Source of the DNA: Aeromicrobium marinum DSM 15272
GTDB lineage: Bacteria; Actinomycetota; Actinomycetes; Propionibacteriales; Nocardioidaceae
Direction: 5' to 3'
Assembly (NCBI RefSeq): GCF_000160775.2
Contig: NZ_CM001024.1
Span: 3,013,196 to 3,077,195, forward strand
Length of the DNA stretch: 64,000 nucleotides
Within the stretch, counting starts at the first letter, position 1. Each line of letters begins with the position of its first letter. This document shows positions 1-64,000 of this stretch, piece by piece. Position numbers and translations under genes: made by a program. Below the pieces are notes generated by a model. The model worked only from the letters and a program-made list of their open reading frames with translations, did not search any database and was not told the origin of the DNA.

Positions 1-2
1 CC

Positions 3-290
3 GCCCCTGCTGCGCCCGGCGCACCGACGGCACCGTCGGCCGATCCCTCGGAGGAGCCCGGCGACGAGCCGGTGGAGGAGGGCGCCGCCGACGAGCCGGG
101 AGCGGAGTCCACCGCGACCCCGGACACCCGTGACTCGCAGGAGTCCGACGCCCGCACCACGGCGACGTCGGCGACGACCGACGGCGACGGCGGGAGCCCG
201 CTGGGGCTGGTCGTCGCGCTGGTGGCGGTCGCCGGTCTGGGCGGTGCCGCCGTGGTCGTGCACCGACGACGGGCCGTCGAGCAGGCATGA
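3..290 (+). CDS. C-terminal end of a membrane-anchored surface protein (5' truncated by window)
   Basis: The reading frame is open from the window edge to the TGA at 288-290, so only the last 95 residues are visible. They form a Pro/Ala/Glu/Asp-rich, low-complexity linker, then one hydrophobic segment (PLGLVVALVAVAGLGGAAVV) and a short basic tail (HRRR). This is the layout of a protein exported and anchored by its C-terminus. The stop overlaps the ecfT start by 4 nt (ATGA), so it is the first visible gene of the ECF operon. In actinobacteria, surface proteins with prenyltransferase/squalene-cyclase-like repeats or DUF4430 domains often precede such ECF genes and are suspected to help cobalamin or cobalt uptake. 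Whether that holds here cannot be judged, because the functional part lies outside the window. Confidence 0.75.
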   Translation, partial: APAAPGAPTAPSADPSEEPGDEPVEEGAADEPGAESTATPDTRDSQESDARTTATSATTDGDGGSPLGLVVALVAVAGLGGAAVVVHRRRAVEQA

Positions 291-1405
291 CGACGAGGCC
301 GCTGCCGCGTGACCTGCACCCGGGAGCCTGGTGGATCTGGGCGCTCGGGCTCGCGGCTGCGGCCTCGTTCACCCTCAACCCGTTCCTGCTGCTGCTGATC
401 ATCGCGGTGGCGGCCCTCACCGTCATGGCCCGTCGGTCCGACGCGCCGTGGGCGCTGTCGTTCCGCTTCTACGTGTACTTCGGCCTCTTCATCGTCGTCA
501 TCCGGGTCCTCTACCGGATCGTGCTCGGTGGCGGGGGCATGCCCGACGACGTCGTGCTGTTCACGCTGCCGAGCGTGCCGCTGCCCGAAGCCGCCCGTGG
601 CATCGAGCTGCTGGGCCCGTTCACGCTCCCTGAGCTGCTGGGCGCGCTGTACGACGGTCTCCGGCTGGCCGCGATGGTCATCTGCGTGGGCGCCGCCAAC
701 GCCCTGGCCAACCCGAAGCGACTGCTGAAGTCGGTCCCGCCGGCGCTGTACGAGGTCGGGACCGCGATCGTCGTCGCGCTGTCGGTGTTCCCCCAGCTGG
801 CCGAGAGCGTGCAGCGGGTGCACCGGGCCCGCAAGCTGCGGGGCGACCCCGGCAAGGGCGTCGGGGCCCTGCGTCGGATCGTCGTCCCGGTGCTCGAGGA
901 CGCGCTCGAACGGTCGCTCACCCTGGCGGCCGGCATGGACGCGCGCGGCTACGGCCGCAGCGGCGACGCCACCGCACATGAGCGGCTGCGCACCGGCGTG
1001 CTGATGCTGCTGGGGCTGTTCGGGCTCTGCATCGGCGCCTACGCCTACCTCGACGGGACGGCCCCCCGGTACCTGGCCGGTCCGATGCTGGCGGCCGGGG
1101 TCGTGCTGGCCGGGCTCGCCCTGTGGTCGGCCGGGCAGCGCGTGCAGCGGACCCGCTACCGGCCCGACCGGTGGCGCCGTGCCGAGATCGGCACCGCCCT
1201 CGCCGGCATCGCCGCGGCGGTGGGGGTCGACCGTGCGGTGGATCTCGACCCGTACGGCGTCTTCCCCGGCCTGACCTCGGTCCCCACCGTGCCGGTCGTC
1301 GCGGTGCTCGCGGTGCTCGTGGCCGCGCTGCCGGCGCTGATCACCCCCGAGCCGGCGAAGGCGTTGTCCGCCGAGCCGGAACGAGAGCCCGAGGTGGTCC
1401 GATGA
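287..1405 (+). CDS. ecfT: Energy-coupling factor transporter transmembrane protein EcfT
   Basis: 372 aa, the membrane coupling subunit of an ECF-type vitamin or metal importer. Several hydrophobic segments lie at about 15-80 and 125-170 and again near 235-285. The two cytoplasmic coupling motifs that contact the ATPase are visible as ARKLRG (181-186) and MDARGYGRSG (217-226), matching the A-R-G/S motifs of the family. The start overlaps the previous stop, and the stop overlaps the ecfA start (ATGA), so the three ECF genes are translationally coupled. The protein is longer than typical EcfT (about 260 aa) because of a C-terminal pair of extra hydrophobic stretches. Substrate cannot be read from this subunit. 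The neighbouring cobQ and cobT suggest cobalamin or cobalt. Confidence 0.9.
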   Translation: MTTRPLPRDLHPGAWWIWALGLAAAASFTLNPFLLLLIIAVAALTVMARRSDAPWALSFRFYVYFGLFIVVIRVLYRIVLGGGGMPDDVVLFTLPSVPLPEAARGIELLGPFTLPELLGALYDGLRLAAMVICVGAANALANPKRLLKSVPPALYEVGTAIVVALSVFPQLAESVQRVHRARKLRGDPGKGVGALRRIVVPVLEDALERSLTLAAGMDARGYGRSGDATAHERLRTGVLMLLGLFGLCIGAYAYLDGTAPRYLAGPMLAAGVVLAGLALWSAGQRVQRTRYRPDRWRRAEIGTALAGIAAAVGVDRAVDLDPYGVFPGLTSVPTVPVVAVLAVLVAALPALITPEPAKALSAEPEREPEVVR

Positions 1406-2988
1406 TCAGCCTGGAGCAGGTGACCTTCGCCTACGACGGAGCCACCGCGCCGACCCTGCGCGACGTCGACCTGCACGTGCCCGAGGGCGAACTGGTGCTG
1501 GTCGCGGGCCGGACCGGGTCGGGCAAGTCGACGCTGCTGGGTCTGTTGAACGGACTGGTGCCGCACTTCAGCGGCGGCACCCTCGCCGGTGACGTCCGCA
1601 TCGACGGCGCGTCCGTCGTGGGCCGGCCGCCGCGCGAGCTGGCCCACCTCGTGGGCTACGTCGCGCAGGACCCGCTGGCGGGATTCGTCAGCGACGTGGT
1701 CGAGGACGAGCTGGCCTACGGCATGGAGCAGCTCGGTCTCGACGCCCAGACCATGCGCCGGCGGGTCGAGGAGACGCTCGACCTGCTCGGCATCGCGGCG
1801 CTGCGCCGCCGCCCGCTCCGCACCCTCTCCGGCGGCCAGCAGCAGCGGGTGGCCATCGGCTCGGTGCTCACGATGCATCCGCGGGTGCTCGTGCTCGACG
1901 AACCCACCTCGGCGCTGGACGCCACGGCGGCCGAGGACGTGCTCGCCACCATCGCGCGCCTGGTCGACGACGTCGGTCTCACCGTCGTCGTCGCCGAGCA
2001 CCGGATGGAGCGGGTCATCCCGTTCGCCGACCGCCTGGTGCTGGTCGAGGACGGCCGGGTCCGCGACGGCGCTCCCGCCGACCTGCTGGTCGACGCCCCG
2101 GTGGCGCCGCCGTTGGTCGAGCTCGGCCGGCTGGTCGGATGGACCCCGCTGCCGTTGTCGGTGCGCGAGGCCCGGCGCCGGGTGCGCGAGCTGACCCCGC
2201 AGCTGAACGCTCCCGAGCCGCGGGTCGACCCGGTCCGCACCTCCGCGCTCTCGGCGAGCGGCATGAGCGTGCTGTACGGGTCGACCGTCGCCGTGCGCGA
2301 GGTCGACCTGGCGGTCGGCGCGGGCGAGATCGTCGCGGTCATGGGCCGCAACGGGTCCGGCAAGTCGTCCCTGCTGTGGGCGATCCAGGGGGCCGGCAAG
2401 CGGCACGGCGGTCAGGTGTCCGTGGGCGGTGTCGACCCCGGCACGGTGTCGGCCGACCGGGCCCGCCGGCTCGTCGGCCTCGTGCCGCAGACCGCCGCCG
2501 ACCTGCTCTACCTGGAGTCCGTCGACGCCGAGTGCGGGGCCGCGGACCGTCAGGCGGGTGCCGAGGCGGGTGCCTGCCGTGCCCTGCTGGACCGGCTGGC
2601 CCCCGGCATCGAGGGCGCCCAGCACCCCCGTGACCTCTCCGAGGGTCAGCGGCTGTCGCTGGTCCTCGCCATCGTGCTGACCGCCCGACCCCAGGTGATC
2701 GCGCTCGACGAGCCCACCCGCGGTCTCGACTACGCGGGCAAGGCGGCCCTGACCGCGATCCTGCAGGAGCTCGCCGCCGACGGTCGCGGTGTCGTGGTGT
2801 CGACCCACGACGTCGAGTTCGTGGCGACCGTGGCGCACTCGGTCGTGGTGATGGCCGACGCGGACGTCGTGTCGTCCGGTCCCGTCGCGGGCGTGCTGGC
2901 CGAGTCGCCGGCCTTCGCGCCGCAGATGAGCAAGGTGCTGGGTCCGCAGTGGCTGACCGTCGCCGACGTGCAGGCGGCCCTCGCATGA
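1402..2988 (+). CDS. ECF transporter ATPase, two fused ABC domains (EcfA1-EcfA2)
   Basis: 528 aa carrying two complete nucleotide-binding domains in one chain. Domain 1 has Walker A GRTGSGKST (36-44), signature LSGGQQQR (142-149) and Walker B LVLDEP (163-168). Domain 2 has Walker A GRNGSGKSS (315-323), a degenerate signature LSEGQ (412-416) and Walker B VIALDEP (432-438). It powers uptake by EcfT and the S component. The ATG at 1402 is chosen because it overlaps the ecfT stop as ATGA; upstream in-frame codons run through ecfT. Fused ECF ATPases are common in actinobacteria. The second signature (SEG for SGG) suggests unequal roles for the two ATP sites, which is an inference. Confidence 0.92.
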   Translation: MISLEQVTFAYDGATAPTLRDVDLHVPEGELVLVAGRTGSGKSTLLGLLNGLVPHFSGGTLAGDVRIDGASVVGRPPRELAHLVGYVAQDPLAGFVSDVVEDELAYGMEQLGLDAQTMRRRVEETLDLLGIAALRRRPLRTLSGGQQQRVAIGSVLTMHPRVLVLDEPTSALDATAAEDVLATIARLVDDVGLTVVVAEHRMERVIPFADRLVLVEDGRVRDGAPADLLVDAPVAPPLVELGRLVGWTPLPLSVREARRRVRELTPQLNAPEPRVDPVRTSALSASGMSVLYGSTVAVREVDLAVGAGEIVAVMGRNGSGKSSLLWAIQGAGKRHGGQVSVGGVDPGTVSADRARRLVGLVPQTAADLLYLESVDAECGAADRQAGAEAGACRALLDRLAPGIEGAQHPRDLSEGQRLSLVLAIVLTARPQVIALDEPTRGLDYAGKAALTAILQELAADGRGVVVSTHDVEFVATVAHSVVVMADADVVSSGPVAGVLAESPAFAPQMSKVLGPQWLTVADVQAALA

Positions 2989-3842
2989 CCCTGCTGCCAG
3001 GCCTCCGACCGTCCGCGCCCCGACCCGTTCCCGCACTCCCGCGGGCGGTACCGGTCACGCGTCGCTCCGCCGTGGTGCTGGCCCTGGCCTCGCTGGCGGG
3101 GCTCGTGATGTTCCTCTGGCCGCTGTTCATGCAGCCGGCCCCGGGTCAGGAACGCTTCGACCAGCCGTTCATCTTCATGGCGATCCTGCCGGTCGTCGTC
3201 ATGGTGGTCGTCGTCGAGCTGACCGAGGGCGGCATGGACTCCAAGGCCCTCGCGATGCTCGGCGTGCTCACCGCGATCAACGCGGCGCTGCGGCCCCTGG
3301 GCGCCGGCACGGCAGGGATCGAGACGGTCTTCTTCCTGCTGGTGCTGTCGGGCCGGGTGTTCGGACCCGGATTCGGGTTCGTGCTGGGCTGCACGAGCCT
3401 GTTCGCCTCGGCGTTGCTGACCTCGGGCGTGGGGCCGTGGCTGCCGTTCCAGATGATGTGCGCGGCGTGGATCGGCATGCTCGCCGGCCTGCTGCCCCGC
3501 CGGGTCACAGGACGGGCGGAGATCGTCCTGCTGGTCGTCTTCGGGGTGCTGGTGTCGTACGTGTTCGGGTTCCTGATGAACCTGTCGTCGTGGCCGTTCA
3601 CCCTGGGCATCGCGGTGCCCGGCACCGACGGCGGGGCGCAGATGGTGCCCGGCGACCCGGTGCTGGAGAACCTGCGACGGTTCGTGGTCTACAACCTGGT
3701 CACGTCGACCTGGGGCTGGGACACCGGGCGGGCGATCACCAACGCGGTCCTGATCGCGGTGCTCGGGCCGGCCGTCCTCGCGACCCTGCGCCGCGCCGCC
3801 CGCCGCGCCCGTTACCTCCCGGCCGCCCCGGTCCTACGCTGA
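2985..3842 (+). CDS. ECF transporter S component (substrate-binding membrane protein)
   Basis: 285 aa. After a Pro-rich N-terminus there are about six hydrophobic segments (about 28-45, 55-75, 85-105, 115-140, 165-190 and near the C-terminus), and the chain ends in an Arg-rich tail. It sits directly downstream of ecfT and ecfA with an ATGA overlap, the standard place for the dedicated S component of a group I ECF transporter. It is longer than many S components. No RibU/BioY/ThiT-type signature was recognised. The partner genes cobQ and cobT make a corrinoid or cobalt substrate the best guess, as in predicted actinobacterial cobalamin ECF systems. Substrate assignment is inference only. Confidence 0.82.
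   Translation: MTLLPGLRPSAPRPVPALPRAVPVTRRSAVVLALASLAGLVMFLWPLFMQPAPGQERFDQPFIFMAILPVVVMVVVVELTEGGMDSKALAMLGVLTAINAALRPLGAGTAGIETVFFLLVLSGRVFGPGFGFVLGCTSLFASALLTSGVGPWLPFQMMCAAWIGMLAGLLPRRVTGRAEIVLLVVFGVLVSYVFGFLMNLSSWPFTLGIAVPGTDGGAQMVPGDPVLENLRRFVVYNLVTSTWGWDTGRAITNAVLIAVLGPAVLATLRRAARRARYLPAAPVLR
3835..3840 (+). promoter_or_regulatory. Candidate -10 box (TACGCT) for a leaderless start at 3847
   Basis: TACGCT ends 6 nt before the ATG at 3847 and fits the actinobacterial TANNNT pattern. It lies over the last codons of the S-component gene, so it would give an internal leaderless promoter in front of the ABM-domain gene. Confidence 0.4.
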
Positions 3843-3846
3843 CGGC

Positions 3847-4413
3847 ATGACCGGACCCGTCACCGTCTCCATCACCCGGCACGTCGACCCCGGCCACGAG
3901 GACCAGATGCTCGCGTGGCTGCGCGCCGGCACCCAGCTGTCCGAGCGCTTCGACGGCTTCCTCGGATCGGGGTGGGTGCGGCCCGCTCCGGGCTCCACCG
4001 AGTGGCACATGCTCTACCGGTTCGCCGACGCGGCGTCGCTGCAGGCCTGGGACTCCTCCGAGCAGCGCCGCTGGTGGCTGGAGTCCGCCCAGGGGTTCGT
4101 GGAGGAGGCGCGCCACGAGCAGCGCACCGGCATCGAGGGCTGGTTCGACGAGCCGACCAGCGTCGACGTCGCGGACCTGCGACCCGCGCCGGCACCGCCC
4201 CCGCGCTGGAAGCAGATGTGCGCGATCTTCTGCGTGTTCTTCCCGCTCAGCATCGCCGCCAACGCCACCACCTCGACCTTCCTCGACGGAGTGCCGCTGG
4301 TGCTGCGCGTGCTGGTCAGCGTGCTCGCGATGACGCCGATCATGACCTACCTCGCGCTGCCGTGGATCACCCGCCTGCTGGCGCCCTGGTTGAACGCTCC
4401 CCGGCGCACATGA
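3847..4413 (+). CDS. ABM-domain protein with C-terminal membrane anchor
   Basis: 188 aa. Residues 1-100 look like an antibiotic-biosynthesis-monooxygenase (ABM) ferredoxin-like fold, with an ITRHVDPGHED start and a Trp/Phe-rich middle (GSTEWHMLYRF, then WDSSEQRRWW). Residues about 125-180 hold two hydrophobic segments, the second ending LPWITRLLAPWLN. Proteins of this two-part type are widespread in actinobacteria, with no settled function. The known ABM-fold enzymes are small cofactor-free monooxygenases or heme-degrading enzymes, but no catalytic residues could be verified here. It lies 4 nt after the S-component stop and overlaps cobQ by 4 nt, so it is in the cobalamin operon by position. 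Confidence 0.75.
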   Translation: MTGPVTVSITRHVDPGHEDQMLAWLRAGTQLSERFDGFLGSGWVRPAPGSTEWHMLYRFADAASLQAWDSSEQRRWWLESAQGFVEEARHEQRTGIEGWFDEPTSVDVADLRPAPAPPPRWKQMCAIFCVFFPLSIAANATTSTFLDGVPLVLRVLVSVLAMTPIMTYLALPWITRLLAPWLNAPRRT

Positions 4414-5873
4414 CCGGTCTGCTGGTCGCCGGCACCACGTCCGACGCCGGCAAGAGCGTCGTGACGACCGCGCTGTGCCGCGCCTTCGCCCGTCGCGGCG
4501 TCAGGGTCGCGCCGTTCAAGGCGCAGAACATGTCGAACGACTCGATGGTCACCGCCGACGGGGCCGAGATCGGGCGGGCGCAGTGGGTGCAGGCCCGGGC
4601 CGCCCGGGCCGAGCCGGAGGCCGCGATGAACCCCGTGCTGCTCAAGCCGGGGGGTGACCGGCGCAGCCACGTGGTCGTCATGGGGCGCCCCGCCGGCTCG
4701 TTGTCGTCCGCCGACTTCCTGGGCGGTCGCGGCCGGCTCGCCACCGCCGCGTTCGCCGCCTTCGACGACCTGCGGGGCCGGTACGACGTGGTGGTGGCCG
4801 AGGGGGCGGGGTCGCCGACCGAGATCAACCTGCGCGAGCACGACTTCGTGAACATGGGCCTGGCCCGGCACGGTGACCTGCCGGTGGTCGTCGTCGGCGA
4901 CATCGACCGCGGCGGCGTGTTCGCCGCGCTGCACGGCACCCTCGCGCTGCTCGACGGCGCCGACCAGGACCTGGTGTCGGCCTTCGTGCTGAACAAGTTC
5001 CGCGGCGACCCGTCGTTGCTCGGGCCCGCCCTCGACCGGATCACGGCGCTGACCGGACGTCCGTTCGCGGGCGTCCTGCCGTGGGACTCCGGCCTGTGGC
5101 TGGACTCCGAGGACGCCCTGGACCTCGACGGCCGCCGGTCCGGCGACGCCGGGGCGGCCCTGAGGGTCGCGGTCGTGCGGCTGCCGCGCATCAGCAACTT
5201 CACCGACGTCGACGCCCTCGGGATCGAGCCGGGCGTCGACGTCGTGTTCGCCTCCGAGCCGCGCCACCTCGACCCGGCCGACCTCGTGGTCCTGCCCGGC
5301 ACCCGGGCGACCATCGACGACCTGGCGTGGCTGCGCTCGCGTGGGCTCGACCGGGCGATCGTCCGGCACGCCGCGGCGGGCCGGTCGGTGCTGGGCATCT
5401 GCGGGGGGATGCAGATGCTGGGTCGCAGCATCGCCGACCCGCACGGGGTGGAGGGCGAGCCCGGAGCGCGGGTCGAGGGGCTCGGGCTGCTGGACGTGAC
5501 GACCGAGTTCACGGTCGACAAGGTGCTCCGCCTGCACGGCCCCGGGTACGAGATCCACCACGGCCGCGTCACCCGCGGCCCGGGGACCGAGGACCACCCG
5601 GGCGGCGCCCGGGCGGGGGCCGTCGCGGGGACGATGTGGCATGGCTGTCTGGAGGACGACACCGCCCGGCGGGACCTGTTGACGGAGGCGGCCCGCGCCG
5701 CCGGTATCGACCTGGCACCCGCCACGGCGTCGTTCGAGCAGCACCGGGAGGCCCGGCTCGACCTGCTGGCCGACCTCGCCGAGGAGCACCTCGACGTCGA
5801 TGCCCTGCTGGACCTGGCGACGACCGGTGCGCCGGCCGGCCTCCCGCGGATCGCCCCGGGGGGTCGCGACTGA
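4410..5873 (+). CDS. cobQ: Cobyric acid synthase CobQ
   Basis: 487 aa, the family's usual length. It amidates four side-chain carboxylates of adenosylcobyrinic acid a,c-diamide using glutamine and ATP. The N-terminal dethiobiotin-synthetase-like domain begins with the P-loop GTTSDAGKS (8-16) and the CobQ hallmark FKAQNMSNDS. The C-terminal class I glutamine amidotransferase domain has the nucleophile elbow GICGGMQ (Cys331) and the catalytic-region His411 in MWHG. The ATG at 4410 overlaps the upstream stop as ATGA. With the ECF genes and cobT it forms a corrinoid-handling block. No corrin-ring genes are in the window, so salvage and nucleotide-loop assembly are as likely as de novo synthesis. 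Confidence 0.95.
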   Translation: MTGLLVAGTTSDAGKSVVTTALCRAFARRGVRVAPFKAQNMSNDSMVTADGAEIGRAQWVQARAARAEPEAAMNPVLLKPGGDRRSHVVVMGRPAGSLSSADFLGGRGRLATAAFAAFDDLRGRYDVVVAEGAGSPTEINLREHDFVNMGLARHGDLPVVVVGDIDRGGVFAALHGTLALLDGADQDLVSAFVLNKFRGDPSLLGPALDRITALTGRPFAGVLPWDSGLWLDSEDALDLDGRRSGDAGAALRVAVVRLPRISNFTDVDALGIEPGVDVVFASEPRHLDPADLVVLPGTRATIDDLAWLRSRGLDRAIVRHAAAGRSVLGICGGMQMLGRSIADPHGVEGEPGARVEGLGLLDVTTEFTVDKVLRLHGPGYEIHHGRVTRGPGTEDHPGGARAGAVAGTMWHGCLEDDTARRDLLTEAARAAGIDLAPATASFEQHREARLDLLADLAEEHLDVDALLDLATTGAPAGLPRIAPGGRD

Positions 5874-5884
5874 GCGGACCGCCG

Positions 5885-6910
5885 TCAGAGGATCTCGCTG
5901 AGCAGCGCGGTGTCGGCGAGCAGCAGTGCGGCCGACCGCACCAGCGGAACGGCGGCCAGCGCCCCGCTGCCCTCCCCCAGCCGCAGGCCGAGATCGAGCA
6001 GCGGCTGCAGCCCCATCGACGCCAGGGCCAGTCCCTGGGCCGGCTCGGGCGACCGGTGACCGGCCGCGAACCAGGCGGCCGCGCCCGGGGCCAGCCGGTC
6101 GGCGAGCAGGGCCGCGGCGACCGCCACCACCCCGTCGAGCAGGACGGGGACGCCGGCCTCGGCCGCTCCGGCGAGGAAGCCGGCCGACGCGGCGATGTCG
6201 GCGCTGCCGAGCGAGGTGAGGGTGTCGACGGGGTCGGCGACCCGCTCGCCGGCCCGGGCCAGGGCCTGCCGCACGACGGCGGTCTTGTGGTCGAGCGCCG
6301 CGTCGCCGATGCCGGTGCCACGCCCGGTCACCGCCTCGGCGGTGAGGCCGAGCGACGCGGCGACGAGGGCCGCAGCAGGGGTGGTGTTGCCGATCCCCAT
6401 GTCGCCGCTGATCAGCAGCTGGGCGCCGGCGGCGATCTCGTCGGCGGCGACCGACCGTCCGGCGGCGATCGCGGCGAGGGTCTCGTCGGTCGTCAGCGCG
6501 TCCTCGAGGTGGATCGCGCCGCTGCCGCGGCGGACCTTGTGCCGCTGGACGTCGGCCGGCACCCCCTCCAGGTCGTCGTCGACCCCCAGGTCCAGCACGC
6601 GCACGGTCACCGCGTGCTGGGCGGCCAGCACGGACACCCCGGCCCGCCCGGTCAGGAAGGTGCGCACCATGGCGGGGGTGACGGCCTTGGGGTAGGCCGA
6701 CACCCCGTGGTCGGCCACCCCGTGGTCGCCGGCGAAGATCACGGCGCGGACCCGCTCGACCGGTTCCGGCGGCACCCGGCCCTGGGTCGCTGCGACCCAC
6801 ACGGCCAGGTCGCCGAGCCGGCCCAGGGCGCCGGCCGGGGTCGCCAGTCCTGCCAGCCTGGTCGCGGCCTCGTCCCGGGCGGCGGACGACGGTGGGGTGA
6901 CGGCCGGCAT
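5885..6910 (-). CDS. cobT: Nicotinate-nucleotide--dimethylbenzimidazole phosphoribosyltransferase CobT
   Basis: 341 aa, convergent with cobQ (11 nt between stops). It makes alpha-ribazole phosphate for the lower loop of cobalamin from nicotinate mononucleotide and dimethylbenzimidazole. Family motifs are visible: FAGDHGVADHGVSAYP near residues 60-75, the phosphate-binding GDMGIGNTTPAAA in the middle, and LGEGSGA near the C-terminus with Glu313 in the place of the catalytic Glu of Salmonella CobT (Glu317). Start is the ATG at 6910. Although on the opposite strand, its function ties it to the cobQ block. Confidence 0.95.
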   Translation of the reverse strand: MPAVTPPSSAARDEAATRLAGLATPAGALGRLGDLAVWVAATQGRVPPEPVERVRAVIFAGDHGVADHGVSAYPKAVTPAMVRTFLTGRAGVSVLAAQHAVTVRVLDLGVDDDLEGVPADVQRHKVRRGSGAIHLEDALTTDETLAAIAAGRSVAADEIAAGAQLLISGDMGIGNTTPAAALVAASLGLTAEAVTGRGTGIGDAALDHKTAVVRQALARAGERVADPVDTLTSLGSADIAASAGFLAGAAEAGVPVLLDGVVAVAAALLADRLAPGAAAWFAAGHRSPEPAQGLALASMGLQPLLDLGLRLGEGSGALAAVPLVRSAALLLADTALLSEIL

Positions 6911-6943
6911 GGCACTCCTCGGGTCGGGCGGGTGTGCCGCCGG

Positions 6944-8644
6944 TCAGCTGCGGCCCGTGTCGGGACCGACCGTCAGCATGCCATCGGCGAGGTGGGCCAC
7001 CACGTCGGCCCTCGCGCGTTCCGCGGGCCGGTGCGTCACCAGCAGGACGGCGCGGGACCCGTCGAGGAGCTGACCCAGGACGCGCTCCTCGGTACCGGTG
7101 TCGAGGGCGCTGGTCGCCTCGTCGAGGACCAGCAGCTCGGGGTCCCGCACCAGTGCGCGGGCGATGCACAGCCGCTGCTGCTCGCCGCCGGACAGCCCGG
7201 CGATCTCCCGCAGGGGGGTGTCGAGACCGGCCGGCAGCGACTCCACCACCGTGTCGACGCAGGCGGTCCGCAACGCCGCCCAGAGGTCCTCGTCGGCCAC
7301 CTCGCGACCGGGCTGCAGCGACCAGGTGAGGTTCTGCCGGACCGTGCCGGGCACCAGCACGGTCTGCTGCGGCACGTAGCCGACCCGGGCCCGCCAGGAC
7401 GACAGGTCGACGAGGGGCGAGCCGTCGACCAGGACCTGCCCGGTCTCGGGCGGCACGAGTCCCAGGACCACGTCGAGCAGGGTGCTCTTGCCCCCGCCGC
7501 TGGGCCCCCAGACGGTCACGAGCCCGCGGTGGGGGACCTGCAGGTCGACGTCGTCCAGGACGGTCGGCCCGTCGGTGGCGTACCGCACCGTCACGCCGCG
7601 CAGCGCGACCAGGGGCTCCTGCGGCCCGGCGGGCTCCTGCGGTCGGCCCGGTACGGATCCGGTCTGGCGGTGCTGCTCGATCTCTCGCTCGAAGTCCGAG
7701 AGCTGGTCGAGGGCGGGCGCCTCGTTCGCGAACACCTGGACCGCTCCCAACAGGCCCTGGGCCGTCGCGAGGATGCGCGACGCGACGACGACGAGCACCG
7801 CGAGCTCCGCGAACGGGAGGCCGGCCTGTCGGCCCACCACCACCAGGACCATGACCGCGAAGACGACCCCGACCGCCAGCCCGGCCACGACCGCCGAGGT
7901 GCGTCGCACGAACGAGGTGCGGATCCCCCGGACACGGCTCGCCTCGGCCTCGACCAGGTCGGTCCACGCCCGTCCGGCATCGTGCGCCCGCGTCAGCCGG
8001 ACCGAGGCGAGGGAGTCCGTGACGGCGGCCCCGAGGTCGGCGACGCCCCGACTCATCTCCTGGCCGAGCCGGGTGGCGGACCGGACCGAACGCCTCGTGG
8101 CCGCCGTGGCGAGCAGCAGGCCGACGGCGGCGAGCCCGCCGATGAGCGGTGAGAGCAGGACGGCCACGCCGACGGTGGCGGCCAGGATCGGCACGGCGAC
8201 GAGGATGCGCAGGAGCATGACCAGGGCGGTCTGGGCGCGCTCGACCTCCGTGGTGAGCCGCTGGACGACGTGGCTGCGCCGCTGACCGGCGACGTACGTC
8301 CACTCGGCGGCGAGCAGGCCGTCGAACAGGCGCAGGCGCAGGGCGTCGACGGTCGCGAGGCGGATCTGCACGGACACCACCGCGACCCGCCACTGGGCGA
8401 GCGACCTGACCACGACCACCAGCAGCACCAGGGCGAAGGCGACCGGGAGGGTCAGGGTCGCGTCGGTCCCGGGCAGGCGGAGCTCGTCGTCCCCGCCGAG
8501 CGACTGCATGACCGGCACCAGCAAGGTCAGCCCCAGGCCCTCCATGAGGGCGACCACGACCTGCAGCGACAGGAGCCCGGCCACGGCACCCCGGCCCGCG
8601 GTCGACGACATGAGCGACAGGTACGCCCGGGACCGGGCCGTCAT
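6944..8644 (-). CDS. ABC exporter (fused membrane and ATPase domains) of the RiPP locus
   Basis: 566 aa half-transporter with permease and ATPase in one chain. Residues 1-310 are an ABC exporter membrane domain with about six hydrophobic segments. The ATPase has Walker A GPSGGGKST (380-388), signature LSGGEQQR (484-491), Walker B LLVLDEA (about 504-510) and the H-loop VTHRP. There is no N-terminal C39 peptidase domain, so it is not a leader-cleaving PCAT. The ATG at 8644 overlaps the stop of the upstream nucleotidyltransferase gene (ATGA), and both diverge from the precursor gene. Lasso-peptide D-type exporters have this architecture, so export of the RiPP product is the likely job. Substrate is inferred from context. 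Confidence 0.85.
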   Translation of the reverse strand: MTARSRAYLSLMSSTAGRGAVAGLLSLQVVVALMEGLGLTLLVPVMQSLGGDDELRLPGTDATLTLPVAFALVLLVVVVRSLAQWRVAVVSVQIRLATVDALRLRLFDGLLAAEWTYVAGQRRSHVVQRLTTEVERAQTALVMLLRILVAVPILAATVGVAVLLSPLIGGLAAVGLLLATAATRRSVRSATRLGQEMSRGVADLGAAVTDSLASVRLTRAHDAGRAWTDLVEAEASRVRGIRTSFVRRTSAVVAGLAVGVVFAVMVLVVVGRQAGLPFAELAVLVVVASRILATAQGLLGAVQVFANEAPALDQLSDFEREIEQHRQTGSVPGRPQEPAGPQEPLVALRGVTVRYATDGPTVLDDVDLQVPHRGLVTVWGPSGGGKSTLLDVVLGLVPPETGQVLVDGSPLVDLSSWRARVGYVPQQTVLVPGTVRQNLTWSLQPGREVADEDLWAALRTACVDTVVESLPAGLDTPLREIAGLSGGEQQRLCIARALVRDPELLVLDEATSALDTGTEERVLGQLLDGSRAVLLVTHRPAERARADVVAHLADGMLTVGPDTGRS

Positions 8645-9786
8645 CGGGCCCGGCCCGGGAGGCACCGGGCCACCAGGTGCCTGGCGCGGCGCCACAGTGC
8701 TCGGGGAAGCGCGGTGCGCACCGACCAGTCGGGCAGTCCGGCCACCATGGTCAGGGGGACCACGACGGCGGTCGCGGTGTGGCGGAGGTCGGCGGCGCTG
8801 CGACTGGCCGTCAGGCGGTGGCGGGTCAGCCGGGCCAGCTCCACGCCCGGGGCCGAACCGCTGCCGCTGGCGGGCCGGTCCTGCGCCGCGAGCGACCGGG
8901 ACGCCACGCGGGCGGGCACCCGCCCGACCAGCTCCACGACGGCGGCCGGGACCTGCGCGGGCAGCCCCAGCGCCTCGTCGGTGGCGCGGAGCGTGGTCAG
9001 CTCGACGCGACCGGGGCGGTGTCGCGCCCAGGTCGGCTCGAGGCGGGCCAGCCGGTGCACGTCGACCAGGCTCCGGAGCCAGCGGTGGCCGTCCTTGGCG
9101 GCGTGGTGGCAGCTGTGCCGAAAGGCCAGGTCGACCGCGACGGTGTCGACCGCGAGACCGCCGACGTCGACCTGCACGCGCCCGGCCCACGCCTCGTCGA
9201 AGGTCGGGAGCCCGTCGTGGGTCGCGTCGAGGCGCCAGTGCAGATCGATGGTGCTGGCGCGGCCGTCCAACGTCACCTCGTACCCGGCGGACAACAGGTG
9301 TCGCCAGGCCCAGGAGCCGGGCACGATCGCCGGGGGTCGGGGTGTCCAGCCGTGGTCGAGCAGCAGGGCGACGGTCCGGGCCACGGACTCGGGCGCGACC
9401 CACACGTCCAGGTCACCGGCGCCCCGGCCACCCGGGTCGCCGGTGGTCTGGACGGCCAGGGCCGGTCCCTTGACCAGCAGCCAGGGGATGTCGGCCGCGT
9501 CGAGTGCCGCGGCCACCCGGTGCAGCTCGAGCAGGCGCACGCCCAGCACCCTCGCGGTGCGCCGGTGTGCCTCGTCGAGTGCCTCGAGCACCGGCGACGG
9601 CAGGCCCAGGGTCGCGCCGTGCGGCCGGAGCACCTCGGCGACCCGGTGGCGGGTGATGGCCGCGAGCAGGTCCCTCGTCGGATCGTGGGTCCCGACCGCC
9701 CCTCGCGGGTCCCCACCCGCCTCGACCGCCAGCGCCGCGCGCGTCCACGCGCGGACGGTCCGGCTGGCCTGGGGGCTGGGGTGCAC
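8641..9786 (-). CDS. Nucleotidyltransferase-family protein (NTP_transf_5 type) of the RiPP locus
   Basis: About 381 aa from a GTG at 9786; there is no strong ribosome site, so the start may be internal. The family signature is clear: a Lys-Gly (LLVKGPAL, Lys106) followed by GDLDVWV (124-130), where Asp125 and Asp127 would bind the metal of a polymerase-beta-like nucleotidyl or glycosyl transferase. Related proteins are found in lasso-peptide clusters of the paeninodin/pseudomycoidin kind. There, an HPr-kinase-like enzyme phosphorylates the C-terminal Ser, and in pseudomycoidin the nucleotidyltransferase homologue adds hexose to that phosphate. It is co-transcribed with the exporter and diverges from the precursor gene. 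Function here is inferred. Confidence 0.8.
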   Translation of the reverse strand: MHPSPQASRTVRAWTRAALAVEAGGDPRGAVGTHDPTRDLLAAITRHRVAEVLRPHGATLGLPSPVLEALDEAHRRTARVLGVRLLELHRVAAALDAADIPWLLVKGPALAVQTTGDPGGRGAGDLDVWVAPESVARTVALLLDHGWTPRPPAIVPGSWAWRHLLSAGYEVTLDGRASTIDLHWRLDATHDGLPTFDEAWAGRVQVDVGGLAVDTVAVDLAFRHSCHHAAKDGHRWLRSLVDVHRLARLEPTWARHRPGRVELTTLRATDEALGLPAQVPAAVVELVGRVPARVASRSLAAQDRPASGSGSAPGVELARLTRHRLTASRSAADLRHTATAVVVPLTMVAGLPDWSVRTALPRALWRRARHLVARCLPGRAR

Positions 9787-9922
9787 GCCGACAGCGTACG
9801 CAGCCCCGCGGGTGTCGACCCGGTGAACCGGTGGGCCCGCGTGCCGGTGTTTCAGCAGGATTTCACGGTGACGGACGTAACCCGTCGCCCTCCGGCGTCG
9901 TTCTAACGGGCAACACCCACCC

Positions 9923-9928
9923 GGAGGA
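9923..9928 (+). promoter_or_regulatory. Ribosome binding site fixing the RiPP precursor start
   Basis: GGAGGA sits 7 nt before the ATG at 9936. This strong site picks the 37-aa precursor over an in-frame upstream start at 9831 that would add 35 residues with no leader-like features. Confidence 0.8.
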
Positions 9929-9935
9929 GAACCGA

Positions 9936-10049
9936 ATGGAATCCACCACTCGCACGGCCTACACCGCCCCGGTACTGGAGACGCTCGACATCGCGGAGAC
10001 CCGCGGCGTCGGCATCGACATCGGTATCGGCATCGGTATCGGCAGCTGA
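9936..10049 (+). CDS. RiPP precursor peptide, lasso-type leader with Gly-Ile core
   Basis: 37 aa. The leader (about 1-23) contains Y9-x-x-P12-x-L14 and a Thr22 at the penultimate leader position, the recognition features of lasso-peptide precursors bound by the PqqD-like B1 protein. The predicted core after Arg23 is GVGIDIGIGIGIGS, an alternating Gly-Ile track ending in Ser37. Classical lasso peptides need an Asp/Glu at core position 7, 8 or 9 to close the ring, but here the only acidic residue is Asp at core position 5. No macrolactam synthetase gene is nearby. Downstream genes encode the leader peptidase, a kinase and the RRE protein in the same orientation. The peptide is therefore RiPP-like by leader and context, with an unknown modification. 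Confidence 0.85.
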   Translation: MESTTRTAYTAPVLETLDIAETRGVGIDIGIGIGIGS

Positions 10050-10099
10050 TGGGTCCCGGTTGCCGGGCGGTGCGGTCCATCGACCTCCGGGGGTAGTCA

Positions 10100-10624
10100 G
10101 TGGAGCACGGCCCGGCGACCGGGTTTCGGGTGAGGCGCGTCCGGTCGGCCCTGGTCGCCGGACCGCTCGCGGTCGTGGCATGGGTCCTGCTCGCCCTCGC
10201 GCGGGTGGCCATCGCGCTGCTGCCGTTCGGCTTGGTCCGCCGACTGCTCGGTGAGGACGGCCTGGGCGACGACGGGGGCGGGGCTCCGTCGACGGCGAGA
10301 CCGGAACGGGCCCGGCGAGTCGCCGGGGCGATCGCGCGGGCCGTGAGGTCCAGTCCGTGGCGTGCCGACTGCTACCCGCAGGCGATCGCCGCCCGACTGA
10401 TGCTGGTCCCGGCGCGTGTCCCCCACACCCTGGTGTTCGGGGTGCGCAGAGACACCGCCGGTGCCCTGCTGGCCCACGTGTGGGTCGAGGCGGGGGACGT
10501 GAGGGTCGCCGGTGGCCGCGGGGCCGGCTTCGTCCCGGTCGGGTCGTTCTCGTGGGTCCCGGGTCGCGCGGGGAGGAGGTCGCCCCGTGCCGATGTACAG
10601 CTGCTTCGGGATCACGGTCGATAG
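10100..10624 (+). CDS. Lasso-type leader peptidase B2 (transglutaminase-like Cys protease)
   Basis: 174 aa from a GTG at 10100 preceded by a G-rich ribosome site. A hydrophobic stretch lies near 15-45. The family's catalytic triad is visible: Cys91 in DCYPQAIAARL, His126 in LLAHVWVE and Asp133 in EAGDVRV. Spacing matches lasso B2 proteins, which cut the leader after its conserved Thr-x pair with help from the PqqD-like B1 protein encoded at 11504. It lies 50 nt after the precursor and overlaps the next gene. In full lasso clusters an asparagine-synthetase-like cyclase would accompany it, and none is present. Confidence 0.88.
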   Translation: MEHGPATGFRVRRVRSALVAGPLAVVAWVLLALARVAIALLPFGLVRRLLGEDGLGDDGGGAPSTARPERARRVAGAIARAVRSSPWRADCYPQAIAARLMLVPARVPHTLVFGVRRDTAGALLAHVWVEAGDVRVAGGRGAGFVPVGSFSWVPGRAGRRSPRADVQLLRDHGR

Positions 10625-11507
10625 CTCGATCCCGTTGCCCGACCTCGAGGGGGCCGGACCGGGGGCCACGGCGGACGTGACCGTCCGCGAGCGTCCGGTG
10701 GAGGCCCGGCCTGCTGCTGCCGTCCGGGCGGTCCCCGGGTTGTGGTGGCACCGCGGCGAGGTGTGGCTGGAGGCGCCGGGCACCGGCCGGTTCGTGGCGA
10801 GGGACGGGTCGACGGTCGTGGTGGAGCGCGAGCCCGGGGTGTCCGACGGCGACGTGCGCATTTTCGTGCTGGGCACGATGTTGGGCGCGATCCTGCGGCA
10901 GCGCGGCCACCTGGTGCTGCACGGCAACGCCTTCGACTGCGGTGCGTCGGCGGCGATCGTGGTCGGCCACTCCGGTGCCGGCAAGTCGACGCTGGCCGCC
11001 GAGCTCGACCGTCGCGGCCTGCCGGTGCTGTCCGACGACGTCGTACCGATCGACGCGGCCGGTGTCGCGGCGCCGGGCTATCCCCGCATCAAGCTGTGGG
11101 CCGACGCGCTGCAGGACCTGGGTCTGGACACGGCGGGGTTCGAGCGCATCACCGACGGGCACGACAAGTTCCACGTCCCGTTGTCACGGAGCGGGATCGC
11201 GCCGCTCGCGGCAGAATTCGTCTATGTGCTCGAGACCCACGACCGGCCGTCCCTGGAGCTGTCCGAGGTGACCGGCATGGCCGCCTACGAGGCGCTCCGG
11301 ACCCACACGTACCGCGGTGAGCTGCTGGTCGACCCGGCGGACGAGTGGCAGCACCTCCGGCAGTGCGCCGACCTGGCCGCCCGGGCCCGCATCGTGCGGG
11401 TCGTCCGGCCGGCCGCCACGATGACCGCCGCCGCCACGGCCGATGCGATCCTGGCCGACATCGCGGGCACCCGCGGTCTGCGGACCCCCGAGGACGTCCG
11501 GCGATGA
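10587..11507 (+). CDS. HPr-kinase/phosphorylase-like protein of the RiPP locus
   Basis: 306 aa from the GTG at 10587, chosen because GGAGG lies 7 nt upstream; an ATG two codons later is possible. Walker A is GHSGAGKST (127-135), followed by LPVLSDDVVPI, the acidic HprK-like motif. No HPr substrate gene is nearby. Homologues in lasso-peptide clusters (paeninodin type) phosphorylate the side chain of the C-terminal Ser of the precursor. The precursor here ends in Ser37, which would suit this. The gene overlaps the B2 gene by 38 nt and the PqqD-like gene by 4 nt, so it is translationally coupled to both. Confidence 0.85.
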   Translation: MPMYSCFGITVDSSIPLPDLEGAGPGATADVTVRERPVEARPAAAVRAVPGLWWHRGEVWLEAPGTGRFVARDGSTVVVEREPGVSDGDVRIFVLGTMLGAILRQRGHLVLHGNAFDCGASAAIVVGHSGAGKSTLAAELDRRGLPVLSDDVVPIDAAGVAAPGYPRIKLWADALQDLGLDTAGFERITDGHDKFHVPLSRSGIAPLAAEFVYVLETHDRPSLELSEVTGMAAYEALRTHTYRGELLVDPADEWQHLRQCADLAARARIVRVVRPAATMTAAATADAILADIAGTRGLRTPEDVRR

Positions 11508-11785
11508 CCCGGGTCGATCCCGCCGTGGCCTACGCCCGGCGGGCCGGCGTCAACGCCGTCGACATGGACGGTGAGCTGGTGATGATGGGCCTGGAGCAGG
11601 GGGAGTACTACGGCCTGCGGGGGACCGCTGCCAGCATCTGGGGCTACCTCGAGCAGGCGTCGGACGTCCAGACCCTGGCGTCCAGACTGGCCGAGGAGTA
11701 CGACGTGGAGGTCGACCGGTGCCGGCCCGACGTCGTCCGGTTCCTGGACGACCTGCTCCGCCGCGGCCTGGTCGAGCCGGCCTGA
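11504..11785 (+). CDS. PqqD-like RRE protein (lasso B1 type)
   Basis: 93 aa, a stand-alone RiPP recognition element. The sequence fits the PqqD fold: an N-terminal beta hairpin region (VDMDGELVMMGLEQGEYYGL), then helices (IWGYLEQASDVQTLASRLAEEY and DVVRFLDDLLRRGLVEP). Such proteins bind the YxxPxL leader motif and deliver the precursor to the B2 protease. The ATG at 11504 overlaps the kinase stop. It is the last gene of the precursor operon; 16 nt later begins the convergent SCO6745-like gene. Confidence 0.88.
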   Translation: MTRVDPAVAYARRAGVNAVDMDGELVMMGLEQGEYYGLRGTAASIWGYLEQASDVQTLASRLAEEYDVEVDRCRPDVVRFLDDLLRRGLVEPA

Positions 11786-11801
11786 GCAGCGCCCGTCGGG
11801 T

Positions 11802-12605
11802 TCAGCCGGCGAGTGCGGCCCGGAGGTCGCGGCCGATGTCCCGCAGGGCGTCGGTGATGTCGACGGCCGCCTCGACGGCCTCGTCGCTCATCGCGGCCAG
11901 GCAGGCCCGGTCGGTGGCGTCCTCCAGCTCGTCACGGAAGGCGGTGCCCTCGGTGGTGATGGCACCGTCCGCGTCCAACCACCCGCGGGCCCGCAGGCGC
12001 TCGACGCCGGCCGCCCACTCCTCGTCGGTCCAGCCGCGCAGGGCCTGCTGCTGGGGGAAGGTGCGCCCGGCAGCCACGTTGAGCACGTTGGCGTCGACCC
12101 CGCCCAGCCCGTGGCCGACGAGCAGCGCGATGTGGCAGTCGCCGCGGAACTCCCGGATGACCGACCCGGCGAGCCAGAACCGGGCGATGCCGTCGGCCGG
12201 AGGGGTCAGCGACGCGTGGGCCGCCGCCAGGGGCTTGCCGGCCAGGTCGAGCCCGGCGGCGATCGTGGCGAGGGTGTCGGCCAGCGGGGCGGTGTGCTCG
12301 TCGGTGGTCACCCGGCCGAGCACCTCGCGGGCCAGGTCGAGCCGCGAGGCGTGGATCTGCTCGGGCGACGCCAGCGCCCACGCGTCGGGGATCGCGCGGT
12401 GCACCCGCGACGGTGCGAACCCGTGGAACGTCGCCGTGACCAGCTCGGGGGAGGCCGCACCCATCGGCGCCGCCCGCGACGCGAAGTAGCCCATCCACGT
12501 GCCCTTGAGGCCCAGCGGCGCGTAGTGCGTGCCGGTCTCGGGGACGAGGTAGATGAAGTGGTGGAGCGACTCGATCGAGCGCCAGAACGGGGTGGGGACG
12601 GTCAT
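11802..12605 (-). CDS. SCO6745-family protein (function unknown)
   Basis: 267 aa, similar in pattern to the SCO6745 family of actinobacterial proteins. It is soluble, helical and Ala-rich, with a conserved N-terminal block (PFWRSIESLHHFIYLVPE) and a C-terminal winged-helix-like segment (about 190-235, with GWTDEEWAAGVERLRARGWL followed by TTEGTAFR). That resembles a DNA-binding or partner-binding wing, but no function is established. The start is the ATG at 12605 with a CAGACT -10-like element 6 nt upstream, so it may be leaderless. It is convergent with the RiPP operon and there is no sign that it belongs to it. Confidence 0.75.
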   Translation of the reverse strand: MTVPTPFWRSIESLHHFIYLVPETGTHYAPLGLKGTWMGYFASRAAPMGAASPELVTATFHGFAPSRVHRAIPDAWALASPEQIHASRLDLAREVLGRVTTDEHTAPLADTLATIAAGLDLAGKPLAAAHASLTPPADGIARFWLAGSVIREFRGDCHIALLVGHGLGGVDANVLNVAAGRTFPQQQALRGWTDEEWAAGVERLRARGWLDADGAITTEGTAFRDELEDATDRACLAAMSDEAVEAAVDITDALRDIGRDLRAALAG

Positions 12606-12657
12606 CGCCCCAGTCTGCCCTGCCCACCGATCCCCGCCACCGCCCCACCACGTCGCA

Positions 12658-12743
12658 GTTTCCCAGGAAATCCCAGAAAACTGACACCTCACCCCTGTTG
12701 CAACCTGTCAACGGTGACAGTTTTCTGGGATTTCCTGGGAAAC
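12658..12743. repeat. Inverted repeat with perfect 26-nt arms between two minus-strand genes
   Basis: The left arm at 12658-12683 (GTTTCCCAGGAAATCCCAG...) is the exact reverse complement of 12718-12743, with a 34-nt loop. Each arm is itself a near-tandem repeat of TTTC(C)TGGGA. The loop holds a smaller hairpin, CTGTCA (12705-12710) with TGACAG (12715-12720). It lies 8 nt after the DUF2461 stop and 52 nt before the SCO6745-like start. There is no U-tract, so it is an unusual terminator if it is one. A mobile intergenic palindrome or operator is equally possible. Confidence 0.85.
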
Positions 12744-12751
12744 CTCAGGGG

Positions 12752-13396
12752 TCAGCCGCGGGCGTACCGCAGGACCCACTCGACGAACGGCGTGGCCTCG
12801 CGCCAGTCGGCCCGCACCCGCTCGACCAGCTCGGGGGTGTGGATGACCGGGTCGAACCCGTAGGACCGGCCGAGCGTCATCGAGCGGTGCCGCAACAGCT
12901 CGATCCGCGGGTGGTCGACATCGTAGCCGCGGGGAGCGGTCTTCAGCCGGTCGCCGCCGAGCTCCCACCCCGCCCCGGTGAGCGTGGCCAGCACGTCCTC
13001 GAGCTCGGCCCCTCGTCGCTGCTCGACCATCGCCTCCCGCAGGCTGGCGAGCCGGGCCGGTGAGGCCTCGTAGAACCCGACCCCCACGCGGACGCCGGGG
13101 GCGCCCACCTGCACGTAGTAGCCGGTCGACGGGCCCTTCGCGACGAACGCACCCTGGTGGGTCTTGTAGGGCGTCTTGTCCTTCGCGAACCGCACGTCGC
13201 GGTACGGGCGGAAGATCTTGGCCTGGCCGAACTCGGTGGCCAGGGCTGCCGTGAGCGCCTTCATCGGGGCGGCCACGGCGGTGTCGTAGGTGGAGCGGTG
13301 GGCCTCCCAGAACCCCTTGGTGTTGTCCATCTCGAGGTCGTCGTAGAAGTCGAGCGCCTCGACGGGGAAGCCGGTGAACTCATCGGGACGGTCCAT
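12752..13396 (-). CDS. DUF2461 (TIGR02453-type) protein
   Basis: 214 aa, full length for the family. Motifs typical of DUF2461 are present: NTKGFWEAHRSTYD near 25-40, then FRPYRDVRFAKDKTPYKTHQGA (about 62-84), and a GYYVQVGAPGVRVGVGFY beta-rich core. No signal peptide or membrane segment. Biochemical function is unknown across the family. The ATG at 13396 lies 7 nt after a TAGGCT element on the same strand, and the gene is divergent from the FAD oxidoreductase gene with 42 nt between starts. Confidence 0.88.
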   Translation of the reverse strand: MDRPDEFTGFPVEALDFYDDLEMDNTKGFWEAHRSTYDTAVAAPMKALTAALATEFGQAKIFRPYRDVRFAKDKTPYKTHQGAFVAKGPSTGYYVQVGAPGVRVGVGFYEASPARLASLREAMVEQRRGAELEDVLATLTGAGWELGGDRLKTAPRGYDVDHPRIELLRHRSMTLGRSYGFDPVIHTPELVERVRADWREATPFVEWVLRYARG

Positions 13397-13403
13397 GCGA
13401 GCG

Positions 13404-13409
13404 AGCCTA
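13404..13409 (-). promoter_or_regulatory. Candidate -10 box for leaderless DUF2461 mRNA
   Basis: TAGGCT on the minus strand ends 7 nt before the ATG at 13396. It faces a second TAGGCT on the plus strand at 13427-13432, making a compact divergent promoter pair. Confidence 0.5.
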
Positions 13410-13426
13410 GGTGAGGATCCGTTGCC

Positions 13427-13432
13427 TAGGCT
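13427..13432 (+). promoter_or_regulatory. Candidate -10 box for a leaderless start at 13439
   Basis: TAGGCT ends 6 nt before the GTG at 13439, the spacing expected when transcription begins at the start codon. Confidence 0.5.
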
Positions 13433-13438
13433 GCGGGC

Positions 13439-14524
13439 GTGACCCTGCCGCGCACGGACCTGCTGCTGGTGGGAGCCGGTCACGGCCACCTGCACCTGCT
13501 GCGCCACGCCGGCGAGCTCGTAGCCGCCGGGTACCGGGTGCGGCTGCTGGCCCCGGCGACGTTCGACTACAGCGGGGTCGCCTCCGCGACCGCGGCCGGC
13601 GGCCTGTCCGTCGAGGAGGGCCGCACCGACGTGTGTGGTCTGGCAGCACGAGCGGGGGTCGACCACACCGTGGCGACGCTGGTCGGTCTCGACACCGCCC
13701 GTCGCACCGCGACGACGTCGGACGGCACCGAGCTCACCTACGACGTGCTGTCGTTGAACGTGGGCAGCGTCGTGGCTCCGAGCGGCATGACGGTGCACCC
13801 GTCGACGCTGACGGTCAAGCCCCTGTCCGGCCTGGCCGACCTCGACCCGAGGATCCGGAGGGTCGGGCGCCCGGCCGACGTCACCGTAGTCGGCGGTGGC
13901 GCGAGCGGACTCGAGCTCGCGGCCCACCTCGCGGTGCATCCGGACGTCGGGTCGGTGCACCTGGTCGAGGCCGGCGAGCGGATCGGACCCGACCTGCCCG
14001 CCGGCGCCCGCCGCCGTCTGCAGCGGTTGCTCGCGGCGCGGGGGGTGCAGGTCCTGACGGGGTGGCAGGTCCACGAGGTCGCCGAGCGTGCCGTGGTCCG
14101 TGCCGACGGGACGACGCTGCCCCACGACCTCGCCCTGCTCGCGACGGGGCTGGCGGCACCGGGCCTGCTGGCCGACGTCGGCCTCGGCGACCGACACGGC
14201 GTGCCGGTGCGGGCCACCCTGCAGCACCCGGACCACCCGGAGATCCATGCGGTCGGGGACTGCGCCCACTTCCTCCCGGCCCCGTTGCCGCGGATCGGCG
14301 TGCACGGCGTGCGGCAGGGCCCCGTGCTGCTGTGCAGCCTGGTCGCCCGCAGCCGGGGCGCTGCGCTCCCGGTGTACGAGCCGCAGCGACATGCCCTCGC
14401 GATCCTGGATCTCGGGGCAGGGACCGGGCTCGCGGTGCGCGGGCGCTGGTGGTGGTGCGGCACGAGCGCCCTGCGGCTGAAGCGCTGGATCGACCGTCGC
14501 TGGATCCGGTCCCACCGCGCCTGA
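13439..14524 (+). CDS. FAD-dependent NAD(P)H oxidoreductase, NDH-2-like
   Basis: 361 aa from a GTG. The N-terminal FAD-binding Rossmann motif is VGAGHGH (11-17). A second nucleotide-binding motif, VVGGGASGLELA, lies near 145, and the FAD-closing motif IHAVGDCAHF near 275. Overall order matches the pyridine nucleotide-disulfide oxidoreductase class that includes type II NADH dehydrogenase and selenide-dikinase-associated FAD proteins. There is no CxxxxC redox pair and no clear C-terminal amphipathic anchor beyond a Trp/Arg-rich end. It is followed by 110 nt and the ECF-type promoter of the CDP-alcohol transferase operon, so it may be outside that operon. Confidence 0.8.
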   Translation: MTLPRTDLLLVGAGHGHLHLLRHAGELVAAGYRVRLLAPATFDYSGVASATAAGGLSVEEGRTDVCGLAARAGVDHTVATLVGLDTARRTATTSDGTELTYDVLSLNVGSVVAPSGMTVHPSTLTVKPLSGLADLDPRIRRVGRPADVTVVGGGASGLELAAHLAVHPDVGSVHLVEAGERIGPDLPAGARRRLQRLLAARGVQVLTGWQVHEVAERAVVRADGTTLPHDLALLATGLAAPGLLADVGLGDRHGVPVRATLQHPDHPEIHAVGDCAHFLPAPLPRIGVHGVRQGPVLLCSLVARSRGAALPVYEPQRHALAILDLGAGTGLAVRGRWWWCGTSALRLKRWIDRRWIRSHRA

Positions 14525-14558
14525 TCCGCCGGTGGCCGGTGCCGGCGGAGCATCCGTG

Positions 14559-14584
14559 GGAATGTGGTGCCGCTCCGCCGGGTT
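14559..14584 (+). promoter_or_regulatory. ECF-sigma promoter, GGAAT-N18-GTT, for the ynj-like operon
   Basis: GGAAT at 14559-14563 and GTT at 14582-14584 are separated by exactly 18 nt, the SigR/SigH-type spacing. The wider context, GGGAATG then 13 nt then CCGGGTTC, is identical in layout to the site in front of the sigma-factor operon at 22244-22269. Transcription would begin about 40-45 nt before the ATG at 14635. Confidence 0.75.
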
Positions 14585-14634
14585 CTTCGTCCGACCCGTG
14601 CACCCGCCACGAACCGACCAGGAGGCCGGCCGCC

Positions 14635-15243
14635 ATGCTCGACACCGCCGCCCGGCGCCTCACCACGCCGCTGCTGGCACCGGCGGCCGCTCGGCTCGCC
14701 GCCGCGGGCGTGCCCGCCACGGCGCTGACCGCCGCCGGGTGGTTGGCCGGGCTGGGTGCGTGCGCGGCGATCGTGGTCGAGGCCTGGCCGCTGGCGCTGG
14801 TCCTGTGGTGGACCAACCGGGTGCTCGACGGTCTCGACGGTGCGGTCGCCCGTCGGCGGGGCGCGACCGACCTCGGTGGATTCCTCGACGTGGTCGCCGA
14901 CTTCAGCATCTACGCGGGCATCGTGCTGGCCGTCGCGATCGCCGTGCCCGACGCTCGGCTCGCCGCCGTGGCCGTCCTGACCGCGTACTACGTCTCCGCT
15001 GTCGCCTTCCTGGCCCTGTCGTCGATCCTGGAACGCCGTCGCGCCGCCGAGCACACCGACGAACGGTCGTTGCGGTTCAGCGGCGGCATCGCCGAGGGCA
15101 CCGAGACCGTCCTGCTGTACTCCGTCCTGCTGCTGGTGCCGGCCTGGGCCGAGGCGCTGCTGTGGATCTTCACCGCGGCCGTCGCCGTGACCGCCCTGCA
15201 GCGGGTCGCCGACGCCGTCCGTCTCCTCCGTCCCCGTCCCTGA
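14635..15243 (+). CDS. CDP-alcohol phosphatidyltransferase, YnjF-like
   Basis: 202 aa. The CDP-alcohol phosphotransferase motif is complete at residues 65-89, with DGLDG (65-69), AR at 72-73, Gly81, Asp85 and Asp89; spacing between AR and Gly is one residue shorter than the textbook pattern. About five to six hydrophobic segments follow. The enzyme would transfer a phosphatidyl group from CDP-diacylglycerol to an alcohol; the acceptor is unknown. GGAGG at 14621-14625 supports the ATG at 14635. Its neighbours are homologues of E. coli YnjB, YnjC and YnjD, and E. coli YnjF is a member of this same enzyme family, so the grouping looks conserved. It is first in an operon behind an ECF-type promoter. 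Confidence 0.88.
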   Translation: MLDTAARRLTTPLLAPAAARLAAAGVPATALTAAGWLAGLGACAAIVVEAWPLALVLWWTNRVLDGLDGAVARRRGATDLGGFLDVVADFSIYAGIVLAVAIAVPDARLAAVAVLTAYYVSAVAFLALSSILERRRAAEHTDERSLRFSGGIAEGTETVLLYSVLLLVPAWAEALLWIFTAAVAVTALQRVADAVRLLRPRP

Positions 15244-15265
15244 CCGATCCCCCACCAGGAGCTCC

Positions 15266-16510
15266 ATGAACCGTCGCCGACCGCCCCGCCGCACCCGTCT
15301 GGTCGCCCTCGCCGCCGCCACCGCACTGGGCCTGTCGGCCTGCGGGTCCGCCGACGAGCCAGCCGACCCGGTCGACGCCGCCGACTGGGACGCCGTGCTC
15401 GCCGAGGCCGACGGCCAGAGCGTCAACTGGCACATGTTCGGCGGTGACGACGTGCTGAACACGTTCGTCGCCGACGAGGTCGCCCCGCGTCTGGCCGAGC
15501 TCGGCGTCACGCTCAACCAGGTCCGCATCGCCGACACGGCCGACGCGGTCGCACGGGTCCTGGGCGAGCAGCAGGCCGGGCGGACGTCCGGCGGCGCGGT
15601 GGACGCCATCTGGATCAACGGCGAGAACTTCGCGACCGGTGTGCAGGCCGACCTGTGGTCGTGCGGATGGGCCGGGGACCTGCCCAACGCGCAGTTCGTC
15701 GACGCCGGCGACCCGGCGATCACGACCGACTTCGGTGTCCCGGTCGACGGGTGCGAGTCGCCGTGGCAGCAGGCCAGCTCGGCGCTGGTCTACGACGCCG
15801 ACGACCTCGGGCCGGCGGACGTGGAGTCGGTCGACTCCCTGCTGGCCTGGGTCGAGGCCAACCCTGGGCGGTTCGCCTACCCGGCCCCGCCGGACTTCAC
15901 CGGCTCCATGGTGGTCCGCACCCTCCTCTACGGGCAGATCGGCGGGCCGGACGACCTCGCGGGCGCGTTCGACGAGGACGCCTACGCCGCGGCGACCGAC
16001 GACTTCTGGGACCGGTTGAACGACCTCGAGCCGAGCCTCTGGCGCGGCGGCGACTCCTATCCCAACCGCCAGGAGGACGTGGAGAACCTCTTCGCCTCGG
16101 GGGAGATCAGTGCGTACTTCACCTACGGGCCCGGTGCGGTGGGCGCCCGCGTCGCCGACGGCATCTTCCCGGCCTCGACCCGGCAGGCCGCCCCAGTGCC
16201 CGGCAACATCGGGAACGTCAGCTTCGTGACGATCCCGGCCAACGCCGCCAACCGGGCCGCCGCCCTGGTCCTGGCCGACGTCCTGCTCGACCCCGAGGTC
16301 CAGCTGGCGCTGTACCGGGCGAACGGCACGTACCCGGCCATCGACCTCGACCGGCTGCCCGCGGACCTGAGGGCGGAGTTCGACGCGGTGGAGACGGGCC
16401 GGTCGACGCTCGACCTCGACGAGCTGACCGCCGGCCTGCTGCCCGAGCTCGCCGCGGGGTACCTCACCCGCATCGAGTCCGACTGGACCGCCCTGGTGCA
16501 GCAGCAGTGA
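15266..16510 (+). CDS. ABC transporter substrate-binding lipoprotein, YnjB-like
   Basis: 414 aa. The N-terminus has an Arg-rich start, a hydrophobic core and the lipobox LSAC with Cys26, so it is predicted to be a lipoprotein on the outer face of the membrane. The body matches the extracellular solute-binding fold of the YnjB family (for example VNWHMFGGDDVLNTFVADE near the N-terminus and NVSFVTIPANAANRAAAL later). The ligand is not known for any member to my knowledge. It is 22 nt after the CDP-alcohol transferase gene and overlaps the first permease gene by 4 nt. Confidence 0.88.
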   Translation: MNRRRPPRRTRLVALAAATALGLSACGSADEPADPVDAADWDAVLAEADGQSVNWHMFGGDDVLNTFVADEVAPRLAELGVTLNQVRIADTADAVARVLGEQQAGRTSGGAVDAIWINGENFATGVQADLWSCGWAGDLPNAQFVDAGDPAITTDFGVPVDGCESPWQQASSALVYDADDLGPADVESVDSLLAWVEANPGRFAYPAPPDFTGSMVVRTLLYGQIGGPDDLAGAFDEDAYAAATDDFWDRLNDLEPSLWRGGDSYPNRQEDVENLFASGEISAYFTYGPGAVGARVADGIFPASTRQAAPVPGNIGNVSFVTIPANAANRAAALVLADVLLDPEVQLALYRANGTYPAIDLDRLPADLRAEFDAVETGRSTLDLDELTAGLLPELAAGYLTRIESDWTALVQQQ

Positions 16511-17394
16511 GCCTGACGGGCACCTCGACCGGGGCGACGGTGGTGCGGCGGGGACTCCTGCTGCTGCCGGCCGTTGCCGTGGTCGGGGTGTTCGTGGTCG
16601 GCGGGCTCGCGACCGCGACGCTGCAGAGCCTCGGCCGGCAGCCGCTGGTCGGGGACCCGACCTGGAGCCTGGACGCGTACCGGGCGGTCGCTGCCGATCC
16701 TGCGGTCCGCGCCTCGCTGCCGCTGACGCTCCGGATCAGCCTGTTGGCGACGGCCCTCTCGCTGGTCCTGGGGGTGGCGCTGGCGCTCGGGGTCCGCCGT
16801 CTCGCGGCCGGGCGGCGGCGGTTCACGGTCCTGCTGCAGTCGATCCTCGCCGTGCCGCACCTGGTCGGGGCGTTGTGCATCGCCCTGCTGCTCGCCCCGA
16901 GCGGTCTGGTGTCCCGCGCGGCAGCGGCCCTGGGCCTGGTCGACGAACCGGCAGCCTTCCCGCTGCTGGTGCAGGACGGGTTCGGCTGGGGCATCGTCGC
17001 CGAGTACGTGTGGCGTGAGACCCCGTTCGTCGCTCTCGTCGCGCTGGCGGCCCTCACCCCGCGGGTGCACGACCTCGAGGTCGCCGCCCGCACGCTGGGA
17101 GCCGGCCGGTGGCAGCGGCTGCGACGGGTGACCCTGCCCCTGCTGGTCCGTCCGGTCGCCGCGGCCGGCGTGCTGCTGGTGGCCTTCACGCTCGGGTCGT
17201 ACGAGGTGCCGGTGCTGCTCGGCCAGTCGTTCCCGGCGCCGCTGTCGGTGGTGACCTACCGGTCGTTCACCGACACCGACCTGTCGGCGCGTCCGGAGGC
17301 GATGGCCTCGGCCGTGGTGCTGACCGTGCTGACCGCGGCCACCGCGGTCGCCGTGGTGGTGCTGCTGCGGTCCGTGGCGAGGGTGCGGCGATGA
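16507..17394 (+). CDS. ABC transporter permease 1, YnjC N-terminal half-like
   Basis: 295 aa from a GTG overlapping the upstream stop (GTGA). About six hydrophobic segments. The EAA-like coupling loop reads LEVAARTLGAGRWQRLRRVTLPLL near residues 195-218. E. coli YnjC is a single protein with two permease halves; here the halves are separate genes, this one and the gene at 17391, with a 4-nt overlap. The two together likely form the membrane channel for the YnjB-like lipoprotein and the ATPase at 18173. Confidence 0.88.
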   Translation: MSLTGTSTGATVVRRGLLLLPAVAVVGVFVVGGLATATLQSLGRQPLVGDPTWSLDAYRAVAADPAVRASLPLTLRISLLATALSLVLGVALALGVRRLAAGRRRFTVLLQSILAVPHLVGALCIALLLAPSGLVSRAAAALGLVDEPAAFPLLVQDGFGWGIVAEYVWRETPFVALVALAALTPRVHDLEVAARTLGAGRWQRLRRVTLPLLVRPVAAAGVLLVAFTLGSYEVPVLLGQSFPAPLSVVTYRSFTDTDLSARPEAMASAVVLTVLTAATAVAVVVLLRSVARVRR

Positions 17395-18176
17395 GGCGGC
17401 TCGTGCTGGGTGCGGCGGTCCTCGGCCTGCTCGTCCCGCTCGTCCCGCTCGCCCTGTGGGCCGGGGGGTCGTCCTGGCCCTACCCGGACCTGCTGCCCAC
17501 CGGGCCGAGCAGCCGCGGCATCGCGATCGCCCTCCGCGGCGAGACCCTCGCGGCCCTGCTCACCTCGGTCACGGTGTCCACGGCCGTCGCGACCCTGTCG
17601 TGCGGCATCGGCTTCGGCGCAGGTCGGGTCCTCGGCCTGCACCGGTTCCCCGGGCGGCGCCTGCTGATCGGCCTGCTCGTGCTGCCCGTGCTGGTGCCGG
17701 GCCTGGCCGTCGTGCTCGGGCTCCAGGTGTTCGTGATCCGCTCCGGCCTCGCCGACTCGTGGCTCGGCGTCGTGCTCGTGCAGCTGGTCCTGACCGTCCC
17801 GTACGCGGTGGCCCTCCTGGCGGCGTCGTTCGCCGGGTTCGACCCCGGTCTGGAGCGTCAGGCGCGCACCCTCGGCGCCGGACCGTGGCGCACCGCCGTG
17901 CACGTCACGGTCCCCGCGCTGGCCCCCGCGGTGGCGGCGACGTTCGTGCTGACCTTCCTCATCTCGTGGGGTGACTACCTGCTGACGCTGCTGGTGGGCG
18001 GCGGGCAGGTGACGACGCTGACCCTGCTGCTGTTCTCGGCGATCGGCACGTCCGACACCACCGCCTCGGCGGCCCTCGGGCTGGTGGTGGCGATCCCGCC
18101 GGTGCTGCTCCTGCTCGGGCTGGTGCTCCTGGCCCGTCGGTCCCGTTTCGCCCGCCCGGCGATGATGCAGCCATGA
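17391..18176 (+). CDS. ABC transporter permease 2, YnjC C-terminal half-like
   Basis: 261 aa, about six hydrophobic segments. The EAA-like loop is LERQARTLGAGPWRTAVHVTVP, closely parallel to that of the upstream permease, as expected for an ancient duplication. The ATG overlaps the permease 1 stop as ATGA and the stop overlaps the ATPase start. There is no frameshift signature between the permease genes; each has a clean start, so the split looks genuine. Confidence 0.88.
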   Translation: MRRLVLGAAVLGLLVPLVPLALWAGGSSWPYPDLLPTGPSSRGIAIALRGETLAALLTSVTVSTAVATLSCGIGFGAGRVLGLHRFPGRRLLIGLLVLPVLVPGLAVVLGLQVFVIRSGLADSWLGVVLVQLVLTVPYAVALLAASFAGFDPGLERQARTLGAGPWRTAVHVTVPALAPAVAATFVLTFLISWGDYLLTLLVGGGQVTTLTLLLFSAIGTSDTTASAALGLVVAIPPVLLLLGLVLLARRSRFARPAMMQP

Positions 18177-19219
18177 CGGCGTCCCTGGTCACGCACGACC
18201 TGACGAAGCACTTCGGTGCCACGGTCGCGGTGGACGGCGTCGACCTGCAGGTCGACGGCGGGGTCACGGCGCTGGTCGGGCCGTCCGGGTGCGGCAAGAG
18301 CACGACGCTGCACCTCGTGGCAGGCGTCGAGCAGCCCGACCAGGGACGGATCCTCGCGGACGGCGTCGACCTGACCGGCCGTCCGGCCGAGCGGCGCCCC
18401 GTGACCCTGGTGTCGCAGAAGGCGCTGCTGTTCCCTCACCTGGACGTGGGACAGAACGTCGGCTTCGGCCTGCGCATGCGCCGCGTCCCGCGCGCCGACG
18501 CGGCCCGCCGGGTCGAGGAGGCGCTCGAACAGGTGGGGCTGTCCGGGTTCGCGGGCCGTGCGCCCCGGGCCCTGTCCGGCGGTCAGGAGCAGCGCGTCGC
18601 CCTGGCCCGTGCCCTGGTGGTGAGGCCGTCGATCCTGCTCCTGGACGAGCCGTTCTCGGCGCTCGACCCCGGCCTGCGGGCCGAGATGCGGGACCTCGTC
18701 CGCGCCCTGCTGCGCGACTCCGGTGTCACGACCCTGTTCGTCACCCACGACCTGGACGAGGCCGTCGACGTGGCCGACCACCTCGTGGTGATGCTCGACG
18801 GACGGGTCGCAGCCCGGGGGACGCCCGAGACGGTGTTCACCGACCCGCGGCGGCTGGACGTCGCCCGGTTCCTGGGCGCCGGCAACGAGCTGCTCGGTCG
18901 GGCCGTCGACGGTGTCGTCGAGGTCGCCGGTCACCGGCTCGACCCGGCCGTGGTGGGCTCGCCGGCGACCGACGGTCCCGTGGTCGTCACCGTCCACCCC
19001 GGTGCGTTGCGGACCGCCCCACCGGGGTCGCGGGGCCTGCCCGTCCGGGTGGAGGGGGTGCGGTTCGCCGCCACGCACCTGCGGATCGATGCCCGGACCG
19101 ACGACGGCCAGGTCCTGGTCGTCGACGCGCCGCTCGGCACGCACGTGCCCGTCGGTGACCGCGTCGAGCTGACCATCGACCCCGGTCGCGCCCGGGCCTA
19201 CCCGAGGAGCGAGGGATGA
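18173..19219 (+). CDS. ABC transporter ATPase, YnjD-like
   Basis: 348 aa. Walker A GPSGCGKST (36-44), Q-loop VSQK, signature LSGGQEQR (134-141), Walker B ILLLDEP and H-loop VTHD are all present. The C-terminal 120 residues form a TOBE-like beta-rich domain (GPVVVTVHPGALRT onward), as in the MalK/PotA branch. It energises the two preceding permeases. ATGA overlaps join it to both neighbours. Confidence 0.92.
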   Translation: MTASLVTHDLTKHFGATVAVDGVDLQVDGGVTALVGPSGCGKSTTLHLVAGVEQPDQGRILADGVDLTGRPAERRPVTLVSQKALLFPHLDVGQNVGFGLRMRRVPRADAARRVEEALEQVGLSGFAGRAPRALSGGQEQRVALARALVVRPSILLLDEPFSALDPGLRAEMRDLVRALLRDSGVTTLFVTHDLDEAVDVADHLVVMLDGRVAARGTPETVFTDPRRLDVARFLGAGNELLGRAVDGVVEVAGHRLDPAVVGSPATDGPVVVTVHPGALRTAPPGSRGLPVRVEGVRFAATHLRIDARTDDGQVLVVDAPLGTHVPVGDRVELTIDPGRARAYPRSEG

Positions 19220-19887
19220 CGCGGCGCGGCGTCGTGCTGCGGGTCGTCGTGCTCGTCGCGGTCGTGGCCTCGCTGGTGGTGCTCGAGACGCAGGTCGGGT
19301 TCCCGTCCGAGGACGAGGTGCGCGGCTGGTTCGACGACCGCGGGTGGGTCGCCGTGCCGGCCTTCGTGGGGTTCTACGCGGTCGCGACGCTCCTGCCTCT
19401 GCCGAAGGCTGTCTGCACGATCGTCGGCGGGGCGGTGCTGGGCTTCTGGACGGGGCTCGCGGCGGTGCTGGTCGGGGCGACGGTCGGCTCCACCCTGGCG
19501 TTCCTGGGTGCGCGGTGGCTGGGGCGCGACTCGGTCAGGGGGCTGTCGGCCGAGCGCGTGCGGCGCGTCGACGAGCAGATCGGACGCCGGGGCTTCTCCG
19601 CGGTGCTGGCGGCCCGCCTGCTCCCCGTCATCCCCTTCACCAGCCTGAACTACGTGCTGGGCCTGACCTCGATCCGGCTGGCCCCGTACGTGCTCGCCAC
19701 CGCGGTCGGCATCGTCCCCGGCACCGCGGTCTACGTCGCGGTCGGCGCCTTCGGGTTCGAGCCCGGTTCGTGGCCCTTCGCCATCGCGATCGCCGGTCTG
19801 GTGGTGCTCACCGTGATCGGGGTGACCCACCAGCGGCGGGTGCGCTCCCGGGACCCGCTCAGGACCACCGGCGACGAAGTCGCCTGA
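19216..19887 (+). CDS. TVP38/TMEM64-family membrane protein (YdjX/YdjZ-like)
   Basis: 223 aa with about five hydrophobic segments. Family hallmarks include the FYAVATLLPLPKAVCTIVGGAVLG stretch near 50-75 and the re-entrant region RLLPVIPFTSLNYVLGLTSI near 130-150. Members of the TVP38/DedA superfamily move or scramble lipids or lipid-linked substrates; the role here is unknown. In E. coli, ydjX and ydjZ (TVP38 family) adjoin ynjABCDEF, so association with a YnjBCD transporter and a CDP-alcohol transferase is recurrent. The 3' end overlaps the convergent oxidoreductase gene by 29 nt. Confidence 0.88.
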   Translation: MTRRGVVLRVVVLVAVVASLVVLETQVGFPSEDEVRGWFDDRGWVAVPAFVGFYAVATLLPLPKAVCTIVGGAVLGFWTGLAAVLVGATVGSTLAFLGARWLGRDSVRGLSAERVRRVDEQIGRRGFSAVLAARLLPVIPFTSLNYVLGLTSIRLAPYVLATAVGIVPGTAVYVAVGAFGFEPGSWPFAIAIAGLVVLTVIGVTHQRRVRSRDPLRTTGDEVA

Positions 19888-21256
19888 CCCACCCGATCAC
19901 GCGCTGCACCCGGGCCGACGCCAGTTGGTCCTGCAGGTCCTCCAGGGCGGCCTTCCAGACGCCGTCGCCGTGGGTCGGGTACGGATGCATCGAGGCGGCG
20001 ATGTCGCGCGCCCTCAGTCCGTGGCGGGCCGCGAGCAGCACCTCGGCGAGCGACTCCCCGGCCCGGGGACCGACGACGGTGGCTCCCACCACCCGGCCGC
20101 GACGGTCGAGCACGAGCCGGCTGAAGCCGGCCGTCGTCCCGTCGGTGACGGCGCGGTCCACCTCGTGGTGGTCGATCGTCCGGCTGCGGAGGCCGGGTCG
20201 GAGCGTGCCGCCCTCGCCGAAGGCCGCGACCTCCGGAGAGGTGTAGGTGACGCGAGGCACCACGGTCGTCTCGGCCGCGCGGCGCAGGCCCAGGACGGCG
20301 TTGGTGGCAGCCGTGCTGCCGTGGACGCCGGCCACGTGGGTCAGTGCGGGGTGGCCGGACACGTCACCGGCGGCCCAGACCCGGCGGTTGGTGGTGCGGA
20401 GGCGGTCGTCCACCTGCACATGGCCGTGCTCGGTCGTGGCGACACCGGCGGCCTCCAGGCCCAGCCCCGCGGTGCCGGGCCGCCGGCCCACCGCCATCAG
20501 CACGGCGTCCACGGGGACCTCCCGGCCGTCCGACAGCAGCGCCCGGCCGTCGGTGACCCGCTCGAGCGAGGTGGACGTCAGCACCCGGACGCCGTCGGCC
20601 CGCAACGTCGCGGTGATGATCTCGGCGGCGTCGGCGTCCTCGCGGGGCAGGATCCGCTCGCCCGCCTCGACGATCGTCACGTCGGCGCCGAGGCGCCGCA
20701 TCGCCTGGCCCAGCTCGCACCCGATCGGACCGCCGCCGACGACGAGGAGCCGGTCGGGTCGGGTGGTGAGGTCCCACACGGTGTCGGAGGTCAGGACGGT
20801 GACGGAGTCGAGGCCGTCGATCGGCGGGACCACGGGGCTCGACCCCGTGGCGACGACGGCCCGCACGAACCCGACCGTCGTGCCGTCGAGGTCCAGCGAG
20901 CCTGGACCGGTGAACCGGGCGGTGCCGTGCCAGACCCGCACGCCGTGCGCGCGCAGGTCGGCGGGGGAGTCGACCGGCTCGATGGTCTCGACCGCCCGGT
21001 GCACGTGGGCCATCGCGGCGGCGAAGTCCGCGCCCTCGTGCGCCTGGGCCAGCAGGGACTTGCTGGGCACGCAGCCGGTCCACAGGCAGTCGCCGCCGGT
21101 GCGGTGCCGTTCGACCAGCAGCACGTCGGCACCGAACCGGGCCGCGGTCTTCGCCGCGACGATCCCGGCGGTGCCGCCGCCGACCACCACGAGGTCCCAC
21201 CGCCCGGACGGCGGGGGCGTCAGGTCGTCGGAGGCCCAGTCGATCGGGGTGGTCAC
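19859..21256 (-). CDS. FAD-dependent disulfide oxidoreductase, mercuric-reductase-like
   Basis: 465 aa from a GTG that overlaps the anti-sigma stop. FAD site GGGTAG (26-31), redox-active cysteines in GDCLWTGCVPSK (Cys57, Cys62), a second Rossmann motif VVGGGPIGCELG, and a C-terminal dimerisation domain. The CLWTGCVPSK form is typical of the mercuric-reductase/lipoamide-dehydrogenase-like group often found next to or fused with TVP38 proteins. Near the C-terminus the catalytic HPT of lipoamide dehydrogenase reads YPT (HPYPTHGDG), so the usual base is replaced. There is no C-terminal Cys pair for Hg(II), so mercury reduction is unlikely. It is the last gene of the sigma-factor operon. Confidence 0.88.
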   Translation of the reverse strand: MTTPIDWASDDLTPPPSGRWDLVVVGGGTAGIVAAKTAARFGADVLLVERHRTGGDCLWTGCVPSKSLLAQAHEGADFAAAMAHVHRAVETIEPVDSPADLRAHGVRVWHGTARFTGPGSLDLDGTTVGFVRAVVATGSSPVVPPIDGLDSVTVLTSDTVWDLTTRPDRLLVVGGGPIGCELGQAMRRLGADVTIVEAGERILPREDADAAEIITATLRADGVRVLTSTSLERVTDGRALLSDGREVPVDAVLMAVGRRPGTAGLGLEAAGVATTEHGHVQVDDRLRTTNRRVWAAGDVSGHPALTHVAGVHGSTAATNAVLGLRRAAETTVVPRVTYTSPEVAAFGEGGTLRPGLRSRTIDHHEVDRAVTDGTTAGFSRLVLDRRGRVVGATVVGPRAGESLAEVLLAARHGLRARDIAASMHPYPTHGDGVWKAALEDLQDQLASARVQRVIGWVRRLRRRWS

Positions 21257-21534
21257 GAGGTCGTCCCCTCGTCGGCGATGCGGCGGGCCGAGGACACCAG
21301 CCGGTCGACGCTGTCCGGGTCCGGAGCGGCGCGGTGGCCGAGCCGTCGCAGGGCGAGCCGGATGCCGCGCAGGTCGTCTAGCGCCGCCGTGCACCGCCGG
21401 CACACGGCGAGGTGGGCCTCCAGCCGGTCGATCTCGGCCGGATCGAGCGGCGCCGAGGGGTCGGCGTCGAGGTACCGCTGGATCCGGCGCGCGGACCAGT
21501 GGCACGTGACCATGTGGCGCAGCGAGGTGATCAC
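21253..21534 (-). CDS. Zinc-type anti-sigma factor (ZAS), RsrA-like cysteine set
   Basis: 93 aa from a GTG overlapping the sigma-gene stop. The zinc-anti-sigma motif H-x3-C-x2-C is HLAVCRRC (His41, Cys45, Cys48), and an N-terminal Cys11 can supply the fourth ligand. RsrA of Streptomyces uses the same pattern (Cys11, His37, Cys41, Cys44) and forms a Cys11-Cys44 disulfide under thiol oxidation, releasing SigR. The equivalent pair here would be Cys11-Cys48. It likely holds the neighbouring sigma factor inactive. Redox sensing is inferred from residue pattern and from the downstream disulfide oxidoreductase. Confidence 0.85.
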   Translation of the reverse strand: MITSLRHMVTCHWSARRIQRYLDADPSAPLDPAEIDRLEAHLAVCRRCTAALDDLRGIRLALRRLGHRAAPDPDSVDRLVSSARRIADEGTTS

Positions 21535-22109
21535 GAGGGCCTCCGTCGGGGGGAGAGATGGGGGAGCTGGTCGCGCAGGCGCCGTCTGGCGCGGCTGAGC
21601 CGGGACATGACGGTGCCCACGGGGACGCCGAGTGCCTCCGCGGCCTCGGCGTAGCTGAGCTGGTGCAGGTCGACCATCACGACCACGTCGCGGAACCTTG
21701 CGTCGAGCCCCGCCAGGGCGCGGGCCAGGTCGGCGTCGACGGTGCCGTCCGCGATCTCGTCCGCCGGGTCGGCGGCGGTCGCCGCCCCGAAGGCCGGCCG
21801 GTGGTGCACCAGGTCGCCGTGCGGGTCGCCGGGCACCGGCCGGCGCCGGCGGTGGGTGTTCAGGTGGGCCCGACGCAGGATGGTGAGCAGCCAGGCCCGG
21901 GGGTGGGCGCCGTCGAACCGTTCGATGCTGCGGTAGGCCCGGATCAGCGTCTCCTGCACGAGGTCCTCGGCGTCGGCGCGGTTCGCGGTGAGTCCCGTCG
22001 CCACCCGCAGCATCACCGGGATCTCGGGCTCGACGTACCGCGTGAAGGCGCGGCCGCGCTCTGCGTCGGTGGCCGCTGATCCGTCCTGCACGGGTCCAGC
22101 ATGCGTCAC
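21531..22109 (-). CDS. ECF-type RNA polymerase sigma factor
   Basis: 192 aa. Region 2 shows DAEDLVQETLIRAYRSIERFDGAHPRAWLLTILRRAHLNTHRR-type sequence (about 45-90), and region 4 is LDARFRDVVVMVDLHQLSYAEAAEALGVPVGTVMSRLSRARRRLR (about 132-178). There is no region 3, as usual for extracytoplasmic-function sigma factors. It starts with a GTG that overlaps the stop of a 34-aa reading frame by 4 nt. The operon's own promoter has a GGAAT-N18-GTT element, which predicts positive autoregulation. The same element precedes the operon at 14635. Confidence 0.92.
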   Translation of the reverse strand: MTHAGPVQDGSAATDAERGRAFTRYVEPEIPVMLRVATGLTANRADAEDLVQETLIRAYRSIERFDGAHPRAWLLTILRRAHLNTHRRRRPVPGDPHGDLVHHRPAFGAATAADPADEIADGTVDADLARALAGLDARFRDVVVMVDLHQLSYAEAAEALGVPVGTVMSRLSRARRRLRDQLPHLSPRRRPS

Positions 22110-22210
22110 CGGTGCTCCTCGACCGGCTCGACCAGCACCGATCCGGGGTGGAAGGCGACGTGGCCCTCGAGGGCGACGACCCGTCCGTGGAAGGTCGCTC
22201 GGTACCGCAC
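22106..22210 (-). CDS. 34-aa peptide leading the sigma-factor operon
   Basis: A short frame reads MRYRATFHGRVV, then about 22 more residues ending VEEHR. It begins with a GTG at 22210, with GGAGGAGG at 22215-22222 just upstream, and its TGA overlaps the sigma-factor GTG as GTGA. The strong ribosome site belongs to this frame and not to the sigma gene, which has none of its own, so sigma translation probably depends on it. It has no signal or membrane segment. It may be a coupling leader peptide or a genuine small protein. I do not recognise a family. Confidence 0.65.
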   Translation of the reverse strand: MRYRATFHGRVVALEGHVAFHPGSVLVEPVEEHR

Positions 22211-22243
22211 GTGGCCTCCTCCGGTGGGGTTCGTTGATCAGGG

Positions 22244-22269
22244 AACCCGGTGCGGCGACCTGTCATTCC
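22244..22269 (-). promoter_or_regulatory. ECF-sigma promoter, GGAAT-N18-GTT, autoregulatory
   Basis: On the minus strand GGAAT (22269-22265) and GTT (22246-22244) are separated by 18 nt. The wider motif GGGAATG-N13-CCGGGTTC equals that at 14559-14584. Transcription would start near 22237, leaving a short leader with GGAGGAGG before the GTG at 22210. Confidence 0.75.
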
Positions 22270-22288
22270 CGACCGGCTCGACATCCGG

Positions 22289-23296
22289 TCACGGGCGCAC
22301 GGTGACGCCCAGACCGGCCGCGAGGGCCTGCAGCATCTCCTCGCGGAACGCCCGCATCGACGGCACCGGCAGGGAGTCGGCGCCGTGGTACATGCCGGGC
22401 ACCACGCGCAGCTCGCACGGCACGCCGGCCGCGCGCAGCCGCTCGGCGTAGTCGACGTCCTCGGCGTGGAACAGGTCGAGCGCTCCCACACCGATCCAGG
22501 CCGGCGGCAGACCCCGCAGGTCGTCGCGGCGGGCTGCTGCGGCGTACGGCCGCGGCTCCTGTGCCCGCGGCGGACGGCCCAGGTAGGCCGTCCAGGCGAA
22601 CCGGTTCGATCGCGGCGACCAGGCCACGCGGCCGGTGCCGCCGTGGTCGGAGCGCAGTACCGTGCGGTCGTCGAGCATCGGGTAGACCAGCAGCTGGAAG
22701 GCGACCGGCAGGTCCTCGTCGAGGGCGCGTTGGGCGAGTGCCGCGGCCAGGCCTCCGCCCGCGCTGGGTCCCCCGACGGCGATGCGCGCCGGGTCGACGC
22801 CGAGCTCGCCGGCGCGGCTGTGCAGCCACTGCAGGGCGGTGTCGGTGTCGTCGAGACCGGCGGGGAAGGGATCCTCCGGGGCCAGCCGGTAGTCCACCGA
22901 GACCACCACGATGCCCAGGCGTCGGGCGATCCAGCTGCACATGTCGTTGGAGGTGCCGGCCGTCCCGATGATGAAGCCGCCGCCGTGGATCCACAGCAGG
23001 GCCGGGCCGGGCTCGGTGCGGCTCGGCGGGCGGTAGACCGCCACCTGGGTCGGTGCTGCCCCGACGGCCTCCGCGGTGCGGAGTTCCACGGTCACCTCGG
23101 GGTCGACCTCCGACGCCGCCCCGTAGAGGCGGCGGGCGACCTGCAGGGTGGCCGGGTTGTCGATCGGCATCGGCAGGAACAACGAACGGGTGCGCAGCTC
23201 GGGCGCGACCGCCTGCAGGCTCGCGAACCGGCGCGAGACCGCCAGGCCGGCGGCACCGAGGCCGAGCTTGGCCAGGGTCGTGGCCTTCAGCATCAT
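22289..23296 (-). CDS. Alpha/beta hydrolase, hormone-sensitive-lipase family
   Basis: 335 aa. Oxyanion-hole motif HGGG (104-107) and nucleophile elbow GGPSAGG with Ser178 mark the HSL/type IV esterase family; the usual Asp of GDSAGG is Pro here. Acid and base are probably in DLFHAEDVDYAERL and GMYHGAD. The N-terminus has a short hydrophobic stretch (TTLAKLGLGAAGLAV) that could be a weak membrane or lipid-binding segment. GGAGG precedes the ATG at 23296. It would hydrolyse short acyl esters; the natural substrate is unknown. It ends 20 nt from the sigma promoter, so its 3' end abuts that control region. Confidence 0.88.
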   Translation of the reverse strand: MMLKATTLAKLGLGAAGLAVSRRFASLQAVAPELRTRSLFLPMPIDNPATLQVARRLYGAASEVDPEVTVELRTAEAVGAAPTQVAVYRPPSRTEPGPALLWIHGGGFIIGTAGTSNDMCSWIARRLGIVVVSVDYRLAPEDPFPAGLDDTDTALQWLHSRAGELGVDPARIAVGGPSAGGGLAAALAQRALDEDLPVAFQLLVYPMLDDRTVLRSDHGGTGRVAWSPRSNRFAWTAYLGRPPRAQEPRPYAAAARRDDLRGLPPAWIGVGALDLFHAEDVDYAERLRAAGVPCELRVVPGMYHGADSLPVPSMRAFREEMLQALAAGLGVTVRP

Positions 23297-23329
23297 GGAA
23301 CCTCCGAGGGGCGGGCCGGGTGCCCCAGC

Positions 23330-24640
23330 CTAGGAGTCGGGACGCGTCCGGGTGTGGCCTGGGTCACTCGGCGCGTCGTCGGCCAGCCGGTCGACCACCT
23401 CCGGGCGCACGCCGTCGCCGGCGTCGGGATCGGGCAGGGTGCGCTCGGGGTCGACCAGCGTGATCGGATGACCGTCCAGCGACAGGCGCCGGATGCCCTC
23501 CAGCACCATGCGGCGCCCGACGTCATCGACGTGCGACACCCGGCTCAGGTCCAGCACGACCAGCGTGTCGCCCGGCTCGATCGTGGCCAGCTCGCGCAGG
23601 ACCCGCTCGGCGCCGGCGAACGTGATCGCGCCCTGCAGGACCGCCCGGGCCGTGCCGTCGCCGTCGCCGGCGACCAGGTCCCCGGTGCCCCTCAGCACCG
23701 ACGGGCCGGTCGCGGGCAGGCTCATGAGGTGCAGCCCCATGTCGCGCGACAGTCGTTCGCAGATGCGCACCCCGCGGCTGCTGTTGCCGAAACCGTCGAG
23801 CCGTGGCGAGAACGTGGCCAGACCCACCTGGCCCGGTAGGGCGCCCATGATGCCGCCGGCCACGCCGCTCTTGGCCGGGATGCCGACCGACGACAGCCAG
23901 TCGCCGGCCGCGTCGTACATGCCGCAGGTGGCCATCACGGCCAGCACCTGGCGGCACACCCACGGCTCGAGGACGCGGACGCCGGTGGCCGGGTTGAGGC
24001 CTCCGTTCGCCAGGGTCGCGGCCATCGCCGACAGGTCGCGCACGTCCACGACCACCGAGCACTGCCGGGTGTACTCCTGCACCAGGACCGCGGGGTCCTC
24101 GGAGATGATGCCGCGGCTGCTGACCATGTAGGCCAGCGCCAGGTTGCGGTCGGCATGGGCCCGCTCGGACGCGAAGACCCGCTCGTCGACCTCCAGCTCG
24201 CGGCCGGCGAACGCCGAGAGGCCGGAGCGGACCCGCTCGAACCGCTCCTCGACGGTGCACCCCGGGGTGCCGACGAGCGAGTGGGTCGTGATCGCACCGA
24301 TGTTGATCATCGGGTTGCGGGGCCGGCCGCTGTGGTCCTCCAACGAGATCTCGTTGAACGGGTCGCCGGACGGCTCGGTGCCGACCGCCTCCAGCACGGC
24401 GTCGAGACCGCGGTCGGCGAGCGCCAGGGCGTAGACGAAGGGCTTGGAGATCGACTGCACCGTGAACCGCTCGTCGGCGTCACCGGCCGCGTAGGTCTCG
24501 CCGTCCAGGGTCGTGAGGGCGACGGCGAGCCGATCGGGGTCGGCCGACGCCAGCTCGGGGATGTAGTCGGCCAGCTCGCCGTCGTCCTCGGCGCACGCGC
24601 CGAGGACCTCCTCCAGGTAGTCCGGCACGGGTGTCTTCAC
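23330..24640 (-). CDS. glsA: Glutaminase with C-terminal STAS domain
   Basis: 436 aa. The beta-lactamase-like glutaminase core has the Ser-x-x-Lys pair QSISKPF (Ser63, Lys66), the NPMINIGAI block and the C-terminal glutaminase motif AKSGVAGGI. It converts glutamine to glutamate and ammonia. Residues about 325-430 form a STAS domain (VVLDLSRVSHVDDVGRRM), a fusion seen in a subset of actinobacterial glutaminases and likely regulatory. The GTG at 24640 lies 6 nt after a CATGCT -10-like element, and the start is 42 nt from the divergent PucR-like regulator. Confidence 0.92.
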   Translation of the reverse strand: MKTPVPDYLEEVLGACAEDDGELADYIPELASADPDRLAVALTTLDGETYAAGDADERFTVQSISKPFVYALALADRGLDAVLEAVGTEPSGDPFNEISLEDHSGRPRNPMINIGAITTHSLVGTPGCTVEERFERVRSGLSAFAGRELEVDERVFASERAHADRNLALAYMVSSRGIISEDPAVLVQEYTRQCSVVVDVRDLSAMAATLANGGLNPATGVRVLEPWVCRQVLAVMATCGMYDAAGDWLSSVGIPAKSGVAGGIMGALPGQVGLATFSPRLDGFGNSSRGVRICERLSRDMGLHLMSLPATGPSVLRGTGDLVAGDGDGTARAVLQGAITFAGAERVLRELATIEPGDTLVVLDLSRVSHVDDVGRRMVLEGIRRLSLDGHPITLVDPERTLPDPDAGDGVRPEVVDRLADDAPSDPGHTRTRPDS

Positions 24641-24646
24641 CGGCCC

Positions 24647-24652
24647 AGCATG
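24647..24652 (-). promoter_or_regulatory. Candidate -10 box for leaderless glutaminase mRNA
   Basis: CATGCT on the minus strand ends 6 nt before the GTG at 24640. It shares the 42-nt divergent region with the box for the regulator at 24671-24676. Confidence 0.35.
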
Positions 24653-24670
24653 TCCGGTGCCACCTGGGGA

Positions 24671-24676
24671 CATACT
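24671..24676 (+). promoter_or_regulatory. Candidate -10 box for leaderless PucR-like regulator mRNA
   Basis: CATACT ends 6 nt before the GTG at 24683. Confidence 0.35.
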
Positions 24677-24682
24677 GACCGG

Positions 24683-25936
24683 GTGGAGGTGTCGGAGGCG
24701 TCCGTGCAGGTGGCCGAGGTGGCCCGCCGGCTCAGACCCCTGCGCGAGCCGTTCATCCGGGACCTGTTCGACCTGACCCTGGTCGAGATCGCCGAGCTGG
24801 ACCACGACGAGCGGCTGCGGGGGCTGCTCGAGGCGAGCATCACCGAGAACATCGTGACGGCGCTGAACTACCTGGAGCGCGGACCGGAGCCCGGTGACCT
24901 GGATGCGCCCACGGCCGCGCTGGCCTACGCGCGGATCCTCGCGCAGCGTGGGGTGCCCCTGTCGGCGTTGATCCGGGCCTACCGGCTGGGGCACACCCGT
25001 TTCCTCGACGCTGCCCTCGCGGTGCTGCCGGACGCCGTGACCGGCGAACCGATGGCCGTCGTGCCGCACCTGGTCCGGCAGTCGGCCGACTACCTGGACC
25101 TGGTCTGCGACCGGGTGGGCCGTGCGTGGGAGGCCGAACGTGAGCGCTGGACCGCCAGCGGGTTCGGCGTCCGACGGCAGTGGGTCGACCAGGTGCTCGC
25201 CGACCGGCAGGTCGACCTGGACCGCGCCGCGGAGGCCCTGGGGCTGCGGTTCGACGCGCTGCACCTGGCGGTCGAGCTCTGGCCGACCGACGACGTCGCC
25301 GACGGCGACGTCGACCGGGTGGTGCAGGCCTCCTGCGACGTGGTGGCCCGCCACCTGGGCGTCCGGCGCGACCCCCTGGTGGTCCGCACCGACGACCGCG
25401 AGGTCGCCGCCTGGTTCGAGGTGGCCGACGGCGTCCACGTCGATCCGCGGGCGCTGGCGACCGAGCTCGTCGCGGCGGGATCACCGGTGCAGGTGGCGTG
25501 CGGACGACCCGAGCACGGCGTCGAGGGGTTCCGCCGCAGCCACCGCCAGGCGCGGCGGGTCAAGCTGGTGCGCGCGGCGTCGGGCCGCTCCGAGCCGGCG
25601 GTCACCACCTACGCCGAGGTCGCCGCCGTCACGGTCCTGGCCGAGGACCTCGACGCCACCCGGGCGCTGGTGCTGCGGGCGTTGGGTTCGTTGGCCGAGG
25701 ACTCGGACCGGGCGCAGATGCTGCGCGGGACGCTGCGGGAGTTCGTGCTGCGGCACGGCAGCTTCGCGGCGACCGCTGCGGCGACCAACCTGCATCGCAA
25801 CTCCGTGCAGTACCGGGTGCAGCAGGCCAAGGACCTGTGCGCGCTCGACCCCACCGACCCGGCGACGGCGTTCGACGTGCTCGTGGCGCTGGAAGCCGCC
25901 CGATGGCTGGGCCGGGCCGTGCTCACCCGGCCGTGA
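24683..25936 (+). CDS. PucR-type helix-turn-helix regulator
   Basis: 417 aa from a GTG. The C-terminal PucR/CdaR-like HTH is visible at about 360-390 (LRHGSFAATAAATNLHRNSVQYRV), preceded by a GGDEF-like/RsbT-type middle domain common in this family and a helical N-terminal domain (LREPFIRDLFDLTLVEIAELDHDE). It is divergent from the glutaminase gene with only 42 nt between starts, so control of glutaminase, itself, or the following DUF3556 gene is plausible. The effector is unknown. Confidence 0.85.
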   Translation: MEVSEASVQVAEVARRLRPLREPFIRDLFDLTLVEIAELDHDERLRGLLEASITENIVTALNYLERGPEPGDLDAPTAALAYARILAQRGVPLSALIRAYRLGHTRFLDAALAVLPDAVTGEPMAVVPHLVRQSADYLDLVCDRVGRAWEAERERWTASGFGVRRQWVDQVLADRQVDLDRAAEALGLRFDALHLAVELWPTDDVADGDVDRVVQASCDVVARHLGVRRDPLVVRTDDREVAAWFEVADGVHVDPRALATELVAAGSPVQVACGRPEHGVEGFRRSHRQARRVKLVRAASGRSEPAVTTYAEVAAVTVLAEDLDATRALVLRALGSLAEDSDRAQMLRGTLREFVLRHGSFAATAAATNLHRNSVQYRVQQAKDLCALDPTDPATAFDVLVALEAARWLGRAVLTRP

Positions 25937-25979
25937 TCGTGCTGCGAGACCGTCCGGCGACGTGAACCAGGCTGCCGGT

Positions 25980-25996
25980 TCGTGCGGTCCGCACGA
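25980..25996. promoter_or_regulatory. Short hairpin TCGTGCG-GTC-CGCACGA downstream of the PucR-like gene
   Basis: A 7-bp perfect stem with a 3-nt loop, 44 nt after the regulator stop and about 55 nt before a TAGGGT -10-like element (26051-26056). It could be a terminator without U-tract or an operator for the DUF3556 gene. Confidence 0.4.
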
Positions 25997-26088
25997 GTGA
26001 AGACCCGGAGTTCAGGCCGCGGTTCCGTGGCGCAGGTCACATCGGAGCCGTAGGGTCGGGTCACCCCCGAGCCGAGAGCGAGACCGTC

Positions 26089-27843
26089 ATGGGCTTCGTC
26101 GCACCCGACCTGCCGGACCTGGACCACGACGAGTGGAGCCGCCGGCCCTACAGCGAACGGCTCAAGCCGTTGGCGCAGCACTGGGTCGAGCACGGTTTCG
26201 GCACGCCCTCGGCGATCTACCTGGTCTACGTGCTGAAGATCGGGCTGTACGTCGCCGGTGCGGCCTGGTTCATCTCGATGACGCCGGGCCTGGGCGGCCT
26301 GGGCGACATCGACGTGTGGTGGGACCAGCCGATCGTCTACCAGAAGCTGGTCGTGTGGACCCTGTTGTTCGAGGTCGCCGGCTTCGGCTGCGGCTGGGGG
26401 CCGCTGACCAGCCGGTTCGTCCCGCCGATGGGCGCCTTCCTCTACTGGCTGCGCCCCGGCACGATCCGGCTCGCCCCGTGGCCCGACAAGGTGCCCGGGA
26501 CCGGCGGCACCACCCGGACCTGGTTCGACGTCGCGCTCTACGCCGGGGTGCTGGGCACGGCGGTGTGGTTGCTGGCGCAGCCCGGTGACGGCGTGGCGGT
26601 GACCGCCGGTGACACCGTCGGGCTGCTCGACCCCGTCGCGGCCCTGCCGCTGATCGCGACCCTGGGCCTGCTCGGCCTGCGCGACAAGACGATCTTCCTG
26701 GCCGCCCGCGGCGAGCAGTACTGGGTCACCCTGTTCGTGTTCTTCCTGCCGTTCGTCGACATGATCATCGCCTTCAAGCTCGTGATGCTGGCCCTCTGGT
26801 GGGGCGCGGCCACCTCCAAGCTCAACCACCACTTCCCCCACGTGGTGGCGGTCATGATGAGCAACAGCCCGCTGATCCGCTCCCGCTGGGTCAAGCGCAA
26901 GATGTACCGGAACGCTCCGGACGACCTGCAGCCCTCGGCGATCCCGCGGACCATGGCACACGTCGGCACGGCCGTGGAGTACCTCGTGCCGGCCTACCTG
27001 GTGTTCCTCGGCGACGGCGGCACGCTCACCTGGGCGGCGCTGATCTTCATGGTGGTGTTCCACCTGCACATCCTCTCCACGGTCCCGATGGGCGTGCCGT
27101 TGGAGTGGAACGTGTTCTTCATCTTCAGCCTGTTCTACCTCTTCGGCACCTACGGCGAGACCCAGATCTGGGACATGACCACCCCGGCCACCCTGCTGGT
27201 GCTGATCCCCCTGGTCGGCCTCCCGCTGCTCGGCAACGTGCGACCCGAGAAGGTCTCGTTCCTGCCGGCCATGCGCTACTACGCCGGCAACTGGGCCACC
27301 AGCGCCTGGTACTTCAAGGGCGACGCCGAGCAGAGGATGGACGCGGCCCTGACCACCACCAGCCCGCTCCCGGTCGACCAGCTGCGGATGCTGTACCCCG
27401 ACGAGACGGTCCAGCTGTTCCTCGCCAAGGTGATGGCCTGGCGGTCGCTGCACAGCCACGGTCGCGCCCACGCCGGGCTGACCCGCCGCATCATCGGTGA
27501 TGGCGACGGCTGGACGGTGCGCGACGGCGAGATCGTCGCCGGCTACGCGCTGGGCTGGAACTTCGGCGAGGGCCACCTGCACAACGGCCAGCTGCTCGCC
27601 GCGGTGCAGGAGCGCTGCGACTTCGAGCCCGGCGAGCTCGTCGTCATGGTGCTGGAGTCCCAGCCGATCCAGACCCAGACGCAGCAGTACCGTGTGTACG
27701 ACGCGAACCTGGGACTGCTCGAGGAGGGCTACGTGCGCGTGAGCGACATGCTGAGCCGTCAGCCGTGGCCCGAGGCCGGCGACGTCTTCCCGGTGCACGA
27801 CGTGCGCACGTTCGGTCCGTCGGTGCCGTCGGGTCAGGGGTGA
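26089..27843 (+). CDS. DUF3556 membrane protein
   Basis: 584 aa. It begins with a soluble segment (VAPDLPDLDHDEWSRRPY) and then has about nine to ten hydrophobic segments between residues 45 and 400. A soluble C-terminal third (about 400-584) follows, rich in beta strands and including a GEGHLHNGQLL motif. This matches the DUF3556 family of actinobacterial transmembrane proteins, whose function is unknown. The stop overlaps the next gene, a phytoene-dehydrogenase-like flavoprotein, as GTGA, so the two are translated together and probably act on the same lipid or membrane compound. A TAGGGT element and short leader precede the ATG. Confidence 0.85.
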   Translation: MGFVAPDLPDLDHDEWSRRPYSERLKPLAQHWVEHGFGTPSAIYLVYVLKIGLYVAGAAWFISMTPGLGGLGDIDVWWDQPIVYQKLVVWTLLFEVAGFGCGWGPLTSRFVPPMGAFLYWLRPGTIRLAPWPDKVPGTGGTTRTWFDVALYAGVLGTAVWLLAQPGDGVAVTAGDTVGLLDPVAALPLIATLGLLGLRDKTIFLAARGEQYWVTLFVFFLPFVDMIIAFKLVMLALWWGAATSKLNHHFPHVVAVMMSNSPLIRSRWVKRKMYRNAPDDLQPSAIPRTMAHVGTAVEYLVPAYLVFLGDGGTLTWAALIFMVVFHLHILSTVPMGVPLEWNVFFIFSLFYLFGTYGETQIWDMTTPATLLVLIPLVGLPLLGNVRPEKVSFLPAMRYYAGNWATSAWYFKGDAEQRMDAALTTTSPLPVDQLRMLYPDETVQLFLAKVMAWRSLHSHGRAHAGLTRRIIGDGDGWTVRDGEIVAGYALGWNFGEGHLHNGQLLAAVQERCDFEPGELVVMVLESQPIQTQTQQYRVYDANLGLLEEGYVRVSDMLSRQPWPEAGDVFPVHDVRTFGPSVPSGQG

Positions 27844-29270
27844 CGACCGCCGTCGTCGTCGGCAGCGGGCCCAACGGGCTCGCCGCCGCGGTGACGCTGG
27901 CCCGCGCCGGCCTGGAGGTCCGCGTGGTCGAGGGGGCCGACACGCTCGGGGGTGGCATCCGCTCGGCCGAGCTGACCCTTCCCGGTCTCGTGCACGACGA
28001 GTGCTCGGGCTTCCACCCGTTCGCGACGGCGTCCGGCTTCTCCCGGTCGTTCGACCTCGAGGCCGAGGGGCTGCGGTGGTTGCAGCCCGAGGTGCAGTAC
28101 GCGCACCCGCTCGACGGCGGACGCGGCGCCGCCGCCTGGCGGTCGGTCGACGCCACGGCCGAGGCGCTCGGCGGCCGTGACGGCCGCACCTGGAGTCGGG
28201 TGTTCGGGCCGTTGGAGCAACGCTTCGACACGATCGGGACCGAGTTCCTGCAGCCGGTGCTGCACGTGCCGGACCACCCGGTGCACCTGGCCCGCTTCGG
28301 GCTGCGGGCCGCGGCGCCCGCCTCGTTCACCGCGCGTCGCTGGAAGCAGCCGGAGGCACGGGCGCTCTTCGCCGGCACGGCCGCCCACGCGTTCCGGCCG
28401 TTCGGTTCGCCCGTCTCCTCCGCGATCGGGGTGGCCCTCGCGACGGCTGCGCACCGCTACGGCTGGCCGGTCGCGCAGGGCGGGTCCGGGGCGATCGCCG
28501 ACGCACTGATCGCGATCGGTCGGCGCCTGGGGGTCGGTTTCGACACCGGCGTCATGGTGGGGTCGTTGGCCGAGCTCGGATCGCCCGACGTGGTGCTGCT
28601 CGACACCTCACCGGCCGCGGCGGCCGACATCGTGGGAGACCGGATGCCCCGCCGCATCGCCCGGGCCCTGCGCGGCTACCGCCACGGGCCCGGATCGTTC
28701 AAGGTCGACTTCGCGGTCGAGGGCGGGGTGCCGTGGACCCATGAGCCGACCCGTCGCGCCGGCACCGTCCACCTGGGCGGCGACCTCGCCGAGGTCGCCG
28801 GGGTCGAGCGTGAGGTCGCCCGCGGCCGGATGCCCGAGCGGCCGTTCGTCCTGGTCGGGCAGCAGTACGTCGCCGATCCGTCGCGGTCGGCCGGCGGCGT
28901 CGACCCGCTCTACGCCTACGCCCACGTGCCGGCCGGCTTCACCGGCGACGCCACCGAGGCGATCACGGCACAGATCGAACGGTTCGCGCCGGGGTTCCGC
29001 GACCGGATCAGGGCCGTGGCCGTGCGCAGCACCACCGAGCTGGCCCGATCGAATCCCAACTACGTCGGCGGCGACATCGTCTCGGGCGCCAACGACATGT
29101 GGCAGCTGGTGTTCCGCCCGCGGGTCACCCTGACCCCCTACGACACGGGGGTCGACGGGGTGTACCTCTGCTCCGCCGCGACCCCTCCGGGCGCCGGCGC
29201 CCACGGGATGTCCGGCTTCCTCGCCGCGAACCGGGCCCTCCGCAAGCTCGGCCACGACCCGTCCACCTGA
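27840..29270 (+). CDS. NAD(P)/FAD-dependent oxidoreductase, phytoene-dehydrogenase-like
   Basis: 476 aa from a GTG overlapping the DUF3556 stop. The N-terminus is the FAD Rossmann motif VVGSGPNGLAAAVTLARAG followed by the acidic VVEGADTLGGG. The C-terminal GVYLCSAATPPGAGAHGMSG block is characteristic of the CrtI/phytoene desaturase and RetSat-like branch of amine-oxidase flavoproteins. No carotenoid synthesis genes are nearby. It probably reduces or desaturates a lipid-like substrate, which is not known. Confidence 0.88.
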   Translation: MTTAVVVGSGPNGLAAAVTLARAGLEVRVVEGADTLGGGIRSAELTLPGLVHDECSGFHPFATASGFSRSFDLEAEGLRWLQPEVQYAHPLDGGRGAAAWRSVDATAEALGGRDGRTWSRVFGPLEQRFDTIGTEFLQPVLHVPDHPVHLARFGLRAAAPASFTARRWKQPEARALFAGTAAHAFRPFGSPVSSAIGVALATAAHRYGWPVAQGGSGAIADALIAIGRRLGVGFDTGVMVGSLAELGSPDVVLLDTSPAAAADIVGDRMPRRIARALRGYRHGPGSFKVDFAVEGGVPWTHEPTRRAGTVHLGGDLAEVAGVEREVARGRMPERPFVLVGQQYVADPSRSAGGVDPLYAYAHVPAGFTGDATEAITAQIERFAPGFRDRIRAVAVRSTTELARSNPNYVGGDIVSGANDMWQLVFRPRVTLTPYDTGVDGVYLCSAATPPGAGAHGMSGFLAANRALRKLGHDPST

Positions 29271-29292
29271 CCCACCCCCACCCCAGGTTCCG

Positions 29293-29370
29293 CGAGTGGC
29301 GCAGTTCGGCGCTTCTGAGACGGCGTGTCGGGCCGTTCTGCGCCACTCGAGACCCGTTCTGCGCCACTCG
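29293..29370. repeat. CTGCGCCACTCG repeat cluster between convergent genes
   Basis: CTGCGCCACTCG occurs at 29338-29349 and 29359-29370, and its reverse complement at 29293-29304. The copies can fold into alternative hairpins. The position between convergent stops suits a bidirectional terminator or a mobile intergenic palindrome. Confidence 0.7.
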
Positions 29371-29396
29371 GCACCGACACGAATCGGCGTGAGGGG

Positions 29397-30293
29397 TCAG
29401 AGGGTGCGGAGGAACTCCACCTGCGCGGCGACCGAGGTCTCGAACGGCTCCCCGACGTAGATGTCGAAGTGCCCGACGTCGAGCCGCTCGATCGTCACCG
29501 GGCCGCGCGCCAGCCGGCCTACCCGCTCGACCGCGGACGGCGGGGCGATGGAGTCCTGGCTCGCCAGGACCAGCATCAGCGGCATGTGCAGGCGCTTGGC
29601 GTGCGTGACCGGCCGGTTGGTCATGATCGGCAGCACGCAGCGACCGGGCATCTCGTTGCGGAACGTCGGCCCCATGATGGTGCGGTAGCCGGACTCGCCG
29701 TCGGCCGAGGTGATCGCGGCGACGGACCCGGGCGGACCGACGATCGGCATGAGTCGCGGCGGCCGGCGCAGCAGGTGGCCGACCGCGTCCCGCAGGGCGT
29801 GGGCCGAGAGCTTCAGCAGGTGCAGGAGCCCGGCGTAGGACACGATCTGCAGCACGGCGCCGAGACCGTCCATCGCCGCGCCCTGCGAGACGACGCCGGC
29901 GATCCGCGGGTCGCCCCCGGCCACCGCCACGACGTGGCCGCCGGAGTACGAGCTGCCCCAGAGCACGATGCGGTCGGGGTCGACCCCCTCGAGGGTCCGG
30001 GCGTGCGCGACGGCTGCGACGTAGTCCTCACGGTGACGACGATGGTCGACGACCTGACGCTCGAAGCCCTCGGAGGTGCCGAACCCCCGGTAGTCGAACA
30101 TCAGCACGTCGGCGCCCGCGGCGGCGAACCGCTCCGCGAACGGCTCGAGGCCGGCGTCCTTGGTGGCACCGAAGCCGTGGGCCATCACCACGCAGGGCCG
30201 TCCGCCGGTGGAGGTGAGGGCGTCGCCCTCGCCGGACCAGTGCCACGCGGCGAGTCGGGTGCCGTGGCTGAGGAAGCTGACGTCGGTGCGCAT
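29397..30293 (-). CDS. Alpha/beta hydrolase
   Basis: 298 aa. An oxyanion-region HGFG (39-42), an acidic DYRGFG (67-72) and the nucleophile elbow WGSSYSGG with Ser115 are visible; the final His is probably in VGHFDIY near the C-terminus. The order resembles the acetyl-esterase/dienelactone-type serine hydrolases with the GSSYSGG elbow. No signal peptide. The ATG at 30293 follows a CAGACT element by 6 nt. Natural substrate unknown; no operon partner. Confidence 0.85.
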
Positions 30294-30445
30294 CTGCCGA
30301 GTCTGGCCGCCCCGGCGCCGGCCGTCCACCCGAACCGCTCGGCGCGCTCCGAGCCCGCCGGCGTCCGCCGCCTCGACCGCGGACCGGCGGAGCGACGGGT
30401 CGGCCGGTAGCGTCGCCCCCAGACCCCGATGTGAAGGAGATCACG

Positions 30446-31531
30446 ATGCCGCAGACCGTCCGTGGAGTGGTGGCGATGGCCAAGGGAGCGCCCGTCACGC
30501 TCGAGAACATCGTCATCCCCGACCCCGGTCCGGGCGAGGCGGTGGTGGCGGTGCAGGCCTGCGGCGTCTGCCACACCGACCTGCACTACCGCGAGGGTGG
30601 CATCAACGACGAGTACCCGTTCCTGCTCGGGCACGAGGCGGCCGGTGTCGTCGAGTCGGTGGGCGAGGGCGTCACCGACGTCGCCCCGGGCGACTACGTC
30701 ATCCTCAACTGGCGTGCCGTCTGCGGCAGCTGCCGGGCCTGCGAGCGCGGGCGGCCCTGGTACTGCTTCGCGACGCACAACGCGACCCAGAAGATGACCC
30801 TGGAGGACGGCACCGAGCTGTCGCCGGCGCTGGGCATCGGGGCGTTCGCCGACAAGACGCTGGTCGCCGCCGGGCAGTGCACCAAGGTCGACCCGGCGGC
30901 CTCGCCCGCCGCTGCCGGCCTGCTGGGCTGCGGTGTCATGGCCGGCCTGGGCGCCGCCATCAACACCGGCAACGTCGGTCGCGGCGACTCGGTCGCGGTC
31001 ATCGGCTGCGGCGGCGTGGGAGCGGCCGCCGTCGCTGGTGCCCGGTTGGCCGGAGCGGCGAAGATCATCGCGATCGACCTCGACCCCCGCAAGCTGGAGT
31101 GGGCCACCGACCTCGGCGCCACCCACACGATCGACGCCTCGACCACCGACGTGGTCGAGGCCGTGCAGGCCCTGACGGGCGGCTTCGGTGCCGACGTCGT
31201 GATCGACGCGGTGGGCCGTCCGGAGACGTGGAAGCAGGCGTTCTACGCCCGCGACCTCGCCGGCACGGTGGTGCTGGTGGGCGTGCCGACCCCCGACATG
31301 ACGCTCGAGCTGCCGTTGATCGACGTGTTCGGTCGGGGCGGCTCGCTGAAGTCGTCCTGGTACGGCGACTGCCTGCCGTCGAGGGACTTCCCGATGCTGA
31401 TCGACCTCTACCTGCAGGGCCGGCTGGACCTCGACGCGTTCGTCACCGAGACGATCGGCATCGACGGGGTCGAGGCGGCGTTCGCCCGGATGCACGACGG
31501 TGACGTGCTGCGTTCGGTGGTGACGCTCTGA
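30446..31531 (+). CDS. S-(hydroxymethyl)mycothiol dehydrogenase
   Basis: 361 aa zinc-dependent medium-chain dehydrogenase. Catalytic zinc ligands are Cys42 (CGVCHTD) and His63 (GHEAAG); the structural zinc has Cys93, Cys96, Cys99 and Cys107. The NAD-binding motif is [10 protein letters not shown]. Sequence and neighbour match MscR-type enzymes that oxidise the formaldehyde-mycothiol adduct to S-formylmycothiol with NAD+. AAGGAG at 30434-30439 selects the ATG at 30446 over an in-frame GTG at 30431 that overlaps that site. Presence of this enzyme implies the host makes mycothiol. Confidence 0.92.
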
Positions 31532-32157
31532 TGGCGGTTCGTATCGACAAGGTCGTCACCTCCGGCCAGTTCGCCCTCGACGGCGGCAGCTGGGACGTCG
31601 ACAACAATGTGTGGCTGGTCGGCGACGACCGCGAGGTGCTGGTGATCGACGCCCCGCACGACGCCCCGGCGATCGCGGCCGCGGTCGGCGACCGCACGGT
31701 GGTCGGCATCGTGCTGACCCACGGCCACAACGACCACGTCAACGCGGCCGTCGAGCTGGCCGACACGACGGGGGCCGAGATCTGGTTCCCACCCCAGGAC
31801 CGCATGCTGTGGGACGTCGAGCACGACTCGCCCCCCGACCACGAGCTGGTCGACGGCGCGACGTTCGAGGTCGCCGGCGTCACCCTCCGGGCCCTCCACA
31901 CCCCGGGTCACTCCCCGGGCAGCACCTGTCTGTACGCGGAGTCGCTGGGGGCGGTTTTCAGCGGTGACACGCTGTTCAACGGCGGCCCGGGCGCGACCGG
32001 ACGGTCCTACTCCAGCTTCGACACGATCGTCGACTCCATCCGCGAACGACTCCTGACGTTGCCGCCCGAGACCGTGGTGCACACCGGTCATGGCGACGAC
32101 ACGTCGATCGGCGCGGAGGCCCCGCACCTGCAGGAGTGGCTCGACCGCGGTCACTGA
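31531..32157 (+). CDS. MBL-fold metallo-hydrolase, partner of mycothiol dehydrogenase
   Basis: 208 aa, glyoxalase-II-like. Metal ligands THGHNDH (His64, His66, Asp68, His69), then HTPGHSPGS and FSGDTLF supply the rest of the dinuclear site. The start ATG shares one base with the dehydrogenase stop (TGATG). In actinobacteria this pair is conserved, and the hydrolase is thought to release formate from S-formylmycothiol or to handle other mycothiol thioesters. That specific reaction is inferred. Confidence 0.88.
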   Translation: MAVRIDKVVTSGQFALDGGSWDVDNNVWLVGDDREVLVIDAPHDAPAIAAAVGDRTVVGIVLTHGHNDHVNAAVELADTTGAEIWFPPQDRMLWDVEHDSPPDHELVDGATFEVAGVTLRALHTPGHSPGSTCLYAESLGAVFSGDTLFNGGPGATGRSYSSFDTIVDSIRERLLTLPPETVVHTGHGDDTSIGAEAPHLQEWLDRGH

Positions 32158-32174
32158 CCGGGAGTCGCCGGGCC

Positions 32175-32480
32175 GGTGGTTGAGGTGTGACGAGCCTCGA
32201 GTGGCTCGGTGGTTGAGGTGTGACGAGCTCTGCGAGGAGCCTCGAAACCACCTGGGTGAGGGGTGGTGGTTTCGAGGGCGCTCGTTCCTCGCGCCGCCTC
32301 AACCACCGGGTGGCGTCGCGGGTGGTGGTTTCGAGGGCGCTCGTTCCTCGCGCCGCCTCGACCACCCGGTGGCGCAGCATGGTGGTTTCGAGGGCGCTCG
32401 TTCCTCGCGCCGCCTCAACCACCGGGTGGCGTGCCGTGGTGGTTTCGAGGGCGCTCGTTCCTCGCGCCGCCTCAACCACC
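32175..32480. repeat. Tandem array of GGTGGTT palindromic elements filling a 459-nt gap
   Basis: Four near-identical 43-nt units start at 32265, 32324, 32381 and 32438, each running from GGTGGTTTCGAGG to CCTC(A/G)ACCACC, so each can form a hairpin. They are preceded by a related palindrome at 32208-32252 and a half copy at 32175-32195, both starting GGTGGTTGAGGTGTGACGAG. Period is 57-59 nt. The space between the hydrolase stop (32157) and the Rex promoter contains no credible gene; short open frames there read the repeat itself. Confidence 0.9.
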
Positions 32481-32524
32481 GGTGGCGTGGCGGGTGAGAT
32501 CGCGCACCCCGCCGGATGACGATT

Positions 32525-32553
32525 TTGTGAACACCTTCACGAACTCCTAGAAT
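32525..32553 (+). promoter_or_regulatory. rex-hem promoter overlapped by a Rex operator
   Basis: The Rex operator TGTGAAC-ACC-TTCACG spans 32526-32541 and matches the actinobacterial consensus TGTGAACNNNTTCACA at all but the last base. It covers a -35-like TTGTGA (32525-32530), which is 17 nt from a -10 TAGAAT (32548-32553). Binding of NAD+-bound Rex would block transcription of its own operon. Confidence 0.85.
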
Positions 32554-32616
32554 GAAGCGCGCTGCGTGGGCCCGTCCCGTCAGGGAAATCCCCAGGTCCG
32601 ACGCCGCAGGAGTGCT

Positions 32617-33297
32617 GTGACAATTCTTCGCAACGACCGCACCGTCCCGCCGGGGCGGGAGGTGCCGGACGCGACCGTGGCTCGTCTTCCGGTCTACCTG
32701 CGCGCGCTGAACGCGCTCGCGGAGGCCGGGACCCCCACCTGCTCGTCGGTCGATCTCGCGGCTGCTGCCGGGGTGAACCCCGCCAAGCTGCGCAAGGATC
32801 TGTCGCACCTCGGCTCCTACGGTACCCGGGGGGTCGGCTACGACGTCGAGCACCTCCGGCACGAGGTCGCCCGCGCGATCGGGCAGACCCAGGACTGGGA
32901 CGTCGTCATCGTCGGGGTCGGTCATCTCGGCACGGCGCTGTCGTCCTACCAGGGGTTCAGCACCCGCGGCATCCGCATCGTCGCGCTCGTCGATGCCGAC
33001 CCGACTCGCATCGGCACCACCGTCGCCGGCCTGGAGGTCGAGCCGGTCGACCGGCTGCCCGCGATCGTCGCTGAACGGGGCATCCGCATCGCCGTCGTCG
33101 CGACGCCCGGCGCGGCCGCCCAGGAGGTCGCCGACGTGCTCGTCGCCGCCGGGGTCACGAGCATCCTCAACTTCGCGCCCGCGCACCTGGAGGTGCCGAA
33201 CGGCGTCGACGTGCGCAAGGTGGACCTGTCCATCGAGCTGCAGATCCTGGCGTACCACCAGCAGCGGCGCGCCGACGAGACGGAGGCGACGGCATGA
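32617..33297 (+). CDS. rex: Redox-sensing transcriptional repressor Rex
   Basis: 226 aa from the GTG at 32617 (AGGAG at 32608-32612). The N-terminal winged-helix domain (RLPVYLRALNALAEAG...LRKDLSHLGSYGTRGVGY) is followed by a Rossmann domain with GVGHLG and a C-terminal swapped helix. Rex senses the NADH/NAD+ ratio and represses respiratory genes when NADH is low. It is the first gene of a heme operon, as in Streptomyces, and has an operator in its own promoter; a second Rex-like site lies before nuoA at 59837. Its stop is embedded in a tandem 80-bp repeat that continues to hemA. Confidence 0.95.
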   Translation: MTILRNDRTVPPGREVPDATVARLPVYLRALNALAEAGTPTCSSVDLAAAAGVNPAKLRKDLSHLGSYGTRGVGYDVEHLRHEVARAIGQTQDWDVVIVGVGHLGTALSSYQGFSTRGIRIVALVDADPTRIGTTVAGLEVEPVDRLPAIVAERGIRIAVVATPGAAAQEVADVLVAAGVTSILNFAPAHLEVPNGVDVRKVDLSIELQILAYHQQRRADETEATA

Positions 33298-33377
33298 GCG
33301 AGCGTCAGCGAGTGAACCGTGGATACGTCATGCCGGCGTCTGCGTACCGTGCCCTTCCGACGGAGGCGACGGCATGA
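33294..33377 (+). CDS. 27-aa coupled frame, repeat copy 1
   Basis: The frame begins with an ATG overlapping the rex TGA, with GGAGG 7 nt upstream, and reads MSERQRVNRGYVMPASAYRA, then LPTEATA. Its last residues (TEATA) equal the end of Rex because of the repeat. It ends in an ATGA overlap with the next copy. It may be translated simply to carry ribosomes through the insertion; a protein function is unsupported. Confidence 0.4.
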   Translation: MSERQRVNRGYVMPASAYRALPTEATA

Positions 33378-33457
33378 GCGAGCGTCAGCGAGTGAACCGT
33401 GGATCCGTCATGCCGGCGTCTGCGTACCGTGCTGTTCCGACGGAGGCGACGGCATGA
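33374..33457 (+). CDS. 27-aa coupled frame, repeat copy 2
   Basis: Same layout as the preceding frame, with Ser for Tyr at position 11 and Val for Leu at position 21. The TGA overlaps the hemA ATG at 33454. The near-perfect identity of the two copies shows the duplication is recent or kept uniform. Confidence 0.4.
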   Translation: MSERQRVNRGSVMPASAYRAVPTEATA

Positions 33458-34740
33458 GCGTTCTTGTCGTGGGGATGTCCCACCGGTCGGCGCCGATCGA
33501 CGTGCTCGAGCGGGCGTCGCTCGACACCGACGCGGGCCTGAAGCTGGCCAGCCGCGTCCTGGAGACCCCCTTCATCACCGAGTCGGTGGTCATCTCGACC
33601 TGCAACCGCGTCGAGGTCTACGTGGAGGCCGAGCGGTTCCACGGGGCCATCGAGGAGCTGTCGCGGCTGTTCGCCGAGCACGCCGGCCTCGACCGTGACG
33701 AGCTCGTGCAGCACCTCTACGTGCACTACGACGATGCCGCCGTCGCCCACCTGTTCGGGGTGGCCGCGGGCATGGACTCCATGATCCTGGGGGAGAGCCA
33801 GATCCTGGGCCAGGTCCGGCAGTCGTTGCAGACCGCGCAGGCCGAGTCGACCGTGGGCACGGCCCTCAACACCTTGTTCCAGCAGGCGCTGCGCATCGGC
33901 AAGCGCGGTCACGCCGAGACCGGCATCGACCGGCTCGCGCCGTCGGTGGTCACCGCCGCGCTCGACGCCGCCGGGACCCCGGACGCCTCGACCCGCTACC
34001 TGGTCGCGGGTGCCGGCACGATGGCCAACCTCGCCGTGCGCACGTTGGTCGACCGTGGCGTCGCACCGCAGCGGATCATGGTCGCCAACCGCACCTACCA
34101 GCGGGCGTACGAGCTGGTGGCCGCGTTCGGCGTCAGCGCCGTCCGCTGGCAGGCCCTCGACGTCGAGCTGGCCGCCGCCGACGTGCTCGTCAGCTGCACC
34201 GGGGCCACGGGCGTGGTGTTCGACGCCGACCGCATCCGGACGGCGGCCGCCGGCCGGTCGATGACGCTCGTGGACCTCGCGCTGCCCCGCGACATCGCGG
34301 CCGACACCGTCGCGATCGACGGCGTCACCCTGATCGACCTGACGGTGCTGTCGCAGCAGGCGGCCACCGCCGAGATCGCCGCCGACGTCGACCAGGTGCG
34401 CGCCATCGTCGACGACGAGGTGCGCAGCTTCCTGGCCGCCAAGTCCGCGTCGGCGGTCACGCCCACCGTCGTGGCCCTGCGCAGCATGGCCACCGAGGTC
34501 GTCGCGGCCGAGACCGAGCGGCTGGAATCACGGCTGGCCGGCCTCGACGAGGCCCAGCTGGCCGAGGTCCGCACGGCGCTGCGCCGCGTCTCCGAGAAGC
34601 TCATCCACGCCCCCACCGTGCGGGTCCAGCAGCTCGTCGAGGGCCCCGCCGGGCTCACCTACGCCGACGCGCTGGCCGACCTGTTCGCCCTCGACCCGGC
34701 CGCCGTCGAGGCGGTCACGGGAGTGGGTGACCAGCCATGA
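33454..34740 (+). CDS. hemA: Glutamyl-tRNA reductase
   Basis: 428 aa. Makes glutamate-1-semialdehyde from glutamyl-tRNA with NADPH, the first step of C5-pathway heme synthesis. Catalytic Cys50 is in [19 protein letters not shown] and the NADP Rossmann region [11 protein letters not shown] follow, then a helical dimerisation domain. The ATG at 33454 is preceded by GGAGG (33442-33446) inside the third, partial copy of the 80-bp repeat. The stop overlaps hemC (ATGA). Confidence 0.95.
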
Positions 34741-35672
34741 CCGTCCAGCTGCCCGCCCTGCGCCTGGGCACCCGCGCCAGCGTGCTCGCCCGCACCCAGT
34801 CCGGCCACGTCGCGGACCGCATCACCGAGGTCAGCGGCCGAGCCGTCGAGCTCGTGACCATCAGCACCGAGGGCGACCGGTCGACCGGTCCGCTCGCCGA
34901 GATGGGTGGCCAGGGAGTGTTCGTCGCCGCGTTGCGGGAGGCGGTCGCGGCCGGCCACGTCGACCTGGCCGTGCACTCGCTCAAGGACCTGCCGACCGCG
35001 CCCGACCCGCGCCTGGCCCTGGCCGCCGTCCCGCCCCGCGAGGACGTGCGTGACGTGGTGGTGGCCCGCGACGGCTTGACGCTCGGCGAGCTGCCCCAGG
35101 GCGCCCGCATCGGCACCGGGTCGCCGCGTCGTGAGGCGCAGATCAACGCGCTGGGTCTCGGCGTCGAGATCGTCCCCATCCGTGGCAACGTCGACACCCG
35201 CATCGGCAAGGTCGCCAGCGGCGAGGTCGACGCCGTCGTGCTCGCCCGCGCCGGTCTGCTGCGGCTCGGACGGGCCGACGAGGCCACCGAGGTGCTCGAC
35301 CCCATCCAGGTCCTCCCGGCCCCCGGTCAGGGTGCCCTGGCCGTGGAGTGCCGCGCCGGCGACGACGAGCTGATCGGCCTGCTGGCCGCGCTCGACGACG
35401 CCGACACCCGGGCAGCCGTGACCGCCGAGCGCAGCCTGCTGGCCGCGCTCGAGGCCGGCTGTTCCGCCCCCGTCGGAGCTCTCGCCGAGGTCGCCTGGGG
35501 CGACGACGGCGACGAGCTCTGGATCCGAGCCGTGGTCGCCGACCCGTCCGGATCCCCCACCATCCGCCTGTCCGCGACCGGTCTGCCCGCCGAGGCCGCC
35601 GCGGTCGGGGAGCGTCTCGCTGCCGAGATGCTCGCCGACGGAGCCGATCGGATCATGGCGCCCGTGCCATGA
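34737..35672 (+). CDS. hemC: Porphobilinogen deaminase (hydroxymethylbilane synthase)
   Basis: 311 aa. Polymerises four porphobilinogen units on a dipyrromethane cofactor attached to Cys242 (EAGCSAPVG). Other motifs are [13 protein letters not shown] at the N-terminus, VHSLKDLPT, and [10 protein letters not shown] with substrate-binding arginines. Joined to hemA and hemD by 4-nt overlaps. Confidence 0.95.
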
Positions 35673-37375
35673 CTCGACCGACCGACACCGAGAACCCCGG
35701 CAGCACGACAAGGAAGAACCACGTGACCATCACCACCGCAGCCCGCGAGGTCGCCCCCGCCACGAAGGGAGGCGCACCGGCAGGAACCGCCAAGAAGTCC
35801 ACGGCCAAGCGCCTCGGGCACGTCAGCTTCGTCGGCGCAGGCCCCGGCGACGCGAGCCTCCTGACCGTCCGCGCGGCCGAGCTCCTCGCCACCGCCGACG
35901 TCGTCATCACCGAACTGCCCGAGCAGGCGAACCTCGTCGTCACCGACGCCGAGGTCGTCGACGGGGGTGTCGGCGAGGACGGCGAGCTGCTCACGCACGC
36001 CGCCCGCGCCCGCCTCGTGGTGCGCCACGCCAAGACCGGCGCCCACGTCGTCCGCCTGATCTCCGGCGACCCGTTCACCTACGCCACGGGACCGGAGGAG
36101 GCCGCCGCGTGCGCCAAGGCCGGCATCGCGTTCGAGATCGTACCCGGCATCTCGTCGGTGTCGGCAGTGCCCGCGTACGCCGGCGTGCCGCTGACCAACC
36201 GCACCCATCGGGAGTACCGCACGGTCAGCGTCGGCGACGCCACGATCGCCTGGGACGAGCTCGGCGGTGACGACACCCTCGTGCTGCTCTCGGCGGTCGC
36301 CCGCATCGGCGAGGCCGCCGACGGCCTCATCGCCGCCGGCCGCTCCGCCGAGACGCCGGTCGCGATGACCCGGGTCGGCACGACCACCGAGCAGTCCACC
36401 GTCGTCAGCACCCTCGGGGCGATCGCGGCCGACGCCAAGGAGGCCGGCATGACGTCGCCGGCCATCACGGTCGTCGGCGAGGTCGTCGCGATGCGTGAGG
36501 CGTTGTCGTGGTTCGAGACCAAGCCGCTGTACGGGTGGCGCATCCTGGTGCCGCGCACCAAGGAGCAGTCGGCCGGCCTGGCCCGGCGTCTGCGGGGCTA
36601 CGGCGCGATCTCCGAGGAGGTCCCGACGATCTCGGTCGAGCCGCCTCGCAACCCGCAGCAGATGGACAAGGCCGTGCGCGGTCTGGTCGAGGGCCGCTAC
36701 GAGTGGATCGCGTTCACCAGCGTCAACGCCGTCAAGGCCGTGCGCGAGAAGTTCGAGGAGTACGGGCTCGACGCACGGGCGTTCTCGGGTCTGAAGATCG
36801 CGGCCGTCGGTGACAAGACCGCCGAGGCGATCGCCACCTGGGGCATCCGCGCCGATCTCGTGCCGACCGGCGAGCAGTCCGCCCGCGGGTTGCTGGAGGA
36901 CTGGCCGCCCTACGACGAGTCGCTCGACCCGATCAACCGGGTGTTCCTCCCGCGGGCCGACATCGCGACCGAGACCCTCGTGGCCGGTCTGGTCGACCTC
37001 GGGTGGGAGGTCGACGACGTCACCGCGTACCGCACCGTGCGGGCGGCCCCGCCGCCGGCGCCGACCCGCGAGGCGATCAAGTCGGGCAAGTTCGACGCCG
37101 TGCTGTTCACGTCGAGCTCGACCGTCCGCAACCTCGTGGGCATCGCCGGCAAGCCGCACCCGTCGACGATCATCGCGTGCATCGGACCGGCGACGGCCAA
37201 GACCGCCGAGGAGCACGGCCTGCGGGTCGACGTCCTGGCGGAGTCGCCGTCGGTGGACGTGCTCGCCGACGCCCTGGCGGACTTCGGTGCCACCCGCCGG
37301 CTGTCGATGCTGGAGGCCGGCGAGCCGGTCACCAAGCCGTCCCAGCGCCGCCCGTCGTCGCGCCGCAAGGCCTGA
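35669..37375 (+). CDS. hemD: Fused uroporphyrinogen-III methyltransferase / uroporphyrinogen-III synthase
   Basis: 568 aa from the ATG that overlaps the hemC stop; a GTG at 35723 with AAGGAAG upstream would give 550 aa and is a fair alternative. Residues about 50-285 are a tetrapyrrole methylase domain ([39 protein letters not shown]). Residues about 295-540 are the HemD synthase ([33 protein letters not shown]). One chain thus closes the ring and may feed sirohaem/cobalamin, a fusion common in actinobacteria. In the methylase the usual GDPFVFGRG loop reads GDPFTYATG, which raises doubt whether the domain still methylates. Confidence 0.92.
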
Positions 37376-37377
37376 CG

Positions 37378-38349
37378 ATGGTGTACCCCGGCGACCGGCC
37401 CCGACGGCTGCGGACCTCCGCAGCCGTCCGGGGCCTCGTCCGGGAGACGCGGTACGAGCCCGCCCAGCTGGTGCTGCCGATGTTCGTCGGCGAGGGACTC
37501 ACCGAGCCGCGCCCCGTCAGCAGCATGCCGGGCGTCGTGCAGCACACCCGTGACTCGGCCCGGGCCGCGGTCGCCGAGGCCGCCGAGCTCGGGCTCGGCG
37601 GAGTCATGCTGTTCGGGGTTCCCGAGCACAAGGACGCGTCCGGGTCCGGGGCCCTCGATCCCGCCGGCATCCTCAACGTCGCGATCGCGGACGCCCGGTC
37701 GGAGGCCGGTGACGCCCTCGTCGTGATGAGCGACCTGTGCCTGGACGAGTTCACCGACCACGGCCACTGCGGCGTCCTGGACGACCGGGGCCGGGTCGAC
37801 AACGACGCCACGCTGGAGATCTACGGCCGGATGGCCGTGGCCCAGGCCGAGGCCGGTGCCCACTGGGTCGGTCCGAGCGGCATGATGGACGGCCAGGTGG
37901 GCGTCGTGCGGGCCGCGCTCGACGCAGCGGGGCAGGTCGACGTCGCGATCCTCGCGTACGCCGCCAAGTACGCCTCGGCGTTCTACGGCCCCTTCCGCGA
38001 GGCAGCCGGTTCGTCCCTGGTCGGCGACCGACGCACCTACCAGCAGGACCCGGCGAACGGGCGGGAGGCGCTGCGCGAGGTGCTGCTCGACGTCGCCGAG
38101 GGCGCCGACGTGGTGATGGTCAAGCCGGCCCTGGGCTACCTCGACCTGGTGGCCGCGATCCGTGACCGGGTCAGCGTCCCGGTGGCCGCCTACAACGTGT
38201 CGGGGGAGTACGCGATGCTCGAGGCCGCCGCCGAGCGCGGCTGGATCGACCGTGAGCGCGCGATCGACGAGACCGTCACGTCGATCAGGCGCGCCGGGGC
38301 CGACATTGTCCTGACCTACTGGGCTGCCGAGATCGCCCGTCGTCGCTGA
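37378..38349 (+). CDS. hemB: Delta-aminolevulinic acid dehydratase (porphobilinogen synthase)
   Basis: 323 aa. Condenses two 5-aminolevulinate molecules. Active-site lysines are Lys197 (AYAAKYAS) and Lys249 ([10 protein letters not shown]). The metal loop is [14 protein letters not shown], with Cys121 and Cys131 but Asp123 where zinc-type enzymes have a third Cys, a form common in actinobacteria. Begins 2 nt after hemD and is the last gene before a strong hairpin at 38381. Confidence 0.95.
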
Positions 38350-38380
38350 CCCTCACGATCCCGGCGGTCAGCTGCGGAAC

Positions 38381-38415
38381 GACGAAGGCCCCCACCACCG
38401 GTGGGGGCCTTCGTC
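38381..38415. terminator. Bidirectional hairpin terminator after hemB
   Basis: Perfect 16-bp stem, GACGAAGGCCCCCACC (38381-38396) with its complement at 38400-38415, and a 3-nt loop. It sits between the convergent ends of hemB and the lytic transglycosylase gene, and serves either direction. Confidence 0.9.
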
Positions 38416-38429
38416 GTCGTGTGCGGGTG

Positions 38430-39632
38430 TCAGCTGAGCAGGCTGGTGATGCAGTTCAGCAGACCGACCACGTCGAACGACATGATGCCGGTCGCGAGGC
38501 ACTGCATCTTGGCCTGCGCCCAGGTGAGCGTGCTGGAGCCCGGCGCCGTGCCCGTGCCGGAGGTCGAGGTGCCGGCACCGGTGAGGTCGTTGACCAGACC
38601 GTTGACGAGCCCGGTGACACCCGGGGAGGGTGCGGGGGCCGGCGGTGCGGTGGTGCCGCCGCCGGTGCCGGGCGTCCCGCCCGTGCCGCCGCCGGACGCC
38701 GGGGGAGCGGTGGTGCCGCCGCCCGTGGACCCGGGGGTCGCCGGGGGCGGGTTCGCGGCCACGCGCTCGGCCTCGGCCGCAGCCTGCCGGTCGCTCTCGC
38801 TGATCGACTGGTCCATGGCCCGGTTGACGACCGGCGCGGAGGCCCGCAGGTTGTTGGGCGCCTCGGTGAAGTCGCCCTGGGCGTAGGCCTCGGAGATCGC
38901 GATGACGGTGTCGGCGTAGGTGCCGGAGCGGTTGTAGCGCAGCACCGCGGACCGCAGGTCCTCGGGGTTGCTCAGGTCGCCGTCGCCGGCGCACAGGTAG
39001 ATGCCGGCCGCCGTGGCCGAGTCGTCGATGTCCTGGGGGTTCTTGGTGCCGTCGTTGTCGGCGTCGACGCCGACCGACGCCCAGGTGCCGGGGATGAACT
39101 GCATCGGGCCGACGGCGCGGTCGAACACGGCGTTCTGGTCGAGGGCACCGTTGTCGGTGTCGTTGATGCGGGCGGTGTCGCTGCTGCCGTCGAGCAGCGG
39201 ACCGAAGATGCCGGGGGTCGCGACGCCGTCGGCGTTCAGCGAGTTGCCGTTGATGCGGCCGTGGTTGGACTCCACCCGACCGACCGCGGCGAGCAGGTGC
39301 CACGGCAGGCGGCAGGACTCGTCGGCCTGGGCCAGGAGGGTCTCGGCGCGGCGGTAGGCCGAGACGGCTGCCACCGGGATGCCGTTGGTCGACAGGGTCG
39401 CGAGGGCGCCGTCGGCACCGGCGCGCGGGTCGATGCCGGCCGGGTCGGCCTGCACGCTGGCGGGCTGGTCGAACGGGGTGCTCGGGACGGACGGGATCGC
39501 GGAGGCGTCGTCGTCGCCCGCGGCCGAGGCGAGGCTGGTGTTGGTCAACGCGGCTCCCCATGCGCCGACCAGCACGGCCATCGGCACCAGGGCGCTGGCC
39601 TTCTGCCACCGCGTGAGCTTGCGAGCTCGCAT
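38430..39632 (-). CDS. Secreted lytic transglycosylase
   Basis: 400 aa. Signal peptide: KLTRWQK then a hydrophobic stretch (about 12-35) and a likely cut near Ala38. The SLT catalytic Glu is Glu121 in GRVESNHGR, followed by GVATPGIFGPLLDG and AVGPMQFIPGTW, typical of the MltB-like/SLT-2 branch. Residues about 300-360 are a Pro/Gly/Thr-rich linker, and the last 30 residues (with QCLATGIMSF and LNCITSLLS) form a small conserved-looking tail with two Cys. It cuts glycan strands of peptidoglycan outside the cell. GGGAGGAATT before the ATG at 39632 supports that start. Confidence 0.88.
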   Translation of the reverse strand: MRARKLTRWQKASALVPMAVLVGAWGAALTNTSLASAAGDDDASAIPSVPSTPFDQPASVQADPAGIDPRAGADGALATLSTNGIPVAAVSAYRRAETLLAQADESCRLPWHLLAAVGRVESNHGRINGNSLNADGVATPGIFGPLLDGSSDTARINDTDNGALDQNAVFDRAVGPMQFIPGTWASVGVDADNDGTKNPQDIDDSATAAGIYLCAGDGDLSNPEDLRSAVLRYNRSGTYADTVIAISEAYAQGDFTEAPNNLRASAPVVNRAMDQSISESDRQAAAEAERVAANPPPATPGSTGGGTTAPPASGGGTGGTPGTGGGTTAPPAPAPSPGVTGLVNGLVNDLTGAGTSTSGTGTAPGSSTLTWAQAKMQCLATGIMSFDVVGLLNCITSLLS

Positions 39633-39661
39633 CGAATTCCTCCCAGACAGCAGGCGAGTCA

Positions 39662-39677
39662 GACGCCTGCAGGCGTC
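39662..39677. promoter_or_regulatory. Perfect 16-nt palindrome GACGCCTGCAGGCGTC
   Basis: It lies 30 nt upstream of the lytic transglycosylase ATG, where an operator or 5'-UTR hairpin would be. A TGTAAC sequence (minus strand) follows a few bases upstream. No known regulator was matched. Confidence 0.45.
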
Positions 39678-39796
39678 ACAGCATGTTACAGCCATCGTGC
39701 GGTTCGACCAACCGGGTCGACGACTGCACAACGACCCGGGTGTGATCGAGGTTACGCCGCTCGGACTCCCGCGGCGCCGCCGGTCGCCCGACCGGG

Positions 39797-39802
39797 GACA
39801 AT
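39797..39802 (+). promoter_or_regulatory. Candidate -10 box for leaderless hemL mRNA
   Basis: GACAAT ends 6 nt before the hemL ATG at 39809; no ribosome site is present in between. Confidence 0.4.
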
Positions 39803-39808
39803 GGGGGC

Positions 39809-41146
39809 ATGGCCACCACCGACGAGTCCGCCCGTCTCTTCGACCGCGCGAAGGTGGTCTCGCCCGGTGGCGTGAACTCACCGGTCCGCGCGTTCCGGGC
39901 CGTCGGCGGGGTCCCGCGCTTCATGGCGCAGGGTGCGGGGGCCTACCTCACCGACGTCGACGGCAGCACCTACGTCGACCTGGTCGGCTCGTGGGGGCCG
40001 ATGCTCCTGGGTCACGCGCATCCCGAGGTGGTCGCGGCGGTCCGCGACGCCGCCGGGCGCGGTACGTCGTTCGGCACCCCCAGCGAGCCCGAGGTGCTGC
40101 TCGCCGAGGAGATCGTGGCGCGGACCCCGGTCGAGCAGGTGCGTCTGGTGTCGTCGGGCACCGAGGCGACGATGTCGGCGGTGCGCCTGGCGCGGGCGGC
40201 GACGGGCCGGGACCTGATCGTCAAGTTCGCCGGCTGCTACCACGGTCACGTCGACCCGTTGCTCGCCGAGGCCGGCTCGGGCGTCGTCACCCTGGGCATC
40301 CCGGGGACGCCCGGCGTGCCCGACCACGTCGCCGCCGACACGGTCGTGCTGCCGTACCACGACCGTGAGGCGCTGACCCGCGTGTTCGACGAGATGGGCG
40401 ACCGCATCGCGTGCCTCATCACCGAGGCGGCCCCCGGCAACATGGGCGTGATCGCCCCTGAGCCCGGCTTCAACGCCTTCCTCTCGGCCCTCTGCCGCCG
40501 ACACGGGGCCCTGTTCATCAGCGACGAGGTGATGACCGGGTTCCGGGTCACCCGGCACGGCCAGTGGGGGCTCGACGGCGCGGTGGAGGGCTGGATGCCC
40601 GACCTGCTGACGTTCGGCAAGGTCATGGGTGGGGGGTTCCCCGCCGCCGCGTTCGGCGGGCGGCGCGACCTGATGGAGATGCTCGCGCCGGTCGGCCCGG
40701 TCTACCAGGCCGGCACCCTGTCGGGGAACCCGATCGCGTCGACTGCCGGCCTCACGACCCTGCGGCTCGCGACCGAGGAGGTCTACGCCGGCCTGCAGGC
40801 GGCGTCGACCACGCTGCAGGGCGCGGTCGCGGAGGCCCTCACGGCCGCGGGGGTCGAGCACGTCGTGCAGTCCACCGGCACGATGTTCAGCGTGTTCTGG
40901 GGGCCGGACCCGGTGCGCGACTTCGCCGGGGCGCAGGCCCAGCAGACCTGGCGCTACGCCGCCTTCTTCCACGCGATGCTGGACGCCGGCGTGTACCTGC
41001 CGCCGAGCGCCTTCGAGGCCTGGTTCCTGTCGGCGGCCCACGACGGGGAGGCACTCTCTAGAATCATCGAGGCACTGCCGGGCGCCGCCCGGGCCGCAGC
41101 CGCGGCGACCGATCCCGATGGACGACCGAGGAAGCAGGGTCACTGA
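39809..41146 (+). CDS. hemL: Glutamate-1-semialdehyde 2,1-aminomutase
   Basis: 445 aa class III aminotransferase. The PLP lysine is Lys271 in [13 protein letters not shown]-terminal [13 protein letters not shown] and [14 protein letters not shown] are family hallmarks. Converts glutamate-1-semialdehyde (HemA product) to 5-aminolevulinate (HemB substrate), so it completes the pathway begun in the rex operon although it is separately transcribed. The stop shares a base with the next start (TGATG). Confidence 0.95.
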
Positions 41147-41796
41147 TGAGCACTCGCACGATCGTGCACCTCATGCGGCACGGGGAGGTCCACAACCCCG
41201 ACGGGGTCCTCTACGGCCGCCTGCCGGAGTTCCTGCTGTCCGACCTCGGTCACCAGATGGCCGCCCGCGCCGCCGACTTCCTGCACGCCAACGAGATCGT
41301 GCACCTGGTCGCCTCGCCGCTGGAGCGTGCGCAGCAGACGGCCGACCCGCTCTCGAAGCTGCTCGACGTGGCCATCACCACCGACGACCGGGTCATCGAG
41401 GCCGACAACCTGTTCGAGGGCCGCACCGTCGGCGCCGAGCCGAAGGCGCTGGTCCACCCGAAGAACTGGTGGAAGCTGCGCAACCCGTTCCGGCCGTCCT
41501 GGGGCGAGCCGTACGGCGAGATCGCCGACCGCATGCAGGCCGCCGTCGACGACGCCCGCGAGGCCGCGCGCGGACACGAGGCGGTCATCGTGTCCCACCA
41601 GCTGCCGGTGTGGATCGCCCGGCAGGCCTACGAGGGCAACAGCTACGTGCACGACCCCCGCAAGCGCCAGTGCACCCTGGCCAGCATCACCAGCCTGACG
41701 TTCGACGGCGACGACTACGCCGGGTTCACCTATGCCGAGCCCGCCGGCGACCTGCTGCCGGACGCGCTCAAGGGCAAGTTCGTCGGGGGCGCATGA
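41146..41796 (+). CDS. Histidine phosphatase family protein
   Basis: 216 aa. The catalytic motif LMRHGEV (His12) and the ASPLERAQQTADPL and VSHQLPV blocks define the phosphoglycerate-mutase-like phosphatase family. Substrate unknown. It is the hinge between hemL and the cytochrome c maturation genes, coupled to both (TGATG and ATGA), and this order is recurrent in actinobacteria as far as I know. Confidence 0.88.
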   Translation: MSTRTIVHLMRHGEVHNPDGVLYGRLPEFLLSDLGHQMAARAADFLHANEIVHLVASPLERAQQTADPLSKLLDVAITTDDRVIEADNLFEGRTVGAEPKALVHPKNWWKLRNPFRPSWGEPYGEIADRMQAAVDDAREAARGHEAVIVSHQLPVWIARQAYEGNSYVHDPRKRQCTLASITSLTFDGDDYAGFTYAEPAGDLLPDALKGKFVGGA

Positions 41797-42368
41797 CCCG
41801 CGTCCCCGTCCGGCGGGCGCCGGCACTCCTCGCCCTGCTCCTGCTGACCGTGGCCTGCAGCGGGGTCGGCAATCCCGGATCGACCGGCGGCTACGTCAGC
41901 GGCGACGGTGGCATCACGGTGGTCGACCCCGAGGACCGGGAGCCGGCGCCCACCCTCACCGGCACCGACCTCGACGGCGACCCGCTGTCGACGGACGACT
42001 TCGCCGGGCAGGTGATCGTGGTGAACGTGTGGGGGTCCTGGTGCCCGCCGTGCCGGGCCGAGGCGCCGGTGCTCAAGGAGCTGGCCGACCAGTACGCCGG
42101 TGACGCGCAGTTCCTCGGCATCCTCAACCGCACCAAGAACGCTGCCGCCACGGCCTTCAACCGATCGGTCGGCATCGACTACCCGAGCTTCGCCGACGAG
42201 GGCGGCCGGCTCGAGCTGCGGTTCGTCGACTCCCTGCCCTCCCAGGCCATCCCGACCACGTGGGTCATCGACACCGAGGGCCGGGTGGCCGCGCGGCTGA
42301 TGGACGAGGTCACCGCCTCGACGCTCGGCGGCATCATCGACGACGTGCTGGCCGAGGCCCGGGACTGA
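41793..42368 (+). CDS. TlpA/ResA-like thioredoxin lipoprotein
   Basis: 191 aa. Lipobox TVAC puts the lipid on Cys22. The thioredoxin fold has the active site WCPPC (Cys84, Cys87) in WGSWCPPCRAEAP, and IPTTWVID with the cis-Pro. Membrane-anchored on the outside, it would keep apocytochrome c haem-binding cysteines reduced, taking electrons from CcdA encoded next. ATGA overlaps on both sides. Confidence 0.92.
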   Translation: MTRVPVRRAPALLALLLLTVACSGVGNPGSTGGYVSGDGGITVVDPEDREPAPTLTGTDLDGDPLSTDDFAGQVIVVNVWGSWCPPCRAEAPVLKELADQYAGDAQFLGILNRTKNAAATAFNRSVGIDYPSFADEGGRLELRFVDSLPSQAIPTTWVIDTEGRVAARLMDEVTASTLGGIIDDVLAEARD

Positions 42369-43114
42369 TGGGCGGCTGGTTCGAACAGACCGTGCTCTCG
42401 GGCTCGCTGCTGCTGGCGATCCCCGTCGCGGTCCTGGCCGGACTGGTGTCGTTCTTCTCGCCCTGCGTGCTCCCCCTCGTCCCCGGCTACCTGTCGTACG
42501 TGTCCGGCGTCGGGGTGCAGGACCTCGACACCTCGCGGCGTCCCCGCGTGGTCACCGGGGCGGTGCTGTTCGTCCTGGGGTTCTCGGCGGTGTACGTCGC
42601 CGGCGGTGCGCTCTTCGGGGCGGTCGGTCTGCGCCTGGCCCAGCACCAGCGCACCTTCTCGATCGTCGCCGGCGTCCTGGTCATCGTCCTCGCGCTGGTG
42701 TTCCTCGGCCTCGTGCCGGCCATGCAGCGCGAGTGGCGGGTGCACGCCGTGCCGGCCGTCGGCCTGGGCATCGCCCCGGTGCTCGGCGTGCTGTTCGGTC
42801 TCGGCTGGCTGCCGTGCATCGGCCCGACCCTCGGCGCCGTCCTCGTCCTCGCCGGCAACGAGGCCACGGCGGCACGGGGCGCGCTGCTGACCGGGGTCTA
42901 CTGCCTCGGCCTCGGGGTGCCGTTCGTCCTGGCCGCGCTGGGCTTCGCCCGGTTCACCCGCAGCACCCAGTGGGTGCGCCGTCACCAGCGTGCCCTGTCG
43001 GTCGCCGGAGGCGTGCTGCTGCTGGTGGTCGGCGTGCTGCTGGTCACCGGGGTGTGGGACTCGCTGATCGCCGACCTGCAGACGTGGGCCGGCGGGTTCG
43101 GGGCGCTGCTGTGA
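42368..43114 (+). CDS. ccdA: Cytochrome c biogenesis protein CcdA (DsbD-like)
   Basis: 248 aa, six hydrophobic segments. The thiol-relay cysteines are Cys33 in FFSPCVLPLVPGY and Cys150 in WLPCIGPT. It carries electrons from cytoplasmic thioredoxin across the membrane to the ResA-like protein. The ATG shares its A with the upstream stop (TGATG). Confidence 0.95.
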   Translation: MGGWFEQTVLSGSLLLAIPVAVLAGLVSFFSPCVLPLVPGYLSYVSGVGVQDLDTSRRPRVVTGAVLFVLGFSAVYVAGGALFGAVGLRLAQHQRTFSIVAGVLVIVLALVFLGLVPAMQREWRVHAVPAVGLGIAPVLGVLFGLGWLPCIGPTLGAVLVLAGNEATAARGALLTGVYCLGLGVPFVLAALGFARFTRSTQWVRRHQRALSVAGGVLLLVVGVLLVTGVWDSLIADLQTWAGGFGALL

Positions 43115-44721
43115 CCGACGAGACGACGACCACCTCCCGCCCCGAGGCGTCGGGCGCCCCGGCGCTCGGCGGCCGTGAGTTCGCCCGCTGGATCTGGCGG
43201 CAGCTCACCTCGATGCGCACCGCGCTGCTGCTGCTCCTGCTGCTGGCCATCGCCTCGCTGCCCGGGTCGTTCGTGCCGCAACGCAGCGTCGACGCCCGCG
43301 CCACCGAGGCGTTCATGTCCCGGCACCCGGATCTCTCGCCGGTTCTCGACGCGCTGGGGTTCTTCTCGGTCTACACCTCACCGTGGTTCAGCGCGATCTA
43401 CCTGCTGCTGATGGTCTCGCTCGTCGGGTGCATCCTGCCGCGCACGAACGTGTACCTGAAGGCGCTGCGGGCGCGCCCGCCGAGGGCCCCGCGCAACTTC
43501 GCGCGCCTGCCGGCCTCGGGTGAGTTCACCACCGACCTGTCGGTCGAGGAGACGCTCGCGGTGGGGCGGCGCGTCGTCGGTCGGGCCCGCGTCGACGTCG
43601 TCCTCGACGGGGACGGGGATGCCGCCACGGGGGAGCTGCGCGCCGAGAAGGGCTACCTGCGCGAGTTCGGCAACCTGGTGTTCCACGTCAGCGTCGTGGT
43701 GGTGCTCGTCGGGGTCGCGGCCGGTGCGCTGTTCAGCTACCGCGGCGCCTCGATCGTGACCGAGGGCGACTCGTTCTCCAACGTCCTCACCCAGTACGAC
43801 GACTTCGCCTCCGGGGCCCTGTTCGACCCCGACGACCTGCCGCCGTTCTCGCTGACCCTCGAGGACTTCCGTGCGGAGTTCCAGCTGGAGGGCCCGCAGC
43901 GGGGTGCGCCGCGGGAGTTCGAGGCCACCGGAACCTTCGTCGACGGGCTCGACGGGGCGGCCCGGCCGTTCGAGATCGAGGTCAACCACCCGCTGCAGGT
44001 CGGGTCCACGGCGGTCTACCTGGTCGGTCAGGGGTACGCCCCGATCATCCGGGTGACCCAGCCCGACGGCACCGTGGTGTTCGACGAGGCCGTCCCCTTC
44101 CTGCCCGAGGACGCCACCTACACGTCCACGGGCGTCGTCAAGGTGCCCGACACCACCGGCGACCAGATCGGCATGCGCGGGTTCTTCCTGCCCACCGCGG
44201 TGTCGGTCGGCGAGGACGAGGCGTCGATCTCGGCCTTCCCGGCCGCGGCCAACCCCTACGTCGCGATGCAGGTGTGGACCGGCGACCTCGGCCTCGACGA
44301 CGGCCGGGCCCAGTCGGTGTTCAGCCTCGACACCCGCCGCATGGACCAGGTGCTGGACGACGACGGCGACCCGTTCCGGGTCGAGCTGGTGCCGGGGCAG
44401 GAGATCGACCTCCCCGACGGCACGACGGTCGCGTTCACCGGCCTGCGTCAGTTCGTGCGCTTCCAGGTGTCGTCGACCCCGCTGGTGCAGCTGCCGCTGT
44501 GGGGCGTCATCGCCGGACTGGTGGGCATCTCGTTGTCGCTGTTCGTCCGCCCGCGGCGGATCTGGATTCGCGCGCGTCGGGACGGCTCACGTACCGTGGT
44601 GGAGGTTGCAGCCCTCGATCGCGTGCCCCGCGACGATCTCGGGGACGACCTGCAGCACGTCATCGAACGGATGCGCACCGAGCTGTCCGGTGGGCAGCCA
44701 GGCAGCAAGGAGCCGTCATGA
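43111..44721 (+). CDS. resB: Cytochrome c biogenesis protein ResB
   Basis: 536 aa from a GTG overlapping the ccdA stop. Hydrophobic segments at about 35-55, 90-108 and 190-212, then a large external domain, and a last segment near 470-490; this matches ResB/Ccs1. It works with CcsB in haem delivery and ligation in system II cytochrome c maturation. The EFGNLVFHVSVV block contains a conserved His likely to contact haem. Confidence 0.93.
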   Translation: MTDETTTTSRPEASGAPALGGREFARWIWRQLTSMRTALLLLLLLAIASLPGSFVPQRSVDARATEAFMSRHPDLSPVLDALGFFSVYTSPWFSAIYLLLMVSLVGCILPRTNVYLKALRARPPRAPRNFARLPASGEFTTDLSVEETLAVGRRVVGRARVDVVLDGDGDAATGELRAEKGYLREFGNLVFHVSVVVVLVGVAAGALFSYRGASIVTEGDSFSNVLTQYDDFASGALFDPDDLPPFSLTLEDFRAEFQLEGPQRGAPREFEATGTFVDGLDGAARPFEIEVNHPLQVGSTAVYLVGQGYAPIIRVTQPDGTVVFDEAVPFLPEDATYTSTGVVKVPDTTGDQIGMRGFFLPTAVSVGEDEASISAFPAAANPYVAMQVWTGDLGLDDGRAQSVFSLDTRRMDQVLDDDGDPFRVELVPGQEIDLPDGTTVAFTGLRQFVRFQVSSTPLVQLPLWGVIAGLVGISLSLFVRPRRIWIRARRDGSRTVVEVAALDRVPRDDLGDDLQHVIERMRTELSGGQPGSKEPS

Positions 44722-45641
44722 CCCTGGCCGACTACGCCACCTTCTCGCAGTACGCCGTCGCCTCCGCGACCGTCGTGCTGTCGCTGGCCTTCCTCGCGTT
44801 CGTCGCCGAGCTCGGCTTCGTCCGCCGTGAGGCCCGGGTGCTGGTCGGCTCCGACGGCGAGCCCCTGGAGCCGGAGGCCGCCGAGGCGCCCGAGACCCGC
44901 AGCGACCTGCTGCAGCGCGTCGGCGTCGCCCTGACGGCCGTGGCGGCCGCCGTGCTGACCGTCGGCGTCGTGACCCGCGGGCTGGCCGCCGAGCGGGTGC
45001 CGTGGGGCAACATGTACGAGTTCGGTGCCGCCGGCGTCGCCATCGCCCTGGTCACCTTCCTGATCCTCTCGGTCACCTCGCAGGTGCAGTGGCTCGGCGG
45101 CGTGGTCGCCGGGTTCGGTCTGCTGGTCCTCGGCCTCTCCTGGACCGCCTACGTGCCGGCCGGGCCGCTCGTGCCGGCCCTGCACTCCTACTGGTTGGTC
45201 ATCCACGTCGCGGCGGTCATGCTGGCCGGCGGGCTCTTCCTGCTCGGTGCGGCGGCCTCGGTGCTCTACATCGTCAAGGAGCGCGCCGAGCAGCGTGGCA
45301 CCGTCGGCCCGATCCTGCGCCGGCTGCCCGTCATCGGCGCGATGGACCGCCTGGCGTACCGCGTGCACGCGGTCGGCTTCGTGCTGTGGACCTTCGGTGC
45401 CCTGATCGCCGGTCCGATCTGGGCGCAGTACGCCTGGGGCCGGTACTGGGGCTGGGACCCCAAGGAGGTCTGGGCGTTCATCACCTGGGTCGTCTACGCC
45501 TGCTACCTGCACGCCCGGGCGACGGCCGGCTGGCGCGGCCGGCGGGCCGCTCTGCTGGCGCTCGCCGGCTTCGCGACGTTCCTGTTCAGCTACTACGGCG
45601 TCAACATCTTCGTGCCGGGCCTGCACTCGTACGCCAAGTAG
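44718..45641 (+). CDS. ccsB: Cytochrome c biogenesis protein CcsB (ResC/CcsA type)
   Basis: 307 aa with about eight hydrophobic segments. The haem-handling WWD-type motif is WGRYWGWD (240-247) followed by PKEVWAFITW. His in ALHSYWLVIHV and GLHSYAK flank it, as expected for the P-His ligands. It partners ResB as the haem exporter and cytochrome c synthetase. ATGA overlap with resB; last gene of the run. Confidence 0.95.
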   Translation: MTLADYATFSQYAVASATVVLSLAFLAFVAELGFVRREARVLVGSDGEPLEPEAAEAPETRSDLLQRVGVALTAVAAAVLTVGVVTRGLAAERVPWGNMYEFGAAGVAIALVTFLILSVTSQVQWLGGVVAGFGLLVLGLSWTAYVPAGPLVPALHSYWLVIHVAAVMLAGGLFLLGAAASVLYIVKERAEQRGTVGPILRRLPVIGAMDRLAYRVHAVGFVLWTFGALIAGPIWAQYAWGRYWGWDPKEVWAFITWVVYACYLHARATAGWRGRRAALLALAGFATFLFSYYGVNIFVPGLHSYAK

Positions 45642-45667
45642 TCACTGCCGGCGGCGCGGCCGCCGGT

Positions 45668-45937
45668 TCAGATGCCGCGCAGGTAGTCCGGGTCGTCGTC
45701 GGGGCCACGGGGCCCGCGCGGGCCGGGCCGGCCGCGACCGGGCGGCGGCGGGGGGACGATGCGCCGGGTGCCGAGGACGATCCATGCCAACGGGCCGACG
45801 AACGGCACCAGCAGCACCAGGACGATCCAGACGAACTTCGGCGCGAAGCGCACCCGGTCCTTGGGCGTCGCGAGCAGGTCGAAGAACGAGTAGACGACCA
45901 GCACCACCGCGATGACCACCAGCAACGCCTTGCCCAT
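45668..45937 (-). CDS. PLDc_N-type small membrane protein
   Basis: 89 aa. Two hydrophobic segments (about 3-20 and 35-55) separated by LATPKDRVRFAPKF, then RRIVPPPPPGR and a Pro/Arg/Gly-rich tail. This is the phospholipase-D-nuclease N-terminal (PLDc_N) membrane domain as a stand-alone protein. Function unknown. The ATG at 45937 is preferred to an in-frame TTG at 45955. Confidence 0.8.
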   Translation of the reverse strand: MGKALLVVIAVVLVVYSFFDLLATPKDRVRFAPKFVWIVLVLLVPFVGPLAWIVLGTRRIVPPPPPGRGRPGPRGPRGPDDDPDYLRGI

Positions 45938-45966
45938 GCGGGCCACCGTACCCAACGGTTCGCAAC

Positions 45967-45972
45967 TAGGCT
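45967..45972 (+). promoter_or_regulatory. Candidate -10 box for leaderless DUF4229 mRNA
   Basis: TAGGCT ends 6 nt before the ATG at 45979, with no ribosome site in between. Confidence 0.5.
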
Positions 45973-45978
45973 GGGCCC

Positions 45979-46245
45979 ATGAAGGCGCTCTGGACCTACA
46001 CGCTCGCCCGGTTGGGCATCTTCGTGCTCACCTACGCCGTGGTGTGGGCCGTCTGCTGGACCTGGGTCGAACGGTCCGAGCTGACCAATCTGGTGATCCT
46101 GTTCGTCTCGCTGGTCATCTCGGCCATCATCTCGATCCGGGCGCTCAGCGGTCTGCGCGAGAACCTGGCGGCCGACATCGCCCGGAAGGCCGAGCAGGTC
46201 AACAGCCGGATCGAGGAATCCCGTCGTGCCGAAGACGTCGACTGA
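45979..46245 (+). CDS. DUF4229 small membrane protein
   Basis: 88 aa. Two hydrophobic segments (about 8-28 and 36-55) with a charged tail ([22 protein letters not shown]) that is likely helical. It matches the actinobacterial DUF4229 family, often adjacent to menaquinone genes; function is unknown. The 3' end overlaps the next gene by 20 nt. Confidence 0.85.
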
Positions 46246-47311
46246 GCGACGCGCCTGGATCGACGAGGCCGTCCGCCGGGTCGAGGCGGACGCCAACCGC
46301 AGTGCCGACACCCACCTGCACGTGCTGGACATCGCGACCCCCGGGGTCGACCTGTACCTGAAGGACGAATCGGTGCACCCCACCGGCAGCCTGAAGCACC
46401 GGCTGGCCCGATCGCTGTTCCTCTACGCCCTCTGCAACGGGTGGCTCGGGCCGGACTCGACGGTCGTCGAGGCGTCGAGCGGGTCGACGGCGGTGAGCGA
46501 GGCCTACTTCGCGCGGCTCATCGGGCTGCCGTTCGTCGCCGTGATGCCGGCCAGCACCAGCCGCGAGAAGATCGCGCTGATCGAGTGGCACGGCGGCCGG
46601 TGCCACTTCGTGCATCAGGCCGGCGAGGTGTACGCCGAGGCGGCGCGGATCGCGGCGGAGTGCGGCGGTCACTACATGGACCAGTTCACCTTCGCGGAGC
46701 GGGCGACCGACTGGCGCGGCAACAACAACATCGCCGAGTCGATCTTCGAGCAGCTGGCCGCCGAGCCGCACCCGGTGCCCAGCTGGGTCGTGGTCAGCGC
46801 GGGCACCGGCGGCACGTCGGCGACGATCGGCCGGTTCGTGCGCTACCGCCGGCACCCCACCCGCGTGCTGGTGGCCGACCCCGAGAACTCCGCGTTCTAC
46901 GACGGCTGGGACCAGGACCGGTCCGACGTGACCACTGGCGCCAGCTCCAGGATCGAGGGCATCGGGCGTCCGCGCATCGAGCCGTCGTTCGTGGGCGGCG
47001 TCATCGACGACATGCTGCGGGTGCCCGATGCGGCGTCCGTGGCGACCATGCGATGGGTGTCGGACCGGTTGGGTCGCTCGGTCGGCGGGTCGACCGGCAC
47101 CAACGTGTGGGCCGCCCTGCAGGTCGCCGACCGGATGCGTCTCGCCGGCGAGACCGGCAGCATCGTCACCCTGCTGTGCGACGGCGGTGAGCGGTACGCC
47201 GGTACCTACCAGAGCGACGCCTGGCTGGCCGAGCACGACCTCGACCCGGCACCGTTCACCGCGGCGCTGGCCGACTACGACCGCACCGGGGTCCTCACCC
47301 TCCCGACGTGA
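46226..47311 (+). CDS. PLP-dependent cysteine-synthase-family protein (Cds1-like)
   Basis: 361 aa from a GTG. PLP lysine Lys57 in [11 protein letters not shown]; phosphate loop [12 protein letters not shown] and the later [12 protein letters not shown]. The sequence pattern is that of the mycobacterial Cds1 branch (Rv3684 type), reported as a cysteine desulfhydrase giving sulfide, pyruvate and ammonia, not an O-acetylserine sulfhydrylase. Assignment is by similarity from memory and is moderate. It lies among menaquinone genes without a clear pathway link. Confidence 0.82.
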
Positions 47312-47321
47312 CCGGCGCGGG

Positions 47322-48203
47322 TCACGCGCCGATGGCGAGACCGGCCGCGAGGCCCGCCGCGTAGACCAGCTGGGCCAGACCGGTGTCGCGCAGCACGGGG
47401 ATCAGCGCCGGACCGGTGGCTCCGCCCAGCACCGTCCGCGCTCCCCGGGCACCCAGCGGCAGGGCCACCAGGCCCAGGAGAGCCCAGGGGGTCGAGAACG
47501 CCGCCCAGGCAAGCGTCGCGGCGGCGGTCAGGTGCAGCAGGAGGTAGAAGGTCCGGGAGCGGGCGTCGCCGAGGACGACGGCCAGCGTGCGCTTGCCCGA
47601 GACGGTGTCGGTGGGGATGTCGCGCAGGTTGTTCGCGACGAGGATCGCGCAGGCGAGCGCACCGACCCCGATCGCTGCCGCGACCCCGGGAGCGGTGATC
47701 CGTTCGGCCTGGACGTACTCCGTCCCCAGCACGGCCACCAGCCCGAAGAACAGGAACACGCTCACCTCGCCGAGCGCCCGGTACCCGTAGGGCGAGGGTC
47801 CGCCGGTGTAGGTCCATGCGGCGGCGAGGGCGGCGACCCCGACCAGCAGCAACCACCACGTCGTCGTGGCGGCCAGCGCGAACCCGAGGGCGGCGCCGAG
47901 CCCGAGGAACCCGAGGGCAGCAGCCTTGACCCGCCCTGCCGGGACCAGGCCGGAGCCGACGAGCCGGAGGGGACCGACCCGGTCGTCGTCGGTGCCGCGG
48001 ACCCCGTCGGAGTAGTCGTTGGCGAAGTTGACGCCGATCTGGAGGGCCAGCGAGACCCCCAGGGCGAGCAGCACCTTCCACCACACGACCGCGTCGGCGA
48101 AGGCAGCCGCGCCGGTGCCGGCGACCACGGGGGCGACGGCGGCCGGCAGGGTCCGGGGCCGGGCTCCGGCGATCCAGAGGCGGGTGGGGCTCGGAGAGGT
48201 CAC
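47322..48203 (-). CDS. menA: 1,4-dihydroxy-2-naphthoate polyprenyltransferase
   Basis: 293 aa from a GTG. UbiA-family membrane enzyme with about eight to nine hydrophobic segments. The first Asp-rich prenyl-diphosphate motif is NDYSDG (62-67); the second region ANNLRDIPTDTVSGKRTLAV matches MenA. It attaches the polyprenyl tail to 1,4-dihydroxy-2-naphthoate, giving demethylmenaquinone, the substrate of MenG encoded at 59063. Convergent with the PLP enzyme gene. Confidence 0.95.
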   Translation of the reverse strand: MTSPSPTRLWIAGARPRTLPAAVAPVVAGTGAAAFADAVVWWKVLLALGVSLALQIGVNFANDYSDGVRGTDDDRVGPLRLVGSGLVPAGRVKAAALGFLGLGAALGFALAATTTWWLLLVGVAALAAAWTYTGGPSPYGYRALGEVSVFLFFGLVAVLGTEYVQAERITAPGVAAAIGVGALACAILVANNLRDIPTDTVSGKRTLAVVLGDARSRTFYLLLHLTAAATLAWAAFSTPWALLGLVALPLGARGARTVLGGATGPALIPVLRDTGLAQLVYAAGLAAGLAIGA

Positions 48204-48255
48204 AAGGCAGCAGTCTGCCACCACCGGCGGAGGGTCCGCGTGACCCCCGTCAAGG

Positions 48256-48261
48256 TAGCGT
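48256..48261 (+). promoter_or_regulatory. Candidate -10 box for a leaderless start at 48268
   Basis: TAGCGT ends 6 nt before the ATG at 48268. Confidence 0.45.
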
Positions 48262-48267
48262 TGACGC

Positions 48268-48477
48268 ATGGACCGACCCACCCCGTACGGACTGCTCGTC
48301 GCGATCGTCGTGCTCGGGGCCAGCAGCCTGACCCTCGAGAGCGGGTGGCTGCGGCTGGGCGGGTTCGCCGCGGTCGCGGTGCTGCTGGCCTCCGTCGTCT
48401 ACCAGCTGCTGGGTCCGCAGCCGAAGGCACCGGGGATCCCGCCGGCCGACGAGCCGACGGCGGAGGGAGCGCCGTGA
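48268..48477 (+). CDS. Small membrane protein of unknown function
   Basis: 69 aa with two hydrophobic segments (about 8-22 and 27-46) and a Pro-rich, acidic cytoplasmic or external tail (LLGPQPKAPGIPPADEP). No family recognised. It is translationally coupled (GTGA) to the next gene, and that gene to menE, so it is the first gene of a three-gene run starting at a putative leaderless promoter divergent from menA. Confidence 0.7.
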   Translation: MDRPTPYGLLVAIVVLGASSLTLESGWLRLGGFAAVAVLLASVVYQLLGPQPKAPGIPPADEPTAEGAP

Positions 48478-49025
48478 CCGACGAACTGTCCGACCTGCTG
48501 GCCGCGGCCCTGTCCCAGGCCGACCCCACCATCGCGCGGCGTCTCGGTCCGGACCCGCAGGCGCACCTCGACCTGGTGGTGCTGACCGCCCGGGCCACCG
48601 AGCGGATGTCCGACCTGCTGCGGTCCTCGGTCGCCGCGGCGCGGGCGGCCGGCTGGAGCTGGGAGGCGATCGGCTCGGCGCTGGGCATGTCGCGTCAGGC
48701 CGCCCAGCAACGCTTCGGCTCCAAGGAGGACGTGCCCGAGGACTCGGCCGTGCGGCGCCGGCTCGTGGGGATGACCGCGTTCACCGAGATGGACGTGCTG
48801 GAGGAGTGGGGCAGGCACGGGTGGCGCTCGGTCGCCGCCGGACCCGGCTACCACGACATCGAGCGCGACGAGGTCCAGTGGGAGCACCACCGTGCCGTCG
48901 TCGGCAGCCGGCAGGTTGCGGCGCTCGAGCGCGACGGGTGGCAGCGGGTGGGCGGTACCTGGTTCCCGTGGATCTACCTGGTCCGCCCCCTGCCCGAGCC
49001 GGCGGTGCCGGGCGAGCCGACGTGA
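48474..49025 (+). CDS. Helix-turn-helix-like protein of unknown function
   Basis: 183 aa from a GTG. Residues 40-80 read AARAAGWSWEAIGSALGMSRQAAQQRFG, a clear HTH-like segment of the kind seen in small actinobacterial proteins. The second half is rich in Trp/His (WGRHGWRSVAAGPGYHDIE, WEHHRAVVGSRQ), with no known domain. Whether it binds DNA is not shown. It is coupled by GTGA overlaps to the membrane protein before and menE after. Confidence 0.72.
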   Translation: MTDELSDLLAAALSQADPTIARRLGPDPQAHLDLVVLTARATERMSDLLRSSVAAARAAGWSWEAIGSALGMSRQAAQQRFGSKEDVPEDSAVRRRLVGMTAFTEMDVLEEWGRHGWRSVAAGPGYHDIERDEVQWEHHRAVVGSRQVAALERDGWQRVGGTWFPWIYLVRPLPEPAVPGEPT

Positions 49026-50020
49026 CCGTGGGGCTGCGTCCGCTGTCCGGCTCGGCCACCGAGCTGGTGCCGCTGCTGCGGGCCTGGCTGGACGGCGACG
49101 AGCCCCTGTGGGTCCGGACCTCCGGCAGCACCGGCCGGCCGAAGGACGTGGTGCTCTCGCCGGCCGCCGTCCGTGCCTCCGTGGCCGCGACACACGAGCG
49201 GCTCGGCGGCCCGGGCCAGTGGCTCCTGGCGCTGCCCCCGACCGGGGTGGCCGGCCTGCAGGTCGTCGTGCGGTCGTTGCTGGCCGGGTTCGTCCCGGCG
49301 GAGGACCGGTCCGACCTGACCGCTCCCCGTCGGTACGTCTCGGTCGTGCCGACCCAGCTGCACCGGATCGTCGCCGGCGGCGAGGTCGGCGAGTGGGCCG
49401 GGTTCGACGCCGTCCTCGTGGGCGGAGCGGCGGTGCCTCAGGAGCTGGTCGCCCGTGCTCGGGATCTCGGCCTGCCGGTCGTCAGGACCTACGGCATGAG
49501 CGAGACCTGCGGCGGTTGTGTGTACGACGGCGTCCCGCTGGACGGGGTCGAGGTCCGCATCGACGACGACCAGCAGGTGCACGTCGCGGGACCGGTCCTG
49601 TTCGACGGCTACCGCGACGAACCACGCGTCGGCGAGTGGTTCGCCACGGCCGACCTCGGCGAGTGGGTGGACGGCCGGTTGCGGATCCTGGGCCGCCGTG
49701 ACGACGTGGTCGTGAGTGGGGGCGTCAACGTGCCGCTCCCGGCGGTCACCGCTGCCCTGCAGGCCGCGGACGGCGTGGGCGACGCGCTCGCCGTGGGCGT
49801 ACCCGACGACGAGTGGGGTCAGCGCGTCGTGGCCGTGGTGGTCCCGGGCGAGTCGGTGTGCCTCGACGCGTTGCGGCTGGACGCGCTGCGCGACGTCGTC
49901 GAGGCGGCCGGCCACCCGAGGACCTGGGCGCCGCGCGACGTGGTGCTGGTCGACGCGATCCCGATGCTGCCGAACGGCAAGCCCGACCGCGCCGCAGCCC
50001 GCGCCCTGGCAGGTCCATAG
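49022..50020 (+). CDS. menE: o-Succinylbenzoate-CoA ligase
   Basis: 332 aa from a GTG. AMP-binding adenylate-forming enzyme, shorter than average because the N-terminal part is compact, as in actinobacterial MenE. Motifs: TSGSTGRPKDV (P-loop-like), YGMSETCGG, the ATP-binding TADLGEW and GRRDDVVVSGG, and the catalytic Lys in PNGKPDR at the C-terminus. Activates o-succinylbenzoate for the naphthoate ring closure. Confidence 0.93.
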   Translation: MTVGLRPLSGSATELVPLLRAWLDGDEPLWVRTSGSTGRPKDVVLSPAAVRASVAATHERLGGPGQWLLALPPTGVAGLQVVVRSLLAGFVPAEDRSDLTAPRRYVSVVPTQLHRIVAGGEVGEWAGFDAVLVGGAAVPQELVARARDLGLPVVRTYGMSETCGGCVYDGVPLDGVEVRIDDDQQVHVAGPVLFDGYRDEPRVGEWFATADLGEWVDGRLRILGRRDDVVVSGGVNVPLPAVTAALQAADGVGDALAVGVPDDEWGQRVVAVVVPGESVCLDALRLDALRDVVEAAGHPRTWAPRDVVLVDAIPMLPNGKPDRAAARALAGP

Positions 50021-50046
50021 GCGCGTCCCGTGTCGCCGGGCGCGGT

Positions 50047-50272
50047 CGCCAGGGAGCGGAGCGACCGTGAGGGCGAGGAACGAGCCCGAGGCGTTCCCTC
50101 ACGTGAGGTTCGCCTCGCTGCGCTCACGCCCTCGCCAGCTCGGGCTGGCGAGCACGGCCCCGTTCGCCAGGGAGCGGAGCGACCGTGAGGGCGAGGAACG
50201 AGCCCGAGGCGCCGGCTCGCGTGTGGGTTCGCCTCGCTTCGCTCACGCCCTCGTTCCTCGGGCTGGCGAACG
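50047..50272. repeat. Two tandem copies of a 118-nt GC-rich repeat in a 301-nt gap
   Basis: A 47-nt block starting CGCCAGGGAGCGGAGCGACC is identical at 50047-50093 and 50165-50211. Each is followed by a partly complementary block (GTTCGCCTCGC...GGGCTGGCGA) so each unit can fold into a long imperfect hairpin. It lies between the convergent ends of menE and an NAD(P)-binding protein gene, and no gene is seen in the gap. Confidence 0.88.
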
Positions 50273-50321
50273 CGTAATCACGACGCTCTCGTTCTCGCGG
50301 CTGCCCACCGACGAACGTGGG

Positions 50322-50984
50322 TCAGGTGGTCGTGGCGGCGGTGACGGCCTCCAGCACCGGCACCTGCCCGCCGACCAGCTCCCACTGCTGCCGGACCGCC
50401 CGGCCGTCGTCGATCACGGCGGCGATCACGGCGGCCACGTCGGCGCGGGGGATCTCGCTGCGCTCCACGTCGGCCGCGAGGGTGACGCGGCCGGTGGGCT
50501 CGTCGTCGGTGAGTCCGCCGGGCCGCAGGATCGTCCAGGCGAGGTCGGACTCCCGCAGCGCCACGTCGGCAGCCCGCTTGGCCTCCACGTACGCGCGCCA
50601 CACCTCCGGGGTGTCGTCGGGCACGGGCGCGTCGACACCGATCGCCGACACCTGCACGAACCGGTCGACACCGAGCGCCGACGCCGCGGCGATCGACTTC
50701 AGCGACCCCTCCAGGTCGACCGTGCGCTTGCGCTCGGGGTCGCCGTCGGCCCCTCCGCCGGCGGCGAACACCACGGCGTCGGCGCCCTCGAGGGCCGCGA
50801 CGAACTCGTCGTGCCCGGCGGCCTCGAGGTCCAGCAGGCGGGAGTCGACCCCGAGAGCGCCGAGCTCGTCGGCCTGCTCACGGCGACGCACGAGCGCGAC
50901 GGGACGGTGCCCGGCGGCGAGAAGGAGTGGATGGAGGTGGCGAGCGATCTGCCCTGCGCCCCCGACGACAGCGATGGTGGCCAT
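50322..50984 (-). CDS. NAD(P)-binding, SDR-like (atypical) protein
   Basis: 220 aa. Begins with the Rossmann motif VVGGAGQIARHLHPLLLAAGH; VVFAAGGGADGDP and the AYVEAKRAAD region fit the NmrA/YwnB-type atypical SDRs that bind NAD(P) but often lack the Tyr-Lys catalytic pair. Function unknown. The ATG at 50984 follows TAGGGT by 6 nt, so a leaderless mRNA is likely. Divergent from menC. Confidence 0.85.
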   Translation of the reverse strand: MATIAVVGGAGQIARHLHPLLLAAGHRPVALVRRREQADELGALGVDSRLLDLEAAGHDEFVAALEGADAVVFAAGGGADGDPERKRTVDLEGSLKSIAAASALGVDRFVQVSAIGVDAPVPDDTPEVWRAYVEAKRAADVALRESDLAWTILRPGGLTDDEPTGRVTLAADVERSEIPRADVAAVIAAVIDDGRAVRQQWELVGGQVPVLEAVTAATTT

Positions 50985-50990
50985 GTCGCC

Positions 50991-50996
50991 ACCCTA
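50991..50996 (-). promoter_or_regulatory. Candidate -10 box for leaderless SDR-like mRNA
   Basis: TAGGGT on the minus strand ends 6 nt before the ATG at 50984. Confidence 0.5.
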
Positions 50997-51017
50997 GGAG
51001 GGGGGTGGTGGGACGCA

Positions 51018-51046
51018 ACCTGCTCACGGCCGTGACGCGAGCAGGT
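51018..51046. promoter_or_regulatory. Inverted repeat ACCTGCTC...GAGCAGGT in the menC divergent region
   Basis: 8-nt perfect arms at 51018-51025 and 51039-51046 with a 13-nt gap. It lies between the divergent promoters of the SDR-like gene and menC, where an operator would be expected. No regulator is known. Confidence 0.4.
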
Positions 51047-51077
51047 GATTCGACACGCCGCAGGGTCGCCGGGCCGC

Positions 51078-51083
51078 TAGGCT
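51078..51083 (+). promoter_or_regulatory. Candidate -10 box for leaderless menC mRNA
   Basis: TAGGCT ends 7 nt before the menC GTG at 51091. Confidence 0.5.
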
Positions 51084-51090
51084 CTCGCGC

Positions 51091-52035
51091 GTGCAGCCGC
51101 TCGTGTTCTCGATCCCGATGCGCACGCGGTTCCGCGGCGTGACGCGACGCGACGGCATGGTCTTCGAGGGCCCCTCCGGCTGGGGCGAGTTCAGCCCGTT
51201 CCCCGAGTACGACGACGCCGAGGCCGCGGTGTGGTTCCGGGCGGCCGTCGACGCCGCCACCGGCAGCTGGCCCGCCCCTGTGCGCGACACCGTCCCCGTC
51301 AACTGCACCGTGCCCGCCGTCGACCCCGAGGCGGCTGCGGCGATCGTGCGGGCCAGTGGCTGCAGCACCGCGAAGGTCAAGGTGGCCGAGGCCGGCCAGA
51401 CGCTCGCCGACGACCGGGCCCGAGTCGAGGCGGTGCGGGAGGCGATCGGCCCCGACGGCCACGTGCGCGTCGACGCGAACGGTGGATGGGGTGTCGCCGA
51501 GGCGGTGCTCGCCGTCGCCGTCCTGCACGAGGCGGTGCGGCTGGAGTACGTCGAGCAGCCCTGTGCCCGGGTCGAGGACCTCGCGGCCGTCCGCCGCGAG
51601 ACCGACGTGCCCGTGGCCGCGGACGAGTCGATCCGGCGGGCCGACGACCCGTTCCGGGTGGCCGACCTCGAGGCGGCCGACATCGCCGTGCTCAAGGTGC
51701 ACCCGTTGGGCGGCGTCCGACGGTGCCTGGAGGTGGCGGAGCAGATCGGTCTGCCGGTCGTCGTCTCCAGTGCCCTGGACACCTCCGTCGGGCTGGCCGC
51801 CGGGCTCGCGCTCGCCGCCGCGCTCCCGGAGCTGCCGCATGCCTGCGGACTGGCCACGACGAGCCTGCTCGACGGCGACGTCGTCCGTGACCCGCTCGTG
51901 GCGGTCGACGGCAGCATCAGCGTGCGGCGACCGCAGGTCGACCCCGAGGTCGCGGCGCGGCACCGCGCCGACCCCGCGACGGAGGCCTGGTGGTGGTCCC
52001 GGTTCGAGCGGGTGCGAGAGGTGGTGGAGGCATGA
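51091..52035 (+). CDS. menC: o-Succinylbenzoate synthase
   Basis: 314 aa enolase-superfamily enzyme from a GTG. Second Lys of the KxK pair is in AKVKVAE (Lys95, Lys97); metal ligands Asp128 (VDANGGW), Glu155 (EYVEQP) and Asp178/Glu179 (AADES); opposing Lys202 (VLKVHPLGG). Dehydrates SHCHC to o-succinylbenzoate. Stop overlaps menD (ATGA). Confidence 0.94.
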   Translation: MQPLVFSIPMRTRFRGVTRRDGMVFEGPSGWGEFSPFPEYDDAEAAVWFRAAVDAATGSWPAPVRDTVPVNCTVPAVDPEAAAAIVRASGCSTAKVKVAEAGQTLADDRARVEAVREAIGPDGHVRVDANGGWGVAEAVLAVAVLHEAVRLEYVEQPCARVEDLAAVRRETDVPVAADESIRRADDPFRVADLEAADIAVLKVHPLGGVRRCLEVAEQIGLPVVVSSALDTSVGLAAGLALAAALPELPHACGLATTSLLDGDVVRDPLVAVDGSISVRRPQVDPEVAARHRADPATEAWWWSRFERVREVVEA

Positions 52036-53588
52036 CGTCGACCCGACTGGCCCTCGACGTGCTGGGCCGGCTGCTGGCCCTGGGCGTGACGGACGCGGTG
52101 CTCGCACCGGGCTCGCGCTCCGGCCCGATCGCCCTGGTGCTGCACGAGGCCGAGCGGCGTGGCCAGGTGCGCCTGCACGTGCGCGTCGATGAACGGGAGG
52201 CCGGCTTCCTCGCGCTCGGCATGGCCAAGGTGAGCCGGCGTCCCGTGCCCGTCGTCACGACGTCGGGCACCGCCGTCGCGAACCTGCACCCGGCGATGCT
52301 CGAGGCCCAGCACGCCGGTGTGCGGCTGATCGCCGTCACGGCCGACCGCCCGGGCCGGCTGCGCGGCACGGGTGCCAACCAGACCACCGACCAGCGCCGC
52401 ATCTTCCCGGGCATCGCGTACGCCGAGCACGCGGCCGACCTGAAGGCCGTCGCCGCCCCCCAGCACCTCAACGTCGAGCTCGACGAGCCCCTGATCGACA
52501 CCACGACCGGTCCGGTCCCGTCGTACCCGCCCGTCGCCGCGCCGTCGACCGACCGGCGGGCCGACCGGCTGCGCTCGGGACCTCGCACCGTCGTCGTCGC
52601 CGGTGACGACTCACCGAAGGCTGCCCGCCGGATCGCGCGGGAGGGGCGGTGGCCGTTGATCGCCGAACCCAGCTCCGGCGCGCGGCGCGGGGACCAGGCC
52701 ATGACGGCCGGCCGCATGCTGCTGGCGCACTCGGCGCTCGCCGACCAGATCCAACGGGTCGTGTCGTTCGGCCACCCGACCCTGTCCCGCGAGGTCACCG
52801 CCCTGTTGGCCCGACCCGGCCTCGAGGTCGTGCACGTCGGAGGACCGCGGACCTTCCCGACCGTGCCCGGACCGTCAGTGCGGTTCGTGCGCGACGTCAT
52901 GGTCGACGGACCCGGCGACTTCGGCTGGTACGCCGACTGGCACGAGGAGGACCGTCGGGCGATCGACGCGATCGAGGCGACCCTCGGTCCCGACGACCCG
53001 CAGCGGGTCGCGCAGGCCGTGTGGGACGCCGTCCCGCCCGGCGGGCTGCTCGTGGTCGGCTCGTCGAGCCCGATCCGCGACCTCGACCTGGTCGCCGCGC
53101 CCCACCCGGCGTCCCAGCGGCGGATGGTGCTGGCCAACCGCGGGCTCGCCGGCATCGACGGGATGCTCTCGACCGCGATCGGGGCGGCGCTGGCCCGCGA
53201 CTCGACCCGCAACCTCGCCTACATGGGGGACCTGACGTTCCTGCACGGCGCCGGCGGACTGCTGGCCGGCGTCGCGGAACGTCGTCCCGACCTCACGGTC
53301 GTGGTGGCCTCCGACGACGGCGGCAGCATCTTCTCGCTGCTGGAGCAGGGCGCCCCCGAGTACGCCGACGCCTTTGAACGGGTCTACGCCACGCCCACCG
53401 GCAGCAGCATCGCCGACCTGTGCGCGGCCCACGGTGTCGCCCACCACCGGGTCGCCGTGGAGGGTCTGGCGCCGGTGCTGGCGCAGGCTCCCACCGGGAT
53501 CGAGGTGGTCGAGGTGCCCCTCGACCGGTTCGGACGACGCGATCTCGAGCAGCGCCTGTCGGGCGCGGTGCGGGATGCGCTCGCCTGA
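52032..53588 (+). CDS. menD: SEPHCHC synthase MenD
   Basis: 518 aa thiamine-diphosphate enzyme. N-terminal APGSRSGPIALVL and VDEREAGFLALGMAK carry the active-site Glu; the ThDP/Mg motif begins YMGDLTFLHG and continues to SDDGGSIFSLLEQ. Condenses isochorismate with 2-oxoglutarate. Isochorismate is supplied by MenF encoded at 57770. Confidence 0.95.
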   Translation: MTSTRLALDVLGRLLALGVTDAVLAPGSRSGPIALVLHEAERRGQVRLHVRVDEREAGFLALGMAKVSRRPVPVVTTSGTAVANLHPAMLEAQHAGVRLIAVTADRPGRLRGTGANQTTDQRRIFPGIAYAEHAADLKAVAAPQHLNVELDEPLIDTTTGPVPSYPPVAAPSTDRRADRLRSGPRTVVVAGDDSPKAARRIAREGRWPLIAEPSSGARRGDQAMTAGRMLLAHSALADQIQRVVSFGHPTLSREVTALLARPGLEVVHVGGPRTFPTVPGPSVRFVRDVMVDGPGDFGWYADWHEEDRRAIDAIEATLGPDDPQRVAQAVWDAVPPGGLLVVGSSSPIRDLDLVAAPHPASQRRMVLANRGLAGIDGMLSTAIGAALARDSTRNLAYMGDLTFLHGAGGLLAGVAERRPDLTVVVASDDGGSIFSLLEQGAPEYADAFERVYATPTGSSIADLCAAHGVAHHRVAVEGLAPVLAQAPTGIEVVEVPLDRFGRRDLEQRLSGAVRDALA

Positions 53589-53598
53589 ACCGTGACAG

Positions 53599-53662
53599 CG
53601 GTTGTGGCACGGTCAGCGGTGTGTCACGATCGGGTCATCGCCTGTGGCGCGGGCCACAACCG
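53599..53662. promoter_or_regulatory. Inverted repeats upstream of the GMC oxidoreductase operon
   Basis: CGGTTGTGGC (53599-53608) pairs with GCCACAACCG (53653-53662), 10-nt perfect arms. The second arm also pairs with TGTGGC at 53643-53648, giving TGTGGC-gcgg-GCCACA. This three-half-site layout is what an operator for a dimeric repressor looks like. Confidence 0.5.
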
Positions 53663-53719
53663 TCCGCGGGCGTCCGCTGCTCGTGAGCCGTGGCGGCCAC
53701 ACCCCACCGAGAGGGTCGT

Positions 53720-55303
53720 ATGACCACCGAGAACTTCGACTACGTCGTCATCGGATCCGGCAGTGCGGGCGGCGTCGTGGCAGCCCGCCTGAGCGAGGAC
53801 CCGTCGGTCCGGGTGCTGCTGCTCGAGGCCGGCCCGATGGACGACGACGACATGATCCACCTGCCGGCGGCGTTCTCGACGCTGTTCCGCACCAAGTGGG
53901 ACTGGTCGTACCAGACGACCCCGCAGAAGCTGCTCGGCGGACGCCGCGCCGACTGGCCCCGCATGAAGGGCCTCGGCGGCTGTTCGTCGATGAACGCGAT
54001 GATCTACATCCGCGCCAACCGGGCCGACTACGACGAGTGGCGCGACGCCTACGGGGCCGAGGGTTGGGGCTACGACGACGTCCTGCCGTACTTCAAGAAG
54101 TCCGAGGGCAACCAGCGCCTGCGGGACGAGTTCCACGGCACCGACGGCCCCCTGCACGTCGAGGACCGGCGCTCGAACCACGAGATGAGCCACGCCTTCG
54201 TCGAGGCCTGCGTGGCGGCCGGCTTCAAGCCCACCGACGACTTCAACGGCGCCGAGCAGGAGGGCGCCGGCATGTACCAGGTCACCTGCAAGAAGGGTCG
54301 TCGCTGGTCCGTGGCCGATGCGTTCATCCGCCCGGCGATGCAGCGGCCCAACCTGACCGTGCGCACCGAGGCGTTCGTCACGCGCATCGAGATGGACGGC
54401 ACCCGCGCCACGGGTGTCACCTACCGCCGGGGCGGCCGGACCGAGACGGTCCACGCCGGCTCGGAGATCGTGCTCAGCGGCGGCGCCGTCAACAGCCCGC
54501 AGCTGCTGATGCTGTCCGGCATCGGTCCGGGCGCCCACCTGCGCTCGCACGGCATCGACGTGGTCGTCGACTCGCCGGGCGTCGGCCGCAACCTGCAGGA
54601 CCACCCGATCTCGGGCGCACTGTTCGACACCCGCCACACCACCGACCTGGCCGAGCAGCTGTCGGTCGGCAACCTGTTGATGGCGCAGAAGTTCGGGCGC
54701 GGGCCGCTCACCTCCAACGTCGCCGAGGCGGGCGCCTTCTTCACCTCCCGCGACGACCTCGACGTGCCGGACCTGCAGCTGCACATGCTGCCGGCCGGGT
54801 TCTGGGACAACGGGCTGCACGAGCCCACCAAGCGCGGGTTGACGATCGCGTCGACGCTGGTGCGGGTCGAGAGCACGGGCTACCTGCAGCTGCGGTCGGC
54901 CGACCCGACGTGGCACCCCGAGATCGAACCGGCCTACTACGACGACGTGGCCGACCTGGACGCGATGGTCGCCGGCTACGAGCGCATCTACGACGTGGTC
55001 GGCGCCGGTCCGCTGGGCGGCTTCATCGAGCAGCCGTGGCTGCCGGGGTCGTGGCGTCCCACCCGCGACGAGATCCTCGCGGCCGTCGCCCGCATCGGCC
55101 AGACGGTCTACCACCCGGTCGGTACCTGCTCGATGGGTACGGTCGAGGGAAGCGTCGTCGGTCCCGACCTGCGCGTCCATGGGGTCGAAGGCCTCCGCGT
55201 CGCCGACGCCTCCGTCATGCCGCGGGTCCCACGCGGCAACACCAACGCCCCCACCATCATGATCGGCGAGAAGGCAGCCGACCTCATCAAGGAGTCCCGA
55301 TGA
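53720..55303 (+). CDS. GMC-family oxidoreductase (choline-dehydrogenase-like)
   Basis: 527 aa. FAD motif VIGSGSAGGVVAARL at the N-terminus, GMC signature 1 MKGLGGCSSMNAMIYIR and signature 2 GAVNSPQLLMLSGIGP. The catalytic His465 is in VYHPVGTCSMG, with Asn507/Asn509 in PRGNTNAPT as the second active-site residue. It oxidises an alcohol to an aldehyde; the coupled aldehyde dehydrogenase (ATGA overlap) would take it to the acid, as in choline to betaine. The real substrate is not proven, since betA-like enzymes act on many alcohols. The ATG at 53720 is preferred to a start 10 codons upstream. Confidence 0.88.
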   Translation: MTTENFDYVVIGSGSAGGVVAARLSEDPSVRVLLLEAGPMDDDDMIHLPAAFSTLFRTKWDWSYQTTPQKLLGGRRADWPRMKGLGGCSSMNAMIYIRANRADYDEWRDAYGAEGWGYDDVLPYFKKSEGNQRLRDEFHGTDGPLHVEDRRSNHEMSHAFVEACVAAGFKPTDDFNGAEQEGAGMYQVTCKKGRRWSVADAFIRPAMQRPNLTVRTEAFVTRIEMDGTRATGVTYRRGGRTETVHAGSEIVLSGGAVNSPQLLMLSGIGPGAHLRSHGIDVVVDSPGVGRNLQDHPISGALFDTRHTTDLAEQLSVGNLLMAQKFGRGPLTSNVAEAGAFFTSRDDLDVPDLQLHMLPAGFWDNGLHEPTKRGLTIASTLVRVESTGYLQLRSADPTWHPEIEPAYYDDVADLDAMVAGYERIYDVVGAGPLGGFIEQPWLPGSWRPTRDEILAAVARIGQTVYHPVGTCSMGTVEGSVVGPDLRVHGVEGLRVADASVMPRVPRGNTNAPTIMIGEKAADLIKESR

Positions 55304-56820
55304 CCGCCACCCACGAACCCGCCTCCTCCGCCTCGGCGGTGCACGACGGCCCGACGTTCGACTCGCTCAACCCCGCCAACGGCGACGTCGTCGGCACCCA
55401 CCCGATCCACTCCGCCGAGGACGTCGACGCCGCGGTCGAGCGCGCGCGTCTGGCGGCCATCTGGTGGCGCGACCTGGGCTTCAGCGGTCGGGCCGAGTAC
55501 CTGCTCACCTGGCGCAGCGTGATCACCCGACGCATGGCGCAGCTCGCCCACGTCTCGCACCTGGAGACCGGCAAGCCGCACGGCGACGCGCAGCTGGAGA
55601 TCGCGCTGGCGATCGACCACATCCACTGGGCGGCGAAGAACGCCAAGAAGGTGCTGGGTCGTTCGAAGGTGTCGTCGGGTCTGCTGATGGCCAACCAGGT
55701 GTCGATGGTGGAGTACCAGCCGCTCGGCGTGGTCGGCGTCATCGGCCCCTGGAACTACCCGGTCTTCACGCCGCTCGGCTCGGTGGCCTACGCCCTCGCC
55801 GCCGGCAACGCGGTCGTCTTCAAGCCCAGCGAGTTCACCCCGGGTGTCGGCCGCTGGCTGGCCGACACGTTCACCGAGGTCGTCGAGGGCCGCCCGGTCC
55901 TGCAGGCCGTCACCGGCTTCGGCGAGACCGGTGCCGCGCTGTGTCACGCCGGTGTCGACAAGCTGGCGTTCACCGGCTCGGGCGCCACCGGCAAGAAGGT
56001 CATGGCCGCCTGCGCCGAGCACCTCACCCCGGTGGTCATCGAGGCCGGCGGCAAGGACGTGCTGATCGTCGACGAGGACGCCGACCTCGCCGCGGCCGCC
56101 GACGGTGCGCTCTGGTCGGGCATGGCCAACGCCGGGCAGACCTGCATCGGCACCGAGCGGGTCTACGTCCACCGGGCCGTGTTCGAGCCGTTCATGGCCG
56201 AGCTGACCCAGCGTGCCGCTGACCTCTCGGCGGGCACCGACGGCGCCAAGATCGGCCCCATCACGATGCCGTCCCAGATCGACATCATCCGTCGTCACGT
56301 CGCGGACGCGGTCGAGCGGGGCGGTCGCGTCGTCCTCGGCGGCGTCGACGCCGTGGGCGAGCGCTTCGTGCAGCCCACGATCATCACCCACGTCCCCGAG
56401 GACTCCACCGCCGTCACCGAGGAGACCTTCGGCCCGACCCTCGTGGTCAACCCGGTCGACGACATGGACGAGGCGATCCGGCTCACCAACGCGACCGAGT
56501 ACGGTCTCGCCGGCGCGGTGTTCTCCAAGCGCAACGGGGTCAGCATCGCCGAGCGCATCCGCTCGGGCATGACGTCGGTCAACGCCGTCATCGCCTTCGC
56601 CGGCGTGCCGTCGCTGCCGTTCGGCGGGGTCGGCCAGTCCGGCTTCGGCCGCATCCACGGCGCCGACGGCCTCAAGGAGTTCACCTACTCCAAGGCGATC
56701 ACCCGCCAGCGCTTCAAGCCGGTCCTCGCGCTCACGACGTTCGACCGCGACGAGAAGACCGACAAGAACGCCGCGACCCTCATCAACCTGCTCTACGGCG
56801 GCAAGAAGACCATCCGCTGA
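55300..56820 (+). CDS. Aldehyde dehydrogenase
   Basis: 506 aa NAD(P)-dependent aldehyde dehydrogenase. Catalytic Cys282 in NAGQTCIGTERVYV and general base Glu248 in VIEAGGKD; the cofactor loop is FTGSGATGKKV. ETFGPTLVVNPV and LPFGGVGQSGFGR complete the family pattern. Coupled to the GMC oxidoreductase, so it probably oxidises its aldehyde product. Substrate (betaine aldehyde, succinic semialdehyde or other) cannot be chosen from sequence alone. Confidence 0.92.
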   Translation: MTATHEPASSASAVHDGPTFDSLNPANGDVVGTHPIHSAEDVDAAVERARLAAIWWRDLGFSGRAEYLLTWRSVITRRMAQLAHVSHLETGKPHGDAQLEIALAIDHIHWAAKNAKKVLGRSKVSSGLLMANQVSMVEYQPLGVVGVIGPWNYPVFTPLGSVAYALAAGNAVVFKPSEFTPGVGRWLADTFTEVVEGRPVLQAVTGFGETGAALCHAGVDKLAFTGSGATGKKVMAACAEHLTPVVIEAGGKDVLIVDEDADLAAAADGALWSGMANAGQTCIGTERVYVHRAVFEPFMAELTQRAADLSAGTDGAKIGPITMPSQIDIIRRHVADAVERGGRVVLGGVDAVGERFVQPTIITHVPEDSTAVTEETFGPTLVVNPVDDMDEAIRLTNATEYGLAGAVFSKRNGVSIAERIRSGMTSVNAVIAFAGVPSLPFGGVGQSGFGRIHGADGLKEFTYSKAITRQRFKPVLALTTFDRDEKTDKNAATLINLLYGGKKTIR

Positions 56821-56850
56821 CCCCCTCACCGTCCTCCTCCCCGCCCACCT

Positions 56851-56877
56851 CCCCGAGATTCGTGACGAATCGCGGGG
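56851..56877 (+). terminator. Hairpin after the aldehyde dehydrogenase gene
   Basis: CCCCG-a-GATTCG-tga-CGAATC-g-CGGGG forms an 11-bp stem with a 1-nt internal loop, 30 nt after the stop. No long U-tract follows, as is usual in high-GC actinobacteria. Confidence 0.65.
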
Positions 56878-56899
56878 CCGGGCGGGCGAAGGGGCGGGC

Positions 56900-56905
56900 T
56901 AGGGT
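56900..56905 (+). promoter_or_regulatory. Candidate -10 box for leaderless GDSL-hydrolase mRNA
   Basis: TAGGGT ends 6 nt before the GTG at 56912. Confidence 0.5.
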
Positions 56906-56911
56906 GACGCG

Positions 56912-57661
56912 GTGACGTTCGACCGCTACGTGGCCCTGGGGGACTCGTTCACCGAGGGGGTCGGTGACCCCGACCCGACGCGCCCCCACGGCGTGCGCGG
57001 ATGGGCCGACCGGGTCGCCGAGGTGCTGGAGCACCCGGGGTTCGGCTACGCCAACCTGGCGATCCGTGGGCGCAAGCTGCGGCCGATCCTGGCCGAGCAG
57101 ATCGAGCCCGCGCTGGCCCTGAGGCCGGACCTCGTGACGATCCACGCGGGCGCCAACGACGTGCTGAGGCCGCGGGTCGACCTCGACGGGCTGGTGGCCG
57201 ACTACGACGTGGCGATCGGCCGGCTCGTCGCCGGCGGGGCCCACGTGGTGATGTTCACGGCGCCCGATCCCGGCCCGGCGGCGGTCCTGCGCACGCTGCG
57301 GGGCAGGTTCGCGCTCTTCAACGAGCTGGTGCGCGAGGTCGCCGACCGGCGAGGGGCCACCGTGGTCGACCTCTGGCGGATGCGCGACTACCGCGATCCT
57401 CGCCTGTGGGACGTCGACCGGATGCACCTCTCGGCCGCCGGGCACCAGCGGATGGCGATCGCCGTGCTCGACGCGTTGGAGGTCGCGCACGAGCTGCAGC
57501 CCCTGCCGCTCACCGAGCGGGAACCTCTGCCGACGGCTGACCAGGTGCGGGCCCACCTGGTCTGGGCCCGCGAGCATGCGGCCCCGTGGGTGGGTCGCCG
57601 CCTGCGAGGCACCTCGTCCGGCGACGGGCTCTCCCCCCGCTGGCCCACCCTCACCCGCTGA
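56912..57661 (+). CDS. SGNH/GDSL-family hydrolase
   Basis: 249 aa from a GTG. Block I ALGDSFTEGVGD (Ser12), block III HAGANDVL and block V DVDRMHLSAAGH (Asp and His) make a complete SGNH triad. No signal peptide, so intracellular. Serine esterase or lipase; substrate unknown. Ends just before a 34-nt perfect palindrome and the convergent menF gene. Confidence 0.88.
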   Translation: MTFDRYVALGDSFTEGVGDPDPTRPHGVRGWADRVAEVLEHPGFGYANLAIRGRKLRPILAEQIEPALALRPDLVTIHAGANDVLRPRVDLDGLVADYDVAIGRLVAGGAHVVMFTAPDPGPAAVLRTLRGRFALFNELVREVADRRGATVVDLWRMRDYRDPRLWDVDRMHLSAAGHQRMAIAVLDALEVAHELQPLPLTEREPLPTADQVRAHLVWAREHAAPWVGRRLRGTSSGDGLSPRWPTLTR

Positions 57662-57689
57662 CCCCTCTACCTCCCGCCCTGGCGGTGAT

Positions 57690-57758
57690 TTCGCGACCGA
57701 ATGAGGCCTCATTCGGTCGCGAATCCACCGCGGCCCGCTTTCGGTCGCGAATCCACCG
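57690..57758. repeat. 34-nt perfect palindrome plus half copy between convergent genes
   Basis: 57690-57723 is a perfect palindrome with the arm TTCGCGACCGAATGAGG. The half TTCGGTCGCGAATCCACCG at 57712-57730 repeats at 57740-57758. Position suits a two-way terminator; the exact symmetry suits a mobile palindromic repeat. Confidence 0.9.
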
Positions 57759-57769
57759 CCCCGCGGGGG

Positions 57770-59029
57770 TCAGGAGAGGGCGTCGCGGACGGGGACGAAC
57801 TTGGCGTCGGACTCGGCCAGCTCGTCGGCCGGCACCGAGTCCGCCACGATGCCGCAGCCGGCGAAGAGTCGGGCCGTGAGGCCGTCGTCGGTGATCTCGG
57901 CCGACCGCAGCCCGATGCCCCACTCGCCGTCGCCGCCCGCGCCGATCCAGCCGACGGGTCCGGCGTACCGGCCCCGGTCGAGCCGTTCGATCTCGGCGAT
58001 CAGCCGCACGGCGTCCGGGGTGGGGGTGCCGCCCACGGCGGCCGAGGGGTGCAGCGCAGCGGCCAGGGTCAGGGCGCTGGTGTGCGAGCGCACCACGCCG
58101 GTCACGTCGGTGGCCAGGTGCATCACGTTGGGCAGGTGCAGCACGAACGGCGCGTCGGGCACCGACATCGCCGTGCAGTGCGGCGCGAGCGCGTCGGTCA
58201 CCGAGCGCACGGCGTACTCGTGCTCCTCCAGGTCCTTGCTGGACCGGGCGAGCGACCCGGCCAGGGCGGCGTCGTGCGCGTCGTCGCCGGTGCGGCGGAT
58301 CGTGCCGGCCAGCACCCGCGAGGTGACCAGTCCGCGTTCGAGCCGCACCAGCATCTCGGGGGTCGACCCGAAGAACCCGTCGACGTGGAACGTCCAGCAC
58401 GCGGGGTACTCGCGGGCCAGCCGGCGCAACGGCCACCGCACGTCGAGGGGCCGCTCGAACCGCGCCAGCCGCTCGCGGGCGAGCACGACCTTGTCGAGCC
58501 GGTCGGCACCGATGCGCGCGATGGCCTCGGCGACGACCGCCATCCACTGCTCGGCGTCCACCGGACCGTCCTGCAGGTCCGTGCCCTGGGGTGCGTGCGG
58601 CGGTTCGGCCGGTGCCAGCTCGGGGACGGCGGTGATCGTGGGACCGATGACGCTCAGCCAGCAGACCCCGTCGCGGCGTCCGACCACGACGGCCGGCACG
58701 TGCAGGGCGCCGGAACCGTCGGCCGCGAAGTCGAAGCTGCCGAATGCCACCAGGCCCGAACCCGGACGGCCGATCTCGTCGCGGACGACGGCATGCTCGA
58801 CGGTCTGCTCCCACCAGCGGCGGGCCTCGTCGAAGCGCCACCGGCCGGACACCTCCAGCCCGGCGGCCCGGCCCCAGCCCACGATGCCGTCCTGACCGTG
58901 GACCCAGGCCAGCGACTCCGGTCCGGGGGGCAGCAGGTCCAGCAGTGCACCGGGATCGGGGACCTCGACGGTGCGGACGAGCAACAGAGCGTGCGCGGCT
59001 GACGTCTCCGACGCCGCAGGGTTGCTCAT
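57770..59029 (-). CDS. menF: Isochorismate synthase
   Basis: 419 aa chorismate-binding enzyme. The C-terminal catalytic domain shows DKVVLARERLARF, FVDGFFGSTPEMLVR-type substrate loop, AGTIRRTGDDAHD, LAPHCTAMSV and HPSAAVGGTPT, matching MenF/EntC. It supplies isochorismate to MenD. AGGAGG precedes the ATG at 59029. The start is 33 nt from the divergent menG. Confidence 0.92.
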   Translation of the reverse strand: MSNPAASETSAAHALLLVRTVEVPDPGALLDLLPPGPESLAWVHGQDGIVGWGRAAGLEVSGRWRFDEARRWWEQTVEHAVVRDEIGRPGSGLVAFGSFDFAADGSGALHVPAVVVGRRDGVCWLSVIGPTITAVPELAPAEPPHAPQGTDLQDGPVDAEQWMAVVAEAIARIGADRLDKVVLARERLARFERPLDVRWPLRRLAREYPACWTFHVDGFFGSTPEMLVRLERGLVTSRVLAGTIRRTGDDAHDAALAGSLARSSKDLEEHEYAVRSVTDALAPHCTAMSVPDAPFVLHLPNVMHLATDVTGVVRSHTSALTLAAALHPSAAVGGTPTPDAVRLIAEIERLDRGRYAGPVGWIGAGGDGEWGIGLRSAEITDDGLTARLFAGCGIVADSVPADELAESDAKFVPVRDALS

Positions 59030-59062
59030 GCCTCCTGAGACTACCCGTGGGAGAGTGATCCG

Positions 59063-59761
59063 GTGACTCGAGCCGGACTGGACAAGGAGCCGCACGACGT
59101 CGCCCGGATGTTCGACCAGGTGGCCAAGCGGTACGACCTGACCAACGACGTGCTGTCGCTGGGCCAGGACCGTCGGTGGCGCACCCATGTGGTGGACCTC
59201 GTGGCTCCCCAGCCGGGTGACCTGATCCTCGACCTGGCGGCCGGCACCGGAACCTCCAGCGAGCCGTTCGCCGAGGCGGGCGCCACCGTCGTCCCCTGCG
59301 ACTTCTCGCTCGGCATGCTGACGGTCGGCAAGGCACAGTTCCCGGGTCTGCCGTTCACCGCCGGTGACGGGATGCGGCTGCCGTTCGCCGACGAGGTGTT
59401 CGACACCGTCACGATCTCGTTCGGGCTGCGCAACATCGTCGACCCCATCGCCGGACTGCGCGAGATGCTGCGGGTCACCAGGCCGGGCGGACGGATCGTC
59501 GTCTGCGAGTTCAGCACCCCGACCTGGGCGCCGTTCCGCACCGTGTACACGAACTACCTCATGCGCGCGCTCCCGCCCGTGGCCCGTCGGGTGTCGTCGA
59601 ACCCCGAGTCGTACGTCTACCTGGCGGAGTCGATCCGCGCCTGGCCCGACCAACGAGGCCTCGCACTGCGCATGGTCGAGGCGGGGTGGGGACGGGTCGA
59701 GTGGCACAACCTCAGCGGCGGCATCGTGGCGCTCCACCAGTCGTTCAAGCCCCACGGGTGA
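59063..59761 (+). CDS. menG: Demethylmenaquinone methyltransferase
   Basis: 232 aa, UbiE/MenG family. SAM-binding motif I is [14 protein letters not shown]; the UbiE signatures [17 protein letters not shown] and the C-terminal [20 protein letters not shown] are visible. It methylates demethylmenaquinone using S-adenosylmethionine, the last step of menaquinone synthesis. GTG start. Confidence 0.93.
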
Positions 59762-59773
59762 CCGACGTCACCA

Positions 59774-59791
59774 ACTTAGTGTGACCTAAGT
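59774..59791. promoter_or_regulatory. Palindrome ACTTAG-TGTGAC-CTAAGT upstream of nuoA
   Basis: 6-nt perfect arms. The TTAG...CTAA ends resemble DtxR/IdeR iron boxes, but the centre does not match the consensus well. It lies about 60 nt upstream of the Rex-like site and 100 nt before the nuoA start. Confidence 0.4.
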
Positions 59792-59836
59792 AACGGGCGT
59801 GGTCCCGAACGGGCATAAGGTGGCGACACGGTGACC

Positions 59837-59854
59837 TTGTGAATCAAGTCACAA
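59837..59854. promoter_or_regulatory. Rex-like operator upstream of the nuo operon
   Basis: TTGTGA-ATCAAG-TCACAA is a perfect 6-nt inverted repeat that differs from the Rex consensus (TTGTGAA...TTCACAA) at the inner positions only. It ends 39 nt before the nuoA GTG. Rex itself is encoded at 32617. Confidence 0.65.
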
Positions 59855-59893
59855 AGTCTCCGCAGACCATCCGCTCGTGGTTCGGGAGGTGAC

Positions 59894-60253
59894 GTGGACG
59901 CCTACGTCCCGATTCTGGTGCTCGGCGCGCTCGCCGCTGCCTTCGCCGTCGGCAGTGTGGCCATCGCCCCGCTCACCGGCCCCCGCCGGTACAACCGGGC
60001 CAAGCTGGACCGGTACGAGTCCGGCATCTCGCCGAGCCCCCTGCCCGACGGCGGCGGCAAGGTCAGCATCAAGTACTTCTTCACCGCGATGATGTTCATC
60101 GTCTTCGACATCGAGATCGTGTTCCTCTACCCCTTCGCGGTGGCCTTCGACCAGATGACGTGGTTCGCGGTGTTCGCGGTGATGCTCTTCCTCGTCAACA
60201 TCACGATCGCCTACGCGTACGAGTGGCGCCGCGGCGGAATGGAGTGGACCTGA
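59894..60253 (+). CDS. nuoA: NADH-quinone oxidoreductase subunit A
   Basis: 119 aa, three hydrophobic segments. The conserved loop [17 protein letters not shown] and [26 protein letters not shown] are typical of NuoA. Membrane subunit of complex I near the quinone channel. GTG start with GGGAGGT upstream. First gene of the nuo operon. Confidence 0.95.
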
Positions 60254-60807
60254 TGGGCCTCGAGGAGAAACTCCCCAGTGGCGTCCTGCTGTCGACCGTC
60301 GAGGACCTGGCGGGCTACTTCCGCAAGGCGTCGTTCTGGCCGGCCACGTTCGGTCTGGCCTGCTGCGCCATCGAGATGATGACCTTCGGGGCGCCCCGCT
60401 ACGACTCGTCGCGGTTCGGCATGGAGGTGTTCCGTCCCAGCCCCCGCCAGGCCGACCTGATGATCGTCGCCGGCCGGGTCAGCAACAAGATGGCCCCGGT
60501 CCTGCGCCAGATCTACGACCAGATGGCCGAGCCCAAGTACGTGCTCGCCATGGGCGTCTGTGCCAGCTCCGGCGGCATGTTCAACAACTACGCGATCGTC
60601 CAGGGCGTCGACCACGTGGTCCCGGTCGACATGTACCTGCCCGGCTGTCCGCCGCGGCCCGAGATGCTGATCGACGCGATCCTGAAGCTGCACGACAAGA
60701 TCCAGACCGGCAAGCTCGGCGCCCACCGCGCCACCGAGATCGCCGAGATCGAGCGTGCCGCCCTGCTGGCCGAGCCGACCTCGGCGATGAAGGGGCTCAT
60801 GCGATGA
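60253..60807 (+). CDS. nuoB: NADH-quinone oxidoreductase subunit B
   Basis: 184 aa. Ligands of cluster N2, Cys37, Cys38, Cys103 and Cys132, are all present ([24 protein letters not shown]). Electrons leave N2 for menaquinone. Start shares its A with the nuoA stop (TGATG); stop overlaps nuoC by 4 nt. Confidence 0.96.
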
Positions 60808-61526
60808 GCGACGAGCCGACCCCCGACGAGGCCGGTACCCCCGCCCCTGTCGTGCCCGCCGACGCCGCCCAGCTGGAGGTCATCGACGTCCGCCGCGGCT
60901 CGTTCGGCACGGGCGACACCGGCGACACGAGCGGCTTCGGTGGCCTCAACCGGGTCATCGCGATGCCTCCCGCCAGCGCCCGCCCGTTCGGGGGCTGGTT
61001 CGACGAGGTGGCCGACCTGCTCGAGGCCCGCCTGACCGAGGCCGGCCACACCGGCGCCGTCGAGAAGGTCGTGGTCGACCGCGGCGAGATCACCTTCCAC
61101 GTCACGCGTCAGGCCCTGCTGGAGGTCGTCACCCACCTACGCAACGACCCGGGGCTGCGCTTCGAGTTCTGCTCGTCGCTCTCGGCGGTGCACTACCCCG
61201 CCGAGACCGGTCGCGAGCTGCACGTGGTGCTGCACCTGCTGTCGATGACGCACCGGCGGCGCATCCGCGTCGAGGCCACTGCCCCGGACACCGACCCGCA
61301 CGTGCCCAGCGTGGTGTCGATCTACCCCACCGCGGACTGGCACGAGCGGGAGGCCTGGGACATGTTCGGCCTGGTCTTCGACGGACATCCGGCGCTCACG
61401 CGCATCCTGATGCCCGACGACTGGCCCGGTCATCCCCAGCGCAAGGACTACCCGCTCGGCGGCATCCCGGTCGAGTACAAGGGCGCCACGGTGCCCCCAC
61501 CGGACGAGCGGAGGAGCTACTCATGA
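60804..61526 (+). CDS. nuoC: NADH-quinone oxidoreductase subunit C
   Basis: 240 aa. A variable N-terminal extension (1-60) precedes the 30-kDa subunit core. The signature [17 protein letters not shown] and [19 protein letters not shown] are exact for NuoC. Peripheral arm subunit bridging NuoB and NuoD. ATGA overlaps on both sides. Confidence 0.95.
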
Positions 61527-62881
61527 GCCCCGACCCCCACCCCACCGACACCGGGACGACCGATCCGTACGCCGGCACCACCGAGTCGACGTCGGGCCCG
61601 GTCTTCACCGTCACCGGCCAGGACTGGGACACCATCGACCCCTCGTTGGCCGACGGCGACCGCATCGTGGTCAACATGGGTCCGCAGCACCCGTCGACCC
61701 ACGGCGTGCTCCGGCTGATCCTCGAGATCGACGGCGAGACCGTCACCGACGCGCGGGCCGGCATCGGCTACCTGCACACCGGCATCGAGAAGAACATGGA
61801 GTACCGCACCTGGACCCAGGGCGTCACCTTCTGCACCCGCATGGACTACGTGGCGCCGTTCTCGAACGAGGCGGCGTACGTCGGGGCGGTCGAGAAGCTG
61901 CTGGGCATCGACGCGATCGTGCCGCAGCGTGCCCTCGACATCCGTGTCCTCATGCTGGAGCTGAACCGCATCAGCTCGCACCTGGTCTGCATCGCCACGG
62001 GCGGCATGGAGATCGGTGCGCTCACCGTCATGACCTGCGGCTTCCGTGACCGCGAGCTGATCCTCGACCTGTTCGAGGCCATCAGCGGGCTGCGCATGAA
62101 CCACGCGTACTTCCGGCCGGGCGGCGTCGCGCAGGACCTGCCCGACGGTGCGATCGCCCTGCTGCGCGACAAGGTGGCCCTGCTCAAGAAGCGGCTGCCC
62201 GAGTACGCGGCGCTCTGCAACGCCAACCCGATCTTCAAGGGTCGACTCCAGGGCGTCGGCCACCTCGACCTCGCCGGTTGCCTGGCCCTGGGCATCTCCG
62301 GACCGCCGCTGCGCGCCACCGGCTACGACTGGGACCTGCGGCGCACCGACCCCTACTGGGGCTACGAGACCTACGACTTCGACGTCGTGACCCGGGACGA
62401 ACCCGACGCCTACGGCCGGTTCCGGGTCCGTCTCGACGAGATGTGGGAGTCCATGCGCATCGTCGAGCAGGCGATCGACCGCCTCGAGGCCAGCGCGGGC
62501 GACCCCGTCATGATCGGCGACGCCAAGATCGCCTGGCCGGCGCAGCTGAGCGTGGGCGCCGACGGCCAGGGCAACTCCGCCGAGCACATCCGCCGCATCA
62601 TGGGCGAGTCGATGGAGGCGCTGATCCACCACTTCAAGCTGGTCACCGAGGGCTTCCGGGTGCCGACGGGCCAGACCTACATGGCCATCGAGGCGCCCCG
62701 TGGCGAGATCGGCTGCCACGCGGTGTCCGACGGCGGCACCCGCCCGTACCGGGTGCACTTCCGGGACCCGTCGTTCGTCAACCTGCAGGCCACCTCGGTC
62801 ATGAGCGAGGGCGGCATGATCTCCGACGTCATCGTCGCGGTCGCCAGCATCGACCCGGTGATGGGGGGTGTTGACCGATGA
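61523..62881 (+). CDS. nuoD: NADH-quinone oxidoreductase subunit D
   Basis: 452 aa. 49-kDa subunit: [16 protein letters not shown] near the start contains the quinone-site His; [15 protein letters not shown] and the C-terminal REGAP-like [15 protein letters not shown] region are intact. Forms the quinone cavity with NuoB. An N-terminal Thr-rich extension of about 45 residues is typical of actinobacteria. Confidence 0.96.
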
Positions 62882-63666
62882 GCACGCTCGACGACCAGAC
62901 GGTGGGGGAGCTGCGGGAGATCGCTGGCCGGTACCCCGAGGCGCGGTCGGGTCTGCTGCCGATGCTGCACCTGGTGCAGTCGGTTCAGGGCCACGTGACC
63001 ACCGAGGGCATCGAGACCTGCGCCGAGATCCTCGGCCTCTCACCCGCCGAGGTGTCCGGCGTCGCGACCTTCTACACGATGTACAAGCGGCGCCCCATGG
63101 GCACGCACCACGTCGGCGTCTGCACCAACACCTTGTGCGCGGTGATGGGTGGCGACGCGATCCTGGAGCGGCTCCAGGAGCACCTCGACGTAGCCAACGA
63201 CGAGACCACCGCCGACGGCGCGGTCACCCTGGAGCATCTGGAGTGCAACGCGGCCTGCGACTTCGCGCCGGTCATGATGGTCAACTGGGAGTTCTTCGAC
63301 CACCAGACCCCCGAGTCGGCCGTCGACCTGGTCGACCGGCTGCGCGCCGGGGAGGTCGTGCAGGCCACCCGCGGCGCCACCATCACGTCATGGCGTGACG
63401 CCGAGCGGGTGCTCGCCGGGTTCGAGGACGGCCGGGTCGACGAGGGACCCGCTGCGGCCGGGCCCTCGCTGGCCGGGCTGCAGATCGCCGGCGAACGCGG
63501 GTGGAGCGCACCGGCCACCGACGACGCCCCGGCGGGCGACCGGTCCGCCGCGGTGCCCGACGACAGCGCCACCGAGGCGGCCGACGCCGCCGACACGAGC
63601 CGCGCGGAGTCCGAGACCGTCGTCGAGACGTCCGACGCCGACGCCCGAGGAGGCGCAGATGACTGA
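62878..63666 (+). CDS. nuoE: NADH-quinone oxidoreductase subunit E
   Basis: 262 aa. The 2Fe-2S cluster N1a ligands are in GVCTNTLC and ECNAACDF. Residues about 190-262 are an Ala/Asp/Ser-rich tail not needed for the fold, seen in many actinobacterial NuoE. Overlaps nuoD by 4 nt and nuoF by 8 nt. Confidence 0.95.
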
Positions 63667-64000
63667 CGTGCTGACCCCCGTCCTCAGTCGCAACTGGGCC
63701 GACGACCGTGCCTGGACGCTGGCCGCCTACGAGGCGCAGGGCGGCTACGACGGGCTCCGCCGGGCCGTCACGATGGAGCCGGGCGAGATCATCGAGCTGG
63801 TCAAGGACTCCGGGCTGCGCGGTCGTGGTGGTGCCGGGTTCCCCACCGGCATGAAGTGGAGCTTCATCCCGGCCGACAACCCCAACCCGCGCTACCTGGT
63901 GGTCAACGCCGACGAGTCCGAGCCGGGCACCTGCAAGGACATCCCGCTCATGATGGCGAGCCCGCACACGCTCGTCGAGGGCGTCATCATCGCCTCCCGG
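63659..64000 (+). CDS. nuoF: NADH-quinone oxidoreductase subunit F (3' truncated by window)
   Basis: First 114 codons only. The FMN/NADH-binding stretch SGLRGRGGAGFPTGMKWSF and NADESEPGTCKDI are exact for NuoF. The ATG at 63659 overlaps the end of nuoE by 8 nt. The rest, with the N3 cluster cysteines, lies beyond the window. Confidence 0.95.
   Translation, partial: MTDVLTPVLSRNWADDRAWTLAAYEAQGGYDGLRRAVTMEPGEIIELVKDSGLRGRGGAGFPTGMKWSFIPADNPNPRYLVVNADESEPGTCKDIPLMMASPHTLVEGVIIASR

Follow-up and report, generated by a model that had tools for sequence, protein, structure and literature searches.

A lasso-type gene set without a cyclase in Nocardioidaceae: a candidate pathway to linear, C-terminally phosphorylated peptides

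The window, a 64,000-nucleotide stretch of the Aeromicrobium marinum DSM 15272 chromosome, contains a lasso-type RiPP locus from which the macrolactam cyclase is absent. We consider it likely that its product is a linear RiPP phosphorylated at the C-terminus, made through a lasso-type pathway lacking the cyclase, with the chemistry read across from characterised relatives. The initial annotation had envisaged a leader-cleaved, tailored, non-lasso peptide, a view supported by the finding that none of 31 related loci carries a cyclase and that their cores have no shared ring acid.

Gene content and distribution of the locus

The precursor gene is followed on the same strand by the B2 peptidase, kinase and RRE genes, and the B2/kinase and kinase/RRE reading frames overlap. 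The nucleotidyltransferase and exporter genes lie on the other strand, where the exporter ATG overlaps the stop codon of the nucleotidyltransferase gene (ATGA). The features are as follows.

6944..8644, minus strand: MsbA-type ABC exporter (ABC_tran, 3e-29)
8641..9786, minus strand: NTP_transf_5 nucleotidyltransferase-like protein, NTase (PF14907, 1.4e-33; AlphaFold model)
9923..9929, plus strand: Shine-Dalgarno sequence GGAGGAG just 5' of the precursor ATG (read directly)
9936..10049, plus strand: precursor peptide gene, 37 aa (open reading frame read; aligned among relatives)
9936..10004, plus strand: leader peptide MESTTRTAYTAPVLETLDIAETR, with the YxxPxL RRE-binding motif and Thr(-2)
10005..10046, plus strand: putative core peptide GVGIDIGIGIGIGS, with alternating aliphatic residues, no Asp/Glu at positions 7-9 and a C-terminal Ser
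10100..10624, plus strand: B2-type cysteine leader peptidase, Cys91 and His126 invariant (NF033537, PF13471)
10587..11507, plus strand: HprK-like kinase with an intact His112-Lys133-Asp150-Asp151 set (sub-cut-off profile matches, alignment)
11504..11785, plus strand: PqqD-type discrete RRE, or B1 protein (PF05402, 6e-20; PDB profile matches)

The start of the core, between MESTTRTAYTAPVLETLDIAETR and GVGIDIGIGIGIGS, is placed by the Thr(-2) rule. Cobalamin-like genes and an SCO6745-family gene flank the set and are not part of it. Lasso-cluster components had been assigned to positions 8641-11785; the reading frames are as described there, except that the exporter falls outside this range.

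The kinase was searched in 342 genomes of Nocardioidaceae. Homologues of about 50% identity (E below 1e-70) are present in 31 genomes from three genera, the window's genome included, with members such as Nocardioides sp. Root682, Pimelobacter simplex 3E and Marmoricola MAGs. When 395 genomes sampled across the class were searched, they added a single weak kinase match outside the family. Kinase, RRE, NTase, B2 and precursor occur together in all 31 loci, a degree of conservation that excludes chance. The kinase His-Lys-Asp-Asp residues, the B2 Cys and His, the NTase GDxD motif and the pocket Asp of the RRE do not vary across the aligned loci, indicating that the set is under selection. One divergent locus (L067) has B2 and precursor on the opposite strand, and these were detected only by profile and pattern. 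The exporter gene adjoins the NTase gene in two genera (g1 and g22, L067 excepted), and no exporter is adjacent in the third (g25). Loci of this last genus, which includes Nocardioides sp. Root682, usually sit between an mshA-like gene plus an SDR gene and a typA-like gene.

Cyclase searches and precursor peptides

The asparagine-synthetase-like cyclase family PF00733 has no match in the locus or elsewhere in the genome (3,079,740 bp in a single contig, 99.99% complete); the control search matched in 11 of 14 control genomes. The B2 of the locus is the sole B2 of the genome. Among the 31 genomes, 25 (the window's included) lack any PF00733 homologue. In the other six, the matches are short and weak in four cases; a fifth is AsnB-like and lies next to glycosyltransferase-like genes (G106), and the sixth is a lasso-type cyclase (G265), placed on another contig in a separate cluster with its own RRE and kinase. 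The initial annotation had described a locus without a macrolactam synthetase and suggested looking for a lasso cyclase genome-wide and in relatives; both searches bear this description out. A cyclase acting in trans is rejected by the whole-genome searches, and the case raised there of a distant cyclase paired with the precursor in relatives fails on the same data.

Thirty precursors, representing 25 distinct cores, were aligned. The YxxPxL motif and penultimate leader Thr pointed out in the initial annotation are common to all 30, each of which is preceded by a GGAG-type ribosome-binding site and ends in Ser. The core has 14 residues here and 14-30 among relatives, for example DIDIDIDITLGLGS, DLGIGIHIGIGLGS, DIDLGLGIHIPFPPLGS and DIEVDLDAEVDPVVDADVDVDIDLGLGS. 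Hydrophobic and other residues alternate at 86% of core steps, against a mean of 52% and a maximum of 61% in 2000 shuffles. Leaders show purifying selection (pN/pS 0.53); the value of 0.94 for the cores is obtained from short sequences with strong codon bias. The precursor scores below the cut-off of the NF033524 profile (15.9 bits here and 21.0 for the best tested relative; cut-off 27). The segment GVGIDIGIG was also considered as an RTX-type calcium-binding repeat (GGxGxDxUx) and rejected by eye, as Gly occupies the hydrophobic position.

The terminal Ser is the only Ser, Thr or Tyr common to all cores. Ser3 is found in none, and ten Nocardioides cores also have Thr9. The invariant C-terminal Ser, which the initial annotation had overlooked, is the most informative feature of the precursors.

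Residues 7-9, where lasso peptides carry the ring acid, were said to lack Asp and Glu. This holds for the window's core and for 11 of the 25 distinct cores, so that a conserved ring acid in relatives, which would have spoken for a lasso, is not found. The lack is not universal, as 19 of 30 cores have Asp or Glu at one or more of these positions; where Asp7 is present, it usually belongs to a run of Asp at 1, 3, 5 and 7. These acids, together with the lasso-type character of precursor, B2 and RRE and the lasso cyclase in another cluster of G265, would suit a product that has remained a lasso or another kind of macrolactam, its ring closed by a cyclase in trans or by some unrecognised enzyme, for instance an NTase that activates an Asp side chain. 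We regard this as improbable. The absence of PF00733 proteins from most of the genomes and of the acid from many cores argues against it, as does core residue 1, which is Asp in 23 of 30 cores (Gly in six, Glu in one) rather than the usual Gly. Moreover, the NTase model resembles nucleotidyltransferases that modify hydroxyls or phosphates, not acyl-adenylating ligases, and the three genera share no additional conserved gene.

Enzymes and the proposed pathway

The B2 protein is recognised by NF033537 (77.9 bits, cut-off 33) and PF13471 (1e-17). The initial annotation had listed Cys91, His126 and Asp133 for it. The first two do not vary within the family. Asp133 does, and it is also missing from paeninodin-type B2s of cyclase-bearing clusters, so it should not be called catalytic. 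The idea that the enzyme is inactive through its non-conserved Asp133 was dropped, since those same B2s share the V-[ST]-G-x sequence in this region. A fold search with the B2 model returned no PDB match at E<0.001; papain/transglutaminase-like proteins (LapG, vasohibin) rank highest.

Against the Hpr_kinase_C and HprK models the kinase reaches about 1e-4 to 1e-6, short of the curated cut-offs, and its profile matches the HPr kinases 1ko7 and 1jb1 in the PDB. His112, Lys133, Asp150 and Asp151, invariant in all 31 proteins, align with the same residues of kinases from cyclase-bearing clusters; this set is reported to be essential in lasso-tailoring kinases (PMC9266682). For the RRE, the best PDB profile match is PbaB1 (9x90, 60 bits), followed by TbiB1, LppB and TfuB1. 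Its invariant pocket Asp corresponds in the alignment to Asp70 of LppB, whose hydrogen bond to the leader Tyr (PMC13381572) accords with the Tyr that all leaders here possess. The NTase is modelled with confidence (pLDDT 92.5), and the fold search gives general matches only, to nucleotidyltransferases such as LnuA and ANT(2'')-Ia; the match to FKRP is weak (E 0.04).

In the proposed pathway, the RRE would bind YxxPxL in the leader and deliver the precursor to the tailoring enzymes. The kinase may then phosphorylate, perhaps polyphosphorylate, the single C-terminal Ser. Phosphorylation is proposed at this residue because it is invariant here and is the site used by PadeK, ThcoK and PsmK (PMC9266682). 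The NTase could add a sugar-, nucleotide- or polyol-phosphate-like moiety to the phosphate so formed, and PsmN is a precedent in that it adds hexoses to phospho-Ser (PMC9266682). B2 is predicted to cut one residue past Thr(-2), which would release a 14-residue alternating, strand-prone peptide (14-30 residues in relatives), and in the window's genus the ABC protein would export it. A cyclase-less HprK/NTase/RRE set has yielded a linear phosphopeptide in the LPP system (PMC13381572). Several observations count against the proposed scheme: the NTase was without detectable effect in the LPP expression test (PMC13381572), the Nocardioides loci have no adjacent exporter, the B2 model matched no PDB fold at the threshold used, and 19 of the 30 cores do have an acid within positions 7-9. 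More tentatively, the Nocardioidaceae products might form a RiPP class of their own, anionic or glycine-rich peptides whose two-residue polar/aliphatic repeats form a strand and whose terminal Ser bears a sugar or polyol-phosphate linked through phosphate. In Nocardioides, inheritance at a fixed chromosomal site and the lack of an adjacent exporter would then point to a function in the cell envelope or inside the cell, not to an antibiotic.

Known systems and origin

The closest functional analogue is the LPP family, the linear polyphosphorylated peptides of Bacillota (Popov et al., Nat Commun, May 2026; PMC13381572), which in B. subtilis are linear peptides with 1-4 phosphates (PMC13381572). 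The two systems share a discrete RRE, an HprK-like kinase, an NTP transferase, an MsbA-type exporter (not adjacent in g25), a YxxP leader and the absence of a macrolactam cyclase. For this reason the product could be thought to come from the same pathway as in Bacillota, a reading we judge very unlikely. The LPP protease is signal-peptidase-I-like (SpI), whereas the locus here has kept B2, and the SpI homologues of these genomes lie far from the loci, here at 0.99 Mb, about 2 Mb by coordinates from the locus at 3.02 Mb. LPP leaders follow YxxPxVLxHQxIxFETxxS, while those here read YxxPxL(E/D)xLxxxxTx and lack the HQxIxFETxxS part. LPP phosphorylation occurs on Ser3, which is missing here, where the terminal Ser is invariant instead, and any phosphorylated residue must be another one. 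Finally, the LPP paper confines the family to Bacillota (PMC13381572), whereas these loci belong to Nocardioidaceae and encode alternating cores. The locus is thus outside the LPP family. The initial annotation had taken the class to be undescribed. This no longer stands in full, given the LPP report of May 2026 on a cyclase-less HprK/NTase/RRE system in Bacillota (PMC13381572). What is new is therefore a variant in Nocardioidaceae that keeps B2 and the terminal Ser, not a wholly new class. A literature search covering mainly open-access papers found none naming the Nocardioidaceae family or the cyclase-less variant.

Among cyclase-bearing systems, the paeninodin type (paeninodin, pseudomycoidin; PMC9266682) is similar in its B2, RRE, HprK-like His-Lys-Asp-Asp kinase, NTP_transf_5 protein and exporter. 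Its leader ([Y/W]xxPxLExLxVxxT) and C-terminal Ser resemble those of the precursors here, and the RRE profile is closest to PbaB1. By alignment, then, kinase residues and C-terminal Ser would place the locus with this type, while the precursor stays under the NF033524 cut-off. Paeninodin-type clusters possess a cyclase and a ring acid, and the locus here has neither. With its YxxPxL, Thr(-2), RRE and B2, the locus descends from lasso machinery, but it is not a lasso locus in respect of the cyclase.

HprK-related kinases also adjoin PqqD-like proteins in the HPr-rel-A system (TIGR04352/TIGR04353). The kinase and RRE score far under the respective cut-offs (28.4 of 200 bits for TIGR04352 and 22.2 of 35 bits for TIGR04353).

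The Bsf-type phosphorylated lasso peptide (PMC10368454) has the same combination of kinase, NTase, RRE and B2; it differs in having a cyclase, a phosphorylated Ser3 and Ile or Val at position -2. Bsf-like lasso clusters occur in the window's genus as well (L008 and L009), with the core GKSG(I/L)GLD and Val at -2. Since BsfK and LppK both act on Ser3 and not on the C-terminus (PMC10368454, PMC13381572), the product could be linear while the kinase and NTase address a different Ser or Thr in either part of the precursor, or a polymer of the cell surface. The Thr9 of the Nocardioides cores might be such a target. We hold this to be highly improbable, because the terminal Ser is the one hydroxyl residue that every core offers and Ser3 is in none. 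That the locus is a decaying lasso cluster, a remnant without product after loss of the cyclase, is scarcely credible: the missing cyclase and the genomes without an adjacent exporter would fit, but the genes are intact and their active sites invariant in about 30 species that share roughly 35-55% identity, the leaders are under purifying selection, and the alternating pattern and terminal Ser are retained.

A maximum-likelihood tree of the kinases groups all 31 Nocardioidaceae proteins in one clade (support 100/99). This clade adjoins proteobacterial kinases, several of them from cyclase-bearing loci (L084, L117 and L118), and the Bacillota paeninodin-type kinases are further out. A single clade beside kinases of cyclase-bearing clusters makes one loss of the cyclase probable, at the base of the Nocardioidaceae; this is the simplest reading of a tree whose root is unfixed. 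If the linear phosphopeptide pathway proposed above is correct, lasso pathways would have lost the ring-closing step a second time, outside Bacillota and with the original B2 protease kept, and selection would be maintaining terminal-Ser phosphorylation and capping rather than the knot. The compact five-gene set in named Nocardioides and Pimelobacter strains would make the purpose of HprK/NTase tailoring testable without a lasso fold. Such loci will escape genome mining that recognises lasso clusters by their cyclase.

Two proteobacterial loci on short or incomplete MAG contigs are recorded as leads only. L085 has no local cyclase and a precursor that ends in Ser. The precursor of L086 likewise ends in Ser, and its putative core, LKGMSQVNIS, is free of acidic residues.

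Genes adjoining the set

Genes assigned by eye that adjoin the cyclase-free five-gene set in relatives:

L054:9076-9765, Asp/Glu-racemase-like gene, convergent
L007:6104-7465, CDP-glycerol glycerophosphotransferase-like gene, directly downstream of the set

The racemase-like gene of L054 recurs at 11 other loci of g25, the genus that includes Nocardioides sp. Root682, and the cores of these 12 loci are mostly Asp-rich. Its position beside the set may reflect only synteny shared with a typA-like gene. L007 represents the sole other species of the window's genus that carries the set.

Divergent precursors and precursors of cyclase-bearing clusters

L085:8904-9053, proteobacterial precursor with terminal Ser
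L086:911-1048, proteobacterial precursor with terminal Ser
L067:9038-9181 (-), non-alternating precursor, C-terminal end GRPYAAPHLIRLDARATLSLPTPAADDIYVS
L008:7485-7616, precursor of a lasso cluster with cyclase
L009:7947-8078, precursor of a lasso cluster with cyclase

The putative core of L085 is KPPKDQCDGDHDGADDLLCS and that of L086 is about LKGMSQVNIS. No cyclase was seen near either precursor on these short or incomplete MAG contigs, and the two loci possibly constitute a second lineage lacking the enzyme. L067, the member branching earliest, has its kinase and B2 peptidase on opposite strands.

L008 and L009 come from two other species of the window's genus, and their clusters also encode an HprK-like kinase. 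Both precursors feature Val at the penultimate leader position (-2) and a core of GKSG(I/L)GLDGSSGK(I/V)GKK, and the clusters resemble that of the Bsf-type Ser3-phosphorylated lasso peptide (PMC10368454).

A dispersed palindromic repeat

12654-12750, long intergenic inverted repeat, nearly perfect, arms of ~27 bases

The predicted RNA fold of this repeat reaches -59.6 kcal/mol (z -7.7). Because ~17 copies are dispersed through the genome at 77-100% identity, it is classified as a palindromic repeat element of the REP/MITE kind.
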